This document shows, one piece after another, positions 1 to 64,000 of a DNA stretch of 64,000 nt. Below the pieces are notes generated by a model. It saw nothing but the letters and a program-made list of their open reading frames with translations, did no database searches and had not been told where the DNA came from. A program made the translations under genes and the position numbers. How positions within the stretch are numbered: position 1 is the stretch's first letter; each line of letters starts with the position of its first letter. Location: assembly GCA_019914995.1 (NCBI GenBank), contig CM034128.1, positions 64,501 to 128,500 on the forward strand, written 5' to 3'. The DNA comes from Acanthochlamys bracteata (taxonomy: Eukaryota > Streptophyta > Magnoliopsida > Pandanales > Velloziaceae).

Positions 1-229
1 GCTCTTTAACTGCATTGACTGGTTGTGTGTGTCTGTTGGATGGTGAGTTTGAGCTGAAAGGAGAAGACTTCTTCGCAATCGTGACAAACTTTGTGGAAAT
101 AGCTGAACTTTGGGTGAATTTGTTCTCAGGGACTAGACAAAATTTTTCGGGAAAATCGGTAGAGTAGAAAGAAGTTCTCAAAAGCCTATTTCCTGAGCTT
201 ATCCCCATAACTGCAGTAGAAGTAGCCAT
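1..229 (-). CDS. 5' end of a gene for a probable plastid-targeted protein (partial)
   Basis: Reading leftwards from an ATG at 229-227, the frame stays open for 76 codons to the window edge. The product starts MATSTAVMGISSGNRLL and is rich in Ser, Thr, Asn and Lys with almost no acidic residues in the first 25 positions, which is the composition of a chloroplast transit peptide. No mature domain lies inside the window, so the enzyme or protein cannot be named. The upstream side (230 onward) would hold its promoter. The alternative, a chance open frame, is less likely given the transit-like composition and the lack of any stop over 229 bases. Confidence 0.55.
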   Translation of the reverse strand, partial: MATSTAVMGISSGNRLLRTSFYSTDFPEKFCLVPENKFTQSSAISTKFVTIAKKSSPFSSNSPSNRHTQPVNAVKE

Positions 230-2694
230 TTGATCACTTCCTTTCTTTTACTAGAGGAACACTTGTATACACTTTGCAGTCTTATTGAGCCGAAGCTGCT
301 ACTAAAACACTAATATGTCTTGCTTCCTTTTCCCCCTCTTTCTTGATGAACTCCTGCAAATATTCGAGGTTAAGGAAACAACAAGACAGCTATAACCAGA
401 AACGCAATGGAATTAGAATTTTGATTCTCGCTGCCAAGCTTTGCGGAATGCGACTGTTGTGTTCATCGACATTTAACCAAACACTTGCTAGATATTCAAT
501 AGAAGACTTGTATGCTTTATGTGCAAGCTTTCATATCACATCAATCACGAAACCAAATGCAAAAATTTCTCATATTCAATTAAATTTCAACACCTGATCA
601 TCGAGTACTTAATTGCTATCAGCCAGCAAAACCTTCTCCACAAAGGATACGCAAAGGGTTGCAACAACAAGGATTGAGAAAATTTTGAAAGTGAATACAG
701 TCATTTTATGAGAACTAAAATCTGAAGAATCTTCTAACTAGCCAGTCAAGAAAAACAATACTAAATCATAGAAGATCCAGAAGAAGTACAAATGGTAAAA
801 CTGCTTTTGAAGGAAAGGAAGGTCATTCCTGATAGCAGTTGCGAGAGATTAAGCTGGTGAAAAAGCTAGTGTAATAAAACAAATAAATGAAACATAAATC
901 TCGTTGAGAGGCTGGCTAGAGTTTCATCAATTAGACAAGAATCATAGAAACGGAACTATATACATATACTATATAGAATCACAAACATAAATACATATCA
1001 AACAACTAAGATGTTCTTGAAACATGCATGCATACATATGAAAAGAAGCTTTTCCATAACATGGAGAAACACTTTCAACACAAGTAGCTAGTTCTGAAAA
1101 ACCAACCTTTGATTGATAGTAGATGGACTCGAAGGCAGCAGGAAACAGAGGAGAGAAACTGGGGAGTGGCTAGCCTTTAAACTTGTGCGTGCTATGCACA
1201 AGCACACAACCACGAGCCTTCATAGTGTTAATATTACGAAAACTAAATTTTGGCAATTCCGAGCTAAACTATGCTATTATACATTAATTAAACTTCATAT
1301 TATGATTCACGAAAGAATGAATAAAATTGATGAAATGAAATTTAGATTTTTTTAGTTTATGAGAAGGGGTGAAGATATGGGAAGATGGTACGTGATTGGT
1401 TGGAGTAGATATAGGGCCCGGTTCCCATGGATCTCATTCATTCAACACAACTCCATTGCTGTCTTGCGTAGATTGATTTGTTGGCGTCAGATGCGGTTGC
1501 AAAGCAGGCCAACAAGCACAAAGCAACAAAGAAAAAAAAATTGTGGTTATTATTTGAAGAAAGCCATAACAATAGGTAAAAATTAGTGGTATGGAGTTTT
1601 TAATGGCTGAAGCTGGCATCTAATTGGGTCTATCCAGTTTTGCTATTGTGCTGAGTAGTAGACCCAGCCCTAACAATCACCATTGAAGAGCACAAAGGAG
1701 CCAACTAAGTTGAGGGACATATATGATGGAGAATTTCCTTAATGATAGCTTCAGGGACACGATTCATCGTCAGTCGAGATTGATCAGTTAGCTCATTCAA
1801 GAATTTCTACAGCAGAAGTCTCTAAACCAAATGCCTATTAAGTTGGAACATTAGTTTTTTAAGTTACCATCTTTTTAATGTATTTATTGCTTGAAAAATA
1901 GGTTGCCAAATTCCACAATGACTTCTGGTTCATCTTCATCCTTCTTTTGGTTGATGGCAGGCATCGGTGCATCTGTAGCAAATTTAAAAAAACTACAACA
2001 GCGACATCCACGGACATATTCTCTCTTTTTTTCTAGACGAAGGTCTCCCACAGCCACAAAAAGTGCTGATGGCATTCCTTCTGTAATTGGATTCAGATTG
2101 ATGGCAAAAGAGATGTACTGCTTCTAGAAATTAAGCATCTTCGATGATTCTCTTGTCCGCATCCGATTGATTGGATAATAATATGTGAAACTTAAATTTA
2201 CTGACCCAAGTTATCATCTTCAAGAAATTTTCAATGCCATGCTGGTGCCCTCAAATCCATCATTCTTGGCATGTTCTTCATCGTCGTCCATCTCATCAAC
2301 GTCATAGCTTAGAAAAACGAAGAAGAATTAGGCATTATTGACTTGGTTACCAAAAGCTGCAAGGAAGAATACTACGTAAATTTTATTTGGAATAGTTTAT
2401 CTAGAACAGAAGCTTCTTACTTTTCTCTCTTCTCTTTCTCTTATTAATTTCAACATTCGTAACCCCGTTACTTTGTTCCGTGCATTCATTGCTAGGCGCT
2501 TCACAGTATTCAACAAAGTTGAAATCACCTAGCTAGCTACATTCAGCAGTTAGCAGCTGTTTGTTGTTGACATACAACTACCATAACATTAATTCAAACC
2601 AACCAGCCGCCCTAGCTTTCTTCTATATATATATATATATATATCTATTATATCATAGCCAGCAACATCTATCCATATATTATTCTGGTCAGAG
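230..2694. other. Gene-free spacer
   Basis: About 2.5 kb with only short, poorly coding open frames on both strands. No splice-linked exons, RNA gene or transposon ends were recognised. It presumably holds the promoter of the minus-strand gene on the left and of the gene starting at 2695. Confidence 0.5.
2624..2644. repeat. (TA)n microsatellite
   Basis: An uninterrupted run of about ten TA units, 50 bp upstream of the ATG at 2695. It could serve as the TATA region of that gene, but this is inference. Confidence 0.85.
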
Positions 2695-3327
2695 ATGAAG
2701 AAAGTCACCTACGGCGGCCGGCAAGCGGACCCGACCTGCGTAAATGCGTCTAATCCCTTCCACCAGTGCGGTGACTACTGCCGGAGAAGATCAACAAACA
2801 GGCCATCAAAGCCTTATTCATCGACGTCCCTGTATATTCGAGGTGAAATAATTTACAGTTATTGTTTCTTTTCGATCGGTTCGTATATAAAATATAAGAG
2901 GAAGTGATCAAATCGTACGTACCTCAGGCCGTAAAGTCGTAAATATGATGGAGAGTAAAGGTACCGCGATCAATATGAGCAGCTGCAAGAACGCATCCAA
3001 TCCCTTCCATATTTGCAGAGATTACTGCCACAAGAATTCAACCGTCTCAGGTAATTAATTCATTCTAGTTGATTAGGTAGTTGACGTACCTCTTAATTAT
3101 TTTCTTCAATTTAAGAAAATTAATCAAGAAGAGAATATCGAATACCTGCTGCTGCTTGACTATTTTGATCAAAACGTACAGCTGCAGTAGTTGCGAACGG
3201 TGAGAAGAAACGTACAGTACCGCAAAAAGAGAAGAGAAGCCAAGTCTACCAGGAATGCAGAAACGCTGAGAATCCTTTCCACGTTTGTACTGAAAATTGT
3301 TTGAACAGAATCAACCATAAGAAATAA
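2695..3327 (+). CDS. Small protein with three CHCC motifs, one per exon
   Basis: Exons 2695-2842, 2928-3050 and 3191-3327 join in frame at GT-AG sites to give 135 residues. Each exon encodes one copy of C-x-N-A-[SE]-N-P-F-H-x-C-x3-C, at residues 15-29, 69-83 and 113-127. Cys, Asn, Ala, Asn-Pro, His, Cys and Cys are identical in all three copies, so metal binding is plausible but unproven. Both introns are phase 1, so exon 2 is a symmetric exon that could be duplicated or lost without a frameshift. The linkers are basic (for example GEKKRTVPQKEKRS). The same motif occurs twice at the N terminus of the SYF2 gene 680 bp downstream. I do not recognise a named family and assign no function. It could be a degraded duplicate of the SYF2 5' end, but the intact frame and splice sites argue that it is a real gene. 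Confidence 0.65.
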
Positions 3328-4006
3328 ATAGCTTTTCCATTTTCATTTCTTGGTTATATATGTTCTTTCCCGTCACTGATTGAATCGAATCGATATTTGC
3401 CCGCTGAAAGACTTTGCTTTCTCAGCAACCTCTGTTTTCCGTATTGAAGAACATATATGAAGAATCATCCCAAAAAAAAAACAAAAAAAAAAAAAAAAAG
3501 GAATCAATCACCACGATTAACATTAAATCATCTCAAATCGTAAATCCCTTGACAAGAAAGGTATATTTGGTCGCCAAATAAATAAAATTTCACAATAACA
3601 ACTTTTGCTGTTCCTAGTAATTGCCATGAGAAAGCGCAAGGTCTAGTTAATCAGAAAACTAAACACATGCGAGTGAATGCTCATGGTTTTGTTTTTTTTC
3701 TCTTTTTTTTTTTTTTTGTGCGATGAATCCAATGCCTACAACTATAACTACTCTACTGTGTGTATATATATATATTATTATTATTCTTTTTCAGTGAATC
3801 TTGGCAGCCCACCAGTCAACGACCTGAACTGGCAACTAGGCCTGTAATAAATATTAAGGCCCATTAGTTTTTTATAAGGCCCATTCTATCTGCCATTTTT
3901 TTTTCTTCTTCTCTTTTCTCGTTGTTGGTGCTGTTTCGTTCTTCAATTCGATTTCGATTACTATTTGTTGTTGTCGTTGTTAAAATTTCTGCGAAGGCGA
4001 ACAGAC
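3328..4006. promoter_or_regulatory. Spacer and SYF2 promoter with two site II motifs
   Basis: GGCCCA (TGGGCC on the other strand) occurs at 3858-3863 and 3878-3883, exactly 20 bp apart and 120-150 bp upstream of the SYF2 ATG. TGGGCY motifs bind TCP factors and are common in promoters of housekeeping and proliferation genes. The rest of the spacer is A/T runs with no gene. Confidence 0.5.
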
Positions 4007-6890
4007 ATGGAAAGGCCTCGATTGCCCAACGCTCGGGCGAATCCCGACTGCATCAACGCGTCCAACCCTTACCACGAGTGTGTCGATTACTGCTTCAAGA
4101 AGATCGCTGAAGCCAAATCCGTTCAACAAATTCAAGGTTTTGTATTATAATTCGATTCTCCTGTTCTTTTACAAGTTCGCTCGCTCTGATATCGTTCTTT
4201 CTTGCTCAATTAGTTTTTGTGCTAGGGATTTCTCTGTGATTGTATTGCTTGTCCAATCTTAGGCTAATGCTTAATTCTTCTTCAAAATTGAGTTTTGGTA
4301 ATACCCAAATTGCAGAATTTGGAAAAGAATTATGCTTGTTGACTTTTGCTTATTCAACCTGGTAGCAGTTTTCTGTCATGATATATCGGCTTCAAAATTT
4401 CAGGAGTTTTGAGATCTCTGTGAATCTGGACTTGAAGTCGTTTGTCTAGGGTTTTCGTTTGACAAATATTCAGGTGGTCATATACTTTAGAAGTTGGACT
4501 TGCAATGTTTCTTGAAACTGATGAATTTTTTATGGAACAGCTGGAGTGGTTGATGATGGCCCACCAAAGGAGAGGACCGTGCACCCTGACTGTATAAATG
4601 CCTCAAACCCGTATCATGAGTGCTCCGAGTACTGCTTTAGAAGGATTGCCAAAGTGAACGATCTCTCTGACAAAGAGACTGGAGTTGGTTCGTATTTAAG
4701 TTTTTTAAACTGTTCACATGATTCTTTCCCGAGCTTGGTTTATGAGGTCTGTGCAGTTGGTTAGATTGTGGTGGTTTACAGCAATTGCTGATTCAATCAC
4801 TAGTGTGATCATAAGTTGATGCAGTATGCTATGAGTCAGTCCTCTTATTTTGCTTCGAATTAAAGTAATCTAAATTGATGCAATAACTTCATATTTGCAG
4901 TCACTGATGTAATTTGTATTTGTCTGTCAAACTTGTCCCCATGATTGATCTGGGCAGATAATTGTCATTTTGTCTGAGAAATAATTATGCCATCATATTC
5001 TTTCTGCTTGATTATCTGTTTTCCCCTTCATTGTAGGAGTTGGAGGAGATGATGGTCAGGATACTCCCTCTGCAAAAGGACCTGACTTAGGAGATAAAAC
5101 AGACAGTGAGAAAGGCGAAATGGTGGAGAATGAAGCTGGTGCAGAATATCCTGTTCTTAATGAAAGGCAGAAGAAATTATTCGAGCTGAGGCTTAGAATG
5201 GTATTTGAATTCACTCCTTGCATTCATTATTACCAAACTCACTTTATTATTTTGCATAGACATGCATGCTCATTTGCTGATTTATGATCATCTGACTATT
5301 AATTCCAATTTGTTTTCTTGGTAACAGAATGAGGCACGAAAAGCTAATCAAGTGGCTATGGTGGTTGAAAAAAACAAAATGGAAGCCCCTGCAGAGTCTC
5401 GCGGAGTCTCTAAACAGCAATGGCTTGAGGATAGGAAAAAGAAGATAGGGAAGCTGCTAGATTCAAATGGTCTGGAAATGTCGAAAGCTTACATGCTTGA
5501 TACACAAGAAATGGCTGAAGTGAAATATAAGAAGTGGGAAAAGGAACCTGCTCCATTTGGCTGGGATGGTAATTCTCTCTAAACTTTAAGTTACTATTCT
5601 CAGAAGCATCTCTAGAAGGTAGCAAATGAACTATCCATTCTTGCTTGTTTAAGTAGCAAGTTGCATAGTCTCCTACATCTTTTGTCAATCACCTTATATT
5701 ACAATAGTTTGAAAGTGTAGGATACTTTGTTGAATCGGGACTACTCGCATTTGTAGCCAAATAAGCTTTGATGTTATACTTTTTGCTTGTAAAAGTGATG
5801 TGGAGCTGTTAATAAAGAACTTGTTATTGGCTGTAGCCAAATAAGCGAGATTGTTGGACTTTTGGTTCCAGTCAAACTGCTTAATCTTGTCATTGGCCAA
5901 CTATCTTGCAGCTCCCTGAAGTTAACCTCATGTCAAGACATAGTGCCTAGAGCATATGCCACTTTAGAGTGGGAGCAATCTCCTATCCTGTTTTGTTATG
6001 CAAAGCAATTTGGACCTTTTCTGGTTTGAATGTGTTCGTCTGGTCTATAGCCTGAATACTTGTGTATATATATGAAAATTTACACCTTTTCTCGGACAAC
6101 ATTTCACCAGGCAAATTTAACAGTTATTGGTGGTTGTGTTAGATTGAGGTATTTTTGTTTCGTCTTCTTCTTTCTGTGTGTGTGCAATCGTGTGAAATTA
6201 GTTAATATCTCACTTGAGATGGTGGGTTTGCCCCTGCAGTGGATGGGCATAGTAATGCCAATTGGTGTTCACTACTACTTGTAGACATTTTCTCTTTTTT
6301 TTTTTTTTTCTTAAGAGTATTTTATAAAATTGGGTTAAAATTATAGCATGCATAGAGTGTTTAATTCTATTTTGATAGCTTAACTAGTTTGCTAATACAA
6401 CTAAGCACTTGGAACAGTTTTCAATCAAAAGACGCTGTACAATGCTTATAAGAAGCGAACGAGAGATATACAAGTTGACATGGAGGCATACCAAAAGGCA
6501 AAAGAAGCTGATCCAGAGTTCTATCGTGATGCTTCGAGTCTTCAGTATGGAAAGGTATACCGCTACGTCTATCACGGAGCAAGTTTGCTTACACTCTTGA
6601 AATGCTTTAAGTGTTTTTAGTATGGATCAGTGTCTGTATTTACTCCTGATTCTTTGTTTCAGACAACAAAGGTACCTGAGGAGAACATCAACAGAATGGT
6701 TAAGGAGCTTCAAGACAGGGATGCGAAGAGGAAATCATTCAGCAGGAGACGTAGGTATCATGAGGAGAAGGACATTGATTCCATCAATGACAGGAACGAA
6801 CACTTCAATAAGAAGATCGAGAGAGCCTTTGGGAAGTACACATTGGAGATCAAGAACAACTTGGAAAGAGGCACTGCCTTACCAGATTAA
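4007..6890 (+). CDS. SYF2: Pre-mRNA-splicing factor SYF2, plant type with two N-terminal CHCC motifs
   Basis: Exons 4007-4136, 4541-4687, 5037-5200, 5328-5568, 6418-6554 and 6663-6890 join in frame to give 348 residues. The C-terminal half (about residues 130-348) is the charged helical SYF2 domain, with the conserved stretches LNERQKKLFELRLRMNEARK, AYMLDTQEMAEVKYKKW and NEHFNKKIERAFGKYTLEIK. SYF2 (GCIP-interacting p29) belongs to the NineTeen/Prp19-associated splicing machinery in the nucleus. Exons 1 and 2 each encode a C-x-NASNPYH-x-C-x3-C motif, at residues 15-29 and 61-75, and both following introns are phase 1, as in the small gene just upstream. The ATG at 4007 is chosen because it opens the frame at MERPRLP; upstream in-frame codons are non-ATG. 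Two site II motifs precede the gene. Confidence 0.9.
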
Positions 6891-7260
6891 TTAGCTTTTT
6901 GTTTTCAATGGGTGAAAATTTGTACAACACCTGCAAGAAAGGATGTAGTGTACTACGCGTAACTGTAATACTTTGTTTTCTATGCATTTCTGGCTTTTGG
7001 AGAAATTTCTGTTTGGTAAGCTGTTTCCAGCTTTTACTTCACCTGTAATGTACAAAAATAGCTCTACAGTTCATTCACATCTTTCTTATGCAATGAATGG
7101 TCAAATATGTTGTGATGAAATATTTTGTTAGTGAAAAATGTTATATTTAAGTTGTAATATTGAAGTTATTAAAGGATCCTTGTTTTGAAGGGTAGTGTAT
7201 AACGATGGTCCCTCTGGCACTCCTTTAAGGCAGGACCTCTTGCAAAGTAGATTTATAAAA

Positions 7261-9243
7261 ATGCGCGCGCGATTACGTCTCCTGGAGTGGAAACACCGAT
7301 TTTTCTTCTCCTTATTTCCACGCAAAATTTCAACTATTCCTCGTAGTTCGATTTCATCACAACATCAGCGCGATGTGTTCCGATGGAATTCCGCCATTAC
7401 AGCCAGCTTCAGATCAGGCGATATGGAGAGAGCACGCAACCTGTTCGACGAAATGCCACAGAAAAACCTGATTACGTTCAACTGCATGATCTCCGGCTTC
7501 GCGCACAATGGTAGATTGGCTGAAGCACGAGAAGTGTTTGAATCCATGACTGTGAGGAATGTTGTTTCGTATACTGCATTGATGACCGGTTATATAAAGT
7601 GTGGTAGATTTGAGCAAGCCCGGGATTTGTTTGATGAAATGCCTGAGAGGAATGTAGTGTGTTGGAATTCGATGATTTCTGGGTATCTGGGAAGTGGGCA
7701 GATAGCTAAAGCACAGGAGCTGTTCAACCGAATGCCCGAGAGGAATAATGTTTCCTGGGCAATCATGATCTCAGGGTATCTTCAGCACAAGCTTGTTGAA
7801 GAGGCCAGAGTGCTGTTTGATCAAGCCTCTTCGCAGGACGCCAAAATTTGCAACTCTTTGCTAGCCGGCTATGTTGAACTTGGACGTTTTAAGGACGCTG
7901 AGGATTTGTTTCTTCAGATGTCCTGTAAGAATGTTGTTTCGTGGAATACTATGCTCACATGTTTCTCAAAAATGGGAAGGATGGAAACTGCTAGACAATT
8001 ATTTGCGGAGATGCCAGAGAAGGACATAATTTCTTGGACAACTTTAATTCATGGGTACTTGCAGAACAGGGACATTGGGGTTGCTCAGGAGTTGTTTTCT
8101 GAAATGCCTGATCGTGATGTTGTGGTGTGGAATACAATGATAAGTGGATTTGTCCGGAAAGGGATGTTGGATGAAGCTATTGAGTTGTTTCATAAGATGC
8201 CGCGAAGGGATATTGTCTCGTGGAATACTATATTGCAAGGTTATGTTGAAGTGGGGGACATGGCCAATGCTCGCAAATGGTTTGGCGTGATGCCTAGAAG
8301 AAGTGAAACCTCATGGAACACCCTTATTTCTGGATATCGAAATGAAGAAGCTTTAGTCTTGCTCAAACAGATGGTCAGGGAAGGATTTAAGCCTGACAAA
8401 GCGACCATTGCTGTAGTGCTTTCTGTATGTGCTTCTTTTGTTGCTCTCAGATTGGGGGAAATGGTTCATGCCTGTGCAATCAGGACTGGTTACGAGCATC
8501 ATATGTTGGTGAGCAGTTCATTAATAACCATGTACTCGAGAAGTGGCTTGATTTGTAGCTCTTCTCAAGTATTTGATTCAACTTCAAGACGGGACACTAT
8601 TATGTGGAATACCATGATAGCAATGTATGCCTACCATGGTTTTGCTAATGAAGCATTCCTAAGCTTTGAGCAAATGGTAGAAGCTGGGTTTCAGCCAGAC
8701 CAAGTCACATTCTTGAGTCTTTTGTCAGCATGTGCTCACAAAGGTTTGGTTGATAAGGGCTGCAGATACTTCTGGTCAATGAAAATGGAGTGGAACTTGG
8801 ATCCTAAACCTGAGCACTGTTCTTGTATCGTCGACCTTCTTGGGAGATCAGGATTCATATCCAATGCTTATGGATTTATCAGCAACCTGCGAACCGATCT
8901 TCAGAAAAATGCTTGGGAAACTTTATTAAGTGCATGCAGATTCCTTGATAACATAGAGATAGGCGAAGTCACAGCAAAACGGGTTCTTCATACCCAACCC
9001 TTTGATGGAGGGATGTATATTATGCTTTCCAACATTTATTCTTCAAAAGGTATGTGGGAGCGTGCTGCAAGCATTAGAGCATTGATGAAAAGCCGAGATG
9101 TGAAGAAAGAAACTGGATGTAGCTGGATTGAAATAGGTGGAGACATGCATTCTTTTGCATCTGATGATAAATCCCATGAAATACTTGATGAGTTACGTGA
9201 ACAGTTGGATAACCTTTCTCTCATTGTAAATGATATGAATTGA
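7261..9243 (+). CDS. Pentatricopeptide repeat protein, PLS class with E-type C terminus
   Basis: A single intronless frame of 660 residues starting at the ATG at 7261. The first 30 residues are Arg-rich and hydrophobic (MRARLRLLEWKHRFFFSLF), typical of a mitochondrial presequence. From about residue 45 a continuous array of roughly 31-35-residue repeats follows, with recurrent signatures such as ARNLFDEMPQKN, VVSWNTM and LISGY. The C terminus has the E-domain signature ending ETGCSWIEIGGDMHSF (from about residue 617) and stops about 28 residues later, so a DYW deaminase domain is absent. PLS-class PPR proteins bind organellar RNA, mostly for C-to-U editing; E-type members are thought to recruit the deaminase in trans. 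The RNA target cannot be read from the sequence here. It starts only 370 bp after the SYF2 stop. Confidence 0.9.
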   Translation: MRARLRLLEWKHRFFFSLFPRKISTIPRSSISSQHQRDVFRWNSAITASFRSGDMERARNLFDEMPQKNLITFNCMISGFAHNGRLAEAREVFESMTVRNVVSYTALMTGYIKCGRFEQARDLFDEMPERNVVCWNSMISGYLGSGQIAKAQELFNRMPERNNVSWAIMISGYLQHKLVEEARVLFDQASSQDAKICNSLLAGYVELGRFKDAEDLFLQMSCKNVVSWNTMLTCFSKMGRMETARQLFAEMPEKDIISWTTLIHGYLQNRDIGVAQELFSEMPDRDVVVWNTMISGFVRKGMLDEAIELFHKMPRRDIVSWNTILQGYVEVGDMANARKWFGVMPRRSETSWNTLISGYRNEEALVLLKQMVREGFKPDKATIAVVLSVCASFVALRLGEMVHACAIRTGYEHHMLVSSSLITMYSRSGLICSSSQVFDSTSRRDTIMWNTMIAMYAYHGFANEAFLSFEQMVEAGFQPDQVTFLSLLSACAHKGLVDKGCRYFWSMKMEWNLDPKPEHCSCIVDLLGRSGFISNAYGFISNLRTDLQKNAWETLLSACRFLDNIEIGEVTAKRVLHTQPFDGGMYIMLSNIYSSKGMWERAASIRALMKSRDVKKETGCSWIEIGGDMHSFASDDKSHEILDELREQLDNLSLIVNDMN

Positions 9244-10316
9244 TGCTGACAATGGCACTCCCCTTGAAAAAGTCATAGGATCACTATTTACTGAGGCTAG
9301 TCAAGGAAGGAGATCCAGACAAGAACTAGCAGTTATATGCCATTATAAGGTAGCCAAGTTGAAAATCATAAATGCAGCTATCAAGTAAGTTATATTTCTC
9401 AACGTACTCTTCCTAAAGTTTGTTTAGTTTTTTCCTAGTGCTGGAAGCTAAAGTTTCTGGAGTGTTAAATAACTGAAAGCTTATCTTTTTGCAGTTCATG
9501 GTTAACTTCTTGGCCGAGACTTGCATATTGCTAACCTACAGTGGACCCATGCAAGAGGTTGCGTAGAGCTAATCCCTAGTATGGGTTAAAATATAAAGGT
9601 AATGGTGTCATACGCATCCTCCTAACTCTTCAAGTTAGAAGTAGATTCCTCATATAAAACTTCATGAATTGGATCTAATTGCTGGCCTAGCCTTACGCAA
9701 GTTTAACTCAGAGAAGCAAAAGTGTTGCGAACAATGAGTTGTGATATCACGGAATTTTGATTGACAGCAAGGATGAAATTTTACCTAGGAGATCAAAGGG
9801 CTTTGGCAAATTCAGATTCAAAGAACCATTTGGACAAAAAGATTGCTTCCTTGTCAGGTTGGTTCACAGTAGTACTTCATATGTGTGCGCCGTCATTATT
9901 ATTATTATGTTTCATGGGCCTGACTTGCTATAGAAATATGCAAACGTCATCCTTTATTGTTGCCCTGGCTCGTGAGTATGAGGTTTTTCATTTGAAAAGA
10001 ATCTTACTTAAGAGTTGCCTGCTCTTCGGATTTGAGCTTACTTTCAATTTCCCCCCTATTTTTATAGTAAAAATAAAGAGTTATGCTTTCTGTATATTGA
10101 GCAAGTTCTTTTATATCAAAAAAAAAAAAAAAAAATTCAAGTTAGCAGCTCAAGAGTATTAAATAATCTATGCAGTTACTCTTTTATGGTGGATTCAAAG
10201 CATTCAGTTTCGTTGCAGTATTGTATTTGCTAGAACTGGGTTATTCAGTTTCTCTGCAGTAGTATATTTGCTAGAACAGGGTAGTTACTGAATTGTTGTT
10301 GTTGTTGAAAGAAGAG
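9244..10316. other. Spacer after the PPR gene
   Basis: No supported gene. An open frame at 9761-10162 begins at a non-ATG codon and runs into a poly-A tract, so it is treated as chance. A 41-bp tandem duplication lies at 10202-10283 (listed separately). Confidence 0.5.
10202..10283. repeat. Two-copy 41-bp tandem repeat
   Basis: ATTCAGTTTC..TGCAGTA at 10202-10242 is repeated at 10243-10283 with a few substitutions. Both copies contain GTATTTGCTAGAAC or ATATTTGCTAGAAC. It sits 34 bp upstream of the broken ZNF706-like copy. Confidence 0.8.
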
Positions 10317-10440
10317 ATGACAAGAGGGAACCAGAAGATAGTTGCGCAAATGAAACGAGAAAAGCGTCTCAAGAAGCCGAAAGGATCTCAGCTTGCAGCT
10401 CGGCAAATCGGATTTACATATATGTGTCCCATTTTGCAAG
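10317..10440 (+). pseudogene. Frameshifted first-exon copy of the ZNF706/SERF-like gene
   Basis: The frame from the ATG at 10317 reads MTRGNQKIVAQMKREKR and then KKPKGSQLAAR, closely matching exon 1 of the intact gene at 10829. In the intact gene the exon ends with codons for C-P-I-C-K before the GT donor. Here one extra T (ATTTTGCAAG against ATCTGCAAG) shifts the frame, so the second zinc-ligand Cys is lost and the exon ends in a different phase. The GT donor is still present at 10441. No second-exon copy was seen before the next gene. If it were spliced to the exon at 12791 the frame would be wrong. It is best read as a partial tandem duplicate that has decayed, or as an unused alternative first exon. 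Confidence 0.7.
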
Positions 10441-10828
10441 GTACTTCTTTTTTTGTTTTTGTAACATTCTCTTCGCAAAATCTCTTCCGGTCAAAAACTA
10501 GTTCTATCGACTTTTATTTATATTCTCTAGTAGGCTAGTAGCTATCTTGTTTTGCTGATTCTATATACAAACAAACACAATGTAGATTTCTTGTTTTTAC
10601 TCTTGAAAAATCAGCAGTAAAAACTAAAAAGAATTGCTGCGTCACCTGCGTTCCACGTGATTTTGAGACTGTAATCCACTTCCTTTTCTTCCACACGGCA
10701 GTCCACTTCCCCTCTTCTCTTCTTCTATAAAAAAGATTGATCGGTATTTCAATTTTTTTCTCCGTAACGTAGAGAAAGAATAAAAAGGGGAATTTCTAGA
10801 ATCTAGAATAGGAGAGAGAGAGAGAGAG

Positions 10829-12880
10829 ATGACTCGGGGGAAGCAGAAGATCGAGGCGCAGCGGCGGAACGCTGAAAAGAATCAGAAGCCCAAGGGCTCT
10901 CAGCTCGAAGCACGCGCAGTCGCGCTCAAAGTTAGCTGTCCTATCTGCAAGGTCTTTCTTCTTGTTTTTTTTTTCATTTCAATTTTTGTGGGTCGATGTT
11001 TGTTTTGTGTGATTGATTGGTTAGCATGCTTTTCTCTTTCTGTCGATTGCTCGATCGAGTAATTTAAATCCGTTCTAAGTTGTGGTTTTTTGGCGATGCT
11101 TTGCTCGAATGAGATGTGGGTTTTGCTTTTGGACGACAGTTTAGTTCCCCGATTCTAGTGGTTTGAATGATTACGCATTTTTCGGAGTGGTAGATTGAGC
11201 CAGTAAATGGAGTCAAAATCTTTTTATTTTGGATGAGATCGCTAGCATAGATTCTTATTTTCTGTGTTTTTTTCTGGATAATTGTCTTCCCACCACATTC
11301 CCCTTGTTAAATGATTGATCGATCGATGAGTTACTAGTATTTTCTCCAAGAGCTTGATTTTGGAAGAAAATGGGGTCCCTTTTGTTGTTCTACAACTGTT
11401 GTTCATATTAATTTCGCTGAAATTATTTTTGTTTTTTGTACTCACCACTTCTAGCAGATGTTTCCATCGTTAAATTTACTGAGTTTTCAATTTAGGAGGG
11501 AATTCCCTCCCGAATGCAACGTCATCAGTTTATTTCGCCTATGTCTTCTACCTATTGTCTTGATGACATCTTCCGCCGATTCTAGCCGTTAATTGCTGAC
11601 ACCAGTCCTGCAATCATTGATTGAGCATAATTTAGTTTGTTGTCATTTGGTTTGCATTCCAACTGATTACCCAATGAACTAGGATTTTGATTGAGCAGGG
11701 AAGTAGGGTCGAAATGCAATGTTGTTGGTTTCCATATTAGATCTTTGTAATTCTCTGATGAATTTATTGGTAGCTGAGATGCTTTGCACACCCTTGTGGA
11801 ATAGAGAGTTACTGCCTGAGTTTTATCCATGTTGCTGGATTCTTTGTTGAGCCAGAAATCTTATCTCCCTTGAGTTGCATATTCTGAGGATGAATGTCTT
11901 TCTTTTGAACTTCCCTTGGTAACTGATCTAGTTTCTTTGAGATTTGCTTTGCACTACTCTTGTTCTTGTTATTGGCTCCTTCTCAAAATTTCTGATTGTA
12001 CATGCTTTTGGTATGTACTAATATGGATTTAATGCAATCTGTCTCAAATATTGCACTATCATGTTTCGTCAAGCATGATATTCCTTAGTCGTGAGTTCCA
12101 TGTTTCATCTATTGCTTTGCCCTTTTCTTCTTTCAATGCTCAAACTTCAGAGTCAAAACTATTTCTTGACTGCTATTTGTTTTTTAAGTTTTTCAGTGTA
12201 TAGACTATAGATAATGTACATGATATATCTCTCTGGCTCTGCTTGTTCGTATATGATTTTGTAGCATGTGGTAGCTGTGATGTCTTACGATTTTCTAAGC
12301 TGATATGGGATGCAGGCATGCTCTGGTAGTTTGGTATGCAATGCATGCTCTGATAGTTTGATATGCAATCACTGCCATTTAGTAATGTAGGTAATTGTTT
12401 AATTGGTCCTATAGAATGGTATGTGCTATTCATGTAATATTTAGATTAGAGATCTGGGTGGTTTTGTTGTTTATTGTTCTTCCCTGTTGTTTCTATCCCA
12501 CTGATGGCATTAAGCTTGGCTATTCACGATGGACTACCCAATCCTTAACATTTTCTCTTAAGTTTGTTCTATCTTGGCATAAAATATCATAAATTGTGCT
12601 AAAAGCTATGAGCAAGTTTAGCTATGCTGCTCATGTAGTTGATATTATATATAAAGGAAATAAAGTGATTCTTTAAGTTGTCTTCTTCCTTATTTTGGAA
12701 AAAATAAATTGACCAATTATAGTGAGTAGGAATATATGTAAGTCCCCATTTATCGTTCAAACTTATATGCAAGTTGAAATCATTTTGCAGGTTCAACTGG
12801 CAAACTCAAATCAGCTCGCTGATCATTATGCTTCTAAACACCCGAAGGAGAAGCCGCCCTCGGAATCTGGCGGCTTGTAA
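10829..12880 (+). CDS. ZNF706/SERF (4F5)-like small C2H2 zinc-finger protein
   Basis: Exon 10829-10951 and exon 12791-12880 join in phase 0 to give a 70-residue protein. The N-terminal half is a basic, disordered 4F5/SERF-like segment (MTRGKQKIEAQRRNAEKNQK). The intron falls inside a single C2H2 finger whose ligands are Cys37, Cys40, His53 and His58 (CPICK..HYASKH). Length and layout match the ZNF706 family found in animals and plants. Its cellular function is poorly defined; SERF relatives influence protein aggregation and translation-associated processes. A (GA)n run at about 10811-10828 directly abuts the start codon in the 5' leader. The intron is unusually long for the gene (1.84 kb). 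A frameshifted copy of exon 1 lies 390 bp upstream. Confidence 0.85.
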
Positions 12881-14680
12881 GAAGTCTGTACCAGAGGCTT
12901 GCAAAACCATTTCTATTTCCAGTAAATGTGGATGCCTGTAGTATCAATACTAGTGTATCATAACTGAACCTTAAAAAATTTTGATAGCCTCTTCTCATGT
13001 TCTATGATTGAAATGAAGTAATGAGGAAAATGAAATGAAGTAATGAGGAAATGGTATAAGAAAGTCGACCTTGCTGATTTGTTTCTTTCGATAAATTTGC
13101 CTGTGAATTTTTGTTACAGTTGATTGATTTCTCAGCAAGTGTTCTGCCTGTGAAATTTTTACATTAGTTGTAAGTCGTTACAGAAGAAAAAGTCCCACTG
13201 CTAGATACAAAGTAACCGCCATCAATCGTTCAATACCCATCCTGAAAGTTCTTCACTGGATAAGAACAAGAACAAACAAGACAGAGGAAAGAGATTTCGA
13301 TCACCTGCTACTGTGTTCAGTTGAGTTGATTGATTGAGCGATCGATTCTGCTTTCGAGTTAGGATTGGTTTTCGTTCTTCAGTTGATAGACTGATTATGT
13401 TCGTCGGAGTTTGAAAAATTATTCTTCTTGTCTGCCGATAATTTTCGTTCGCAAAATAATACTTCGCGCGCTGGGTCCCGGATTGAATCCCTTCGTTCCC
13501 TTGCGGCATGGGCAATTACTTTTCTTCTCTCTCTGTTTCTTTCTCCTTCTATGTTCTTGTCATTGCTTCTTCTGTTTCGAAATTCAATCAGTCTGTAAAA
13601 GTTTGTAACCGATTATGTACTATTTCTCACTAGCTGATTGTGGTTTTGTGGGAGTTTGTAGATTTTGGTGGAATTTGAGATTTGAGAGACGAGAGAGAGA
13701 GAGAGGATTTGGTAGGTTTGTTTTATCATATGCTGCAGGAGCAGGTTTTGCCTCGACGAAGGCAGCTTCTGAGCCGGCTTAGCACATACATTGAGATCTA
13801 CGATCGGAGCGCGAAAAGGTGACATAAAGGGTGCATGTTCCATCGCTGAAATCAATTTGCTAGTGATTTTGTATTGTGTTTGTTTGGAGCATGGGATACT
13901 CGACTTTTAAATATAATAGTTGAATGATTCTGCTAATTTGTTAGTTAGTTAGTTGTAGTTTTTTTTATATGTGCGGTTGTCTTGACGTTCATGGCTTCAT
14001 TGGTTAAATGCTGATCATATCAATAATAGCTATTGATCTTCCCTCTGAAATGAGAAGAAGTGAATGCTTTGTAATTATTCTCTTACATGTAGCTGTGCTG
14101 CAGCTTGCTTCTTCTTTCCTTTCAACTCGAATTAAATACAATTCCAATGAAAGAAACAAAGCAACATGCCCCCGTTCACACCACACCCTGCAATATTACT
14201 GGATTCAAAACATTGAAATTTTGATCTTTTATCCATTTCTGGAGTTTTTATAATTGATTAAAGAATTTATTGTAGGTAATCTCAATCGCACTTTCAATTT
14301 ATTAAACTTCCCCTTTTTTTATGTATGTAGAATGTAGCCAAACAACCTATTCCGTATATGCAGTGACCCTTGGGCTTCACACTACACCGGCCCGACTCAT
14401 TCAAGCCCAATAATTATATTTTAGTTCCTTCTAGAACATATCCAGAACTTTCACTCTTCTTCAGTAGAGAAACTGTCTCCTTGTTACCAGGGTTCTTTCT
14501 ATCTGCGAAATAATTAATTTTAGTCTCTCATATTTATGGCAAATTGAATTAAACTAATCTATAATAGGGGGTTTTGCCCTTAATGCCCCTGTGTCGAGAA
14601 GATACCTCTTCATTCCTTCACACAGCCGCTGACGCCCCGACCGATTCTGAGACGCATTCGACTCTTAGCCCCCGCCGGAG
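12881..14680. other. Spacer with short tandem repeat and DnaJ promoter region
   Basis: A 22-bp unit (TGAAATGAAGTAATGAGGAA..) occurs twice in tandem at 13009-13052, in the 3' flank of the ZNF706-like gene. Upstream of the DnaJ gene, site II motifs lie at 14371-14376 (TGGGCT) and 14404-14409 (AGCCCA), and a partial heat-shock-element-like TTCTAGAA lies at 14429-14436. Small open frames at 13508-13800 (one starting MGNYFSS) could not be linked into a supported gene. Confidence 0.45.
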
Positions 14681-17600
14681 ATGTGGTCCAACGGCGGGTC
14701 CCGGCGCGCTATACTCCTCGCTCGCCGCTCTCTTCTTTCCTCCTCTTCCGCCGCTCAATCCTCACACGTAAGTGTATTTCTTTTCGTCGATGCTTTCGTT
14801 GTTCTGAGCTGCTCTAATTGTTTTGTGTTATGTACGTTCCATGGAATTATTTGACGGTGATTCGGTTTTTGAAATGTTTGTACAGTCGGAAGGGTCGCAA
14901 CTGCGGTTTATATCTGGAATTTGTGGATATTCTAGAATCAATGGCAACGGAGACTCTGGAACAGGTTAGTGACCGACTGTCTTATCTAGTATCATTTTGT
15001 AGCAAGTCTTAGAATCGATTCGCTTATATGTTGATTTTGCCGGAATTATGTCAGTACCACAATGAAATTAAAAAACATGAACTTCATTTAAGAAAGTTTA
15101 GATAGTTTCACTTGTTGGAGAAAATTTGGCAACTGAAGCCTTCTTTACTTGTTGTGTAAAACTTAGTGCCTTCTGCTCTGGGGTTATTGTTGAAAAGATT
15201 ATGACAGTAGTTTTGAGGTCTAGATTTGGTCAATACCTATTAACGCCGAACTTCGGGTTGCATGTTTGTAGTGGTCGTATGAGAAAATTTGCATTATCTT
15301 TTGTATGTGCAGTGAAAGGAAATAATGGAATGTGTGGTGCCACTTCGCGGGTTCACTGTTGCTCAGTTAGGCCTTTCCATGGTAGGTCTACTACCTTGAA
15401 AGTCACTATTACGTCAAAGTAATTTCCGGAGTGCTTTGGCTAATGGATGTTTCTGTTTTGTTACTTGGTCGAAAGGAACACGCTCGATGTTGGCAAGAGA
15501 TTACTATGAAGTGCTAGGGGTCAGCAAGAATGCAAGTGCTTCAGAAATCAAGAAAGCGTATTATGCGGTATGTTTAATTTCATCATATATGCAACTGTTC
15601 CATGCATAGAAGCGATAACTAGTAATTGATAACAGTAGAAATGTAAGTAGTTTCTTGTAAAACTTCACAAACTATGTATTGGTATGCTTGTAGTTTCCTT
15701 CATCTCTTAAAATCGCCTCCTTTGTTGGCTCTGATAATATTTTGAATCATCTTCCTTTGTAGTATGATCAGGGTAAATACATTCAGTTCTGCTCTTCTAT
15801 TTATGATTAAAGCACACAATTATGTGGATTTTGATGGATACATTTTGCACATCACAAATTATGTTCACCTCACAATCTCTTGTAAGAGAATGAAAATGTT
15901 CATCTTGTACTTTTATGCCATATTCATGATTTGGATGGATATTTGACATGTAGATTGCTAAGAAGCTCCACCCAGATACAAACAAAGATGATCCTGATGC
16001 TGAAAGGAAGTTTCAGGAAGTTCAACGTGCTTACGAGGTCTTTTAATATCTCCGGAAGCATACTTCTTAATTTACTGAACTTCACTTTTCTTGTTATTGC
16101 TGTATTCTGTATGCATGTATTTATAATTTGCAGGTCTTGAAGGAAGAAGAGAAAAGGGCACTTTATGACCAGGTACTCTCCCTTCGTTACTCTATTTCTT
16201 AGCATGTTGTTTGGGCATAGTTTATGTATGTCTAGTATCTATGTCTACATAAATCTACATGTTCAGTGGTTTGGATTAATGTTGTTATGTGGAAAAAATT
16301 GAGGCCTTCTGTTACTGATGCCAAGGAGGATTTAAAATACTTGATTCATTTAAACGCTTTTGTAATTCTAGAACATGCGTACCTAGGCTTGTCACTGAAG
16401 AAAATAATTCAGAGTATGAATGTGAGAACTAACACAGACTAGATGACTCCTTGATCTATCAAATTTGGGCATAGCTGACTTTGATCAACTCCATTAGCTA
16501 TCATTTCTTTTCTTGCATGAGCAACAAATATTTGCCAAAGATAATATTTGATATGCAGCAGGTTGATACTACTTGTTTCGCTTGTAGATCATGTCAGGTC
16601 TTGTTTATCAAAAGGTTAGGTATGCAGTATGGGATGGTTAGTGGTAAGATTGTAGAATCATCTGCTTATATTTCACATTGGATGAGAACGTCTACTGTAC
16701 AGTCCCTTGGTTGCGATCATTTTTGGAGTATAATATCTAGTGATGTTTGATCTATGATTAACCAGATGTATCTTATTAGCTAAATGCTTTTTGGATGGAG
16801 AGTCCTGAACTTCGTTTGATATGTAAAGATATTCTTCATTTTGATAAATTTTCATCATCACCGAAACTGGTGTAAGATTGTGCATTTTCCTGTTGGTAGT
16901 GATTCCCAAATTATTTTTTTATACTTTTAAACCATTTCCTTGCTGGCTTACCACAGCTTGGTCCTGATGCATTTGAACAAGCTGCTGCTGGAGGCGGCCC
17001 TGCTGGTCCAGGTGCTGGACCTTTTGGTGGGGCTGGATTTGGTAACCCTTTTGAAGACTTCTTTACTGGTGGTGGTGGTGGGATGAATGATGTATGTAAA
17101 TTTCTTCAAGCATGATCTTTTTCCGCAATATGCAATTGTAAACTGCATGCTGTTTTATGCTCGAGATTGTGATATAGTGCTAGTTTAGGAGGATCGGTTA
17201 TGCTCAGCATTCTTCCACTGGAGAAATGACAAAGTGTTTGTCATATTTCTTCTGCACAATGAATAATAAGAGCGAAATGTGGTCGTTTCCTCTATTGAAA
17301 TACTCTTTTTAACAAAAAAAGTTCTAATGAGGCATAAAGGGCCATTGAAAGAAGACAAACAAAGTCTTTATTATCTGGGAACCTTGGCTGCAGTTTATGT
17401 ACAAATTTGGTTTTATGAGTACTCCCTTTAACTGGCATTCTGGAAAAATAGTTCTTGTTGCTACGTAGTTCAGAATCAGTGCCATCTTTATTAAAGTAGG
17501 GTTTAGAGATCTTTTAAACCAAATTATTTTGGTGCCACGAAAACTCCTCATTAAGATTCTAATTTGACTAGGCAACTTACATTTATGCAGATATTTCAGG

Positions 17601-20600
17601 CTTTCTTCAGCTTGTGAGTAGAAACATAGCCATCTCTTCATTGTGTATTTCCTTCTTTTCATAGTTTTGTTAGTCTTTGGTCAGTTTGCTATTCATTTAT
17701 TTGTTAGTATACAAACTGTTGTATAGATAGCAGATTTATATCCAAAATAAGCAATTTTGAGTCGTAAAAGCAATTGAGAGCAATTCTATTTACGTAGTAG
17801 TGCGCGCACAAAACACAACAAGAACCCCACCAAAAAAAAAAAAAGAAAAAGGAATCCTAATCGTGTATTAGGTGTACAGTATCTCTGTGGTTGTTTGATT
17901 TTTTTTTTTAAAATTTTTTATCTACATTAACTTACAATTTTGCTTTGTCTGCGGTGTTGCATGTTCAAACTGGGAGCAGTTCTTCAAGAACATTTTCAGA
18001 GATAGGGATTTTGGAGGACAGGATGTCAAGGTTTCTTTTTTCCTACAATTTTTCTTCTTATTATGTATTAGGTTACTTTTTGTTCATTAATCCTTTTAAT
18101 ATGTTGTACTTCTTGTAGGTTTCGCTTGAAATATCATTCATGGAGGCAGTCCAAGGCTGTAGCAAAACGATTACCTTTCAAACTGCTGTATCTTGTGAAG
18201 CTTGTGGTATGATGACTTAACCTTTTATCTGAATTGAAAAGTCTCATACTGGTTTACATTTTTAGATAGAAAATTTTCTTTTGCGTAGATGGAACTGGTG
18301 TCCCTCCTGGAACAAGACCAGAAACATGTAGGCCTTGCAGAGGTTCTGGAATGGTGAGAATCCTCTCAGAAATTCTATGATAGAAATTTCCAATTTCCAG
18401 CAAGGAAATTTTGTTTGACTTCTTCCTCGTAGACTTGTCAACCTTGATGGTTTTGTACATAGTGTATGCAATGCATCGTACTCTTTATTTGTGCTAAGTG
18501 GAAGAGAGTTTTTAACATTATCTTGCGATTGTAGTGGCTGGTTACAATCTAAAGAGAATGTCATGACATCTGCCAGACAGATGATATATATTTCTGTTTT
18601 GGCAGATATACATGCAAAATGGTCCATTCAGATTGCAGACAACCTGTACGCATTGTGGTGGATCGGGGAAGACTGTAAAGGTATAATTCCTTTCACATCC
18701 TTACCAGTTGTCATCATATCTTAACAGTCCTCTTGGAATCAACATGTACCATTAGCTGTCAATTTGATAGGGTTTTGCTTGCAAATTGTAGATATACTCC
18801 ATTCAATCCATTATAGAAGAGTTTGCGTGTTTTACCATATTTGGGATGATGTGAAAGCGTTATCCAATTAATGTTTAATATCTAGAATTTTTTTATATCA
18901 TATAGACAATTTTAAGTTGTTCCATCCTAATTTTTGTACAAGCTGGTTGGCTCCGACATGCTTTATTTAGTTTTCCTGCAAATCTAGTTAGGACATTCAG
19001 ACACCTTGATCATGGAGCTGGCTCTATGTTTCCTAATATTATCTGGTGTAGATTTTCAAATGAAAGCGAGCATTTTGCCAGACATGCATCATTTTGTCAT
19101 TTCCCTAGGATGGAATGTTCCAGGATCTTTTCTTTCCTGGTCTTGGCAAAACTTGCAATTTTTGGAACAGTACAACCTTGCACAAGGACTGGGTCCAACA
19201 GCTACTCGGTCCCTTATAATTTCATGCAAAATCTATTCCGGATGCAGATATTTGTTAACATATTTCCCCTCTCAACTTTTTGCTATTTGCTTTTAGTAAA
19301 CTTCTGATTCGTGTATGTATACTGATCAGAGCCTCTGCAAGTCGTGCAACGGAGGGAGAGTCGTCAAAGGAACAAAGACGGTTAAGTTGGACATTATGCC
19401 TGGTAAATTTGATATATTGCGTACCTCTGTTTCTTTTCTCTTTCATTATTTTACTGTGCACAGTTATTCAATCTGTGCCATTTTTACCACTTGCTTTTGA
19501 AAATGAAATAGTAATGCTGTAATAGTTGTGGAATCCATGCTGGTTCAAAAAAAAGAAAATATGTTGTGTTTGTTTAAAAGGTTCTTGTGCCATGAAATTC
19601 TTAGGTTTTGATATTGTAATTTGGACAGGAGGAAGCTCTCACATCTTGTATCTGACAACTGTTTCTTTCTGTTGTATGCTTTACAATGACAGATAGTTTG
19701 GAATTTTGGGGCAAGCAGTTTGTTTGTAGTGTGTCTAGTGCAGTAGTTGTGATTAAAATATAGCAAAACTAACTCCAAAGACCTGAGTCGTGAGGTTGAG
19801 CACTTAGCTTTTGAAGTAATGCTCCAGACAAGGACTCTCTCTCTCTCTCTCTCTCTCTCAACCAATTTTTTTTACTTATAATGGGATGTTCACATGCTGA
19901 TGACATTTCTTTTGCTCACCTTTTACTAATTTTGTGCTTGTTTTCTAATATTTACTGTAATGAACAATGGATTTGCTGAATTATGCTTATCCTATTATAT
20001 GCATAGGCGTTGATGATAATGAAACCATCAAGGTCTATAGAAATGGTGGAGCAGATCCTGAGGGTAATCAGCCTGGTGACCTTTATGTTACTATTAAGGT
20101 AGAACACATTATTGTTTGCTATGTGATGTTAGTGTTAGTAGTCCCTTTTAACATTTATCAATTTTCTTCTTTTCAGGTACGGGAGGACCCTGTGTTTCGC
20201 AGAGATAAGGCTGACATCCATGTAGATGCTGTTTTGAATGTCACTCAGGTAGTATAATGAATTCACTGTTAGTACTTTGCCGTACATCAGCATATGATTT
20301 GGTTTCTAGGCACACGCATACCTATGTAATTATTCTTAGCACTTTACCATTCACAAAACCCATGTTTTTATTTCTAATTATATGTGTGTATGGACACATA
20401 CACGTTTATACCTATTCTAATATGCGTGGATTCTCTGCGGATGATTTTGGCTCTCTCTATGATAGTAGTTGAAACAATATCTTAGGAAGTGTGTTATAAA
20501 CCTGATTTGGTTATTTTTATTTCACTTGATTGCTTAGCAACATGTGAATTTCTTGTAGGTTCATGTTCTTTGATAGGCATGTTAGATTCCATAGCTTCAA

Positions 20601-21223
20601 AGTAAGTTATATGCACTTGGATGTTTTTAGCACAGTTTTGCTTAAACAGTGCTTATCTCTGAATGTCAGTTATACAAGCTGACGGACTTGTCATCGAAGT
20701 TTTAAATTTTGTTTTCACTAAGAGATGCCACTTGAACTAAGTGCAGGCAATTCTGGGTGGAACGATACAAGTCCCGACACTTACAGGTGATGTTGTGCTT
20801 AAGGTTCGGCCTGGTACTCAGCCTGGTCAGAAAGTCGTCTTGAAAGGGAAAGGTACCTTCTTTCTTTGATGAAGCTTGTTCCTTAACAACATTGCCTGAC
20901 GAAGTTTATTTCCTTGATCGGCATTGTGTAGGAATAAAAACAAGAAGCTCTGCCTTTTATGGTGATCAATATGTCCATTTTGATGTCTCCATCCCTACGT
21001 AAGTTTGTCTTTGTACTTTATAGCAGAGTACCTCTTAGCTTTATTTTGTTATGAGAATTTTCTTGGAGCCCTCTGACAGGGCTTAAATGAGGAACTTGAC
21101 AACATCGTCTATTTTCTCATCAGGAACTTGACACATAGACAGCGGATGTTAATCGAGGAGTTTGCCAAAGAGGAGCAAGGGGATTATGACAAGGGCGCTG
21201 CTGCTGCTGGGGGATCAAGATGA
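14681..21223 (+). CDS. GFA2: Mitochondrial DnaJ/Hsp40 co-chaperone, GFA2 type
   Basis: Seventeen exons join in frame to 457 residues, close to the 456 I recall for Arabidopsis GFA2: 14681-14767, 14886-14964, 15313-15381, 15476-15567, 15954-16037, 16134-16172, 16957-17091, 17980-18030, 18119-18206, 18289-18353, 18606-18680, 19330-19402, 20007-20098, 20177-20248, 20747-20852, 20932-20998, 21124-21223. An Arg/Ser-rich N terminus ([17 protein letters not shown]) suggests mitochondrial import. The J domain (about 86-155) has RDYYEVLGV and the catalytic HPD at 115-117. A Gly/Phe-rich linker follows (about 160-195), then four zinc-binding repeats from residue 238: [24 protein letters not shown] and a divergent CKSCNGGR. 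The C-terminal substrate-binding domain ends in GAAAAGGSR. Such proteins stimulate mitochondrial Hsp70; GFA2 is needed for female gametophyte development in Arabidopsis. The intron at 19403-20006 carries a (CT)n run at about 19834-19859. Confidence 0.93.
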
Positions 21224-23519
21224 GTGCATAATTGAATTTGTATACGCAATAACAACCAAACCTAAGAACAGTGTAGTTAGAAATTTCGTAAGGTAGGTGT
21301 ACGCTGCAATGCCGTGTTTTGTACCTTAGATGTGTGTCAAATGAATCGTTATAGAAGTAGGTGGTCATTCATCAACATGAACTTGTTCATTTGAACAATC
21401 CATAACGAGGGAAGCTGCATAGGTTTTTTTTTTTTTTTTTCCCCCAACATGGCTTGGGTTGATGTTAACAGGCTTGGTCGTTTTGAGGGATGTTTTCTTC
21501 TTGATCTTTTCAATGCTGTATACCTAGTGACAAAAATACACATGAAAGTGCTTTGTGATAGGGACGAATTCGGTAACGTTCACTGAAATATGACTGACAA
21601 AGTTGTAACAAAATGGAGACTCTCTAGAGGTTATGGATGTGCTTCCTGTGCCCCAGAGAAAGGCTTCGCATAACGATGATATTGTTTATAGAGAAAGAAC
21701 GAAGAATTCACCACGGAGTTGTTTCACAAGCTATTTCTATTCGAAATGTGACAGCTCCTAAGAATTGCTGCGTTATTTTTTCGTGCAACTGCTGAACTCC
21801 TTGCTCCTGATAAATATGTATTCATCGTCTTTCTCTCCTTCTTGCCGGCTTATGATTTTTATTACAAATAGAAAGCGATGATTGTATCATTGTGGATTTA
21901 TTCAATTTCTTCAGCCGCTTCTCTTTTTAAATGAAAAACAGAAAGCTCGAGCCGTTGGCCGACTCTTATGAATTTGTTCTAAAGATTGAAATCTGTGTTT
22001 CGTGAATGACTGGAAAAAGGGAGCGACAAGAAGAAGAAGAAAATGAATTCGAAGGTAGCCTTGCTTGCTGCTGCTTTTATTGTGATTGAGAGCCGAGCAC
22101 CCCACCTTCTTTGCTCCATTGTGCCATCAAATGCCACTTATTAATGGCATTTCTAATGTGTTGAATAGTAAGGAAGAAGCAAAATCGAAGATTTATAATG
22201 TTTCATATGAAAGGTATTTCGGTTTTGGGTGCGAGATTGATTAGGAAACATCCAACAAGCTTGAAGGTTAGTTTAGTTCTACCGAGTTCTTGCAATACAA
22301 AGTACTTTTGCTTGACAAAAAGAGTACTCTGGCCACATTCTTTGCGTGACTTGTTAAAGGAGCAAATCTAGATGTATGTTCATCTTCCCACTTGAGAGCT
22401 ACATCTAGTTGTAAATTAAAGTGCAGGACGCATCTTGGAAAAGGGTGTACTCTAATTTTGCTTGGTAGTTTTGTTGTTAGTGTATGCATGTCAACTGTAG
22501 CAATGTATCTTCTGATGATTAATACTAGTATTTGCACACAGATACGATATAGCAGAGCACAAAATAGAGATGCTACTACATTGTGATCCTACTACATGAT
22601 ATACTTCAAATTAAAAATTAGTTGCTGATGACAAACGGCTTGTAGTTGGCAAACGGATACGATATACTATTTTGCCAACGTATATCTCTGCTTCTCTATT
22701 ATTCTTTTCTAAATTGAATGCAGTTAAAAAAAATTTTTAATTTTATAATGCTTATAGCTCGTTTAAGATTGTTTAAAATAAATTCGTTTTATATAAATAA
22801 AAGAAACTTCTGGTGATTTTTTTAAAATAATTTTTTTTAATTTAAAAAACAATAAAATTAATATATCCTATAGATATATTAATAGGTCCCTGTTTGGTTT
22901 TGGGTTTTCGAAGAAGAAATAAGCTCAAGCCACCTGGATATTTGACAGCCTCATATTTACAACTAGTACAAGTTTTACGGGGAAAAATTTATGTGCAACA
23001 ATAATCCTTAATTTTTCACAGCAATTCTATCAATTGTCCAATACACAAAAAAATAAGTAGTCGTTTCTTCTTCTCACAACAAGAAAAGACGAATCTTTTC
23101 GTTCCATGTGTACAAGTTGCATTAGCTTATAAATTCTTTTTCGACATTTAGTGGATATTCAAAAATACTTATTAAAACAAAATTTTGCTGAAATGAAATA
23201 TATTTTTAAATTTTTTAAAATTAAATTCTATTTTTTATCTTAAAATAAACTAATAATAAATAATAATAAAATTTTACGATATTTAATTTTTTTGTACATT
23301 CTAAATTTATAAATAAATTTATAAAATATTTCTCAAAATTTTTTAGAAAACGTGAAATAAAAATTAAAATAAAAAAAAAGAAAGTAATAAGCACTTCTAA
23401 ATATAATTTTAACAATTCACTTGTATAATACAACAAACTAAACATTAATTTTACTTGAATGAGACCAGCTATATGAATCCGTCGCCACAATTCTAAACTA
23501 AGTTAATTTGATCTACCAT
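21224..23519. other. AT-rich spacer
   Basis: No gene supported. The stretch from about 22700 to 23480 is extremely A/T-rich, with long T and A runs. The only open frames are short and low in complexity. Confidence 0.5.
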
Positions 23520-24380
23520 TTTTTTTCAAAAGTGTTCAAATATAATCACATCATTTTTATATAGTGTAATATTTTTAGGTTTATAATATCTTTAGGTCTC
23601 CGAAGATATGTCCAAACCATCTAAATCTATCTTTGCTTAACTTATTCTCGATCGACTCAATAACTGCTTGTTAACATATATTTTTATTTCATATTTTATT
23701 CATTCTAATATACGCACATATTTATTTTAATATTATTAGTTTATTATTTTTATTTTATAAATAATTTTGATCTTTAATAGTCCAACATATACTATCGTAT
23801 TATATAACAATGCAGGTCAAACGATTGTTCTACAAAACTGATCTTTTATCCTTAAATAAAATTTCTTATCGCATAAGATTTCGATAGCATCTCACTATTT
23901 CATCCATCCTATTTTAATTTTATGTATCAAATCTTCAATTCTTTTTCTTCTTATGGATAATCAAAATTAAATATTTAAAATTATTACTTTATAGTACATC
24001 ACAATTCTATATGGTAAAAATATCATTATTTTTATATTTACTGAAATAACAATGTATATATTCTATTTTAATCCTACTTAATTAAAGACTTTTAGATTAT
24101 CGGATACTACTCCAATATTTCAATTTATAGTTTAATATTTTGTTTGTCTCATCAAATATAAATATGTCATCAATGAATAACATACACGATGATACATATA
24201 TCCTAAATATTCTGAGTCAATTCATCCATTATTAAGACAAAAAGGTAATGACTTAAAGCTGAACCTTGATACAAACCTATAGTACTATGAAACTCTTTAC
24301 AAATATCACTATTACAATACACTCTACTGATTACTCTATCGTATATATTCTTAATGATCTTTAATGATTAGGTATACCTC
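23520..24380 (-). mobile_element. Degenerate LINE (non-LTR retrotransposon), reverse transcriptase 3' part
   Basis: On the minus strand a reverse-transcriptase core is recognisable: just below 24281 the frame reads GLYQGSALSHYLFVLIMDEL, matching the conserved GLHQGSALSP-type LINE motif. About 50 upstream codons in the same frame are open. Further downstream on that strand, in shifting frames, are remnants of the region following the active-site motif (for example near 23910 and 23820), a Cys-Trp segment near 23780, and a final LDGLDIS-like segment near 23610. Many stops and frame changes show that it is dead. The surrounding A/T richness suggests old decay. Boundaries are approximate because no target-site duplication was found. 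Confidence 0.65.
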
Positions 24381-24552
24381 TTATATAAAACAACAAAAAA
24401 CAAAAAAAGGTGAAAGAGCTCATATTGTCTTAAAATGCCTCCTCTGGAATTTCTTTTCGTTCTATTTACTTATTATTTTTGTTTCTGTTGTATGAAAACT
24501 ACTCACTAATTTATCCGAACCAAGTGTGCTTGAAAAGTTTTCAACGAAAAGG

Positions 24553-26666
24553 TTATGCGAATGGAAGAATGTCCAGCGCGACTTTCTTCAGTGATGGCAT
24601 TTGGTCTTGCTCATGCAAGCAGATGTATCTTCCACCAACTTTTCTCAAAACTTTCCATGGGCCAGGATAAGACCTACAAGAGATTGAAACTTCAACAATT
24701 AGTTTGTCCATATACGGCTAATGAGCTAGAACAATCAGAATTTTCCTACAGAAACCAACTGGTTTGAACTCTCACATGATAATTATAGAATCCTTTTTGA
24801 ACTACATGAAAAGAGGTTGCCAATTGATTGCCTATACTTTTCATAGAGACTATCCACAAATACTTCCCACTACGATTTCTTCCAAGAACTAGTATCACTA
24901 CATTTTTAAAAGGGTGCATCTGATAAAGGAGATCTTGAAAGAATTGGCAATGCTTTTAAAAGGAAGCGTGGAATCCCAACCTGAATAAAGTTCCTCCTTT
25001 ACGGCCTTTAAAATTGTGAATGTAGTATGCAGTCTCTATCTTTGGCAAGAATGTCTTGGTTAGAGCTGCCAGCTTGGGGTAAAAGAACGACGGGTAATCT
25101 TAGCCTATTAAGGACAGTCTTGATACAGCTAAAAGAAATGCTTAAGTCTTAAAATCAATGAATAGTAATCATGAAAGGGATACATCCACTCCGTATCCTG
25201 TCCAACTCTCCGTTAAAGATAATTAGGCTTCTAGTAGTGCTAATGACTGCCTCTTTGTAAAGTTCTTCCACCACAAGCATTTCTGTACAATAACAAATTC
25301 ATGAAGTTAGAGGTAAGCTACCAGAGAAAAAGCATTGAACATGCAAAGAGCTACCATTAACATTGAAATATGGATATGCGACCAAGAACATTTCATCATC
25401 TGGCTTCACATGATCTCCCATTTTGACCTTGGAGACAAAAACAAAATCCTCAAAAAATGATGGTTTTGTTAGATAATCAAGCTTCAGCATAGTTCCTTCG
25501 AACACTGTTTGTTTTGCAAAATCCACCTCATTTGCCTCTGGAAAGAACTGAAAATTAGAGGGGAGAAGAACAAAACCCAGTTAACAAATATCTGATCTTG
25601 CTGAAGATCACGCTAATGTAGTCTAGCGAGTCATTTTCACAGATTTACTTAAATGTATATGATGTATTGGGGAAATTGCATGGTATGTCCTTATGAAAAC
25701 ACATCACCACTAATATACAAACTAACTTACAACTCTGGTCCGTGTAGCTTTCTCTGGGACTACAAAACGACCACAGAAGTCCCACATCAGTTGCATACTC
25801 TCCGTCATTTCATTCCCTCCTTCTCCATCACCTAAATTTAGAAAGTAAACGGGCATTGATCAGGAGTATATATGCAAGAATTCAAGTTAGACTATTAGCA
25901 AATCGATAAGATAGAGGACCTGGGACGGATTCCAAGCCTGAAGGTGGAAACTCAATCTCCTGTAGCGTATGCATTTGAGAAGCAGCAAATTAATTTCAAA
26001 GATGAGAAGAAGCTATCCCTTCCCTCATATGGTTCGTGAAGTGATAATGAATAACTCACCAATAGCTGCTTGCTGTCACTGAGAGCCAATTCAGTCGCTA
26101 GTTTTGCCTATGACAATGACCATCTTGGATTAGAGATTGCGTAGCATGTATACACCTTCTACGATTTACATACTGAGAATTCTAGCTAGAGTAGAATGAC
26201 TAAGAGGAGGCTGCAAGAATGAAGCCATGGGTACTGACTGCGTCTGGAGGGCATGGTAAGAATGTCACTGGGAGGAACTGAAGAATTGATTATTCAAAAC
26301 CTAATTACTGAACAAGATTATGAAACTGAAGAAAGTTTTCACAACAGACACTCAATACCTGATTGAGCAACTCTGAGTAATCGCGAGGGAAAGCGAAATC
26401 CGAAGCCACTGCTCCTCTGCTGCTTCTGGAAGAAGAATTAATTGCTCGATTCAATATCCCATTTTTAGCCGGTGAATATCTATTTCGAGCTCTAATCGCC
26501 TTCAAATATTCAAAACACAATCAGGAAAAACAGCACTAAATTTCATAGAAGAAAAATTGCAAATAAAAGAATATGTTGAAATGTTAAACACAGAACGATC
26601 CATCACCTGATTGCTGGACAACGGAGAGGTAATCATCATTATCATCGCTGAAGACGAGAGAATCAT
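24553..26666 (-). CDS. Chloroplast DUF1995-domain protein (LPA3-related)
   Basis: Nine minus-strand exons join in frame to 306 residues: 26666-26607, 26499-26359, 26107-26060, 25959-25920, 25831-25731, 25547-25355, 25282-25184, 25098-24981, 24673-24553. The first 50-60 residues (MILSSSAMIMMITSPLSSNQ, then a Ser/Arg/Asn-rich stretch) look like a plastid transit peptide. The mature part carries segments I associate with DUF1995 (PF09353): DYSELLNQAKLATELALSD, EIEFPPSGLESVPGDGEGG, MTESMQLMWDFC, FFPEANEVDFAKQTVFEG, NGELDRIRSGYYPSFFYPKL and CYPGPWKVLRK-like SYPGPWKVLRKVGGRYICLH. Relatives include LOW PSII ACCUMULATION 3 and the C-terminal extension of a plastid adenylate kinase. The biochemical role of the domain is unclear; LPA3 assists photosystem II assembly. 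All introns are GT-AG. The family assignment is from recall of these segments. Confidence 0.8.
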
Positions 26667-28329
26667 TGTCTTTCTTCTCTGTTTTCCAAATTTTTTAGCT
26701 TTTCCAAAATTTTGTGAGAATTTTTTCTCAGGAATGTTTGTTTTTTGAAAAATATCCGGACTTCAGCTATTTAGTTACCTCATCCGCAGATTTTCAAAAT
26801 AATATAATTGATTCATATTTTTTCTTATTTAATATTTAAAAAATGTGTTACTAAAAGCGTGTTTCAATCTAAGAGCTGATTTTATCGTTTACTTAAAAAT
26901 CACATTTTTAAACTTATTTAAAATAAAATATATTTAAAAATTGTCAAAATTTTATTTTAAAATTCATGTTTTAATACTGAATAAAATTTAACAATTCAGT
27001 GGTACTAAATATTTGTAATTTTAAATTTTTATAAAGCAAATTTAATATTAAAATAAACACCTACTAAGTATCGCCAAGTGAATTTCAAAATTTTAAAATT
27101 AAATAAAAATAAAATTTAAAATAATAAATAAAAATAATGTATAAAATAATATATATAATAAAGTTTCGTGTAAATATAAAAATAAGTTTTAAAATAATAA
27201 TTGAAGTATTCGGTTATCATTGGAATAAGCCCCTAACTCAAGCCGAGCCGAACCGAGCCGAGCAAGGTAAAAAGCCGAGCCGGGTTGAGCTCGCGAGAAT
27301 CACTATAATAATTACATTATTATAATATAATTGTAGAGAGTTTGGACTTTGGAAATTGGAATGATAAAATCAAACAGAAAAGTGTAAACCAGAAACGAAG
27401 ATTGTTATTATTAAAAAAGAAAAGAGAAAGGAAAAGGTATAAAGAAGAAGAGGAAGTAGGCGGGAGAGCTAAGGCTGCGAGAGATCGAAGAAAGAGAGAG
27501 AGAAATTAATTTCTTCGAAAGATTGGTTTATTCGATGCCGACGAAATCTCAGGCGACGGATTCCTGCTAATGCTTCAGCTAGAGATGTGATTTTTGAATG
27601 AGGTTTGAGGTTTGTGTTCTTATTAGTATTAGCTTTTAAAAAGTTCTTGTCCCATTTCAGGGTTTTATTCTTGTTTTAAGGGCTTGATCTCTGGGTTTAG
27701 ATTGTGCTGATCTTTAGAGTTTCTGTGGGTTTACGGGCAACTGATCAACTAATTGTAGGTTCTCTTGATTATATATTTCGGTGGAGTGCAATTTGCGCGT
27801 TGAAGAATTTTGATTTCTGGCTTTTTTTGTGTAATCTACATTACGCGTTGAAGATTTTCTAGTCTAACAATAGATTATTTTTTGAATGATTAGCCTTTCG
27901 TCAAATGTAATTGGCTGAGATTACAATTTTTAGGCAGTTGTTGAACAACTGGAGTTTAATTTCTGAACTCATCAGTCTCCAACAAGATCAATCTATCAAC
28001 TCTAGACAACATTTTCTGGGTTGGGTTAAATGTATCTTAGTTAGGATAACACAAAGATTTATTTGTTACCCTGTCATGTTATGCACTTGATGATGCTTTT
28101 GCTGGGTTCTGCTATCATTATTTGTATCAGCTTGGGTTCGTTTAACATTATATAATCTTCTCGTTTTCACTGGCATGTTGTAGGAAATGGAACAATATCT
28201 TGTATCATTGTAATATAATCTTATTCGTTCCTGCATTTGCTAAATAAACTAAACTAAGACTCATTTTGGACATGAATTCAGGCTGGAATTGGAGTCACTC
28301 TGCATTGAAAGTTGGATTTTGACATAAGT
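26667..28329. other. Spacer and 5' UTR of the coiled-coil gene
   Basis: 26750-27220 is AT-rich without genes. A short run of GAGCCGA-like units (GCCGAGCCGAACCGAGCC) lies at about 27240-27285. From about 27480 the sequence looks like a 5' leader, and a probable 5' UTR intron runs from a donor after 27602 to an acceptor before 28282, placing the first coding exon at 28330. The UTR intron is inferred from splice consensus only. Confidence 0.4.
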
Positions 28330-30414
28330 ATGAGACCGGAAAAAAATGGAACCTTACAAAGAGGAAGGAATGTGAATAGATTTGACACTCAAGGGCCCAA
28401 TTGGGTCCTCATTGCAGGTGGTGCTTTGCTTGGGACGTTGTCCATCAGGCTAGTATGCAAGCTTAAGCAGGCCTTTGAAGCAAAACGGTCAACTAATGAG
28501 AGCAAAGGTCGGTGCCCTCTTCCTGCAATCCAGTTACCGTTTTTTTATGCATCTATTTTTGACATTCTAGTTTTCTGTTTGAATAGGAATTGGCAAAGGT
28601 GCACCTAGGAGAGGTCTGGGAGCATGCCAATCACATGCAAATTTTCACCCTTTTGCTCAGTTAAAGGATAGATGCTGTAATTGTAAATCAGGTGATCTTT
28701 TTATTCTGTATTTTGACTCACTCATGATGCTGCTGCCTGCTGCTTTACATTGCTCCAAAAGTTAGGCTGTGCAGATACCATCTTCCTCCTCAAACATGTC
28801 TTTCTTATCCGAAATGCACTATCGCACTGTGATGCGTAACTTGTATGTGAGGGTTTCCTAATCTCATTCGCTTTTAAAAAATGCCTCTTGCTTAGAGTTA
28901 CCCTTCAAGGTACCTTGAGCCCTTAGCATATGGTAGTTGAAGTACATTGATTGTTGTATATGAGCTGAGTGGTTATCCACTATGGTGAAACAAACATAGG
29001 TTGGCTCAATATTGAACTGATCTTATTAAGATCCAACTTTTAGCTTATCAATTGAAGTTTGAATTGTTAATAGAATCTGCTAGCACCCCAGATCCTTTCA
29101 AACTAAGTACAAAGGAGTGGACTCTGAACTTGCAGTTCTAATAATAGGTATTTAGCACCTGATACTTCCGTGGGTGATCAAATATGTCATGTATAAATTT
29201 GTGATCCGGTGATTCAGAGCTGCTTATTTGTTATTAGTTTGTAGTTTTGTTTAGGCAATGACACACACTCTCAACATTAGGCAATGCATATTTTATAGAT
29301 ATACAGCATCACATTCTATCAGTTTAGTAGAGTTTAACTTTATGCTTTCAGATTTACTGCTGTTCAGACTCTTGATTTGCATCAGTCTTCATTTTCTTAG
29401 AAGCCTTGAACTAGTGTAGTCTTCTTGCATAATCTTTGCCTTAAGCCTTCAATCCGCAAGTAAGATGACATGACTTGGGTGCAGGATTTTGTCTTTTAAT
29501 GCTGTGTTTATTGAGGAATTTAATTTCTGAACATTGTCGAATTCATCAAATTTGATACTTGTATTTGTAATAATGTCTTTAGAGGAATTCATGCTGCGAC
29601 ATTTATGCTTTACTGGTACCTTGCTACAGAATTGTGCCAACTTGAACTGATATGATTTCATCAATATGTGGCAGGGCTCTCTGGAGGTTCAGTGGAATCA
29701 AAAACTGCCCAGGAAGATGCTGATCTAACTCTTCCCCTAGTGAATGTTTCAGCAGTAGAATCTATTCAAAGAAATGGAGTTATGTGGGAATCATCCCCTG
29801 ATAGGCTTGAGCTGCAACCGAAACCGTTTCACCGCTCAAACAGTTCAGATTCGCCCTGTTTCTCAGAATCTGGGTCTGATATTTATACCAAAAGAGAAGT
29901 CATACAGAAGCTACGTCGACAACTTAAAAGAAGGGACGAAATGATACTTGAGATGCAGGAGCAGATCGCAAACCTCCAGAGTTCTTTAAGTGTTCAAATG
30001 AATCACTCTGCGAATCTCCAGTCTCAGATTGATTCTGTAACCCGAGATTTACTTGATTCTGAAAGAGAAATTCAGCGGCTCAGGAGGGTTATCGCAAATA
30101 ATTGTGTTGCTGAGGCTGACGCACCAGAAATGCATGTTAACTTGAGCAACCGGAAACCAGGATCTACAAATGGACACATGAATGGATATCTTAATAGTGT
30201 ACTTCATGTCGAAACGAATGGCGTTGGAGTGGAGAAAGGACAGGGAGATGAGGAGAGGGTTGAGATGTTGAAGAAAGAGATTGGAGAATTGAGGGAAGTG
30301 ATTGAAGGGAAGGACTTCCTGCTACAGAGCTACAAGGAGCAAAAGATAGAGCTCTGTGCTAAGATTAAGGACATGCAGTTGAGGCTTGACTCACAGATGC
30401 CGAGTATATTGTAA
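28330..30414 (+). CDS. Membrane-anchored coiled-coil protein (ELKS/CAST-like in plant annotations)
   Basis: Exons 28330-28507, 28587-28691 and 29675-30414 join in phase 1 to 340 residues. One hydrophobic segment at about residues 25-43 (NWVLIAGGALLGTLSIRLVC) is a likely membrane anchor near the N terminus. A Cys-rich patch (CCNCKSG) ends exon 2. The conserved block VMWESSPDRLELQPKPFHRS precedes two predicted coiled coils, at about 167-238 (TKREVIQKLRRQLKRRDEMI) and 295-335. I recall plant relatives annotated as ELKS/Rab6-interacting/CAST family proteins, but that label rests on coiled-coil similarity, so a vesicle-tethering role is not established. The start at 28330 is the first ATG in the open frame after the probable UTR intron. 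Confidence 0.75.
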
Positions 30415-31751
30415 GACTTGGATACAATCTGTTGTCCTTTCTGTCATGGTTTTGGTGTTCGACAGTGAGATGTTTGTTTTTTAATCTAATCTTCCCATCA
30501 TCCTACTAGGTTTCTCTTCTGATTCAGTTTCTCTTGTTTGTATAGTGCTTTTTAAATGCAGTTTTGCCTTTACCAAAAATCTTCTTTACGAGTGTGGACA
30601 TGGTCTGAATGTGATTAGTGTGCAGCAGTCAAGTCGTTCCATGATCAAATAGGGTGATGGAAAGGTTGTTGGATTTCCTTCATCGAAGAGGCGTTGCACA
30701 GGTATCGGTTTTCTATGCAAGAAGCTGCTATCCATGCCGCAGGTTTGTAGTTTGGAATGTGTCAGCTCAAAGTAATGATAGACATACTTGCTTTCTTTTG
30801 CCTTAACATAGCAATTTTATTGAATTCTTTGAGCAAGCGAGAAGCATCTGTATGTCTGCTGTAAAGTTTTCTTGGTAGCTTGCTAGGAGTTTTCTGTACT
30901 CTGATGATCGGAGTATTTTTCAAGTACTTTCTGTGGTTGTAAACAGAAGCAGATTTATTCTTTGTTTGCCTACGAAGAAAACTTGGCATATTATTTACAT
31001 CAAGCAGAGTTCTTGTGGGTATACCGTTGAAATGTATTGTACGTATTGAATGAATGATAGATCTTTCATTTGCTACTCAAATTAAAAGTGCGTGCTTGCT
31101 TTCGTGCTTGTGTAATTTTTGAGATACGATTTAGAAGTAAATAGCAACTCGTTATCAGTTTGTCATAGCATGTTTTTATTCTTAACTTCAATCCAAGCAA
31201 ATAATTTTAATTTTCTCATTCTTTTGTTTTGAGAAGTGTTTGCTACTAGCCTACTACGCATGCGTAGCCCTTCAATTCCGCTATTTTTCAGAGTAAGAAA
31301 CCAAAAACACAAAAAAATAAGACGCTTTTACAGGAACTATATCGTAAAACAAAGGAAACCATTTTTCAGTAAGCACCCTCAACGTTTGTCATTGTCCGGG
31401 AATGCAACTGAATCCCAGTAGAAAAACTTCGAGCTCCGGCTCCGGCGACAACTCCAACTGTGAGGATAAGAAACAAATTTCTATAGTTGAGATATACACG
31501 CACTGTGAAGATTCTTATAGAGTGATTGATTTCAGTGAGATTGATTAATTGATCTATTCGAACCAGTATCAGATCCACAGAGAGATCCGGAGATTCATTG
31601 TTAGAGATTTGTTTTCTGAATAAGTGAATTTATAGGGCGAGTGATTCAATAGAGAGAGAGAGAGAGTGATTCAATAATCCAGAATCAGATTTAGTGGGAG
31701 ATCCTCAGATAGCGTGAGAGAGGGGTTGAAGGTTACAGCCTGGCGCCGGAG
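30415..31751. other. Spacer
   Basis: 3' flank of the coiled-coil gene, then the former 5' leader of the syntaxin pseudogene with a (GA)n run at about 31651-31666. No gene is supported. Confidence 0.45.
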
Positions 31752-33473
31752 ATGGCGACGAGGAGCAGAACACAAGTGTTCAGGAAGTATAGGGACCTCT
31801 ACGAAGCGTCCGATCGCCAGCAACTGCGTCAACATCCGGCCGCGGTGGTACTGGAGGACCTGTTGTCGAGATGACGTCACTGCTTCACCCTAACAGGTCT
31901 TACACTCTGCTCAGCACCGACTCCAGGTGCATGGAGGTGTGTAGATCGATCTCTGTTTTTCGTTTCTGTTGTTTTGTAGCAATTGTCTTTTTGAGAGAAA
32001 TTTTGTTAATCTATTGTTAATCTACTGAGATTTTTTTACCGGTACTCGTTTTATTATCCCTAATAGTTGATGGAAATGGAATCTAGTGCTTTGTAGAGCT
32101 CAACCTGAGAATGCATTACATTGGTGTTATTGCTGCATATACAAGTTTTAGCGGAGTTAATGATTCATCTTCTGTTCTTACATTTATACTGTTTGTGGGA
32201 AAAAATGACGAAGATGGAATTAGTTCTAGGTGAAGCTCAGCTAGTAGTTGTGATTTGGATTATTGGATTATTGGAAAATGACTTAGTCCAAGTTATTTTG
32301 TTGCTATAGTTCTTTCCAAGTTTCAAACTGGACTTATATGCTAGTAGTTCCTGATCTCGTGAATGTGTGTGGACAAGGAATTTGTGCTAGATAGAGGCAA
32401 ATGCTGGTTTGTCATGGAGAAAACATTAATGCTTTTGGTTTTTCTCCATGAAAATGTTTTGCAGGTCAAGTATGCTTTTACTATTAACATGCTTGAGTAT
32501 TCAAGTAGTGGTGAATTCGAGTCTCTGAAAAGCTATAACTAGCAGGAAAGCTGATTGCTAGGTCTTTGCACTATATTTACTTGCTCTGAACTTGAAATGC
32601 CAGGAGCTTATGAGAAATGTATATGTTTATGATTGTTTCTGAAGCAAATAGAAGCTTGCAGATGATATTCCTTCAATTTCATAAAATTATATGAAAGATC
32701 TAGACTAGATTTTAAGAGGTCTAGTTTATTTTGTGCAGCAGAGGGCAACTCGCGATTGGGTTACCTCCAGCTTGGGTAGATGTTTCTGAAGAAATTTCTG
32801 CAGATATACAACGTGCACGGGTGAAAATTTTCGAGCTGGTAAAAGCCCATGCCAAAGCTTTAATGCCATCTTTTGGAGAGGGGGAAGAGGACCAGCTCAC
32901 AATAGAGGCTTTGACACAAGAGGTAACAAGTTTGTTGAAGATGTCCGAGAAAAGGCTCCAAAGACTCTCTTCAAGTGAAGCTTCGCTAATGTTCGAAAGA
33001 ATGTTCAGGTAGGTCATGTTGTTCTCGTGAATTGTCACTCACTTGATCCAATATTCTATTATCAGCATTTCCCTTTGCAAACAACTCTCGAAAAAGTAGA
33101 CCTATGGTAAGGTGCTGTGAGATTAGTCCTCTCTCCGTATAGTATTGCTAACCAAACCAATATTGAGCAATTTGAATTTGTGGCTGACATAATTTTAATG
33201 TCAAGCTTCTCTGACATTATTCTGAAGCTTGTATGAACGAGCATGTAAACCAAATTTATATAAAGCTTCTTTACTGTCTACTGATAAGTGCCATCTAAAA
33301 CTGTTATCCAGGCTAGATAATTAGTTTTTATGCAAGTTCTTCTTCAAAATAATGCTCATTATGAGTCCACTAATTTTCAGGCTGAGAGAACTCAGAGAAA
33401 GGGGGGAATGGTGATGTGTGCCACTGTTCTCATGATAATGTGCTTCATTATGCTAGTTCTACTCGTCCTCTAA
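31752..33473 (+). pseudogene. SYP4: SYP41/42/43-type syntaxin pseudogene
   Basis: Three exon remnants with splice sites are recognisable. Exon 1 (31752-31926) begins MATRSRTQVFRKYRD, then a one-base deletion shifts the frame; the expected GGTGGPVVEMTSLLHPNRSY continues in another frame. Exon 2 (32739-33008) encodes GLPPAWVDVSEEISADIQRA and the following helix, and has a second frameshift (two extra bases) just before the donor. The last exon (33381-33473) encodes AERTQRKGGMV and the C-terminal membrane anchor, ending in a stop a few residues earlier than I recall for SYP4 proteins. All middle exons, including the Qa-SNARE motif, are missing: only 372 bp separate exon 2 from the last exon. SYP4 syntaxins act in fusion at the trans-Golgi network; this copy cannot make one. 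Retained introns point to a segmental duplicate rather than a retrocopy. Confidence 0.85.
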
Positions 33474-36400
33474 GTCTATATTATTTTGACCACAAGTTAG
33501 GATGTAAATAATTGATGTAATTTTAGTGGTGTGTCCTGCATCATTCCTTCATTAGAAATGAAATTCAGGTAGAATATTGTCAAAAGCCTGACAATGCAAT
33601 TACGCCTTATAGTTGTTCTCAACCAAGATATCAGTTGCATCTCAAGAAGTTCGTCTTGGCTGTGAAGAGGTTTGGTTCTTTTGGAGGAAGACTTGGTGCA
33701 TTGTCTCCTCTAACAAGTCAGCAGTGAAAGTTAGTTTTCCTTCTCTCTGTCATATTTAGCAGCAATATTCTCGTCGGTATTGGAAGGAGCTCTCTTCCAC
33801 CATCATTCTTTTTTTTGTAAGCAATATTCATTACTATGAGGTTTCTGCACTTTTGCATGTCATTTCAAAATGTAAAAGATGACTTTTACACTGCCTCCCT
33901 TCTTTTGCAGAAGGGAGGAAACCAGCATTTTATCATGCGGCTTCTCCAGTTGTTTGGTTGATACCGAAAGAACCTTGCAATCATATGCCTACACCTTGTG
34001 CTACGGTGATGTCTTCATTTTTCCTTTCTATTTCTGACCAGGCTTGCAGAATCTATGAATTCGTTGCGCAGAGAACTTTTTGCTGAATATTTGATTGGTG
34101 AAGATTCAAACAGCAAGTAACATTCTTATTTCTTTCGTTTTGCTTTCAGTGTCCATATATCACATGCTGGAAGAGCAAACACCAAAAGCCACACACAGTA
34201 CCATAACCACCGTATGAAACTCTTCTACAGGCACTCGCTTCAATATTTGTTATAAAGAGGTGGCACGTTTATTTTGGGGGGACCAGGAGCACAGGTGTTT
34301 ACGGATGCCGTTTGTTCGTTCACATGAAAAAGGTGAAAGTTTCTAAAACTTCAATCTCAAAATAAAAATAAAAAAAATAATAATAATAATAATAAAACTT
34401 AATTTCCTTGATAATCATCAATGTAATAATGCCGTTTGCCGAAATCAAACATCAATCTAATGCCGTTACTGACATTTTTGCAAGTTTGTGCCGTTACTTG
34501 TGGTTGGAACTTGGAATTGGAAGTAGAACTACTAGTGTTTGGCGCTAATTGATGATGTTGTGATAGGTGTGCAAATCAATGCGCAGGTTTTACGGTGACA
34601 CAAATTAGGGGCTGTTTGGTTCAGCTTTTCCCCGATCCTACTTTTCAATTCTTCATTTTATATTTTTCAATACATATTTTATAAGTATATAAAAAATTTA
34701 TTTAAAAATTTAGAAAGTGTAGAAAAATTCTATTGAGTGAGATCTTTTTATTACATATTTTTATTATTTTTTTGGAAGTAAAAAAATTAGAGCTCGTTTT
34801 TAAAAAAAAATAAAAATATTTTTCATTTTATAAAAATTCCATTTCATAAGTAATCCCAAACGGCCCCTTAGTATCGGAACTGGGATGACCCTTTTTTTCT
34901 TTTTATTTTTATTATTTGGATAATAAACTCGCGAACTGGGCTGGCTGGCATCTTTCTAATGCAAGTACATGCATCAAGACGCAAATTGGAATAATTTATT
35001 AGACGTTTTGGCGGCGGTGCTTATATAAAAAAAAAAAAATTCGTAAAAAAAGTTTTTAGATATTTTATTTTAGAAATAGTTTAAAAATAAAAATATATGT
35101 ATAATTATTTTATAATATATAATTTATTTATATTTTAAAAACTTATTTTATAAAATTATTTATTATTTTGTTTAGAATTGAAATGAAATTTTTTGGACTG
35201 AAAAAGCACTCCCAAAATGCAGTATTAATTACGTTGGAGCGGAGTAAATTAGAAGAGGGTCCTACTACGCAAATGGAATGCAACGGATGCAAATTACATG
35301 AATAATTCTACGCTCTCCTTACAAACTCTCGACATATAATCCCTATATATTAATTTACTTTTTTCATAATAAAGTTTTCAATATTTGAAAACTTTGGATC
35401 ATGATTTAGACATCATTTTTATTTGCAAGATAAAGAATTCTACACAATTTTATACTTGTATATCAAATTTGCTTGCTTTGCTAAATTGAGAAAAACTGTA
35501 TGATTCAACTACGACAAACGGTAAAAACTTAGATTATTATAAAATTATGATGTTGGGATCACACTCTAAGCTAATCGTTAGGGAGTGCTTTTGAAAAAAA
35601 AAATTTAAAAAATAAGTTTTTTTAGTAAAATAAATTAATAATAACATTTTATAATTTAAATATTTTTATGTATTTTTTAATTTTTTAAATAAATTTATAA
35701 AATATTATAAAATTTATTTAAAATATAACATAAAATAAGTTAAAAAAACCAAAATGTTATAAATTTAATGTTTAAAGTTCACTGAAATAGTAAATTGTCA
35801 TTTAAAACAGAAGATTTTTGAAGGATTATTTTGTTGGAATGCTTGGAGACCATTGAACGTTTCTTTTCTTCTTCTGTATTACTGGCTCTACTGTGAACTA
35901 TATTAGAACGGAGGTTCAAAATCTGTAGTTTGTAATAGAAAGCAGCGTACGATAAGGATGGCGGTTGCTGAAGGGACAAGATACCGGGTGTAGGTGTTTT
36001 AGGTGCTCGGGAGTCGGGAACAGGCAGCTACGCTGTCTCTCCCTTCCCCAACCAAGTCGAACCAAACCAAACGAGACCAAAATCCTTATAGTTTCCTTCT
36101 CCCTCTCTTTATTTATCAAAATTAAATTTTATTACAACGAATTGTTATAAGAAAGTGGAAACGCTAGTAATTCATTTGAATTATTTCCCAACTTTGATGA
36201 TAATTTATTTTTTTCTTTCTTTTTGGACGAAAATTTGATGATAAAATCACAACACATTGTCAATTTGTACGAAGAATTTAAAATTTAAATGTGAAAAGAA
36301 AAAGAAATCGCTGTCCTGTCTTGTCCTTACGCGAGAGATACCGATCTGTTTCGATCTATAAATACGACAACATTAACTTCATCTCTCTTTCTCTCCGCCG

Positions 36401-36617
36401 CCCTTGTTCTTCTTCTTCACTTCTTCACACCAAATGTGTTCACCGGCGGAGCACCACATTGCCACCACCGCCTCTCAACTTCGTCCAAACCTAGCCTAGA
36501 GATTCACCGGTCTTCAACCACATTCCAACCCATTTCTCCTCTCTCTCTCTCTTTCGAAAGTTCTAGAAGTTACTCACCGGCGAGAACCAGATCGCTTGTT
36601 ATATAAAGCAAGGAAAG
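33474..36617. other. Transposon-rich spacer
   Basis: No gene supported over 3.1 kb. It holds a (TAA)n microsatellite at about 34373-34395, a Harbinger-type MITE at 34608-34867, a second possible inverted-repeat element at about 35003-35218, and AT-rich sequence. A 5' leader with CT-rich tracts precedes the GRF start at 36618. Confidence 0.5.
34608..34867. mobile_element. Tourist/PIF-Harbinger-like MITE, 260 bp
   Basis: The left end GGGGCTGTTTGGTTC and the reverse complement of the right end, GGGGCCGTTTGGGAT, form terminal inverted repeats. The element is flanked on both sides by TTA (34605-34607 and 34868-34870), the 3-bp target-site duplication typical of PIF/Harbinger elements. The interior is A/T-rich and non-coding, so it would have relied on a transposase in trans. 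Confidence 0.75.
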
Positions 36618-37126
36618 ATGGGGAGTGTTGCGGTGGCAGGGTTTACGGCAGCGCAGTGGGAAGAGTTGGAGAGACAAGCCATGATTTACAAGCATTTTGC
36701 CGCTGGATTACCTGTGCCCCACGACCTCTTACTCTCCCTCCGCCGTGTTCCGGCTACTTCCGCCCCCACCGGCCTGCAGAACTCTTCTTCTGGTCCGCCG
36801 CCGTATTTCTATCACCCTAGCTGTAAGTTCAATATCTTTCTTTCTGTTTGATTTCAGTTGATTTGTTTGATCTGCGGAGTGCTAGTAGACTCCGGCTTGT
36901 TGTACTCGTTGTTGATGTTGTTCTTCTCATTGGTTATGATTTGTAACGTAGACTGGTATTTTGTTGTTGTGGATGATGATGTTCTACACTGTAGCTGTAG
37001 CTGTAGTTGTAGTTGTAGTTTAGTTAACTCTTACGAGATCTGTTTCTCTTTCAGTTGCCACCTCATTTATTTGATCCTTAGATGAAGTTGTGGACCAAAA
37101 ACATTTTTGTGGACTTGTAAGTCTGT

Positions 37127-37171
<45 letters not shown>

Positions 37172-39170
37172 TCGGTTAAGTTGGAGTGTATGCATTGTTT
37201 TTTGCCGTGTTGCCTGCGTGTAGATTAATGCTGTATGTAGATCCCTCTAGAGTTTAATCTTGTGATTTCTAGCTCTCCTTCTCTACTTTTCTAGCTGTGT
37301 CCCTTTTCTTGTCAATCGATTAGATTTGCAGGCTGCAAAGAAGCATAGTTTGTCAGTATTTCTAGCTCAGCTTTCCTTTGTGTTGATTCATCTGATCAGC
37401 TAGTTATCTATCAATCATGCCATTCTTCGGATCTCTCTGTCAATTGGAGTCGGTCCCTTTTGCATGTGGAACATTGGGAGCATTATTCCTTTGATTTTAC
37501 TCTTGTCGGATCTGTTCCATCACGAAAGTAGCACCTATTTGATGAATTGGAGTTTAATTCTAGTTTTGAGTATTTGGAGTTCCCTTGGTGGGCAACTTAA
37601 AAAGTTAGGGTCTTGGCAATTAATGTATCTTGTTCTTTGAGTTACTTGTTCATGCAGATTATTCTAATGTTTATTCATTTGGTTGACTTGCGTGAATGCA
37701 GTGGGTAATTTTTCTTACTACGGGAAGAAGTTGGATCCAGAGCCTGGGCGATGCCGGAGAACAGATGGTAAGAAGTGGAGATGCTCCAAAGATGCCCATC
37801 CTGACTCCAAGTACTGTGAGCGGCACATGCACCGCACTCGAAACCGTTCAAGAAAGCCTGTGGAAAACAAAACTGTCCCTCTTCCTAAGTCATCCACTGT
37901 GACTATGGCATCCCATTCTCCTATAGAGAGTGCTGGGAATGGGACAGGAAGCATCACTACCATGAATCAGCAACTTTCTCTCAGCCATCACCAGGGTTCT
38001 GGACCTGCTGCACTCAACACTTCTCTGTGGTGCACAAATTCTGGTACCTATCGACTTGGCAATTATAGGTACATATTTCCTTACTCCAGTACTAGCTGAT
38101 AATTTGGAGCACATAGCGATGTTAGTATTATCTAGAGTAACCTTGTTATGTGGAGAAGTAAAATAGATGCTATCTATCTAGTAATAAAGGACATTAATGT
38201 TGTGTGGAGGTAGCTATTTTGAGGTAGATATACACACTCAAATTTCGTATTGCTTGTTCTAGTATAATTCTCATCTGGTGGTTCAAGAGAAAGGGGAAAA
38301 AGAGCTAACTTGCTAACAGTGCTTCTTCAAGAAATAGGTTTTCCTTTATAACATTTCTTGATTCTGCATCTTTCAAAATATTATCCGTTTATGTTCATGT
38401 TGCATCAAGAAGCACTTGATTTTTCGGAAGTCTGCATAAAAACCATCTCGTTTTCATACATTGTGTGATTGACATAATGTGACTTTGGTTTTGATGCTCT
38501 ACTTTGTGCTAGCATCTTTGAAATTTTTCTTTGTTTTCGTTCAGTTATTTCTCAGTTTTTTACTTGAATATGATTACTCTGTGAAAAGGGCTATCTGTTT
38601 GTTGTCTTGCTTACTAGGAAAGTTTTCATTAGTTGTTTGGATTGTTTTTATGCTCTTGACATTGTAATTTGTAGGCAACTGCAAGGATTTCAAACTGAAG
38701 TCAATGAGCACAGCTTCCTTTTAGCTGCAAATAAGGAGGCAAGCGCAATAGGCTCTTCTGTCAGTAGCTCATGGGGCCAGATGCCATCAGATGTCTCATC
38801 GTTCTCTTTTTCAAACCTGAGAACAAGTTCAGGGCTTGCTGCTAATTATCGAGACTTCTATTCGCCCGAACTTGAACAGTCAGTCAGCTCTTTCTGCAAG
38901 CAGCAGCAGCAGCAGCAACAGAAGCATAATTCTTTTCAGGGAAGTGGCTACGGTTCACAGGTGAAGCAAGAGAACCAGCCCCTTCGACCTTTCTTGGACG
39001 ACTGGCCTAGGACGAGGGATCTGTGGTCTGACATGGAGCACGACAGGTCCACTCAGAGTTCATTCTCAACAACACAGCTTTCAATTTCGATCCCAACTGC
39101 GACAGACTACACGAGCACAAGTTCAACTCCTAAGGGCAGTGCCCCTTTGTTTTTAGGGATCGAACATTGA
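36618..39170 (+). CDS. GRF: Growth-regulating factor (GRF) transcription factor
   Basis: Exons 36618-36822, 37702-38068 and 38675-39170 join in frame to 355 residues. A QLQ domain (about 8-43, [19 protein letters not shown]) is the contact site for GIF co-activators. The WRC domain (about 80-122) has the Cys3His ligands Cys86, Cys96, Cys107 and His110 plus a basic nuclear-localisation stretch, and binds DNA. The C-terminal part is Ser/Gln-rich, with a (Q)7 tract and FFD-like RPFLDDWP and TQL-like TTQLSISIP motifs, features I associate with the GRF1-4 group. GRFs promote leaf and organ cell proliferation. The coding sequence contains a miR396 target site within the WRC exon (37845-37865). Intron 1 holds a (CT)n microsatellite. 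The exact subgroup is not assigned. Confidence 0.92.
37131..37167. repeat. (CT)n microsatellite in GRF intron 1
   Basis: About 18 uninterrupted CT units between exon 1 and exon 2 of the GRF gene. Confidence 0.9.
37845..37865 (+). promoter_or_regulatory. miR396 target site
   Basis: The stretch containing GTTCAAGAAAGCCTGTGG encodes RSRKPVE at the end of the WRC domain and is the canonical conserved miR396 pairing site of plant GRF genes. It predicts post-transcriptional down-regulation as tissue matures. Confidence 0.9.
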
Positions 39171-41187
39171 ATGAAGCTGTTGGAAGGCTGCATGTTGTCT
39201 CTACCTTGTGTTATGTCTTTGCAGAACTAATATCTACTTTTATGAAAGAATGGTGTACCCTTTTGGTAATAACCTCTCAGCTTGTATGACTGTTTGTAAT
39301 GCTTTTATCTAATGTTATTGCTTTTTAAAAAAAGTTTCTGTTTGCCTTTGTCCAGTGGAAGAGTGATGGGTTTTTTAGTAACCAAGTCATTGCAACTTCA
39401 AGCAGCATGTAGCTTTCCATCTGTGTGGATTATCGTTAATTCATAAGTTAGACGATCTGCTGATACGGAAGAAAGCTTGTATTAACATGTCTGTATTGCA
39501 ACACACTGATTGATCCTTCCATTATATATATGTAGATTTGAATTTTCTTAAACGGGTTCGGATCTAGTATCTCAGCAACCCGAGAGTTATTTAGCATTTC
39601 TACTTTCCTCTCCGCCCAAAGCTAGAAGTAACTCTCGTAGTTGAATTATTCTTTGGGTTTGTTTGGATTATGGGTATGGATGAAGATGTTTGACAAATCT
39701 TCATTAAAAAAAAACGACCAAAAATTTTCTTCTTTCTCTTTTACTATTTCATAGTTAATTATGTACATATTAAATTGGTATATATATAATGACAAAAAAA
39801 AATAAATTTATTTTTTTAATTTATTTATATTTAATATTTTGAATTAAGACATATTATTTTATTATAATAATTTAAAATTTTATTTTATTTAATTTATATA
39901 AATTTTAATTAAAATAATAATAAAATTATATGATTATTTATATATTTAATAATTGATATAATTTTAGATTAGTATAATAAAATTATTTTAAAAATAATAT
40001 TAATATAAATAAAAAATATATTTGAATTTTTATAAAAATTTTACTTTTATTATTCATTTAGTTATTTATCTATTTAACTCACCCAAAAAGATTTGAAAGC
40101 AGGAAGTCGCCATTGATGAAATCCAAAGCCTCCCTGCTTTACTGGTACCCCTTCTTCTGCTTTTTCTAATTGTTATTATTGTTATGATGATTTGTTGTTT
40201 GTAAAGTAGTTGATTGTCGAATTGGTGGAAATTAAGATTGTTTTTCTTTTGAATCAAAATTATGACATCAATCATTCAATCAAAAAGCCAGCGCGTTTGG
40301 AATAACGTTTCAAACGCTTACTTTTCAAATTTTTTTTATTTTATATTTTTTATATATTTTTTGTAAATATATAAAAAATTTGTTTAAAAATTTAAAAAAT
40401 ACAAAAAAATTTTATAAAATAAAATTTTTTTATTACGTATTTTTATTATTTATTTTTAAATAACAAAATAAAATTTATTTTTCAAAAAAAAATAATATTT
40501 TTTATTTTAAAAAAATTTTATTTTATAAATAATTTCAAACGCCCACCGGATACGGTCTGCTTCTTCTTTTGTTTTGGTTCAAAAAATTAAATTTACTCTG
40601 TGCGGCATTTGAAAAGTCTTGTTATAACATGCAGAACTTTATTTTGTCTCTTCAGAGTTTTTGGTGAGTTAAAAATCTGAGAATGCAATATGAAGATGGA
40701 ATCTTCATCTCTGAACCCCTCCTTTAACTCCTTGTTAAGTTGTGCCCTTTCTCTCTAATGAAAAAGGCAATGCCTTTCTTAACAGAACATAAAAGAAAAT
40801 GGAATTAAAAAAATAATGGGAGTTCCTTCATGCAATTAATTGCACAACTGCTTTTTTTTTCTCAGACGAATCTCAATTCTTCTGAATAATGTTTCTTGCT
40901 TACAAGATTTTAAAAATAAAAAAAACCTCCGACTGAATTTATTGCAAATCAGACCTTTATATTTTCATATTGGAGAAACCTGGTCTTCCCTGTTTCCAAT
41001 CCGAGCTACTAAGTAAGCAATAACGACCAGGTTCTATAAACTAACTAGTACCTGCTTTAAATTGCAAAATTGATTATCGAGAAATGTTCAAACCCCGCGC
41101 CCCCACTCTACTATAAATAGATCCCCTGCATTCCACTGTCCCTGTTGCCACTGCAGAGCGAGCGAGAGGCTTTAGAAAGGGAAAGAG
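39171..41187. other. AT-rich spacer
   Basis: 3' flank of the GRF gene, then a very A/T-rich tract (about 39700-40070) and a MITE-like element at 40291-40544. No gene is supported. Confidence 0.5.
40291..40544. mobile_element. MITE-like element related to the copy at 34608
   Basis: The left end GCGCGTTTGGAATAA and the reverse complement of the right end, GGGCGTTTGAAATTA, are imperfect inverted repeats. The interior aligns with the 34608-34867 element: TACTTTTCAA near the left, ATATAAAAAATTTGTTTAAA (against ATATAAAAAATTTATTTAAA), and TTTTTATTAC(G/A)TATTTTTATTATT. No clear target duplication is left, so this is a more degraded copy. Confidence 0.55.
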
Positions 41188-42886
41188 ATGAGGAAGAGAT
41201 CAGGCGCAGTGGCGGCAGCAGCGAAGAAATCAGCAGCCAAATTGAATGCAATGCGTTCTCCTTCATCGCCACCACCACTGCTGTCGTCGTCAATCGAGAA
41301 GAAGAAGAAGAATAACAACAACAACAGCAACGGCGATGATGATGATGCCTTCGGGTTCCGTGTCTCGTCGTTCTTCTATAATTCCGGATCTAAGAAGATC
41401 ACCGCCACAGCAACGAGTATTCTATCTCTTCGCCTCTTTTTTTTGTAGTGATTGTATTTTTAGCTCGACTTTTGTTTCTCTTTGGGTTTTCCTTTTTTTT
41501 TTTGTTATTTGTTCCCTAATTTGTTGTTTATATCCTCTTAAAACGGTGCATGATAAATCACTGGAAATGCTAGTAATCGGTCTGTGATCTGTCTCATCAC
41601 TGTAGTTTGTGTTGTTGTTTCATCTCCTTGTTATTTTCGTTTTTGTTTCTGTTCGGTTCTCGATCTTCGTTGTTCTTTGTGGTCGATTTCGTAGTTTGTT
41701 ATTTAATTTGTTTTGTTTGATTCTTTTCAGTTATGGCCAGCTGAAGCTAGTTGATTGTTTGTGTTCATTTCGTTCTTGATTCCTTGTTCACGGCTCGTTC
41801 GTTCTATAGATTTCAGTTGTTTCGTTTGATTCTCCATTTTGTTTGTTTGTCTTCTAGCTACTACTTTTATGTTTGAGGATGATTGATCGTTCCTACTTGT
41901 TGTTCCATTTGATCATTTCGTTTACCGTCCAAGTTTTAGTTGGTGGACTCTCTGTTTATGTAACTGTACCTGCAGCAGCCGCTAAATCGCCGACAGTAAC
42001 ACCTGTTGTGGTTACTGTTTCCGATCTGAGAGAAATGGCATCATCTCAGACAGAGGTGTTGAAGCGCCAGATGGAACACTGCCACGGCGAAGTAATCAAG
42101 GAGATTGATGCCTCTTGCTCCAGACTATCCAAGCGGCTCAAGGTTTTACTGCTCCCTTCATTGCTGTTTATTTCAAGTCTTGATTGATTTGGTTGGTCTA
42201 TAAGTTGTTGAAGTCTTATGGTGAAATGTTACCGCAAGCACTTGAGGTTATGTATCTCACTTACTAGATCACTCAGTTGTTTCTCAATTGAATGACGTGC
42301 TTTGACTGGCTGTACGTTGAGATCTGAGCATTTAGTTTTAACATTTAGGAGGAAATGTGAGTGGTTTTGCACTCTGTTTTGCCTCATTATGGAATATAAA
42401 GCTTAACTAACCACCTCAATGCTGTCCTAATCAGGATATTAAGAGTTTAGCATTTTGCATTATTTCAGTTGGTTGATTTAAACAGTATTTAGCAGGTTAT
42501 CCTGTTAAAAAATTAGATTACCTGTATTGGCTTTCAGTTAATTGTAGTTTCCATTATCAGGTTTCCTAGTGCTACATAGTATTCCTTTTTTCCTAGTGCT
42601 ACATAGTATTCTCCTGCATGCCAACATCCAGGCATTCATACATTCCATTAATTTTGTGGCTTCCTTTATATACCATGTCCAAGAAAGTTTCTTCCTGTTA
42701 TGGAATACACTTTTGGAGGAGCTTAAACATAGGAGTTTGCTCTGCTAGAATAGATATGAGTAGTATTCCTTTTTTCCTCAAAACCGATGAAAACGCCTTC
42801 CTAAAGTAGATTCTTTATATAAAATTCAAATGCATACTTAGACCAGCACGTGTATATTATAGAAAACAAGGAGAGATCTTTGTCCT

Positions 42887-42917
<31 letters not shown>

Positions 42918-43453
42918 TGAGATAGGACTTGTATTCTATACATTAGACACACCTTGTTTGTATTTTCAACTATATCAACTATTTTGTGTTGAATACCCCA
43001 GCTTCAAACTCAAGGATGTATGCAACTAATAGAAGAGGCAGAGAAGGATTACAAGAAGATGACTGACAGGATAACAGAGAGTACAGAATCAATGAAGGTG
43101 CTTCACTTGGACCCTTCTATCTTCCAATTGCAGAGCACTCTTTGATTTCTTGATTTATGACTTTGCAGTCTGAATATGAGGAGTTCATCAAAGAAGTACA
43201 AGCTTCTGCAGCTCATGGTATGTGCATGGATAAGTTATGATTGTATACTTTATCTTAGAGAATGCTATGATTGTATACTAAACAACAAACTATAAAATAT
43301 GGGTCACTGTGAATGTGTAATTATCATTTTTCATTCATTAATGTTATCTACCCATCAGTAAGCAAGGTCACCATCCTGGAGCTTTCAGATAGAGTCGAGA
43401 AATCTATAGATGCTCTACGCAAGAACTACCGGATTCCAGCTGCTCAAAAATAG
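41188..43453 (+). CDS. Small basic coiled-coil protein, 211 residues (possible ASY4-like)
   Basis: Exons 41188-41416, 41976-42142, 43002-43097, 43169-43217 and 43359-43453 join in frame to 211 residues. The N-terminal 75 residues are basic and low-complexity (MRKRSGAVAAAAKKSAAKLN, then K and N runs and a DDDD patch), consistent with a nuclear protein. Residues about 85-205 form a nearly continuous heptad-like coiled coil (SDLREMASSQTEVLKRQ, EEAEKDYKKMTDRITES, SDRVEKSIDALRKNYRI). Size and architecture resemble ASYNAPTIC 4, a roughly 212-residue meiotic axis protein related to the ASY3 C terminus, but I cannot confirm homology by eye, so the name is a hypothesis. The intron before exon 3 holds a (CTT)n run (about 42886-42916) and a roughly 23-bp duplication (about 42562 and 42588). 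Confidence 0.75.
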
Positions 43454-45114
43454 ACACGTTGGTTTTATCTGGTGCAACTTTGAGATGGTATGCTTACAGA
43501 ACTTTGCCCTTGTAGTATCTACCTACACGATTTCACTGTTTGAGTATGTTTTTCAATCTCCAAACAGTGAACTGCTTGTTATGTCATTAAATATATTGGT
43601 GATTTTAACCAGTTTAGTTTACATAAACTCAGACTTCATATTGTAAACATCATAACTCAATGCATGGAAACTAAATTTTCCTTAAAAACAAGTCAAGCTT
43701 CACATTCTACTGTTAGTTTTCTCTGGCTGCATTCTTCTCTCTTATGGCTCCATTTTGCATGTTTCAAAGGGATGCGCCATAACCTATCTGGTTGGCAAAT
43801 TATATTTTTTCAATTCTTCTTCTCGTTTGACCCCTATCAGAAGTGCTAAACGTTATGGTTTTATGTTTGGGTTGGGAGATGAATCTTGGGAGGCATCTGA
43901 ATGGATACACGTAATTGACCTATTGCAGTAATCTCCATAATCAGATATCTCCCTCCCGGCACATTTTTCTCTTGTTCGGTTGTGATGACAAAGGTTATAA
44001 CATTTGTTAAAATACCTTATTCCTAGGTTCCTCTTTCAGAAGGTTGGTTGATGATGGGATATTGTTCTGTCTCTTATATATCTTGCAATCTGAGAAAAAT
44101 CTTGAAATTCTGCTTGTCATAATTGGTAGACTTATAGCATAAGGAAATATAAAGAAAACCTGTGTTATCAACTTAGCATTTCTTCTTTCGAAGATAGTAT
44201 ACCAAACTAAGACATTATGCATTTTGACTCGTAGCCAAGGCTCCTAACTAGCTTAATATTATCTATAAACTTACAGCTACCAAGTCTGAAAAGTAAAACG
44301 AGCTTTGAAAACTAAAGCAACCAGAAATAGAACTACTTGGTTGGTTTGTGCAATTCAGTTTGAATGTCTAAACTTTGCCAATAAGCAAACTAAAAGAGAA
44401 ATTTCAAACATTCCATACTCTAAGATAACATCTTGTGTATGAGTAAGAAACGTAAAACACATGTATGATACTATTAAAGGTCTAGTTTTGGTCTGCCCTG
44501 ACCGTACATAGTAATGCTGGACTATAGAATTTTGAGAGACTGAATGCATTTTCTTTTTCTACCATTTCTTATTCCTCATATTACTTTTATTGTTTTCATA
44601 CCTGATAGTCTTGTTCCATTCATACCGCTTCTTTTCAGGGAAATTAATGCAACACCAACATTCAGCTTTTTAAACATTATCAGAAGGTAAGACGTAACCT
44701 CTATCACCCTATTTTTTTCGGTTTGAAAGTAGTAAGGTAGTTCTTCCTACTAAGATGAGAAGTTCTCTCTGAAAAGCTATCCAGTTGTAGCCATGAATAT
44801 CTATGTCTTGTAAGTTTGTTCATAGTATCCTTGTTGTGGTGCATGCTGAACAAATCTTTTTCGACTTGTATAAGTAATTTCCTTGTTACTAGCAAGTTAG
44901 ATTGTTTCTGTTAGAAAATGGCTCTATACTGTAGACGCGAGGATGATAATACAATTCCATTCAAGGTGCAGCAAAGCATAACGATTTGCTGAATAATAAA
45001 TGTTTAAATGAAATCACTCCCACAACCTTTGCACATGTGCCTACTAGTTCCTGTATGTACAAATCAGTTATTCAAGCTGAGTTCCAGAACATCCGTCTGT
45101 TAAGGCGACAACAT
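43454..45114. other. Convergent 3' spacer
   Basis: Lies between the 3' ends of the coiled-coil gene (+) and the MYB gene (-). Only short open frames occur and no feature was recognised. Confidence 0.45.
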
Positions 45115-46180
45115 TCACTCCCATACGACTGAATCCAGAAACCCATTATCATCTGCCATCACTCCCAAACAATCATCTGCTACAGTTACTTGTAGAAGTT
45201 CATAACTGCTTGTAGATGGGAAATCTTTTGGTTCCTGATATAGCTCTGAGTACTGAGCAAAATCTGGCATGGAGAATTCCATAGCGTCTAGGCTGGAACA
45301 GTGTGGAGCAAGATCAGTGATCTCTTCAAACTCAGGTAGGAATTGACCACGTAGAGAAGATGGGGTAATGCCCACATCTGTAGAGTTGTTGTTAGCGTAG
45401 ATTTGATTCTGGTCTATGAACATTGGCTTAGTGCATCGGGTAGCCGTAGTTCGGATGACATTGACTTCTTTGGCACTAGATTTCCCTCTTAGTGATCTCT
45501 TGCTTCTGAAAGTATCGTAAGGGTAACTGATAACACCAGCGGCCTTCTTCTTGAGGTAGGTGTTCCAGTAATTCTTTATTTCGTTGTCCGTTCGGCCTGG
45601 CAACCTTCCTGCAATCAAAGACCATCTGCCAAGAACAGTAGTTTATAGGGTGCTTAATTTGGTAAACTAGGATAGTTTAAGGATGAACATTGAGGGATAT
45701 GTTTACCTGTTTCCTAGCAACTTGTGGAGTCGGATGATCAAGTCCTCTTCAGCCTCACTGATGTTGCCCCTCTTGATATCTGGTCGTAAATAGTTCAACC
45801 ACCTCAGTCTGCAGCTCTTGCCACACCTCTTCAATCCTGTTAAAGAACTACTTTCTGTGATTTGCACAGTTAGGAATCCAAAATCATATTTTGTGTGCAT
45901 TCTTGATGCCAAAACTCGAAGAAACTAGTCTTTAGTGGACACCTAAGAGAAGTTAGAAATCCAACGTCTTTCTTCTTGCTACGAAGTTGGCCGAGAACAA
46001 AAAAACAAAATGAAAAAGGTTGTTGAAACTACTTTGCTACTGACCTGCTTTTGTTGGTACACTCCGCCAGTTCCCTGGACCGTGAGCTTTGATGTAGTCT
46101 GAGAGCAACTTGTCCTCTTCACTTGCCCAAGCTCCTCGGTTGAGTCCTTCCTTAACACTGCAAGCCTTCTTTGATGACAT
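45115..46180 (-). CDS. R2R3-MYB transcription factor, subgroup 5 (TT2-like)
   Basis: Minus-strand exons 46180-46045, 45836-45707 and 45625-45115 join in frame to 258 residues, with the usual R2R3-MYB intron positions (phases 1 and 2). R2 starts near residue 14 ([17 protein letters not shown]) and R3 near 67 ([20 protein letters not shown]). The bHLH-interaction signature D-L-x2-R-x3-L-x6-L-x3-R is complete at residues 77-96, so it should pair with a GL3/TT8-type bHLH. After the repeats, [11 protein letters not shown] at 145-155 matches the subgroup 5 box of Arabidopsis TT2. These factors switch on late flavonoid genes for proanthocyanidin synthesis in a MYB-bHLH-WD40 complex. The C terminus is acidic ([21 protein letters not shown]), as expected for an activation region. 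PA1/MYB5-type or anthocyanin-type regulation remains possible, but the subgroup 5 box favours TT2. Confidence 0.88.
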
Positions 46181-47893
46181 CTTGACTTGGGCTCAGCGAT
46201 CAGGCCTTTCTTCAAGTGTGCGATGGCGATCTTAATTTGAGGAATCCACAGCATAAATAGCTCAAACCTTTGAAGTCTTGATTGGGTTATTTCCAGCTAT
46301 ATAGGCAGTTGGCTTGAAATCATATTAGGACTATAAATTGTATGGGGTTCCTTTGCGTAATGCTTGAAACATCATCTTATCATGCCTCATCTGCAAGTTT
46401 GAAGGAAAATTCGTCATGCAAAATGATCGACTTGTCAGTCTGCTTTGTGCACTGTTTTCCCAATTTAGGAAGTCCTGCATATGTATTATCTTAGGATTTC
46501 AAGTTCTCCAACCATCACACATGGAACATTGAATTTAAAGAGGGAGTAGAGAGGTCAATTAAGCTCTTCTATAGATAGCAGGTTTCTTGTTTGAAGTTGA
46601 CATAGTGGCGATTCTGTTTTTGATCATTATTTATGATCATACAGCTCAGATATTACTACCATAAGGAGTTGTAAGAGTCAGGAGGTAATATCCATAGCTG
46701 TGCCCTCCAATTTTCCTTTTTACGGTTTAAGCCCTTAACTATTTCTTCTCATTCTCTCTGCCACATCTGCGAGAATCCTGTTCGAGTATAAACTTGTAAT
46801 GAAGAGGGACACCACTATAAACTTTATGTTGAAGTTAGATGCTTTATCAGGCATTATAATTTGAATTGGTAACTTTTATGGAAATCCATTACACTGTTGA
46901 TAATTGGAGTCTTGAGTCTCGTGTTAGAAATTATTCCATTTTGTTAGGAAGGAACCCTACCATTTAGCGTTGCTCATGCCGAGAAGTTGTACGCTTCTGT
47001 CATCGATACTCAAAAAGGAAAGCTGTTTGTCAGGGTGTTTTGCTTTTAAACTCAGGTGGGAACACAATCTTCTTGATGCTTGCCGCCTAAGCTCGTAGAA
47101 TTTGTAAGGAAAAGCTTTGATTGGATGGTGTTACTCCGACTTACAAAGTGATATTTAGATCAAGTGTTTCAACGAAAGTAGATCCGTGTAAGTTGTAGAC
47201 TAGAGTCGGGAGGTAAACAGCGGCACTAATAGTTGCAAGACATGTATCATTCTTGTAAGTATTCCTCTAAACTTTTTTAATAGGAAGAAAAGGCACTTGG
47301 ACTTTGATTACTGTGAAGCTTCAGCTGGAGAAAATCACTTCATTCTTTCCCATTGAGCTTCCAACTGTTACTTTCTTCTCAATGAAACTAAGTTCGGAAA
47401 TTATTTTGTGTGAAAGCGTGTAGAGGGCATGAGGCCAGAACACACAGCTGTTTCATTTTTACATTTTGGATGACGTGTTCTTGATTCCGAGTAAAATATT
47501 TGTTGAGAACCATTTTTACATTTTTACATCCAGGCTCAACTCTACACGTCCTACATGAACTACTTAACATTTGCACAAAAATGTAGTTCCGCCAAAGCTT
47601 CACTTTCAATGTACCACGATATCCATATTAAAAACTTCTCACATGTACACCAGGACACCACAAACTTCACATCAAGCGCTCCCTGCGGTGCTGCAGTGAC
47701 TATGCAGATGCTTCATTTATTCACACAGCGTATAAAAAGTTAAAACGGAACCGTTATCATCAATATACAAACACGAGGAATATTCAAAATCGTAAAACAT
47801 TAAACAGAAGCAACTCGGTGGTGTTTATTCACACAGGAAAAATACCAAGACATAGATTATTGCATCATTTCTCGTACAGATGGATGTCATTCT
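46181..47893. other. Spacer between MYB and kinase genes
   Basis: Promoter side of the MYB gene and 3' flank of the kinase gene. Only short open frames occur and nothing was recognised. Confidence 0.45.
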
Positions 47894-50800
47894 TCAGCCT
47901 GCAACCTTCCTGGAATAATTCCTGACAACAGGGGGCACTCCATTCTCACCAGCATGCCACCCTCCAGCTTTCATCAACCGTGGGGGTGGCCCAGACTGTT
48001 TACCAGGGCCCACTTTCAGTCTTGCGAATTTCTCAGTGGCATCAGCAACAGCGACACAGTTCAACGACTTCGACGGCAATTTGTCAGCAACATCTGAGGC
48101 CCTTCTGGTGTTCCTAGTGAGATATCCTGCTCCAATGAAACACAAGGCCATAAACTATAACAACTTTTGCAGCGTTGCCTTGTACTACTACAGAGATAGA
48201 AGAGTACAAAGAAAAAGCTAGAGATGGTACTTGCCTGGACTGTTCCTCGGGGGTGGTGGTTTATAGCGAGGCTGCTTTGGACTATATTTGTTGGCAGGTT
48301 TCTCAATCTTCTCGGAGTCCTATTTATGTGCAAAAAAAAACACAATCAGCCACCACGCAAAAACACGACTGCTTCCAAAATGAAGAACCTCATAAGCTGC
48401 TAACCTGATAAGCCATATCCAGCTTTCTTTGAACACCTGAAAATAGGACAAGCATAGCACTTTGTCATACATATTAATTGAGATATACATGAAAGAATTT
48501 AAAGAACCCATACTAATAGTCCTGTTTGATAGAATAACTTCTTGCAGATAGACAAATAGTAAGATAGAGAGAGAAATACCTGTTGCCTTCAACTTTGATG
48601 AATTTAGGCTTTTGGAAGCTGAGAAACTGCCAGCAATTTTGGAAGTCGATAATGCTCCAGTGGAGTATCTTCTGGAGCTCCTTTGCTCAACAGTTCCCTT
48701 GGATCCAACTGGGTATAAGAAGGTCAAGGACTGAAAGATTAGAATAAGCTTTCCAAAAAAGTGAGGAAATGAAAGAAAGAAAATATGAACAAACCGGAAG
48801 GTGGTGTCTTTGGCACTGCAGAAGCTTTAGCGCGTAGGGATGGAGGGGCATAGACGCATGACTGTTCAACAACATGAAACATATCAGGCTTTCTGGTGGA
48901 AACAAAAGGATTTGACATATGACAGACAGATAGTTTTAAGGAATTAAGACCTCAGAAATACTCCCAGAGTTCACTTACCTTAAAGAAAGGATGCTGAAGA
49001 ACCTCTGCTGCAGTAGGCCGTTTCTTGGGATCCCAAGAACAAAGGGACTGCATACACAAACATCAATCTCAAACAATATTAGGCAAAGATCCAACTCGGT
49101 TCTCCAAACCTCGAAAGTAAAGCACATATGACTTAGAAAAAATGAGAGGTGATCTTATGAAAACCTGGACTTACAGAAATAAGATCAATTGCTTCCTCAC
49201 TAGCTGATGGAACCAATGTTGACAGATGAACGCTTTCAAACTGGAGGAAAAACCAAAAATTAGTAGAAGCTCAAGTTCAGTAAGTCTAAATTTGTGGTGA
49301 AGAAAAAGGAATAACTAGCATTTTTAACAAGTACTACTATGACAACAGTATGCAGGCTGCCTTCTAATAATAATATAAAAAGTAAAACCTGTGGGAATTG
49401 ATAGTTCATGGTATCTGCAAGATGTAGTCCTTCAGTCCAGGAGATATGGTCTGGAGAGCCAATTATGCTGCAAATTTTGTTTATCTCATCCACCTCACTG
49501 CAATTTAAGAGAAATCATCACTTCATGTAAGAAAACCCAAACTATGGCATGGACACAGGAAAGGGAAAATGAAACTTATGTTCTTTTAGAAAAAAAGAAA
49601 ACAACTTCTGGAAGAGTGACACGCACAAGGTAACCATTTGGTAATGGCATAAATCTATAGCCACTAAATTGTTGTTAGTCTTTGATAATCCTTGGTATAC
49701 GGGCAGAAATTTTTTAGTACAATTGACTATCCCGAGTTGATAACATTGTACAAAGAGAATGTTTATGAAACATAGACCGACGAAAGAGTATGGGCCTGAA
49801 CATACTTTAGACCAGGAAATAGAGGATGCAGTGTGAAGAGCTCAGCCATGATGGCGCCCATTGCCCATATATCTGAAGTTCAATGAACAGACGTGTTACG
49901 AAACAAATTGAATCACAATGTCATCAAGCTTCAATTGGAATCAGTGCAACTCACCAACTGCATAATCATAAATACAGGACTGCAGCAAGACTTCTGGTGC
50001 TCGGTACCTCAAATAATTTTAACATAATGTCAATCACGTAAAAAAGGAGGAAAAAGAAGATGCCCTAACTACGAACATTGCAGCATTTGCCACCCACCAG
50101 CGCGTGGAAACATATTCTGTATAAGGTGGCTGAGCAGAAACCTCTCGTGCAAGGCCAAAATCTGCTACTTTTATGACATCTTTGGTAACTAGCAGGTTCT
50201 CTGCAACATCAAAACGATTTTTTGTCAATTATCATCCAGTGATAACTTTATTAAACTAAATAGTCCTTTATTCACACTGCACAAAATAAATGAGATTGAC
50301 ATGTTTGCATAAAGAGCATTAAGGGCATGTTTCAAATTGAATGGAACTCCACTTTCTCCCGCCAGAATTGGAGTTCCACTCACTTCCTTTGTTTCAATTA
50401 CAAATAGAACTAAGAATTCGAGTTCCCAGTTCCATACAAGTGGAACTTAAGTTCCACTATATTTCTTATTTTCAATTCACTTCCAACCCACTTCAACAAT
50501 CAATTAAAACATAAAAACTAAACTCCACTTCCACCTTATTTTTCAAGAAACTTCACTTCCAATTTTTCACTTTCACGTAACTCAGTTCCACCAACTTGAA
50601 ACACGCCCTAAACAGAAGTCGGATAATACATCACAAATGCCATGAAGTATGAACCCTACATTTATGCTTCATGTAGAGTTTCAGGTCTCATTGTAACTGA
50701 TTGGATTAAAACTATGCATTTGTCGATGCTAAAATTATGTTTCACTTCTCTTTTTCTACATGAAAACCGATTCATCATATTAAAAGAAGGGTTGATAATC

Positions 50801-51691
50801 CAATTATAACTCTTCACAATTAAAAAAAAAACCATCCTGTCCTGAATCTAAAGAAATATTCCAGGATACCAACAAACAACATCAACCAATTATCATAGAA
50901 TGACCATACATGAACCTCTAAATATACAACAGCAATATGTATGATTACCAAACATGAACTAGGTAGACAGTACTGTAGGAGATTTACCAGGTTTGAGGTC
51001 ACGATGAAAGTAGCCTTTCTGATGCATGTGAGCAAGGGCATGAAATATCTGAAAGCACCAATTTCTGATTTCGACCTCCGAAAAAGGCTTACCCCTATCT
51101 TTCATAAGTTGGTAAAGATTGCAGTCCTGATAGATGGAGAGCCAAATCAATAAAATGAGGCATCTAATCGAGAGAAGAATAAAACCAGGCTGACAAAGAC
51201 ACACACCATGTACTCAAACACAAAGTACAAGATGTCATTCTCTCTTATAACCTCCTTGAGCTTTACAATATTGGGATGATTCATCCTCCGCAGTGACTGA
51301 AAATATAACCAATAGCATCACCATAGTGACAAAAGGGACAATATAAATTATAGCCACCTAAAATTACCTTTACTTCACGTAAATTCATACACTCTTCCCA
51401 TGAATAATATTTCCTTTTCATTTTCTTGATTGCAACCTATTTGATAAAGAGATAATCAGAGTAAGTATAACTATGCAAGTAAAGAATGGTTTACTACTCC
51501 CCAAACGAAAAAGCCCAGTTGTCTACAGAAAGCACATACAATTTCACCAGTTAGCTTGTTTAATGCTCGCCATACACTGCCAAAAGTTCCATCACCCACT
51601 TCCTTAATCAACTTATACCTGTAAGTGCTAATAAGTTATGTTCTGCACCATGGAACTTTAAACTATATATCAAAGAAACTCACCTCTCCAT
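47894..51691 (-). CDS. RCK/MAK-MHK-type CMGC protein kinase (CDKF;4-like)
   Basis: Sixteen minus-strand exons join in frame to 474 residues: 51691-51684, 51618-51540, 51436-51368, 51296-51207, 51126-50988, 50200-50098, 50007-49955, 49872-49806, 49497-49389, 49240-49175, 49047-48979, 48888-48795, 48708-48580, 48436-48405, 48319-48235, 48126-47894. Kinase features: Gly loop GDGTFGSV (11-18), Lys33 in VAIKK, HRDLKPEN (123-130), DFG (142-144) and a TEY activation motif (156-158), then WYRAPE. The C-terminal 180 residues are basic, Ser/Pro-rich and probably disordered. Animal MAK/ICK relatives regulate cilia length; plant members lack that context and are poorly characterised. The intron after 48235 uses a GC donor (see findings). 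The start codon lies in an exon contributing only 8 coding bases. An upstream 5' UTR intron of about 2.4 kb is likely. The intron between exons 5 and 6 carries a MITE. Confidence 0.92.
50323..50608. mobile_element. PIF/Harbinger-like MITE, 286 bp, in a kinase intron
   Basis: The left end GGGCATGTTTCAAATTG and the reverse complement of the right end, GGGCGTGTTTCAAGTTG, are near-identical inverted repeats, extended by GGAACT in each. TAA flanks both sides (50320-50322 and 50609-50611), a 3-bp target duplication. The interior has repeated AGTTCCACT/TGGAACT-like words. It differs in sequence from the elements at 34608 and 40291. Confidence 0.8.
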
Positions 51692-54359
51692 CCTTCTCCA
51701 GAAACACCAACAAAGAAACCAATCTCCAAATTATTAACGATGAACACTTTCAGTAGAAAAGTGCTTAAATAGCCTAGAAGATACTGGCATAAGACTACGT
51801 AATCCTAGATACTAAGTTGAACTTTGAAACAGCAGGAAATACTATGGAAAACAGTGGTTCCTGGCTCTATTTTCAGTACTTTCTAGTAGAAGTAGAGGGA
51901 AATGAATCAAGCAGTAGGCACCAACTTCAAAGGAACTCATTTTCTTTTCCTACTGGAAAGAGAATGTGCACAACACCAGAAACCTACAAACAGATTGAGT
52001 ACACAACTAGCCCTAGAGGAATTGACTCAATGGATTGCATGAAACAGCAGCAGAAAAGAAAACAAAGCAGGCTGAAGCTTCTTTCTTCTTAGTCCTGCAA
52101 GAGTAGATATCAGCAGTTAGCACATAATTAGAACAAATTGTCACAGAAAGAGGTGAAACATTTCAAATGAGCATGCACACATACTCCACAGATTATTTCT
52201 TCTAAATCTAGCTCCTGAAACCTCATACAACCTCGAAGCAGAAGTTGCATCGGGTATGCACTGCCAAAGGAAAAGGTGTCGGACCATGTTGAAAAGAGAC
52301 CATGAAATACTACTAAATATTGCAGATAGCTTACTTGTATGAATGTTTTCCAAGTTCCAGACCAAAGTCAGAAAGAAACATCTGGCCGCTGTCGGTAGTC
52401 ATAGAACAGCACTTTCCCCCTATGTGCAGTTGACAAAAGAGACATGCAGGAAGTCCCCAAGCACAAGAAACCGCCAATCAACAACTTCCCACAAGGAAAA
52501 TACTTGGCATAAGGGACAGCTAGTCCAGAAGTCCACTTGCTCCATGCCTTGATAAAAATAAGTAAGGCCCCAGAAAAACAAAAGGACACAACCTAGGAGG
52601 GAAGCAAGTAGCATAAAAAAAGTTAGAACAGGATAATAACCTGTGAAGGCAGCAAATTTCTGTTTAAGAATAAACATCCTCCAGAAAAATGTGCTTGTAC
52701 TAAGAAACCATGCATTAGAAACTACGACGCCAAAAACTATATAAGAAGGGAGTATTAGTTGCGAAATAAACACATATGGTCTGTTGATTCTCGCTTCCAG
52801 TTACTTATTCCAGAATGCACCAGTCTTCATATGGAGACACATGCAAAGAACACATTGACTAAAACTCTTTAATAGAATTTTCTCATGAAACTTTATACAT
52901 GTAACTCAAGATAAATATTAAAACCGAAGTATCTCTTTAACATGCACAGCCAACTGACTAAAGAAACCAAAAAATCCTAGAGGAAAATAGGATTTTTAGT
53001 TATAGTTTGTAACTTTTTTTAAAAAACAAAAGATTGTGCGACTTGCAAGCTTGTTCCTATTTACAGAAGAAGACATGAGGAACTGGACAACTAAAAACTA
53101 GATAGCAATCAGACTAAACATGCACATCCGCTCCAATTCAAATTTCAGCACGCATAATCCAAACAACTTGCACGACACAGCATATATATAAAAGAATAAA
53201 AACAACAAAAAAACCCCCCTAAAAAATCAAATGTAGAAAGTTCATTTTGTGCATCAACATGAATGCAAACCATTGTGACAAGAGCTAATTAACTCTGTAC
53301 GGATTGAGAACAATGCAATAGGACAAAGTAAATGCACAAGAAGTCGGCAATACAAGCAGTCTGACTGATTCCTGGAAACAAGAGCTAGAAAGCAAATGCG
53401 TCACAATCATCGCCAGAATAACACAACAGGTTCATTGAATGGAACCATGAACTCAGAGAGCCTACCATAAGCAACAGAGCCTCCGATTAATACCCCCAAG
53501 CCAATTAAAATTCCCTGATGCCCAAACAAACCAGAATCAACTGGATCTGATCGAAACCATCAGGATCAACAGAAACAAGCGGCCGATCAGATCCTCAGGG
53601 GGTTCTCCAGTCCCATATCATAACGAATCACAAATGCTTTTTATCTCATCCGAAATTTTAGGTGGAACAAGATGCCCGATCGCTCTCAATGGATCAAAAG
53701 CCCACGAAATTCTATTAAAATTACGCGTACTACCCTTGTCAGCACTTGGACGATCGATTCGGACAGAAATTAGGCTCTAGCTGGTTCTCTGACCAGCAGA
53801 GCTTCTCTCTACTCTTTAGATCTCAACATCAACAATCTCCAGAAAACGAAACAAATATCGAAACAAAAGAAATCACGCGCAGAGAGAGAGAGAGAGAGCT
53901 AACTCAATAATAGAATCTGACAAAAACGTTTACATCTCTCCAGTTAGACTAATCGACAAATAGAAGAAATCAATCAATCGAATTAAATTGAATAAGGAAC
54001 AATTTCTAAAATCAAAACTAATCCGAAATCCTTCCAAGTTCCCAAACAAAAAATAAAACTGGAGGGGAAGAGTAGAGTACCAGGGGGCCTTGCGGTATAC
54101 GCTTGACTCCAGCGCCGCCACCACCACCACAACTTCGATCTCCGCCGCCGTCTTCCTCACTAAACAACACTACAACCACAACTCCTTCACAAACTTGAAC
54201 TATAAATTATGAATCAGAGTGGCAAGAAAAGAACAGTTCTCTACTAGCTAGATAGAGAAAAGAAGAAGAACAACAACAAGCACAGAAAGTAAGAAAAGAA
54301 TCTAGAGAATAAATGTGAGAAGATTGAATGAGCGCTGAGAAACCGGCAGCGAAGATCCA
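51692..54359 (-). other. Probable 5' UTR intron and leader of the kinase gene
   Basis: No coding exon of either neighbour was found here. A donor-like site at about 54080 on the minus strand and a TATA-like word at about 54365-54371 suggest that transcription of the kinase gene starts near 54330 and that a long 5' UTR intron spans most of this stretch. Open frames here (for example a hydrophobic one at 52420-52773) are treated as chance. Confidence 0.4.
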
Positions 54360-54664
54360 GCGCTGTTTATATGCATGACAACAACAGACAGCTGCTTACT
54401 GGGCCCTGCTACAGAGAAATGGGCTTTTAGTTTCTGGGGCCCATACCTATTGGGACGATCAAAGCCCATTACGTTAGAAGGGTCTCATCCTCATCGTTCT
54501 CTTTTTTCTCACTCGCATAAACCCTTATCACCATTTCTGTCCTACTCTCTTCAATCAATCGAGAGAAAAAGCTCTTCGTTAAAATTTCCAAAAAGAAAAT
54601 TGAAAATTTTTTTGGGTTTAAATGTTTCTGAACAGCTGAAGATTTTAGCCTCGATTGCCTGAAG
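54360..54664. promoter_or_regulatory. Bidirectional promoter with four site II (TGGGCY) motifs
   Basis: Within 70 bp there are TGGGCC (54400-54405), TGGGCT (54420-54425), GGCCCA (54438-54443) and AGCCCA (54463-54468), two in each orientation. They lie between the divergent kinase gene (leftward) and the RHON1 gene (rightward, ATG at 54665). Site II motifs are bound by TCP factors. Confidence 0.6.
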
Positions 54665-57018
54665 ATGGCTCGAGGAATCCATCTTTTATCCAACTCGATT
54701 CCTGGTATTCACTAGCTCATTGATTTTATGTTGCTCTTGCTGTTTCTTTTTGTTTGAGAATTTATTTATTCTTCCCCTTCGAGTTTTGGTTGATTGCTTT
54801 AGTTGAGCTATAGTTTATCTATTTGTGCTGTTAATTTCTTGTGAACTTTGTATTGTCGATAATCAAGCGGTAATTATAATTTTGTGTAATGCTGCGGTTT
54901 GGTAATTGATAATAAAAATTACTTTTTTTAGGTATATTTTAGTATAAGGATTTCCATTTAGGGTTTGCAACACATCTAGAAGCAGCTGTAGAGAGCATAA
55001 TCTTGTCGATTGGTCACTTATTTTAAGATAATTTATTTATAATCTATTGAGGCTTAGTTTTGATAAAAGACAATTGATTATTCTTATGATGAATGTATTA
55101 TTTTGTTTGTCAGAACCTTCAATATTTCTTACTTGACTAAGTCTTGTAATCCATTCATATCTTTGATGGACTTCATCAAGCTGACTGACTTTTTGATGCA
55201 AAGCTCTTCTGCAAATTAATCAGTAAAGGATTCTGTAGATATCCTACCCTTATGAAATTGCTGTTGCCTTGCTATAAATCAAGGATGCAAGATACATTCA
55301 AAATTCTTCAATTTGTTTTGGTGTTAACTGACCACATAGAAAAGTTTTGAGTATTAACGACGTCAACGTATTTCTATGAAAAACTTTGACAAAACCCTTG
55401 AGCAAAATCATGTGAACAAATTCTGAGCGAGTGTGAGTTCGTCTATATATAGGCAAAATCACTTTGCTTTCCAATCACATCCAATTTTGTTAATATCTAT
55501 CAAGTAACTGTTAAAACACCGTCTTTCTTACCCTTATTAGTGTATGTATTGCTTGATATTTCAAAAGCCACATAAATTTCACATAGCTAATCAATTTTTT
55601 AGATGTCTTAAGAGCAAACTCCTTTTGTTGTTATTTGTTAGTAGTAGATGTGTAACAAAATATCTAAGTATTTGTGGGTTTTAGGAATGGATTTACCTAT
55701 CAGAATGGCAGGCACTAAGAACCTGATACGGCAATTGACTTGGATGTAATGAGATCACTTAAATGATTACATATAGATTGGCTCTCATTGCACGTTATTT
55801 TCTTTTACTAGTGTATAAATCTACCAGCTGTTTAATTGCTGGTTGATAGAATTGCACTTTAACCTTATTGCAATATCTGCTTCTACAGGTTGTGTGCCTG
55901 ATAGACAATCTTTTCATTTGAATGATTTTTCCAAGCGAGTATCAAACTACTCTCCTGGTGGTGGTCACAGTATCTTGTGGTCTAGTGATGTGTTTCTAAA
56001 TAGGTATCAAGTACGTGGTTCAAGGAAGGTTTCCTTTGCATGTAAGGCTGTCTCTAGAAAAAACCCAGATTTCTCAAGGCAAAACAAAGGGCAACCACGA
56101 GGCAGAAACAGGAAGCATCAAGATAAAGATGATTCTGAGATTGTTGAAGATGTGGAACCTTTAACATCCAAAAACGGGCCCGTTCCTTCCCTTACTAGTA
56201 ACCTAAGGTACCAGTCTACTGCAACTCCGGGTCAGCGGGAAAAGGAGATTGTTGAGTTGTTCAGGAAGGTCCAAAAGCAACTCCGAGAGCGTGCCGCGAT
56301 TAAGGAGGAAAAGAAGATTGAGGCTTCTCAGCAAGGGCAGGGTGAGAGAGGTACAGTTGATTCTCTTTTGAAGTTGTTGAGAAAACACTCAATGGATCAA
56401 AAGAAAAGGGCTAATGCTGAAGATGACATGGAGCTTGATCAGGCAGAGGCAAAAACTCCTCAAGCAGATGTTCGAAGAATAAGTTCTTCTGAACCTAGAA
56501 ACAATGCTTCAAAGGAGGTTCTTAAAGCTACCCAAATCTTAAATAACTCTCCTCCCGAAGATGCTCGCAAAATAAATTCTTTTGAATCTAGAAATAGCGC
56601 TTCCAAGGAGGTTCCTGAGGCTAACCCTATTAGAATCAGCAGGCCTGCGTCAAATTTCATACGCAAATCTCCTGTTCCGAAAATGAAATTTCAGCCTATA
56701 TACTCAGCAGAGGAGAGTGCTGATACTGATTTGAAGTCTCAGGATGAGGATAAAGACAATGAAGTTGAACTGGACCAAGAAGTAATACCTTTGGATGGGG
56801 CTGATGGCATGCTTTCAAGTGATGCTTCCAATTTTTCTGATACAGAGACCTGTGAAGAAATACAACAATCGTTGGAAACAGATGCTACTGACCTGAGTGT
56901 CATGAAACTTACTGAACTGCGTGAACTTGCCAAATCTCGCGGTATCAAAGGATACTCAAAGATGAAGAAAGGAGACCTGATCCAATTACTAAGTAAAACT
57001 GTGGTGCAGTCAGGCTAG
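54665..57018 (+). CDS. RHON1: Chloroplast Rho-N domain protein (RHON1 / SAP-like BP-73)
   Basis: Exon 1 (54665-54704, 13 codons plus one base) joins exon 2 (55889-57018) in phase 1 to give 389 residues, close to the roughly 400 of Arabidopsis RHON1. The N terminus up to about residue 65 is Ser/Asn/Arg-rich and transit-like. The middle is highly charged and probably disordered (SRQNKGQPRGRNRKHQDKDD), with a conserved helix REKEIVELFRKVQKQLRERA. The C-terminal Rho-N/SAP-like fold is at about 348-383 (LSVMKLTELRELAKSRGIKG). RHON1 binds RNA, associates with RNase E and takes part in plastid transcript processing and termination. Residues around 205-265 contain a 31-residue internal repeat. The long intron could hide an additional small exon, but the two-exon model is in frame as it stands. 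Confidence 0.85.
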
Positions 57019-57601
57019 TTAGGTGGTAGAGAAGTTTTGCTTGCAATACTTTTTGTTTCTTCAATGAAGGTATCCGTGTTATTGTTTTGCTGCAACTCTT
57101 TGGTACTTTTAATGGAAGTAATGAATTGAATCGTTCTTTTTGCACCTAGATGAGAAGAAACTTAACACATTCTGTTGAATCCTTCTGTATTATAATCTGT
57201 TTAATCCTTGGCTACTGTTGAATCCTTCCCTTATTCTGCATCTTTACGCTTGGCGTCAAACGTCTTCCTCCTTTCCGTCGTCCTCTAACGTTACTCTGAA
57301 TTCTTTCCCATAGGATTAACATAATATATCTTCTGAATTCTTGAGTGGGAACAGAATCTTTCAGCACCTTCAATTAAGTAATTCGCAATAGTTCGCAGTC
57401 CAAGTTCAACGTAATAGATAACCAACATCAGGATATTTTTGGTTCATGAACTGCAAAACGTTCGAAAATTCAAATTCCCAACTAATGCAAGGTAATTTCG
57501 GTCAACCGACAATAAGGTACCGATGGTAAACAAAAATCCGGTGCGATTGGTGCTTAACTTCGACATTTCTTTGCAGGACAGTTATTATTACGTGTTGTCA
57601 A
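57019..57601. other. Convergent 3' spacer
   Basis: Between the RHON1 stop and the 3' end of the minus-strand small gene. Nothing was recognised. Confidence 0.45.
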
Positions 57602-57847
57602 TCAAGCAACAGGCACTTGTCCAAAGGCAACTCCGCTCTGAATGATCGATTCAGGCTTCGAGTCGTGCCGTAAAATGTCGCCGTGGCCGATCAGGTCCTC
57701 TTGCAGATCGAAGTACAGCACAGGTTTGCTCCGTGTCTTTTCTGCTCCTTGCACTTGATCATCTTCTCCAAAGTAGAGACTTCCCAGTGGGAAATTTGTT
57801 TCTGTTTCTACATACTCAAGATTCATTGACCGGAATTCTATTTGCAT
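57602..57847 (-). CDS. Small acidic protein of unknown function, 81 residues
   Basis: An uninterrupted ATG-to-stop frame on the minus strand. The product begins MQIEFRSMNLEYVETETNFP, is acidic, contains KPVLYFDLQEDLIGHG and ends FGQVPVA. It has no signal peptide, membrane segment or Cys motif. A second in-frame ATG lies seven codons in (MNLEY). It is divergent from the gene at 58279 with about 430 bp between starts, which fits a shared promoter. I do not recognise the family; codon-like composition and absence of stops make a genuine small gene more likely than not. Confidence 0.5.
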   Translation of the reverse strand: MQIEFRSMNLEYVETETNFPLGSLYFGEDDQVQGAEKTRSKPVLYFDLQEDLIGHGDILRHDSKPESIIQSGVAFGQVPVA

Positions 57848-58278
57848 GTGATGATTTTGATTGATTCGTTCTTCACAAGAAGAAGAAGAAGAAGACGAAC
57901 AACAACAACAACAGAGAAAATAAGAAAAACCTTCTATTGGAATTTAATTAAACCTAGACTTGAGAGTCGATAAGAGGTCTGTACTCGATCAGCTACTTGA
58001 TAGCCAGGCCACAAAATCTTTCCTCTTCTTTCTTCTGTTGTCCCGCTAAAGAGTTTCCTGCCATTTGATTTCTACTCCTTTGTTGACTCTCCCGCCAAAA
58101 AAATTTAATTTTTCCCGCCAACTTTCTATTCTACCGCCGCTAAATAACTATCAATCAACACCGCCGACTCTTCCTCGTCTTTTTCTTCTTCAATTCAGAC
58201 TTACGCTCTCTGCGAAATTTGAAAATTCTTAATCGTTCCATCTTCGTTCTTGTAATTCACAGATCTCGATTACCAGAG

Positions 58279-59025
58279 ATGGTTGTGGCGCTAGGGCCGG
58301 GACGATTCTACGGCAGCGTTCTTCCGCGGCCGAGATTCCATCCAGACGGCAAGCCGTTCGATGAAAATCGTGTCGATCCTCCGGCGCCTGTGATGGATCC
58401 ATTGATCCAATGGGCCTGTGAAGCACGCTGGTCCATGGGTGGTCTCAGCTTCGATCGCCGCCGTCTTCAGGGCCGCATCGAGGGGTCCGTCGTTCGTCTC
58501 CGTTCCCAACAAGAACTCCAGCAGAAGAAGAAAGAAGAGCAGCCACGCACAAGCCCCTCACGGGACTCTGCAGTTGGTGACAAGGAGACGGTCCGTGTCA
58601 CGTGTGCGTCACGTGACTCTGCTGCCGGCGTCGACAAGAAAAAGAACGCGCAGCGGTCAAGTGACATCTCGTCGGAGTCCGAGTCAGAGATGGAGGAGAA
58701 TGATGTGAAGAAAAATGTTAGCACGTGCCGGGCACGTGAATGCTCGCCGGTGGAGAGAGAGAAGGAATTGGTAGCTCTGAAGACGAAGTTTCTCGAAGAG
58801 GCGAAGATGAACAGAGAGAACTGGAAGAGGAGGGCAGCGTGTATGTCGCGTGACTTGGCCGGAATTGCTGCTTCTTCTTCGCCGCCGGAGATGGTGGTTA
58901 AGAGGCGGAGGGTTAGGAAGCTTGGCAATGAGTTCGATTGGATTGCGGCGGAAGAAGGGCGGCAGCAGTCTGAAGGTTCTGTTGAGATCGAAGAGATTGT
59001 GGCTGAAAGTGTTAAGATATTATAA
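58279..59025 (+). CDS. Plant protein of unknown function, 3' end replaced by a retrotransposon LTR
   Basis: A single-exon frame of 248 residues from the ATG at 58279. The N-terminal 75 residues look conserved and structured (MVVALGPGRFYGSVLPRPRF, then VMDPLIQWACEARWSMGGLS), the middle is charged and low-complexity (EEQPRTSPSRDSA, SSESESEMEE), and a helix EREKELVALKTKFLEEAKMN follows. A basic patch VKRRRVRKLG near residue 212 could be a nuclear signal. I recall similar N termini in unannotated plant proteins but no function. The last codons (from the third base of the Ser in AES, then VKIL and the stop) lie inside the 5' LTR that begins at 59010, so the original C terminus has been cut off. 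Confidence 0.75.
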   Translation: MVVALGPGRFYGSVLPRPRFHPDGKPFDENRVDPPAPVMDPLIQWACEARWSMGGLSFDRRRLQGRIEGSVVRLRSQQELQQKKKEEQPRTSPSRDSAVGDKETVRVTCASRDSAAGVDKKKNAQRSSDISSESESEMEENDVKKNVSTCRARECSPVEREKELVALKTKFLEEAKMNRENWKRRAACMSRDLAGIAASSSPPEMVVKRRRVRKLGNEFDWIAAEEGRQQSEGSVEIEEIVAESVKIL

Positions 59026-59549
59026 AGCATTATCTAAATTAGTGGTACATAATGGTTAACAAATTAAATATGTATTTATATTGGAATACTAAAGGATTAA
59101 GGAATATAAAACATCATTCATGATATTGGAAGGTTAAAGAAGTTAAAGCACCTAATGAAGGATAAAAAGTCAAAGGACTCAATTAGTGGAAAATTTTGAA
59201 AGTTTAAAAATCTTTTTGACACCACTATATATATGGGTAAGAATTACTTGTTTGATGTATCAATCACACCATTCCAATATCAAGTGTGAGAGTTAGAAAA
59301 AAAGTATTCTAGTTAGAAGTTTCACTTAAAGTGTAATACAAGAGTTTGTAATTGATTTGAATTAGTGATTTTTTTGAAGGCTAGTTTGTCTTTCCGTGAG
59401 GTTTTTTTCGTTTTTCCCTACGTAATTTTTTTTTCTTTGTGTTTATTTTGCTCTTTTTTCAATTCTCATATTGCTTCCGCAAGATTCTTTAATATGTTTA
59501 TATTTTCGCTGCGTCTATCGACAACCGAACACACTAGCTATTTCTAACA
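59010..59549 (+). repeat. 5' LTR of the copia element, 540 bp
   Basis: Begins TGTTA and ends TAACA, an inverted pair expected at LTR ends. Its first 54 bases match the 3' LTR start at 63948 with four substitutions and one extra A. It is followed after two bases by the primer-binding site. Confidence 0.88.
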
Positions 59550-59551
59550 AG

Positions 59552-59563
59552 TGGCATCAGAGC
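59552..59563 (+). other. Primer-binding site
   Basis: TGGCATCAGAGC differs by one base from the plant initiator-tRNA-Met-complementary TGGTATCAGAGC used by copia elements to prime minus-strand synthesis. Confidence 0.85.
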
Positions 59564-59578
59564 TATTGATTTGTTGCG

Positions 59579-60859
59579 ATGGCTAGCAAGTACGAGATTG
59601 AGAAGTTCAATGGGAGCAACTACACATTGTGGAGAGCAAGGCTATTGGCGGTCCTTGCAAAGGAGAATTGTTTGGGAGCACTAGAGAATCGGTCAAGTGA
59701 TCTTCCGGAGAAAAGATGGCAGAAAATTGAGCGAAATGCTTTGGCACACATTCATCTTACCTTGGCCGATGATATCTTGCTGAGTGTACTGGAAAAGAAG
59801 ACCGCAAAGGAGGTATGGGAGAAGCTGGAAAAAACTTATGCTAAGAAGTTACCGCAACATGCCATTTTCTTAATGAGAAAGATGTATTCTCTACGCATGT
59901 TGGACTCAGCTTCTGCTTCAGGACACTTGGGTTCATTGGAGGCTTTGTTTTCTCAATTGACAACGTTGGGAAAGAAGATAGAAACTAATGAACGTGCCTT
60001 GATCCTTCTACAAAGCCTTCCCGATTCCTATGATCAGGTAGTGATCAACCTCACTAGTACGACTGATATAGATTCTCTTGTTTATGATGAGGTAGCAGCA
60101 GCTGTTCTTGAGAAAGAAGGTCGCCGCAAACGCAAACAAGAGATTTCACCTGTTGGGCACCAAGCTGAAGCTTTATTGATTGCACAAGATAGCTTGGGCA
60201 AGAAACGGAAATTCAATAACGGTTCTGGACAGAAGAAAAACAAGCGACAGGTGAAGTGTTATGCGTGTGGAAAGTTTGGACATATCAAAAGAGAATGTAA
60301 GACCATAACAAATAAGGTTGGAGGTACGGATTCCTCGAAGTCCCTTACTTGTGTGGCGTACAACTCTGATGATGGTGAGGCTCTAGTGGGAGAGACGGTG
60401 GTTGCGTCCAAACTCTCAGATGACTGGATCTTGGACTCGGGAGCATCCTGGCACATGACTTCTAGAAGAGATTTGTTTCATCACTATAAAGTTATTTCTG
60501 GAGGTGCCGTGCGGATGGAAAATGGACAAGTCTTTGAAGTTGCTGGAGTCGGTTCCATCAAGTTTAGAGCAAATGATGGAAATGTATGCATCATCAGTAA
60601 GGTACGTCATGTACTTGGTCTTACAAAGAATTTAGGACAATTGGATGACCTAGGCTGCAAGACTCGTGTTGAAAGCGGGATTATGGATGTCATTAAAGAC
60701 GGGCAGAAGATCTTGGAAGCTGAAAAGATTGACTCAAACTTATATAAGGTGCGTGGGGTGACACTGACGCATGGAGAAGCTTGTGTTGCATCAAGCAACA
60801 TTGAGGATATCACGCGAGTGTGGCTCCTGAAATTAGGACATATCTCGGAACGTGGTTGA
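59579..60859 (+). pseudogene. Copia gag and protease region, interrupted
   Basis: A 426-residue frame from the ATG at 59579. Gag occupies about residues 1-250, with a CCHC zinc knuckle (CYACGKFGHIKREC, C-x2-C-x4-H-x4-C) near residue 227. The aspartic protease site DSGA lies near residue 285. The frame ends at a TGA (60857-60859) in the pre-integrase region, where sequence after the stop continues the expected domain in another frame, so a small deletion has broken it. A further stop follows at about 60964. Confidence 0.85.
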
Positions 60860-61221
60860 AGATCCTCAGTGATCGGAAGCTTCTGCCAGGATTATCCGTT
60901 GTAAAGTTACCATTCTGCGAGAAATGTGTCACCGGTAAGCAGCATCGGGCAAAGTTTGGGAGATAGGTCAGTCGATTATTCTCGAAAAACAAACTCGGTA
61001 CAGTGCCCACAGCAACAAGAGCTTGCTTTCTTTCCCCATTGATGGTTTACCTAGTGCTTAGGACATCCGGAATCATCTAACCTAATCCACACCATTGACA
61101 CCACCGCTATAAGGCATGATCAGGCATGCAATGGATTTATCCAGTTGTCAAATCTGGATCCCAAGAGCAGATCATCATCTGTAAACTGGATTGAGTTTTC
61201 AGAGCTAAAGACAAACTTCAC
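60860..61221 (+). pseudogene. Damaged pre-integrase segment
   Basis: The first 100 bp are the frameshifted rest of the pre-integrase zinc-binding region (Cys residues near 60917 and 60926). From about 61010 to 61200 no coherent copia coding was recognised, suggesting a deletion or replaced sequence. Confidence 0.6.
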
Positions 61222-62262
61222 TTGATTCACTCGGATGTGTGGGAGTCACCGCAACTATCTCTTGGTGGTGCTAAATATTTTGTTTCATTTATTGATGATT
61301 TTTTCAGGAGAAGTTGGGTATTCCCAATCCGAAGGAAGTCGGAAGTCTTTGAGGTGTTCAAGTTCTTCAAAGCCCGGATGGAACTTGATTCCAGCAGTAG
61401 GATCAAGTGCCTTAGATCGGACAATGGTGGAGAATACAACAGTGCGGAGTTTGTTACTCTCCTGGCACAAGAAGGAATAAAAAGGCAGTCAACGGTGGCT
61501 TACACGCCTCAGCAGAATAGAGTAGCTGAACGATTCAATCGAACACTAGCTGAGCGGGTACGTGCTATGCTACAAGGGGCTGGTCTGCCACATAGTTTTT
61601 GGGCAGAAGCAGTCAAGACTGCTTGCTATGTGTTGAATCGTATTCCTTCTACTGCCATTGATTTGAAAATTCTAATGGAATTGTGGACTGGTGCCACTGT
61701 TGATTATTCTCGTCTGTATATTTTTGATTGTCCGGTGTATGTGATGTATAATGCCCAGGAAAGAAACAAACTGGATCCAAAGTCCAGAAGATGCCTATTC
61801 TTGGGATATGCTGAAGATGTTTTGGGGTATCGTTTATGGGATCCCATTGCCCATAAAGTTATCTTCAACAGGGATGTCATCTTTACGGAGGACCAGCTGC
61901 AAAGAGTGACTGATAGCGATGATGCAAGAGAGAAGGAGGCATCACTTCCAGTGATGACCACATCGGTACTGGAGGAGAATGATGAAAAAGACGATCCTAA
62001 TCTGGAGCCAATACTAGCGGATGAGCACATAGAAGAGGATGGAGTTCCCAGGCCTACGTCCCTTAGGCGTTCAACTCGCAAGAGAAAAACACCTGAGAGG
62101 TATGAGGACTATTTTATGGAGTCACCTCAATCTGTATATTGTTTATTCACAGAGGAAGGAGAGCCATCTTCTCTCAAAGAAGTGCTGGAGAGTTCAGATG
62201 CGTCTCTGTGGATGGAAGCTATGAAGGAAGAGCTTGAGGCGCTTCATAAAAATAGGACATAG
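61222..62262 (+). pseudogene. Copia integrase core and start of reverse transcriptase region
   Basis: An open frame of 346 residues. Integrase catalytic acids sit in HSDVW (N terminus), RSDNGGEY (about residue 67) and QNRVAERFNRT (about residue 105), followed by the C-terminal region and a linker. It ends at a TAG (62260-62262) where TGG would be expected at the start of the reverse-transcriptase domain, so a point mutation has made a nonsense codon. Confidence 0.85.
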
Positions 62263-63791
62263 GAGCTGGTACCTCTACCCCAAGGCCGTAAAGCTATTGG
62301 AAATAAATGGGTCTACAAGATTAAGAGAGGCAGTAATGATCAAGTAGAACGGTATCGTGCTCGGCTGGTAGTGAAAAGCTACGCACAGAAGGAAGGGATC
62401 GACTTTGATAAAATCTTCTCTCCAGTGGTACGTTTAACAACTATTCGTGTGGTCTTAGCACTGTGTGCATCATCGGATCTCCATCTTGAACATTTCGATG
62501 TGAAGACGGCGTTCTTACGGAGAGCTCAAGAGGAGATATATATGTCCAACCCGAAGGCTTTGCCGTTAAAAGCGAGGAGGATCTGGTGTGTCGGTTGGCC
62601 AAATCTCTTTATGGGCTTAAACAAGCACCCGCGGTGTTGGTATAAGAGATTTGATTCTTGTATCGAGAGCCTTGGATACAAACAAGTTAGTCTCGAACTC
62701 TTGTGTGTACATCAAGAGATTTGAGGGAGGTGAGTTTGTCATGTTGCTGCTGTATGTGGATGATATGCTTGTAGCAGGTCCAAGCATAGATCGTATCCAA
62801 CAATTGAAGGCTCAACTGGCTAGTGAATTCGATACCAGGACTTGGGGCGTGCAAAAACGTAATCCTAGGGATGCGAGATATATGGCGAGATAGAGGCAAT
62901 AGAGAGATTGGTGTCTCTCGGACTAGCTATCTGAGGAAAGTGTTCGAGCGGTTCAACATGTATGGTGGTAAGCCGATGTCTACCCCACTCTCTATTAGTC
63001 TCAAACTATCCTCTTTGTTATCCCCTAGCTAGGAGCAAGAGAGGATAGAGATGTCTCGGATACCATATGCATCAGCAGTGAGAAGCCTAATGTATGCCAT
63101 GATTTGCACTCGGCCTGACATTGCACATGCAGTGGGAGTGGTAAGTAGATTTATGGCATGTCCTGGCATTGAGCATTGGAAGGCGGTAAAAAGGATCCTT
63201 CGGTATGTGAAAGGAACCTTAAATGCTGCATTGTGTTACAGAGGATCTGATTTTGTTGTCAAAGGGTTTGTTGATGCAGACTATGCGGGTGATTTGGATA
63301 GGAGGAAATCCACCTCTGGTTATGTGTTTATTCTTGCAGGTGGTGCTGTCAGTTGGTGTTCTAAACTGCAGTCCGTGGTAGCTCTGTCTACAACGGAAGC
63401 TGAGTATATGGCAGCAACACAGGCATGCAAGAAAGGGGTCTGGATGAAGAGACTGTTGGAGGAACTTGGGCAAAAATATGAGACTTTATCTCTGTTTTGT
63501 GATAGCCTAAGTGCATTGCATCTTGCAAAAAATCCAGCACTTCATTCCAGAACAAAATACATAGATATACAGTATTATTACGTACGGGAGGTGGTTTCTA
63601 GTGGGAGCATTGATATGCTCAAGATTTCTACCAAAGGGAACCCTGTGGATGCCTTAATTAAGGTGGTAACTCTTGACAAGTTTTTATTTTGTAGATCTCT
63701 ATATGGAATCACAATGGAGAACAGCATTAGATGGGACAAGAAAGCCGAAAGGAAATCACATCAAGATAGCAATGGAACCGAGGGAAGATAG
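62263..63791 (+). pseudogene. Copia reverse transcriptase and RNase H, multiple frame breaks
   Basis: Fragments in changing frames: GNKWVYKIKRG after the nonsense codon, then 62371-62724 with FDVKTAFL, the active-site LLYVDDMLVAG near 62745, and a long RNase H frame at 63051-63791 (DADYAGD, STTEAEYMA). Breaks fall at about 62520-62560, 62640-62690, 62850-62900 and 63030. Confidence 0.85.
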
Positions 63792-63930
63792 ATAACGGTG
63801 TGAGGTAAAGGAAGTCAGCTAGCATGCGTGCTAGCCCTGCTCCTCTTAGTCGTATCTATTTTCAGTGTCATCAAATTTTGACACTTACGTATCGGTTTCT
63901 TGTTATTGTTAGATTGCAATTTACAAAGTG

Positions 63931-64000
63931 TCTTTAAGTGGAAGATTTGTTAGATATTATAAAGCACTATATAAATTAGTAGTACATAGTGGTTAACAAA
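63931..64000 (+). repeat. Polypurine tract and first 53 bp of the 3' LTR
   Basis: A purine-rich stretch (AAGTGGAAGATT) immediately precedes TGTTAGATATTATAAAGC at 63948, which matches the 5' LTR start. The rest of the LTR and the right-hand target-site duplication lie outside the window. Confidence 0.85.

Follow-up and report, generated by a model that had tools for sequence, protein, structure and literature searches.

A small gene of three exon-encoded CHCC modules beside SYF2 and its likely kinship with stand-alone module arrays

Just upstream of SYF2 in Acanthochlamys bracteata lies a small gene that repeats a motif also found in SYF2, which raises the question of whether it is a recent offshoot of its neighbor, a member of an older family, or a relic. 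The window, i.e., the whole stretch of 64,000 nucleotides analyzed here, is C3:64,501-128,500 of an assembly of 195.5 Mb in 557 contigs. The small gene occupies window positions 2695-3327 in three exons, each with one C-x7-H-x-C-x3-C module (hereafter CHCC module). Its motifs follow the pattern CxNAxNPFHxCxxxC and start at 2737 (CVNASNPFHQCGDYC), 2984 (CKNASNPFHICRDYC), and 3256 (CRNAENPFHVCTENC). On the plus strand, coding exon 1 (2695..2842) carries module 1 at 2737-2781 and ends in phase 1, exon 2 (2928..3050; symmetric 1-1, 123 nt) carries module 2 at 2984-3028, and exon 3 with the stop codon (3182..3327) carries module 3 at 3256-3300. Splicing 2695-2842 to 2928-3050 and then to an exon 3 ending at 3327 gives an intact frame, and the two GT-AG introns are each in phase 1. 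More than one acceptor fits exon 3, with starts at 3182, 3188, or 3191 giving 138, 136, or 135 residues, and an alternative exon 2 acceptor ending at 2936 likewise preserves the frame. A sequence-only reading of this DNA had described three exons with one motif apiece, joined by introns of phase 1 into an open frame; all of this is borne out, and the 135 residues it claimed correspond to the variant starting at 3191. The GC content is 41-53% in the exons vs. 30-35% in the introns and flanks, and that of the exons is coding-like. A bacterial-type promoter scan is uninformative for a plant gene.

SYF2 is a nuclear, NTC-related splicing factor. Its ATG lies 679 bp beyond the stop codon of the small gene on the same strand. 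Coding exon 1 (4007..4136) carries a CHCC module at 4049-4093 and ends in phase 1, exon 2 (4541..4687; symmetric 1-1, 147 nt) carries a second at 4591-4635, and exons 3-6 (5037-5200, 5328-5568, 6418-6554, and 6663-6890) contain the SYF2 domain, all on the plus strand. Together the six coding exons encode a protein of 348 residues (SYF2 domain E 8.8e-38, Pfam search), and the GC content of exons 1-2 is 50-52% vs. 35% in their introns. The SYF2 domain was found at one genomic locus only, at E up to 0.001. That SYF2 lies downstream of the small gene, with the same motif and intron phase in its first two exons, as had been read from the letters, is thus confirmed, with a gap of 679 bp. In each protein the first motif Cys is indeed residue 15, its codon starting 42 nt from the ATG, which is weak evidence because the sole module of one bean SYF2 sits at residue 11 and aligns with exon 2.

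That bean protein is listed as unknown in a proteomics table, in the one paper found to contain the motif strings (PMC4039509, as far as the available part of the source goes). It is 68% identical to the window SYF2 over 310 columns and has one module, and on this alignment it is taken to be a one-module SYF2. The alignment begins at residue 54 of the window SYF2, and the bean module pairs with exon 2. Since the single bean module matches exon 2, exon 1 of the window SYF2 appears to be an extra module exon, as judged from one bean SYF2; it would have been copied either from exon 2 or from the neighboring gene. The six solved SYF2-type chains that were found align to the window SYF2 from residue 119 or later only, and a module profile searched against PDB at E up to 10 matched none of them, which suggests that the modules are an addition missing from those six chains. 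In the best solved match, PDB 8xi2_M, the matching region is the C-terminal part of a chain of 563 residues whose deposited name is that of a cyclophilin-type PPIase protein. This is presumably the Chlamydomonas entry.

In the parts of the literature that were available, rice OsSYF2 binds a cyclophilin and influences both splicing and the length of the grain (PMC7483694), the Chlamydomonas C* spliceosome includes Syf2 in its NTR group (PMC11833078), and the Arabidopsis SYF2 At2g16860 is given as atGCIPp29 in a table (PMC545797). The CHCC module is absent from the animal SYF2 motifs listed in the portion seen of an animal motif study (PMC9479762). Because 8xi2_M is of PPIase type and rice SYF2 reportedly binds a cyclophilin (PMC7483694, same portion), these observations may hint at a SYF2-cyclophilin fusion.

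How widely does the module occur? A 27-base degenerate pattern covering the first nine motif residues has seven exact matches in the 195.5 Mb genome, five of them in the small gene and SYF2 and one each in array genes on C1 and C2. The reversed pattern, searched through the whole genome as a control, gave none, and so the motifs of the small gene and SYF2 are not due to chance. Two protein searches, which gave 14 and 13 matches with E values up to 10, located the module in just two further places, at about 243-245 kb of C1 and 223-225 kb of C2. A weak match on C18 (E 1.5) was rejected as a further module, the motif being absent. Modules were recognised by a pattern that contains the ligand and Asn6 letters, and the protein searches, run to an E value of 10, added none; the conservation of the four ligands and Asn6 in all 14 genome modules is therefore partly by construction. 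The Pro of the N-P-F/Y-H core is kept in 13 of 14, one C2 module having Ala. All three modules of the small gene fit the definition (C-x7-H-x-C-x3-C, invariant Asn6, N-P-F/Y-H core). Intron-facing boundaries of module exons are in phase 1 for 3/3 modules of the small gene and, in hand-built models, for 14/14 genome-wide. The internal module exons (9/9) have phase 1-1 and a length divisible by three, in models built with the frame in view.

The two other places each hold a stand-alone array gene, modeled by hand with splice sites picked to keep the frame. The C1 gene (C1:242.9-245.6k) has five modules in nine exons and encodes 401 residues, and the C2 gene (C2:222.9-225.1k) has four modules in eight exons and encodes 408 residues. 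Neither protein matched a Pfam family above cut-off, and the SYF2 domain is absent from both; no SYF2-domain remnants were found by tblastn (E up to 1) in 70 kb near each array. Like the small gene, these genes are stand-alone, carry the exon-encoded module, and are without the SYF2 domain; unlike it, they have five and four modules, interspersed module-free exons, and a longer first exon. The C1 and C2 segments are collinear, with many pieces at 67-89% DNA identity, and dS between the two array genes is 0.37 overall (NG86). C1 and C2 are best read as homoeologs from a fairly recent duplication, and the small gene as a member of a small paralog family of module arrays rather than a one-off copy. 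The module exon at L017 4910-5056 of the C1 array gene is missing from its C2 homoeolog, in which the L016 intron 4126-4484 still partly aligns, suggesting that modules are gained or lost as whole exons. A GC-AG intron is apparently located at the same place in both hand-built models (L017 6495-6578; L016 5313-5393).

Four genes of the window were searched genome-wide for synteny. The WRC-domain gene has 17 matches, of which the two best non-self ones are at C2:279k and C1:316k, and the coiled-coil gene matches C1:266k at 56%, its genome search giving no match on C2. The other two have no match in the C1/C2 segments, neither the Rho_N gene nor the PPR gene (49 genome matches at E up to 1e-60). 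In addition, a 34-residue stretch at window 22.2 kb is 79-82% identical at C1:276.5k and C2:247.3k. The array genes, at C1:243k and C2:223k, sit inside segments sharing these WRC, coiled-coil, and short-peptide matches, and the C3 SYF2 segment and the C1/C2 segments look like ancient paralogs. This comparison omits the C2-C3 blastn matches near C3 88, 99, 105, and 115 kb and short linked tblastx rows, which were assumed to be repeats or chance. The 34-residue stretch is contained in a short ORF at window 22165-22371 (+), which encodes MFHMKGISVLGARLIRKHPTSLK and has no Pfam match. Among the frames listed, the longest stop-to-stop frame from this ORF to 28.5 kb is 106 aa, and our impression is that the ORF encodes a conserved upstream-ORF peptide.

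A recent homoeolog of the C3 segment is found at C5:10.68-10.72 Mb in reversed orientation. Three window genes are present there: the coiled-coil gene (two longest pieces 83 and 80% identical), the WRC gene (pieces at 64 and 76%, containing stops), and a fragmented Rho_N gene (one piece at 83%, others with stops). Genome searches gave no SYF2 and no CHCC match on C5; SYF2 therefore appears to be single copy, and the small gene could postdate the C3/C5 duplication.

The occurrence of stand-alone arrays in ancient paralogous segments on C1 and C2 implies that an array beside SYF2 most simply predates the segment duplication, and the C1/C2 arrays probably occupy the site expected of an ancient copy of the SYF2 locus. 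The explanation we favor, with confidence a little short of even, is that the small gene is a genuine CHCC-family member descended from an old SYF2-linked array, its modules being zinc knuckles that bind a partner in trans. The old array would have been copied along with the SYF2 locus by an ancient segmental (polyploid) duplication; the C1/C2 copy would then have retained the array, now of five and four modules, and lost SYF2, and the C3 copy would have retained SYF2 and a three-module array. A single array birth followed by loss of SYF2 from the C1/C2 copy is preferred because it would take fewer events than two births. The sequence-only reading had proposed a tandem duplication of the SYF2 5′ exons followed by exon duplication. 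Kinship and exon duplication stand, by sequence, phase, and adjacency, but the gene as a lone derivative of SYF2 does not, given the C1/C2 arrays, and the true history is probably older and less simple than the one proposed. That a recent, lone duplicate of SYF2 tells the full story was likewise set aside, being less likely given the C1/C2 arrays and the ancient synteny.

A lineage-specific version of that proposal, in which the SYF2 5′ exons were duplicated in tandem and extended by exon duplication independently of the C1/C2 arrays, is nonetheless a serious contender, if an unlikely one. The small gene adjoins SYF2 on the same strand, both genes have the same 42 nt from ATG to first Cys, and the recent homoeolog on C5 is without a copy. 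In raw scores, small module 1 is closest to the two SYF2 modules (93 and 90), ahead of bean SYF2 (83) and C2 module 2 (82), but the SYF2 modules have diverged least and score high against all modules. Such a duplication would also require stand-alone CHCC arrays to have arisen twice, independently, at paralogous loci. Moreover, when the small gene was compared with the SYF2 gene by blastn, the top match (E 0.004) was 19 bases on the opposite strand, and the sole ranking same-strand match, the second (E 0.046), was module-sized and ran module to module, the rest being chance-level. In a tree of 15 modules (14 from the genome plus bean; 27 columns), small modules 1 and 2 are joined (88/93), and module 3 is placed, with weak support, beside C1/C2 module 1 (69/87); the best tree does not unite the three small modules. 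AU tests rejected neither a group of small and SYF2 modules (P = 0.33) nor a single clade of small modules (P = 0.14).

The opposite direction, in which plant SYF2 acquired its N-terminal modules by capturing phase 1 exons from an older CHCC array gene next to it, is somewhat less probable still. It would agree with the SYF2-type chains, all six of which match from residue 119 on only and none of which the module profile detects at E up to 10, with the modules being whole exons at the SYF2 5′ end, and with the one-module bean SYF2 (PMC4039509, in the part available), which aligns to exon 2 and leaves the window exon 1 as the extra. By similarity, however, the SYF2 modules look ancestral, and SYF2 exon 2, the best match of the extra exon (116), is an equally good candidate for its source. 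The module tree was discarded as an arbiter of direction between SYF2 and array, since only 1 of its 12 inner branches is well supported.

Between the C1 and C2 array proteins, 16 of 96 module residues differ vs. 112 of 253 linker residues (P = 9.6e-7, Fisher’s exact test). The ratio dN/dS is 0.167 in the modules and 0.831 in the linkers by NG86, and 0.355 and 1.144, respectively, by YN00. Between C1 and C2, the modules thus appear to be what selection keeps, with the linkers hardly constrained. The small gene has no such recent homoeolog, and its modules were compared with those of SYF2: the codon differs at 35 of 59 identical residues and the base at 13 of 16 fourfold sites, in six overlapping module comparisons that are not independent. 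Among homoeologous C1/C2 modules, the corresponding values are 10 of 50 and 6 of 16. In simulated neutral decay, scored for frame, start, splice sites, and the 12 ligands with substitutions only and indels uncounted, everything remained intact in 5.4% of 4000 runs at 0.05 substitutions per site and in 0.5% at 0.1. Old codon divergence together with this low intact fraction suggests that the small gene was probably under selection during most of its past. A recent loss of function is compatible with the decay argument, and a decaying or unexpressed relic would fit the absence of a recent homoeolog and the high divergence of small modules 2 and 3, which form the longest end branches of the module tree. 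We regard a relic as improbable, as the frame, the splice dinucleotides, and 12/12 ligands are intact despite the old divergence, and the exons have their coding-like GC content.

The module was also compared with known families. Plant SYF2 and the small gene share the same CHCC module in phase-matched 5′ exons and are adjacent on the same strand, whereas the small protein has three modules and is without the SYF2 domain (PF08231, about 154 positions; no match at E up to 10). The CCHC zinc knuckle has the spacing C-x2-C-x4-H-x4-C. Like the module, it packs three Cys and a single His into about 15 residues, but its ligand order and spacing differ from C-x7-H-x-C-x3-C. PF00098 does not match the small protein at E up to 10, whereas the same Pfam library recognizes zf-CCHC in one ORF of the window that belongs to a retroelement. 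The only NCBIfam match of the small protein was at chance level (E 2.6), as was the only PDB match of the module profile, a vitamin D receptor chain (E 1.2). The profile used for PDB (A1) has one wrong letter in one row, and profile A2, made from reference sequences, served the scans of viral contigs, which gave no pattern match, and of bacterial and archaeal contigs, in which none of seven pattern matches was a relative. No Pfam, NCBIfam, or PDB entry among those searched covers the module. A literature search, whose coverage did not extend to the plant SYF2 survey of Tian et al. (2019, Planta), found no account of the module or arrays. An exon-encoded CHCC module joining a core splicing factor to stand-alone arrays is apparently undescribed.

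What might the module do? AlphaFold was applied without metal to SYF2 exon 2, with the five window modules as the alignment. The predicted structure has a loop followed by a helix (29-45) whose start lies two residues ahead of the final motif Cys (31). Mean pLDDT is 71.9 in the best of the five models (81-83 in its motif blocks) and 57-63 in the others; pTM is 0.41, and a fold search of the model against PDB gave no match at E up to 10. Four conserved ligands within 15 residues, at the N-terminus of a nuclear protein, suggest one zinc per module. We think that each module may be a zinc knuckle and that the small protein may be a three-knuckle adaptor competing for, or sharing, the partner of the SYF2 N-terminus. 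In a reducing nucleus or cytosol, the module would bind one zinc through Cys1, His9, Cys11, and Cys15 and form a small knuckle capping a short helix. The SYF2 knuckles would hold a partner on the NTC-related face of the spliceosome, and the small protein, with three knuckles and without the SYF2 helical domain, would bind that partner or RNA in trans and so tune SYF2 loading. Beyond the module being under selection, we infer every step of this mechanism; the earlier suggestion of competition for a SYF2 partner seems a reasonable guess.

The spacing Cys1-x9-Cys11-x3-Cys15 could instead indicate disulfide-bonded modules in the C-x9-C/C-x3-C style of intermembrane-space proteins. The CX9C and CX3C disulfide proteins, e.g., CHCH, Tim10, and DUF842, have twin motifs in a helical hairpin. 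The module contains both spacings, but each exon has a single motif instead of a twin hairpin, and the His is invariant (14/14, partly by construction). Very weak Pfam echoes of DUF842 in the small protein (E 2.6) and of Tim10/DDP in the C1 protein (E 3.6) point the same way; at 8.2 and 7.6 bits, however, they fall far short of the curated cut-offs of 25.1 and 22.3, so neither protein belongs to a twin CX9C/CX3C family by score. SYF2 is, moreover, nuclear, and by eye the N-terminus of the small protein is without a hydrophobic signal. Disulfide bonding is accordingly very improbable, and zinc binding is the reading we retain.

The small gene may also act on SYF2 in cis. The donor of small exon 2 and the acceptor of SYF2 exon 2 share phase 1, so that splicing between them in a read-through transcript would keep the frame, and joining the two gives an open frame encoding a SYF2 with three modules. 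A bolder and rather doubtful proposal is that plants possess a zinc-knuckle module, so far undescribed, that spread within a SYF2-linked family in the form of phase 1 exons, with arrays that mimic the SYF2 N-terminus in trans and a small gene that may act in cis.

The small gene is a real gene structure; a small paralog family is ordinary, and the link of its module to a splicing factor is unusual. Plant SYF2 has an N-terminal module that the matched solved SYF2 chains are missing. Arrays with conserved modules and drifting linkers offer a direct handle on the role of the SYF2 N-terminus in splicing. They are also a compact plant case of exon duplication and loss, a whole module exon differing between recent homoeologs.

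Elsewhere in the window, pieces of a copia-type LTR retroelement were observed at 59579-62262 (+), perhaps extending to 63791, where the frame at 63051-63788 has no Pfam match and is RNase H-like by eye only. Pfam identifies a copia-type gag, Pol_BBD, and a CCHC knuckle at 59579-60856, and a retroviral polymerase SH3-like domain above cut-off at 61222-62259.
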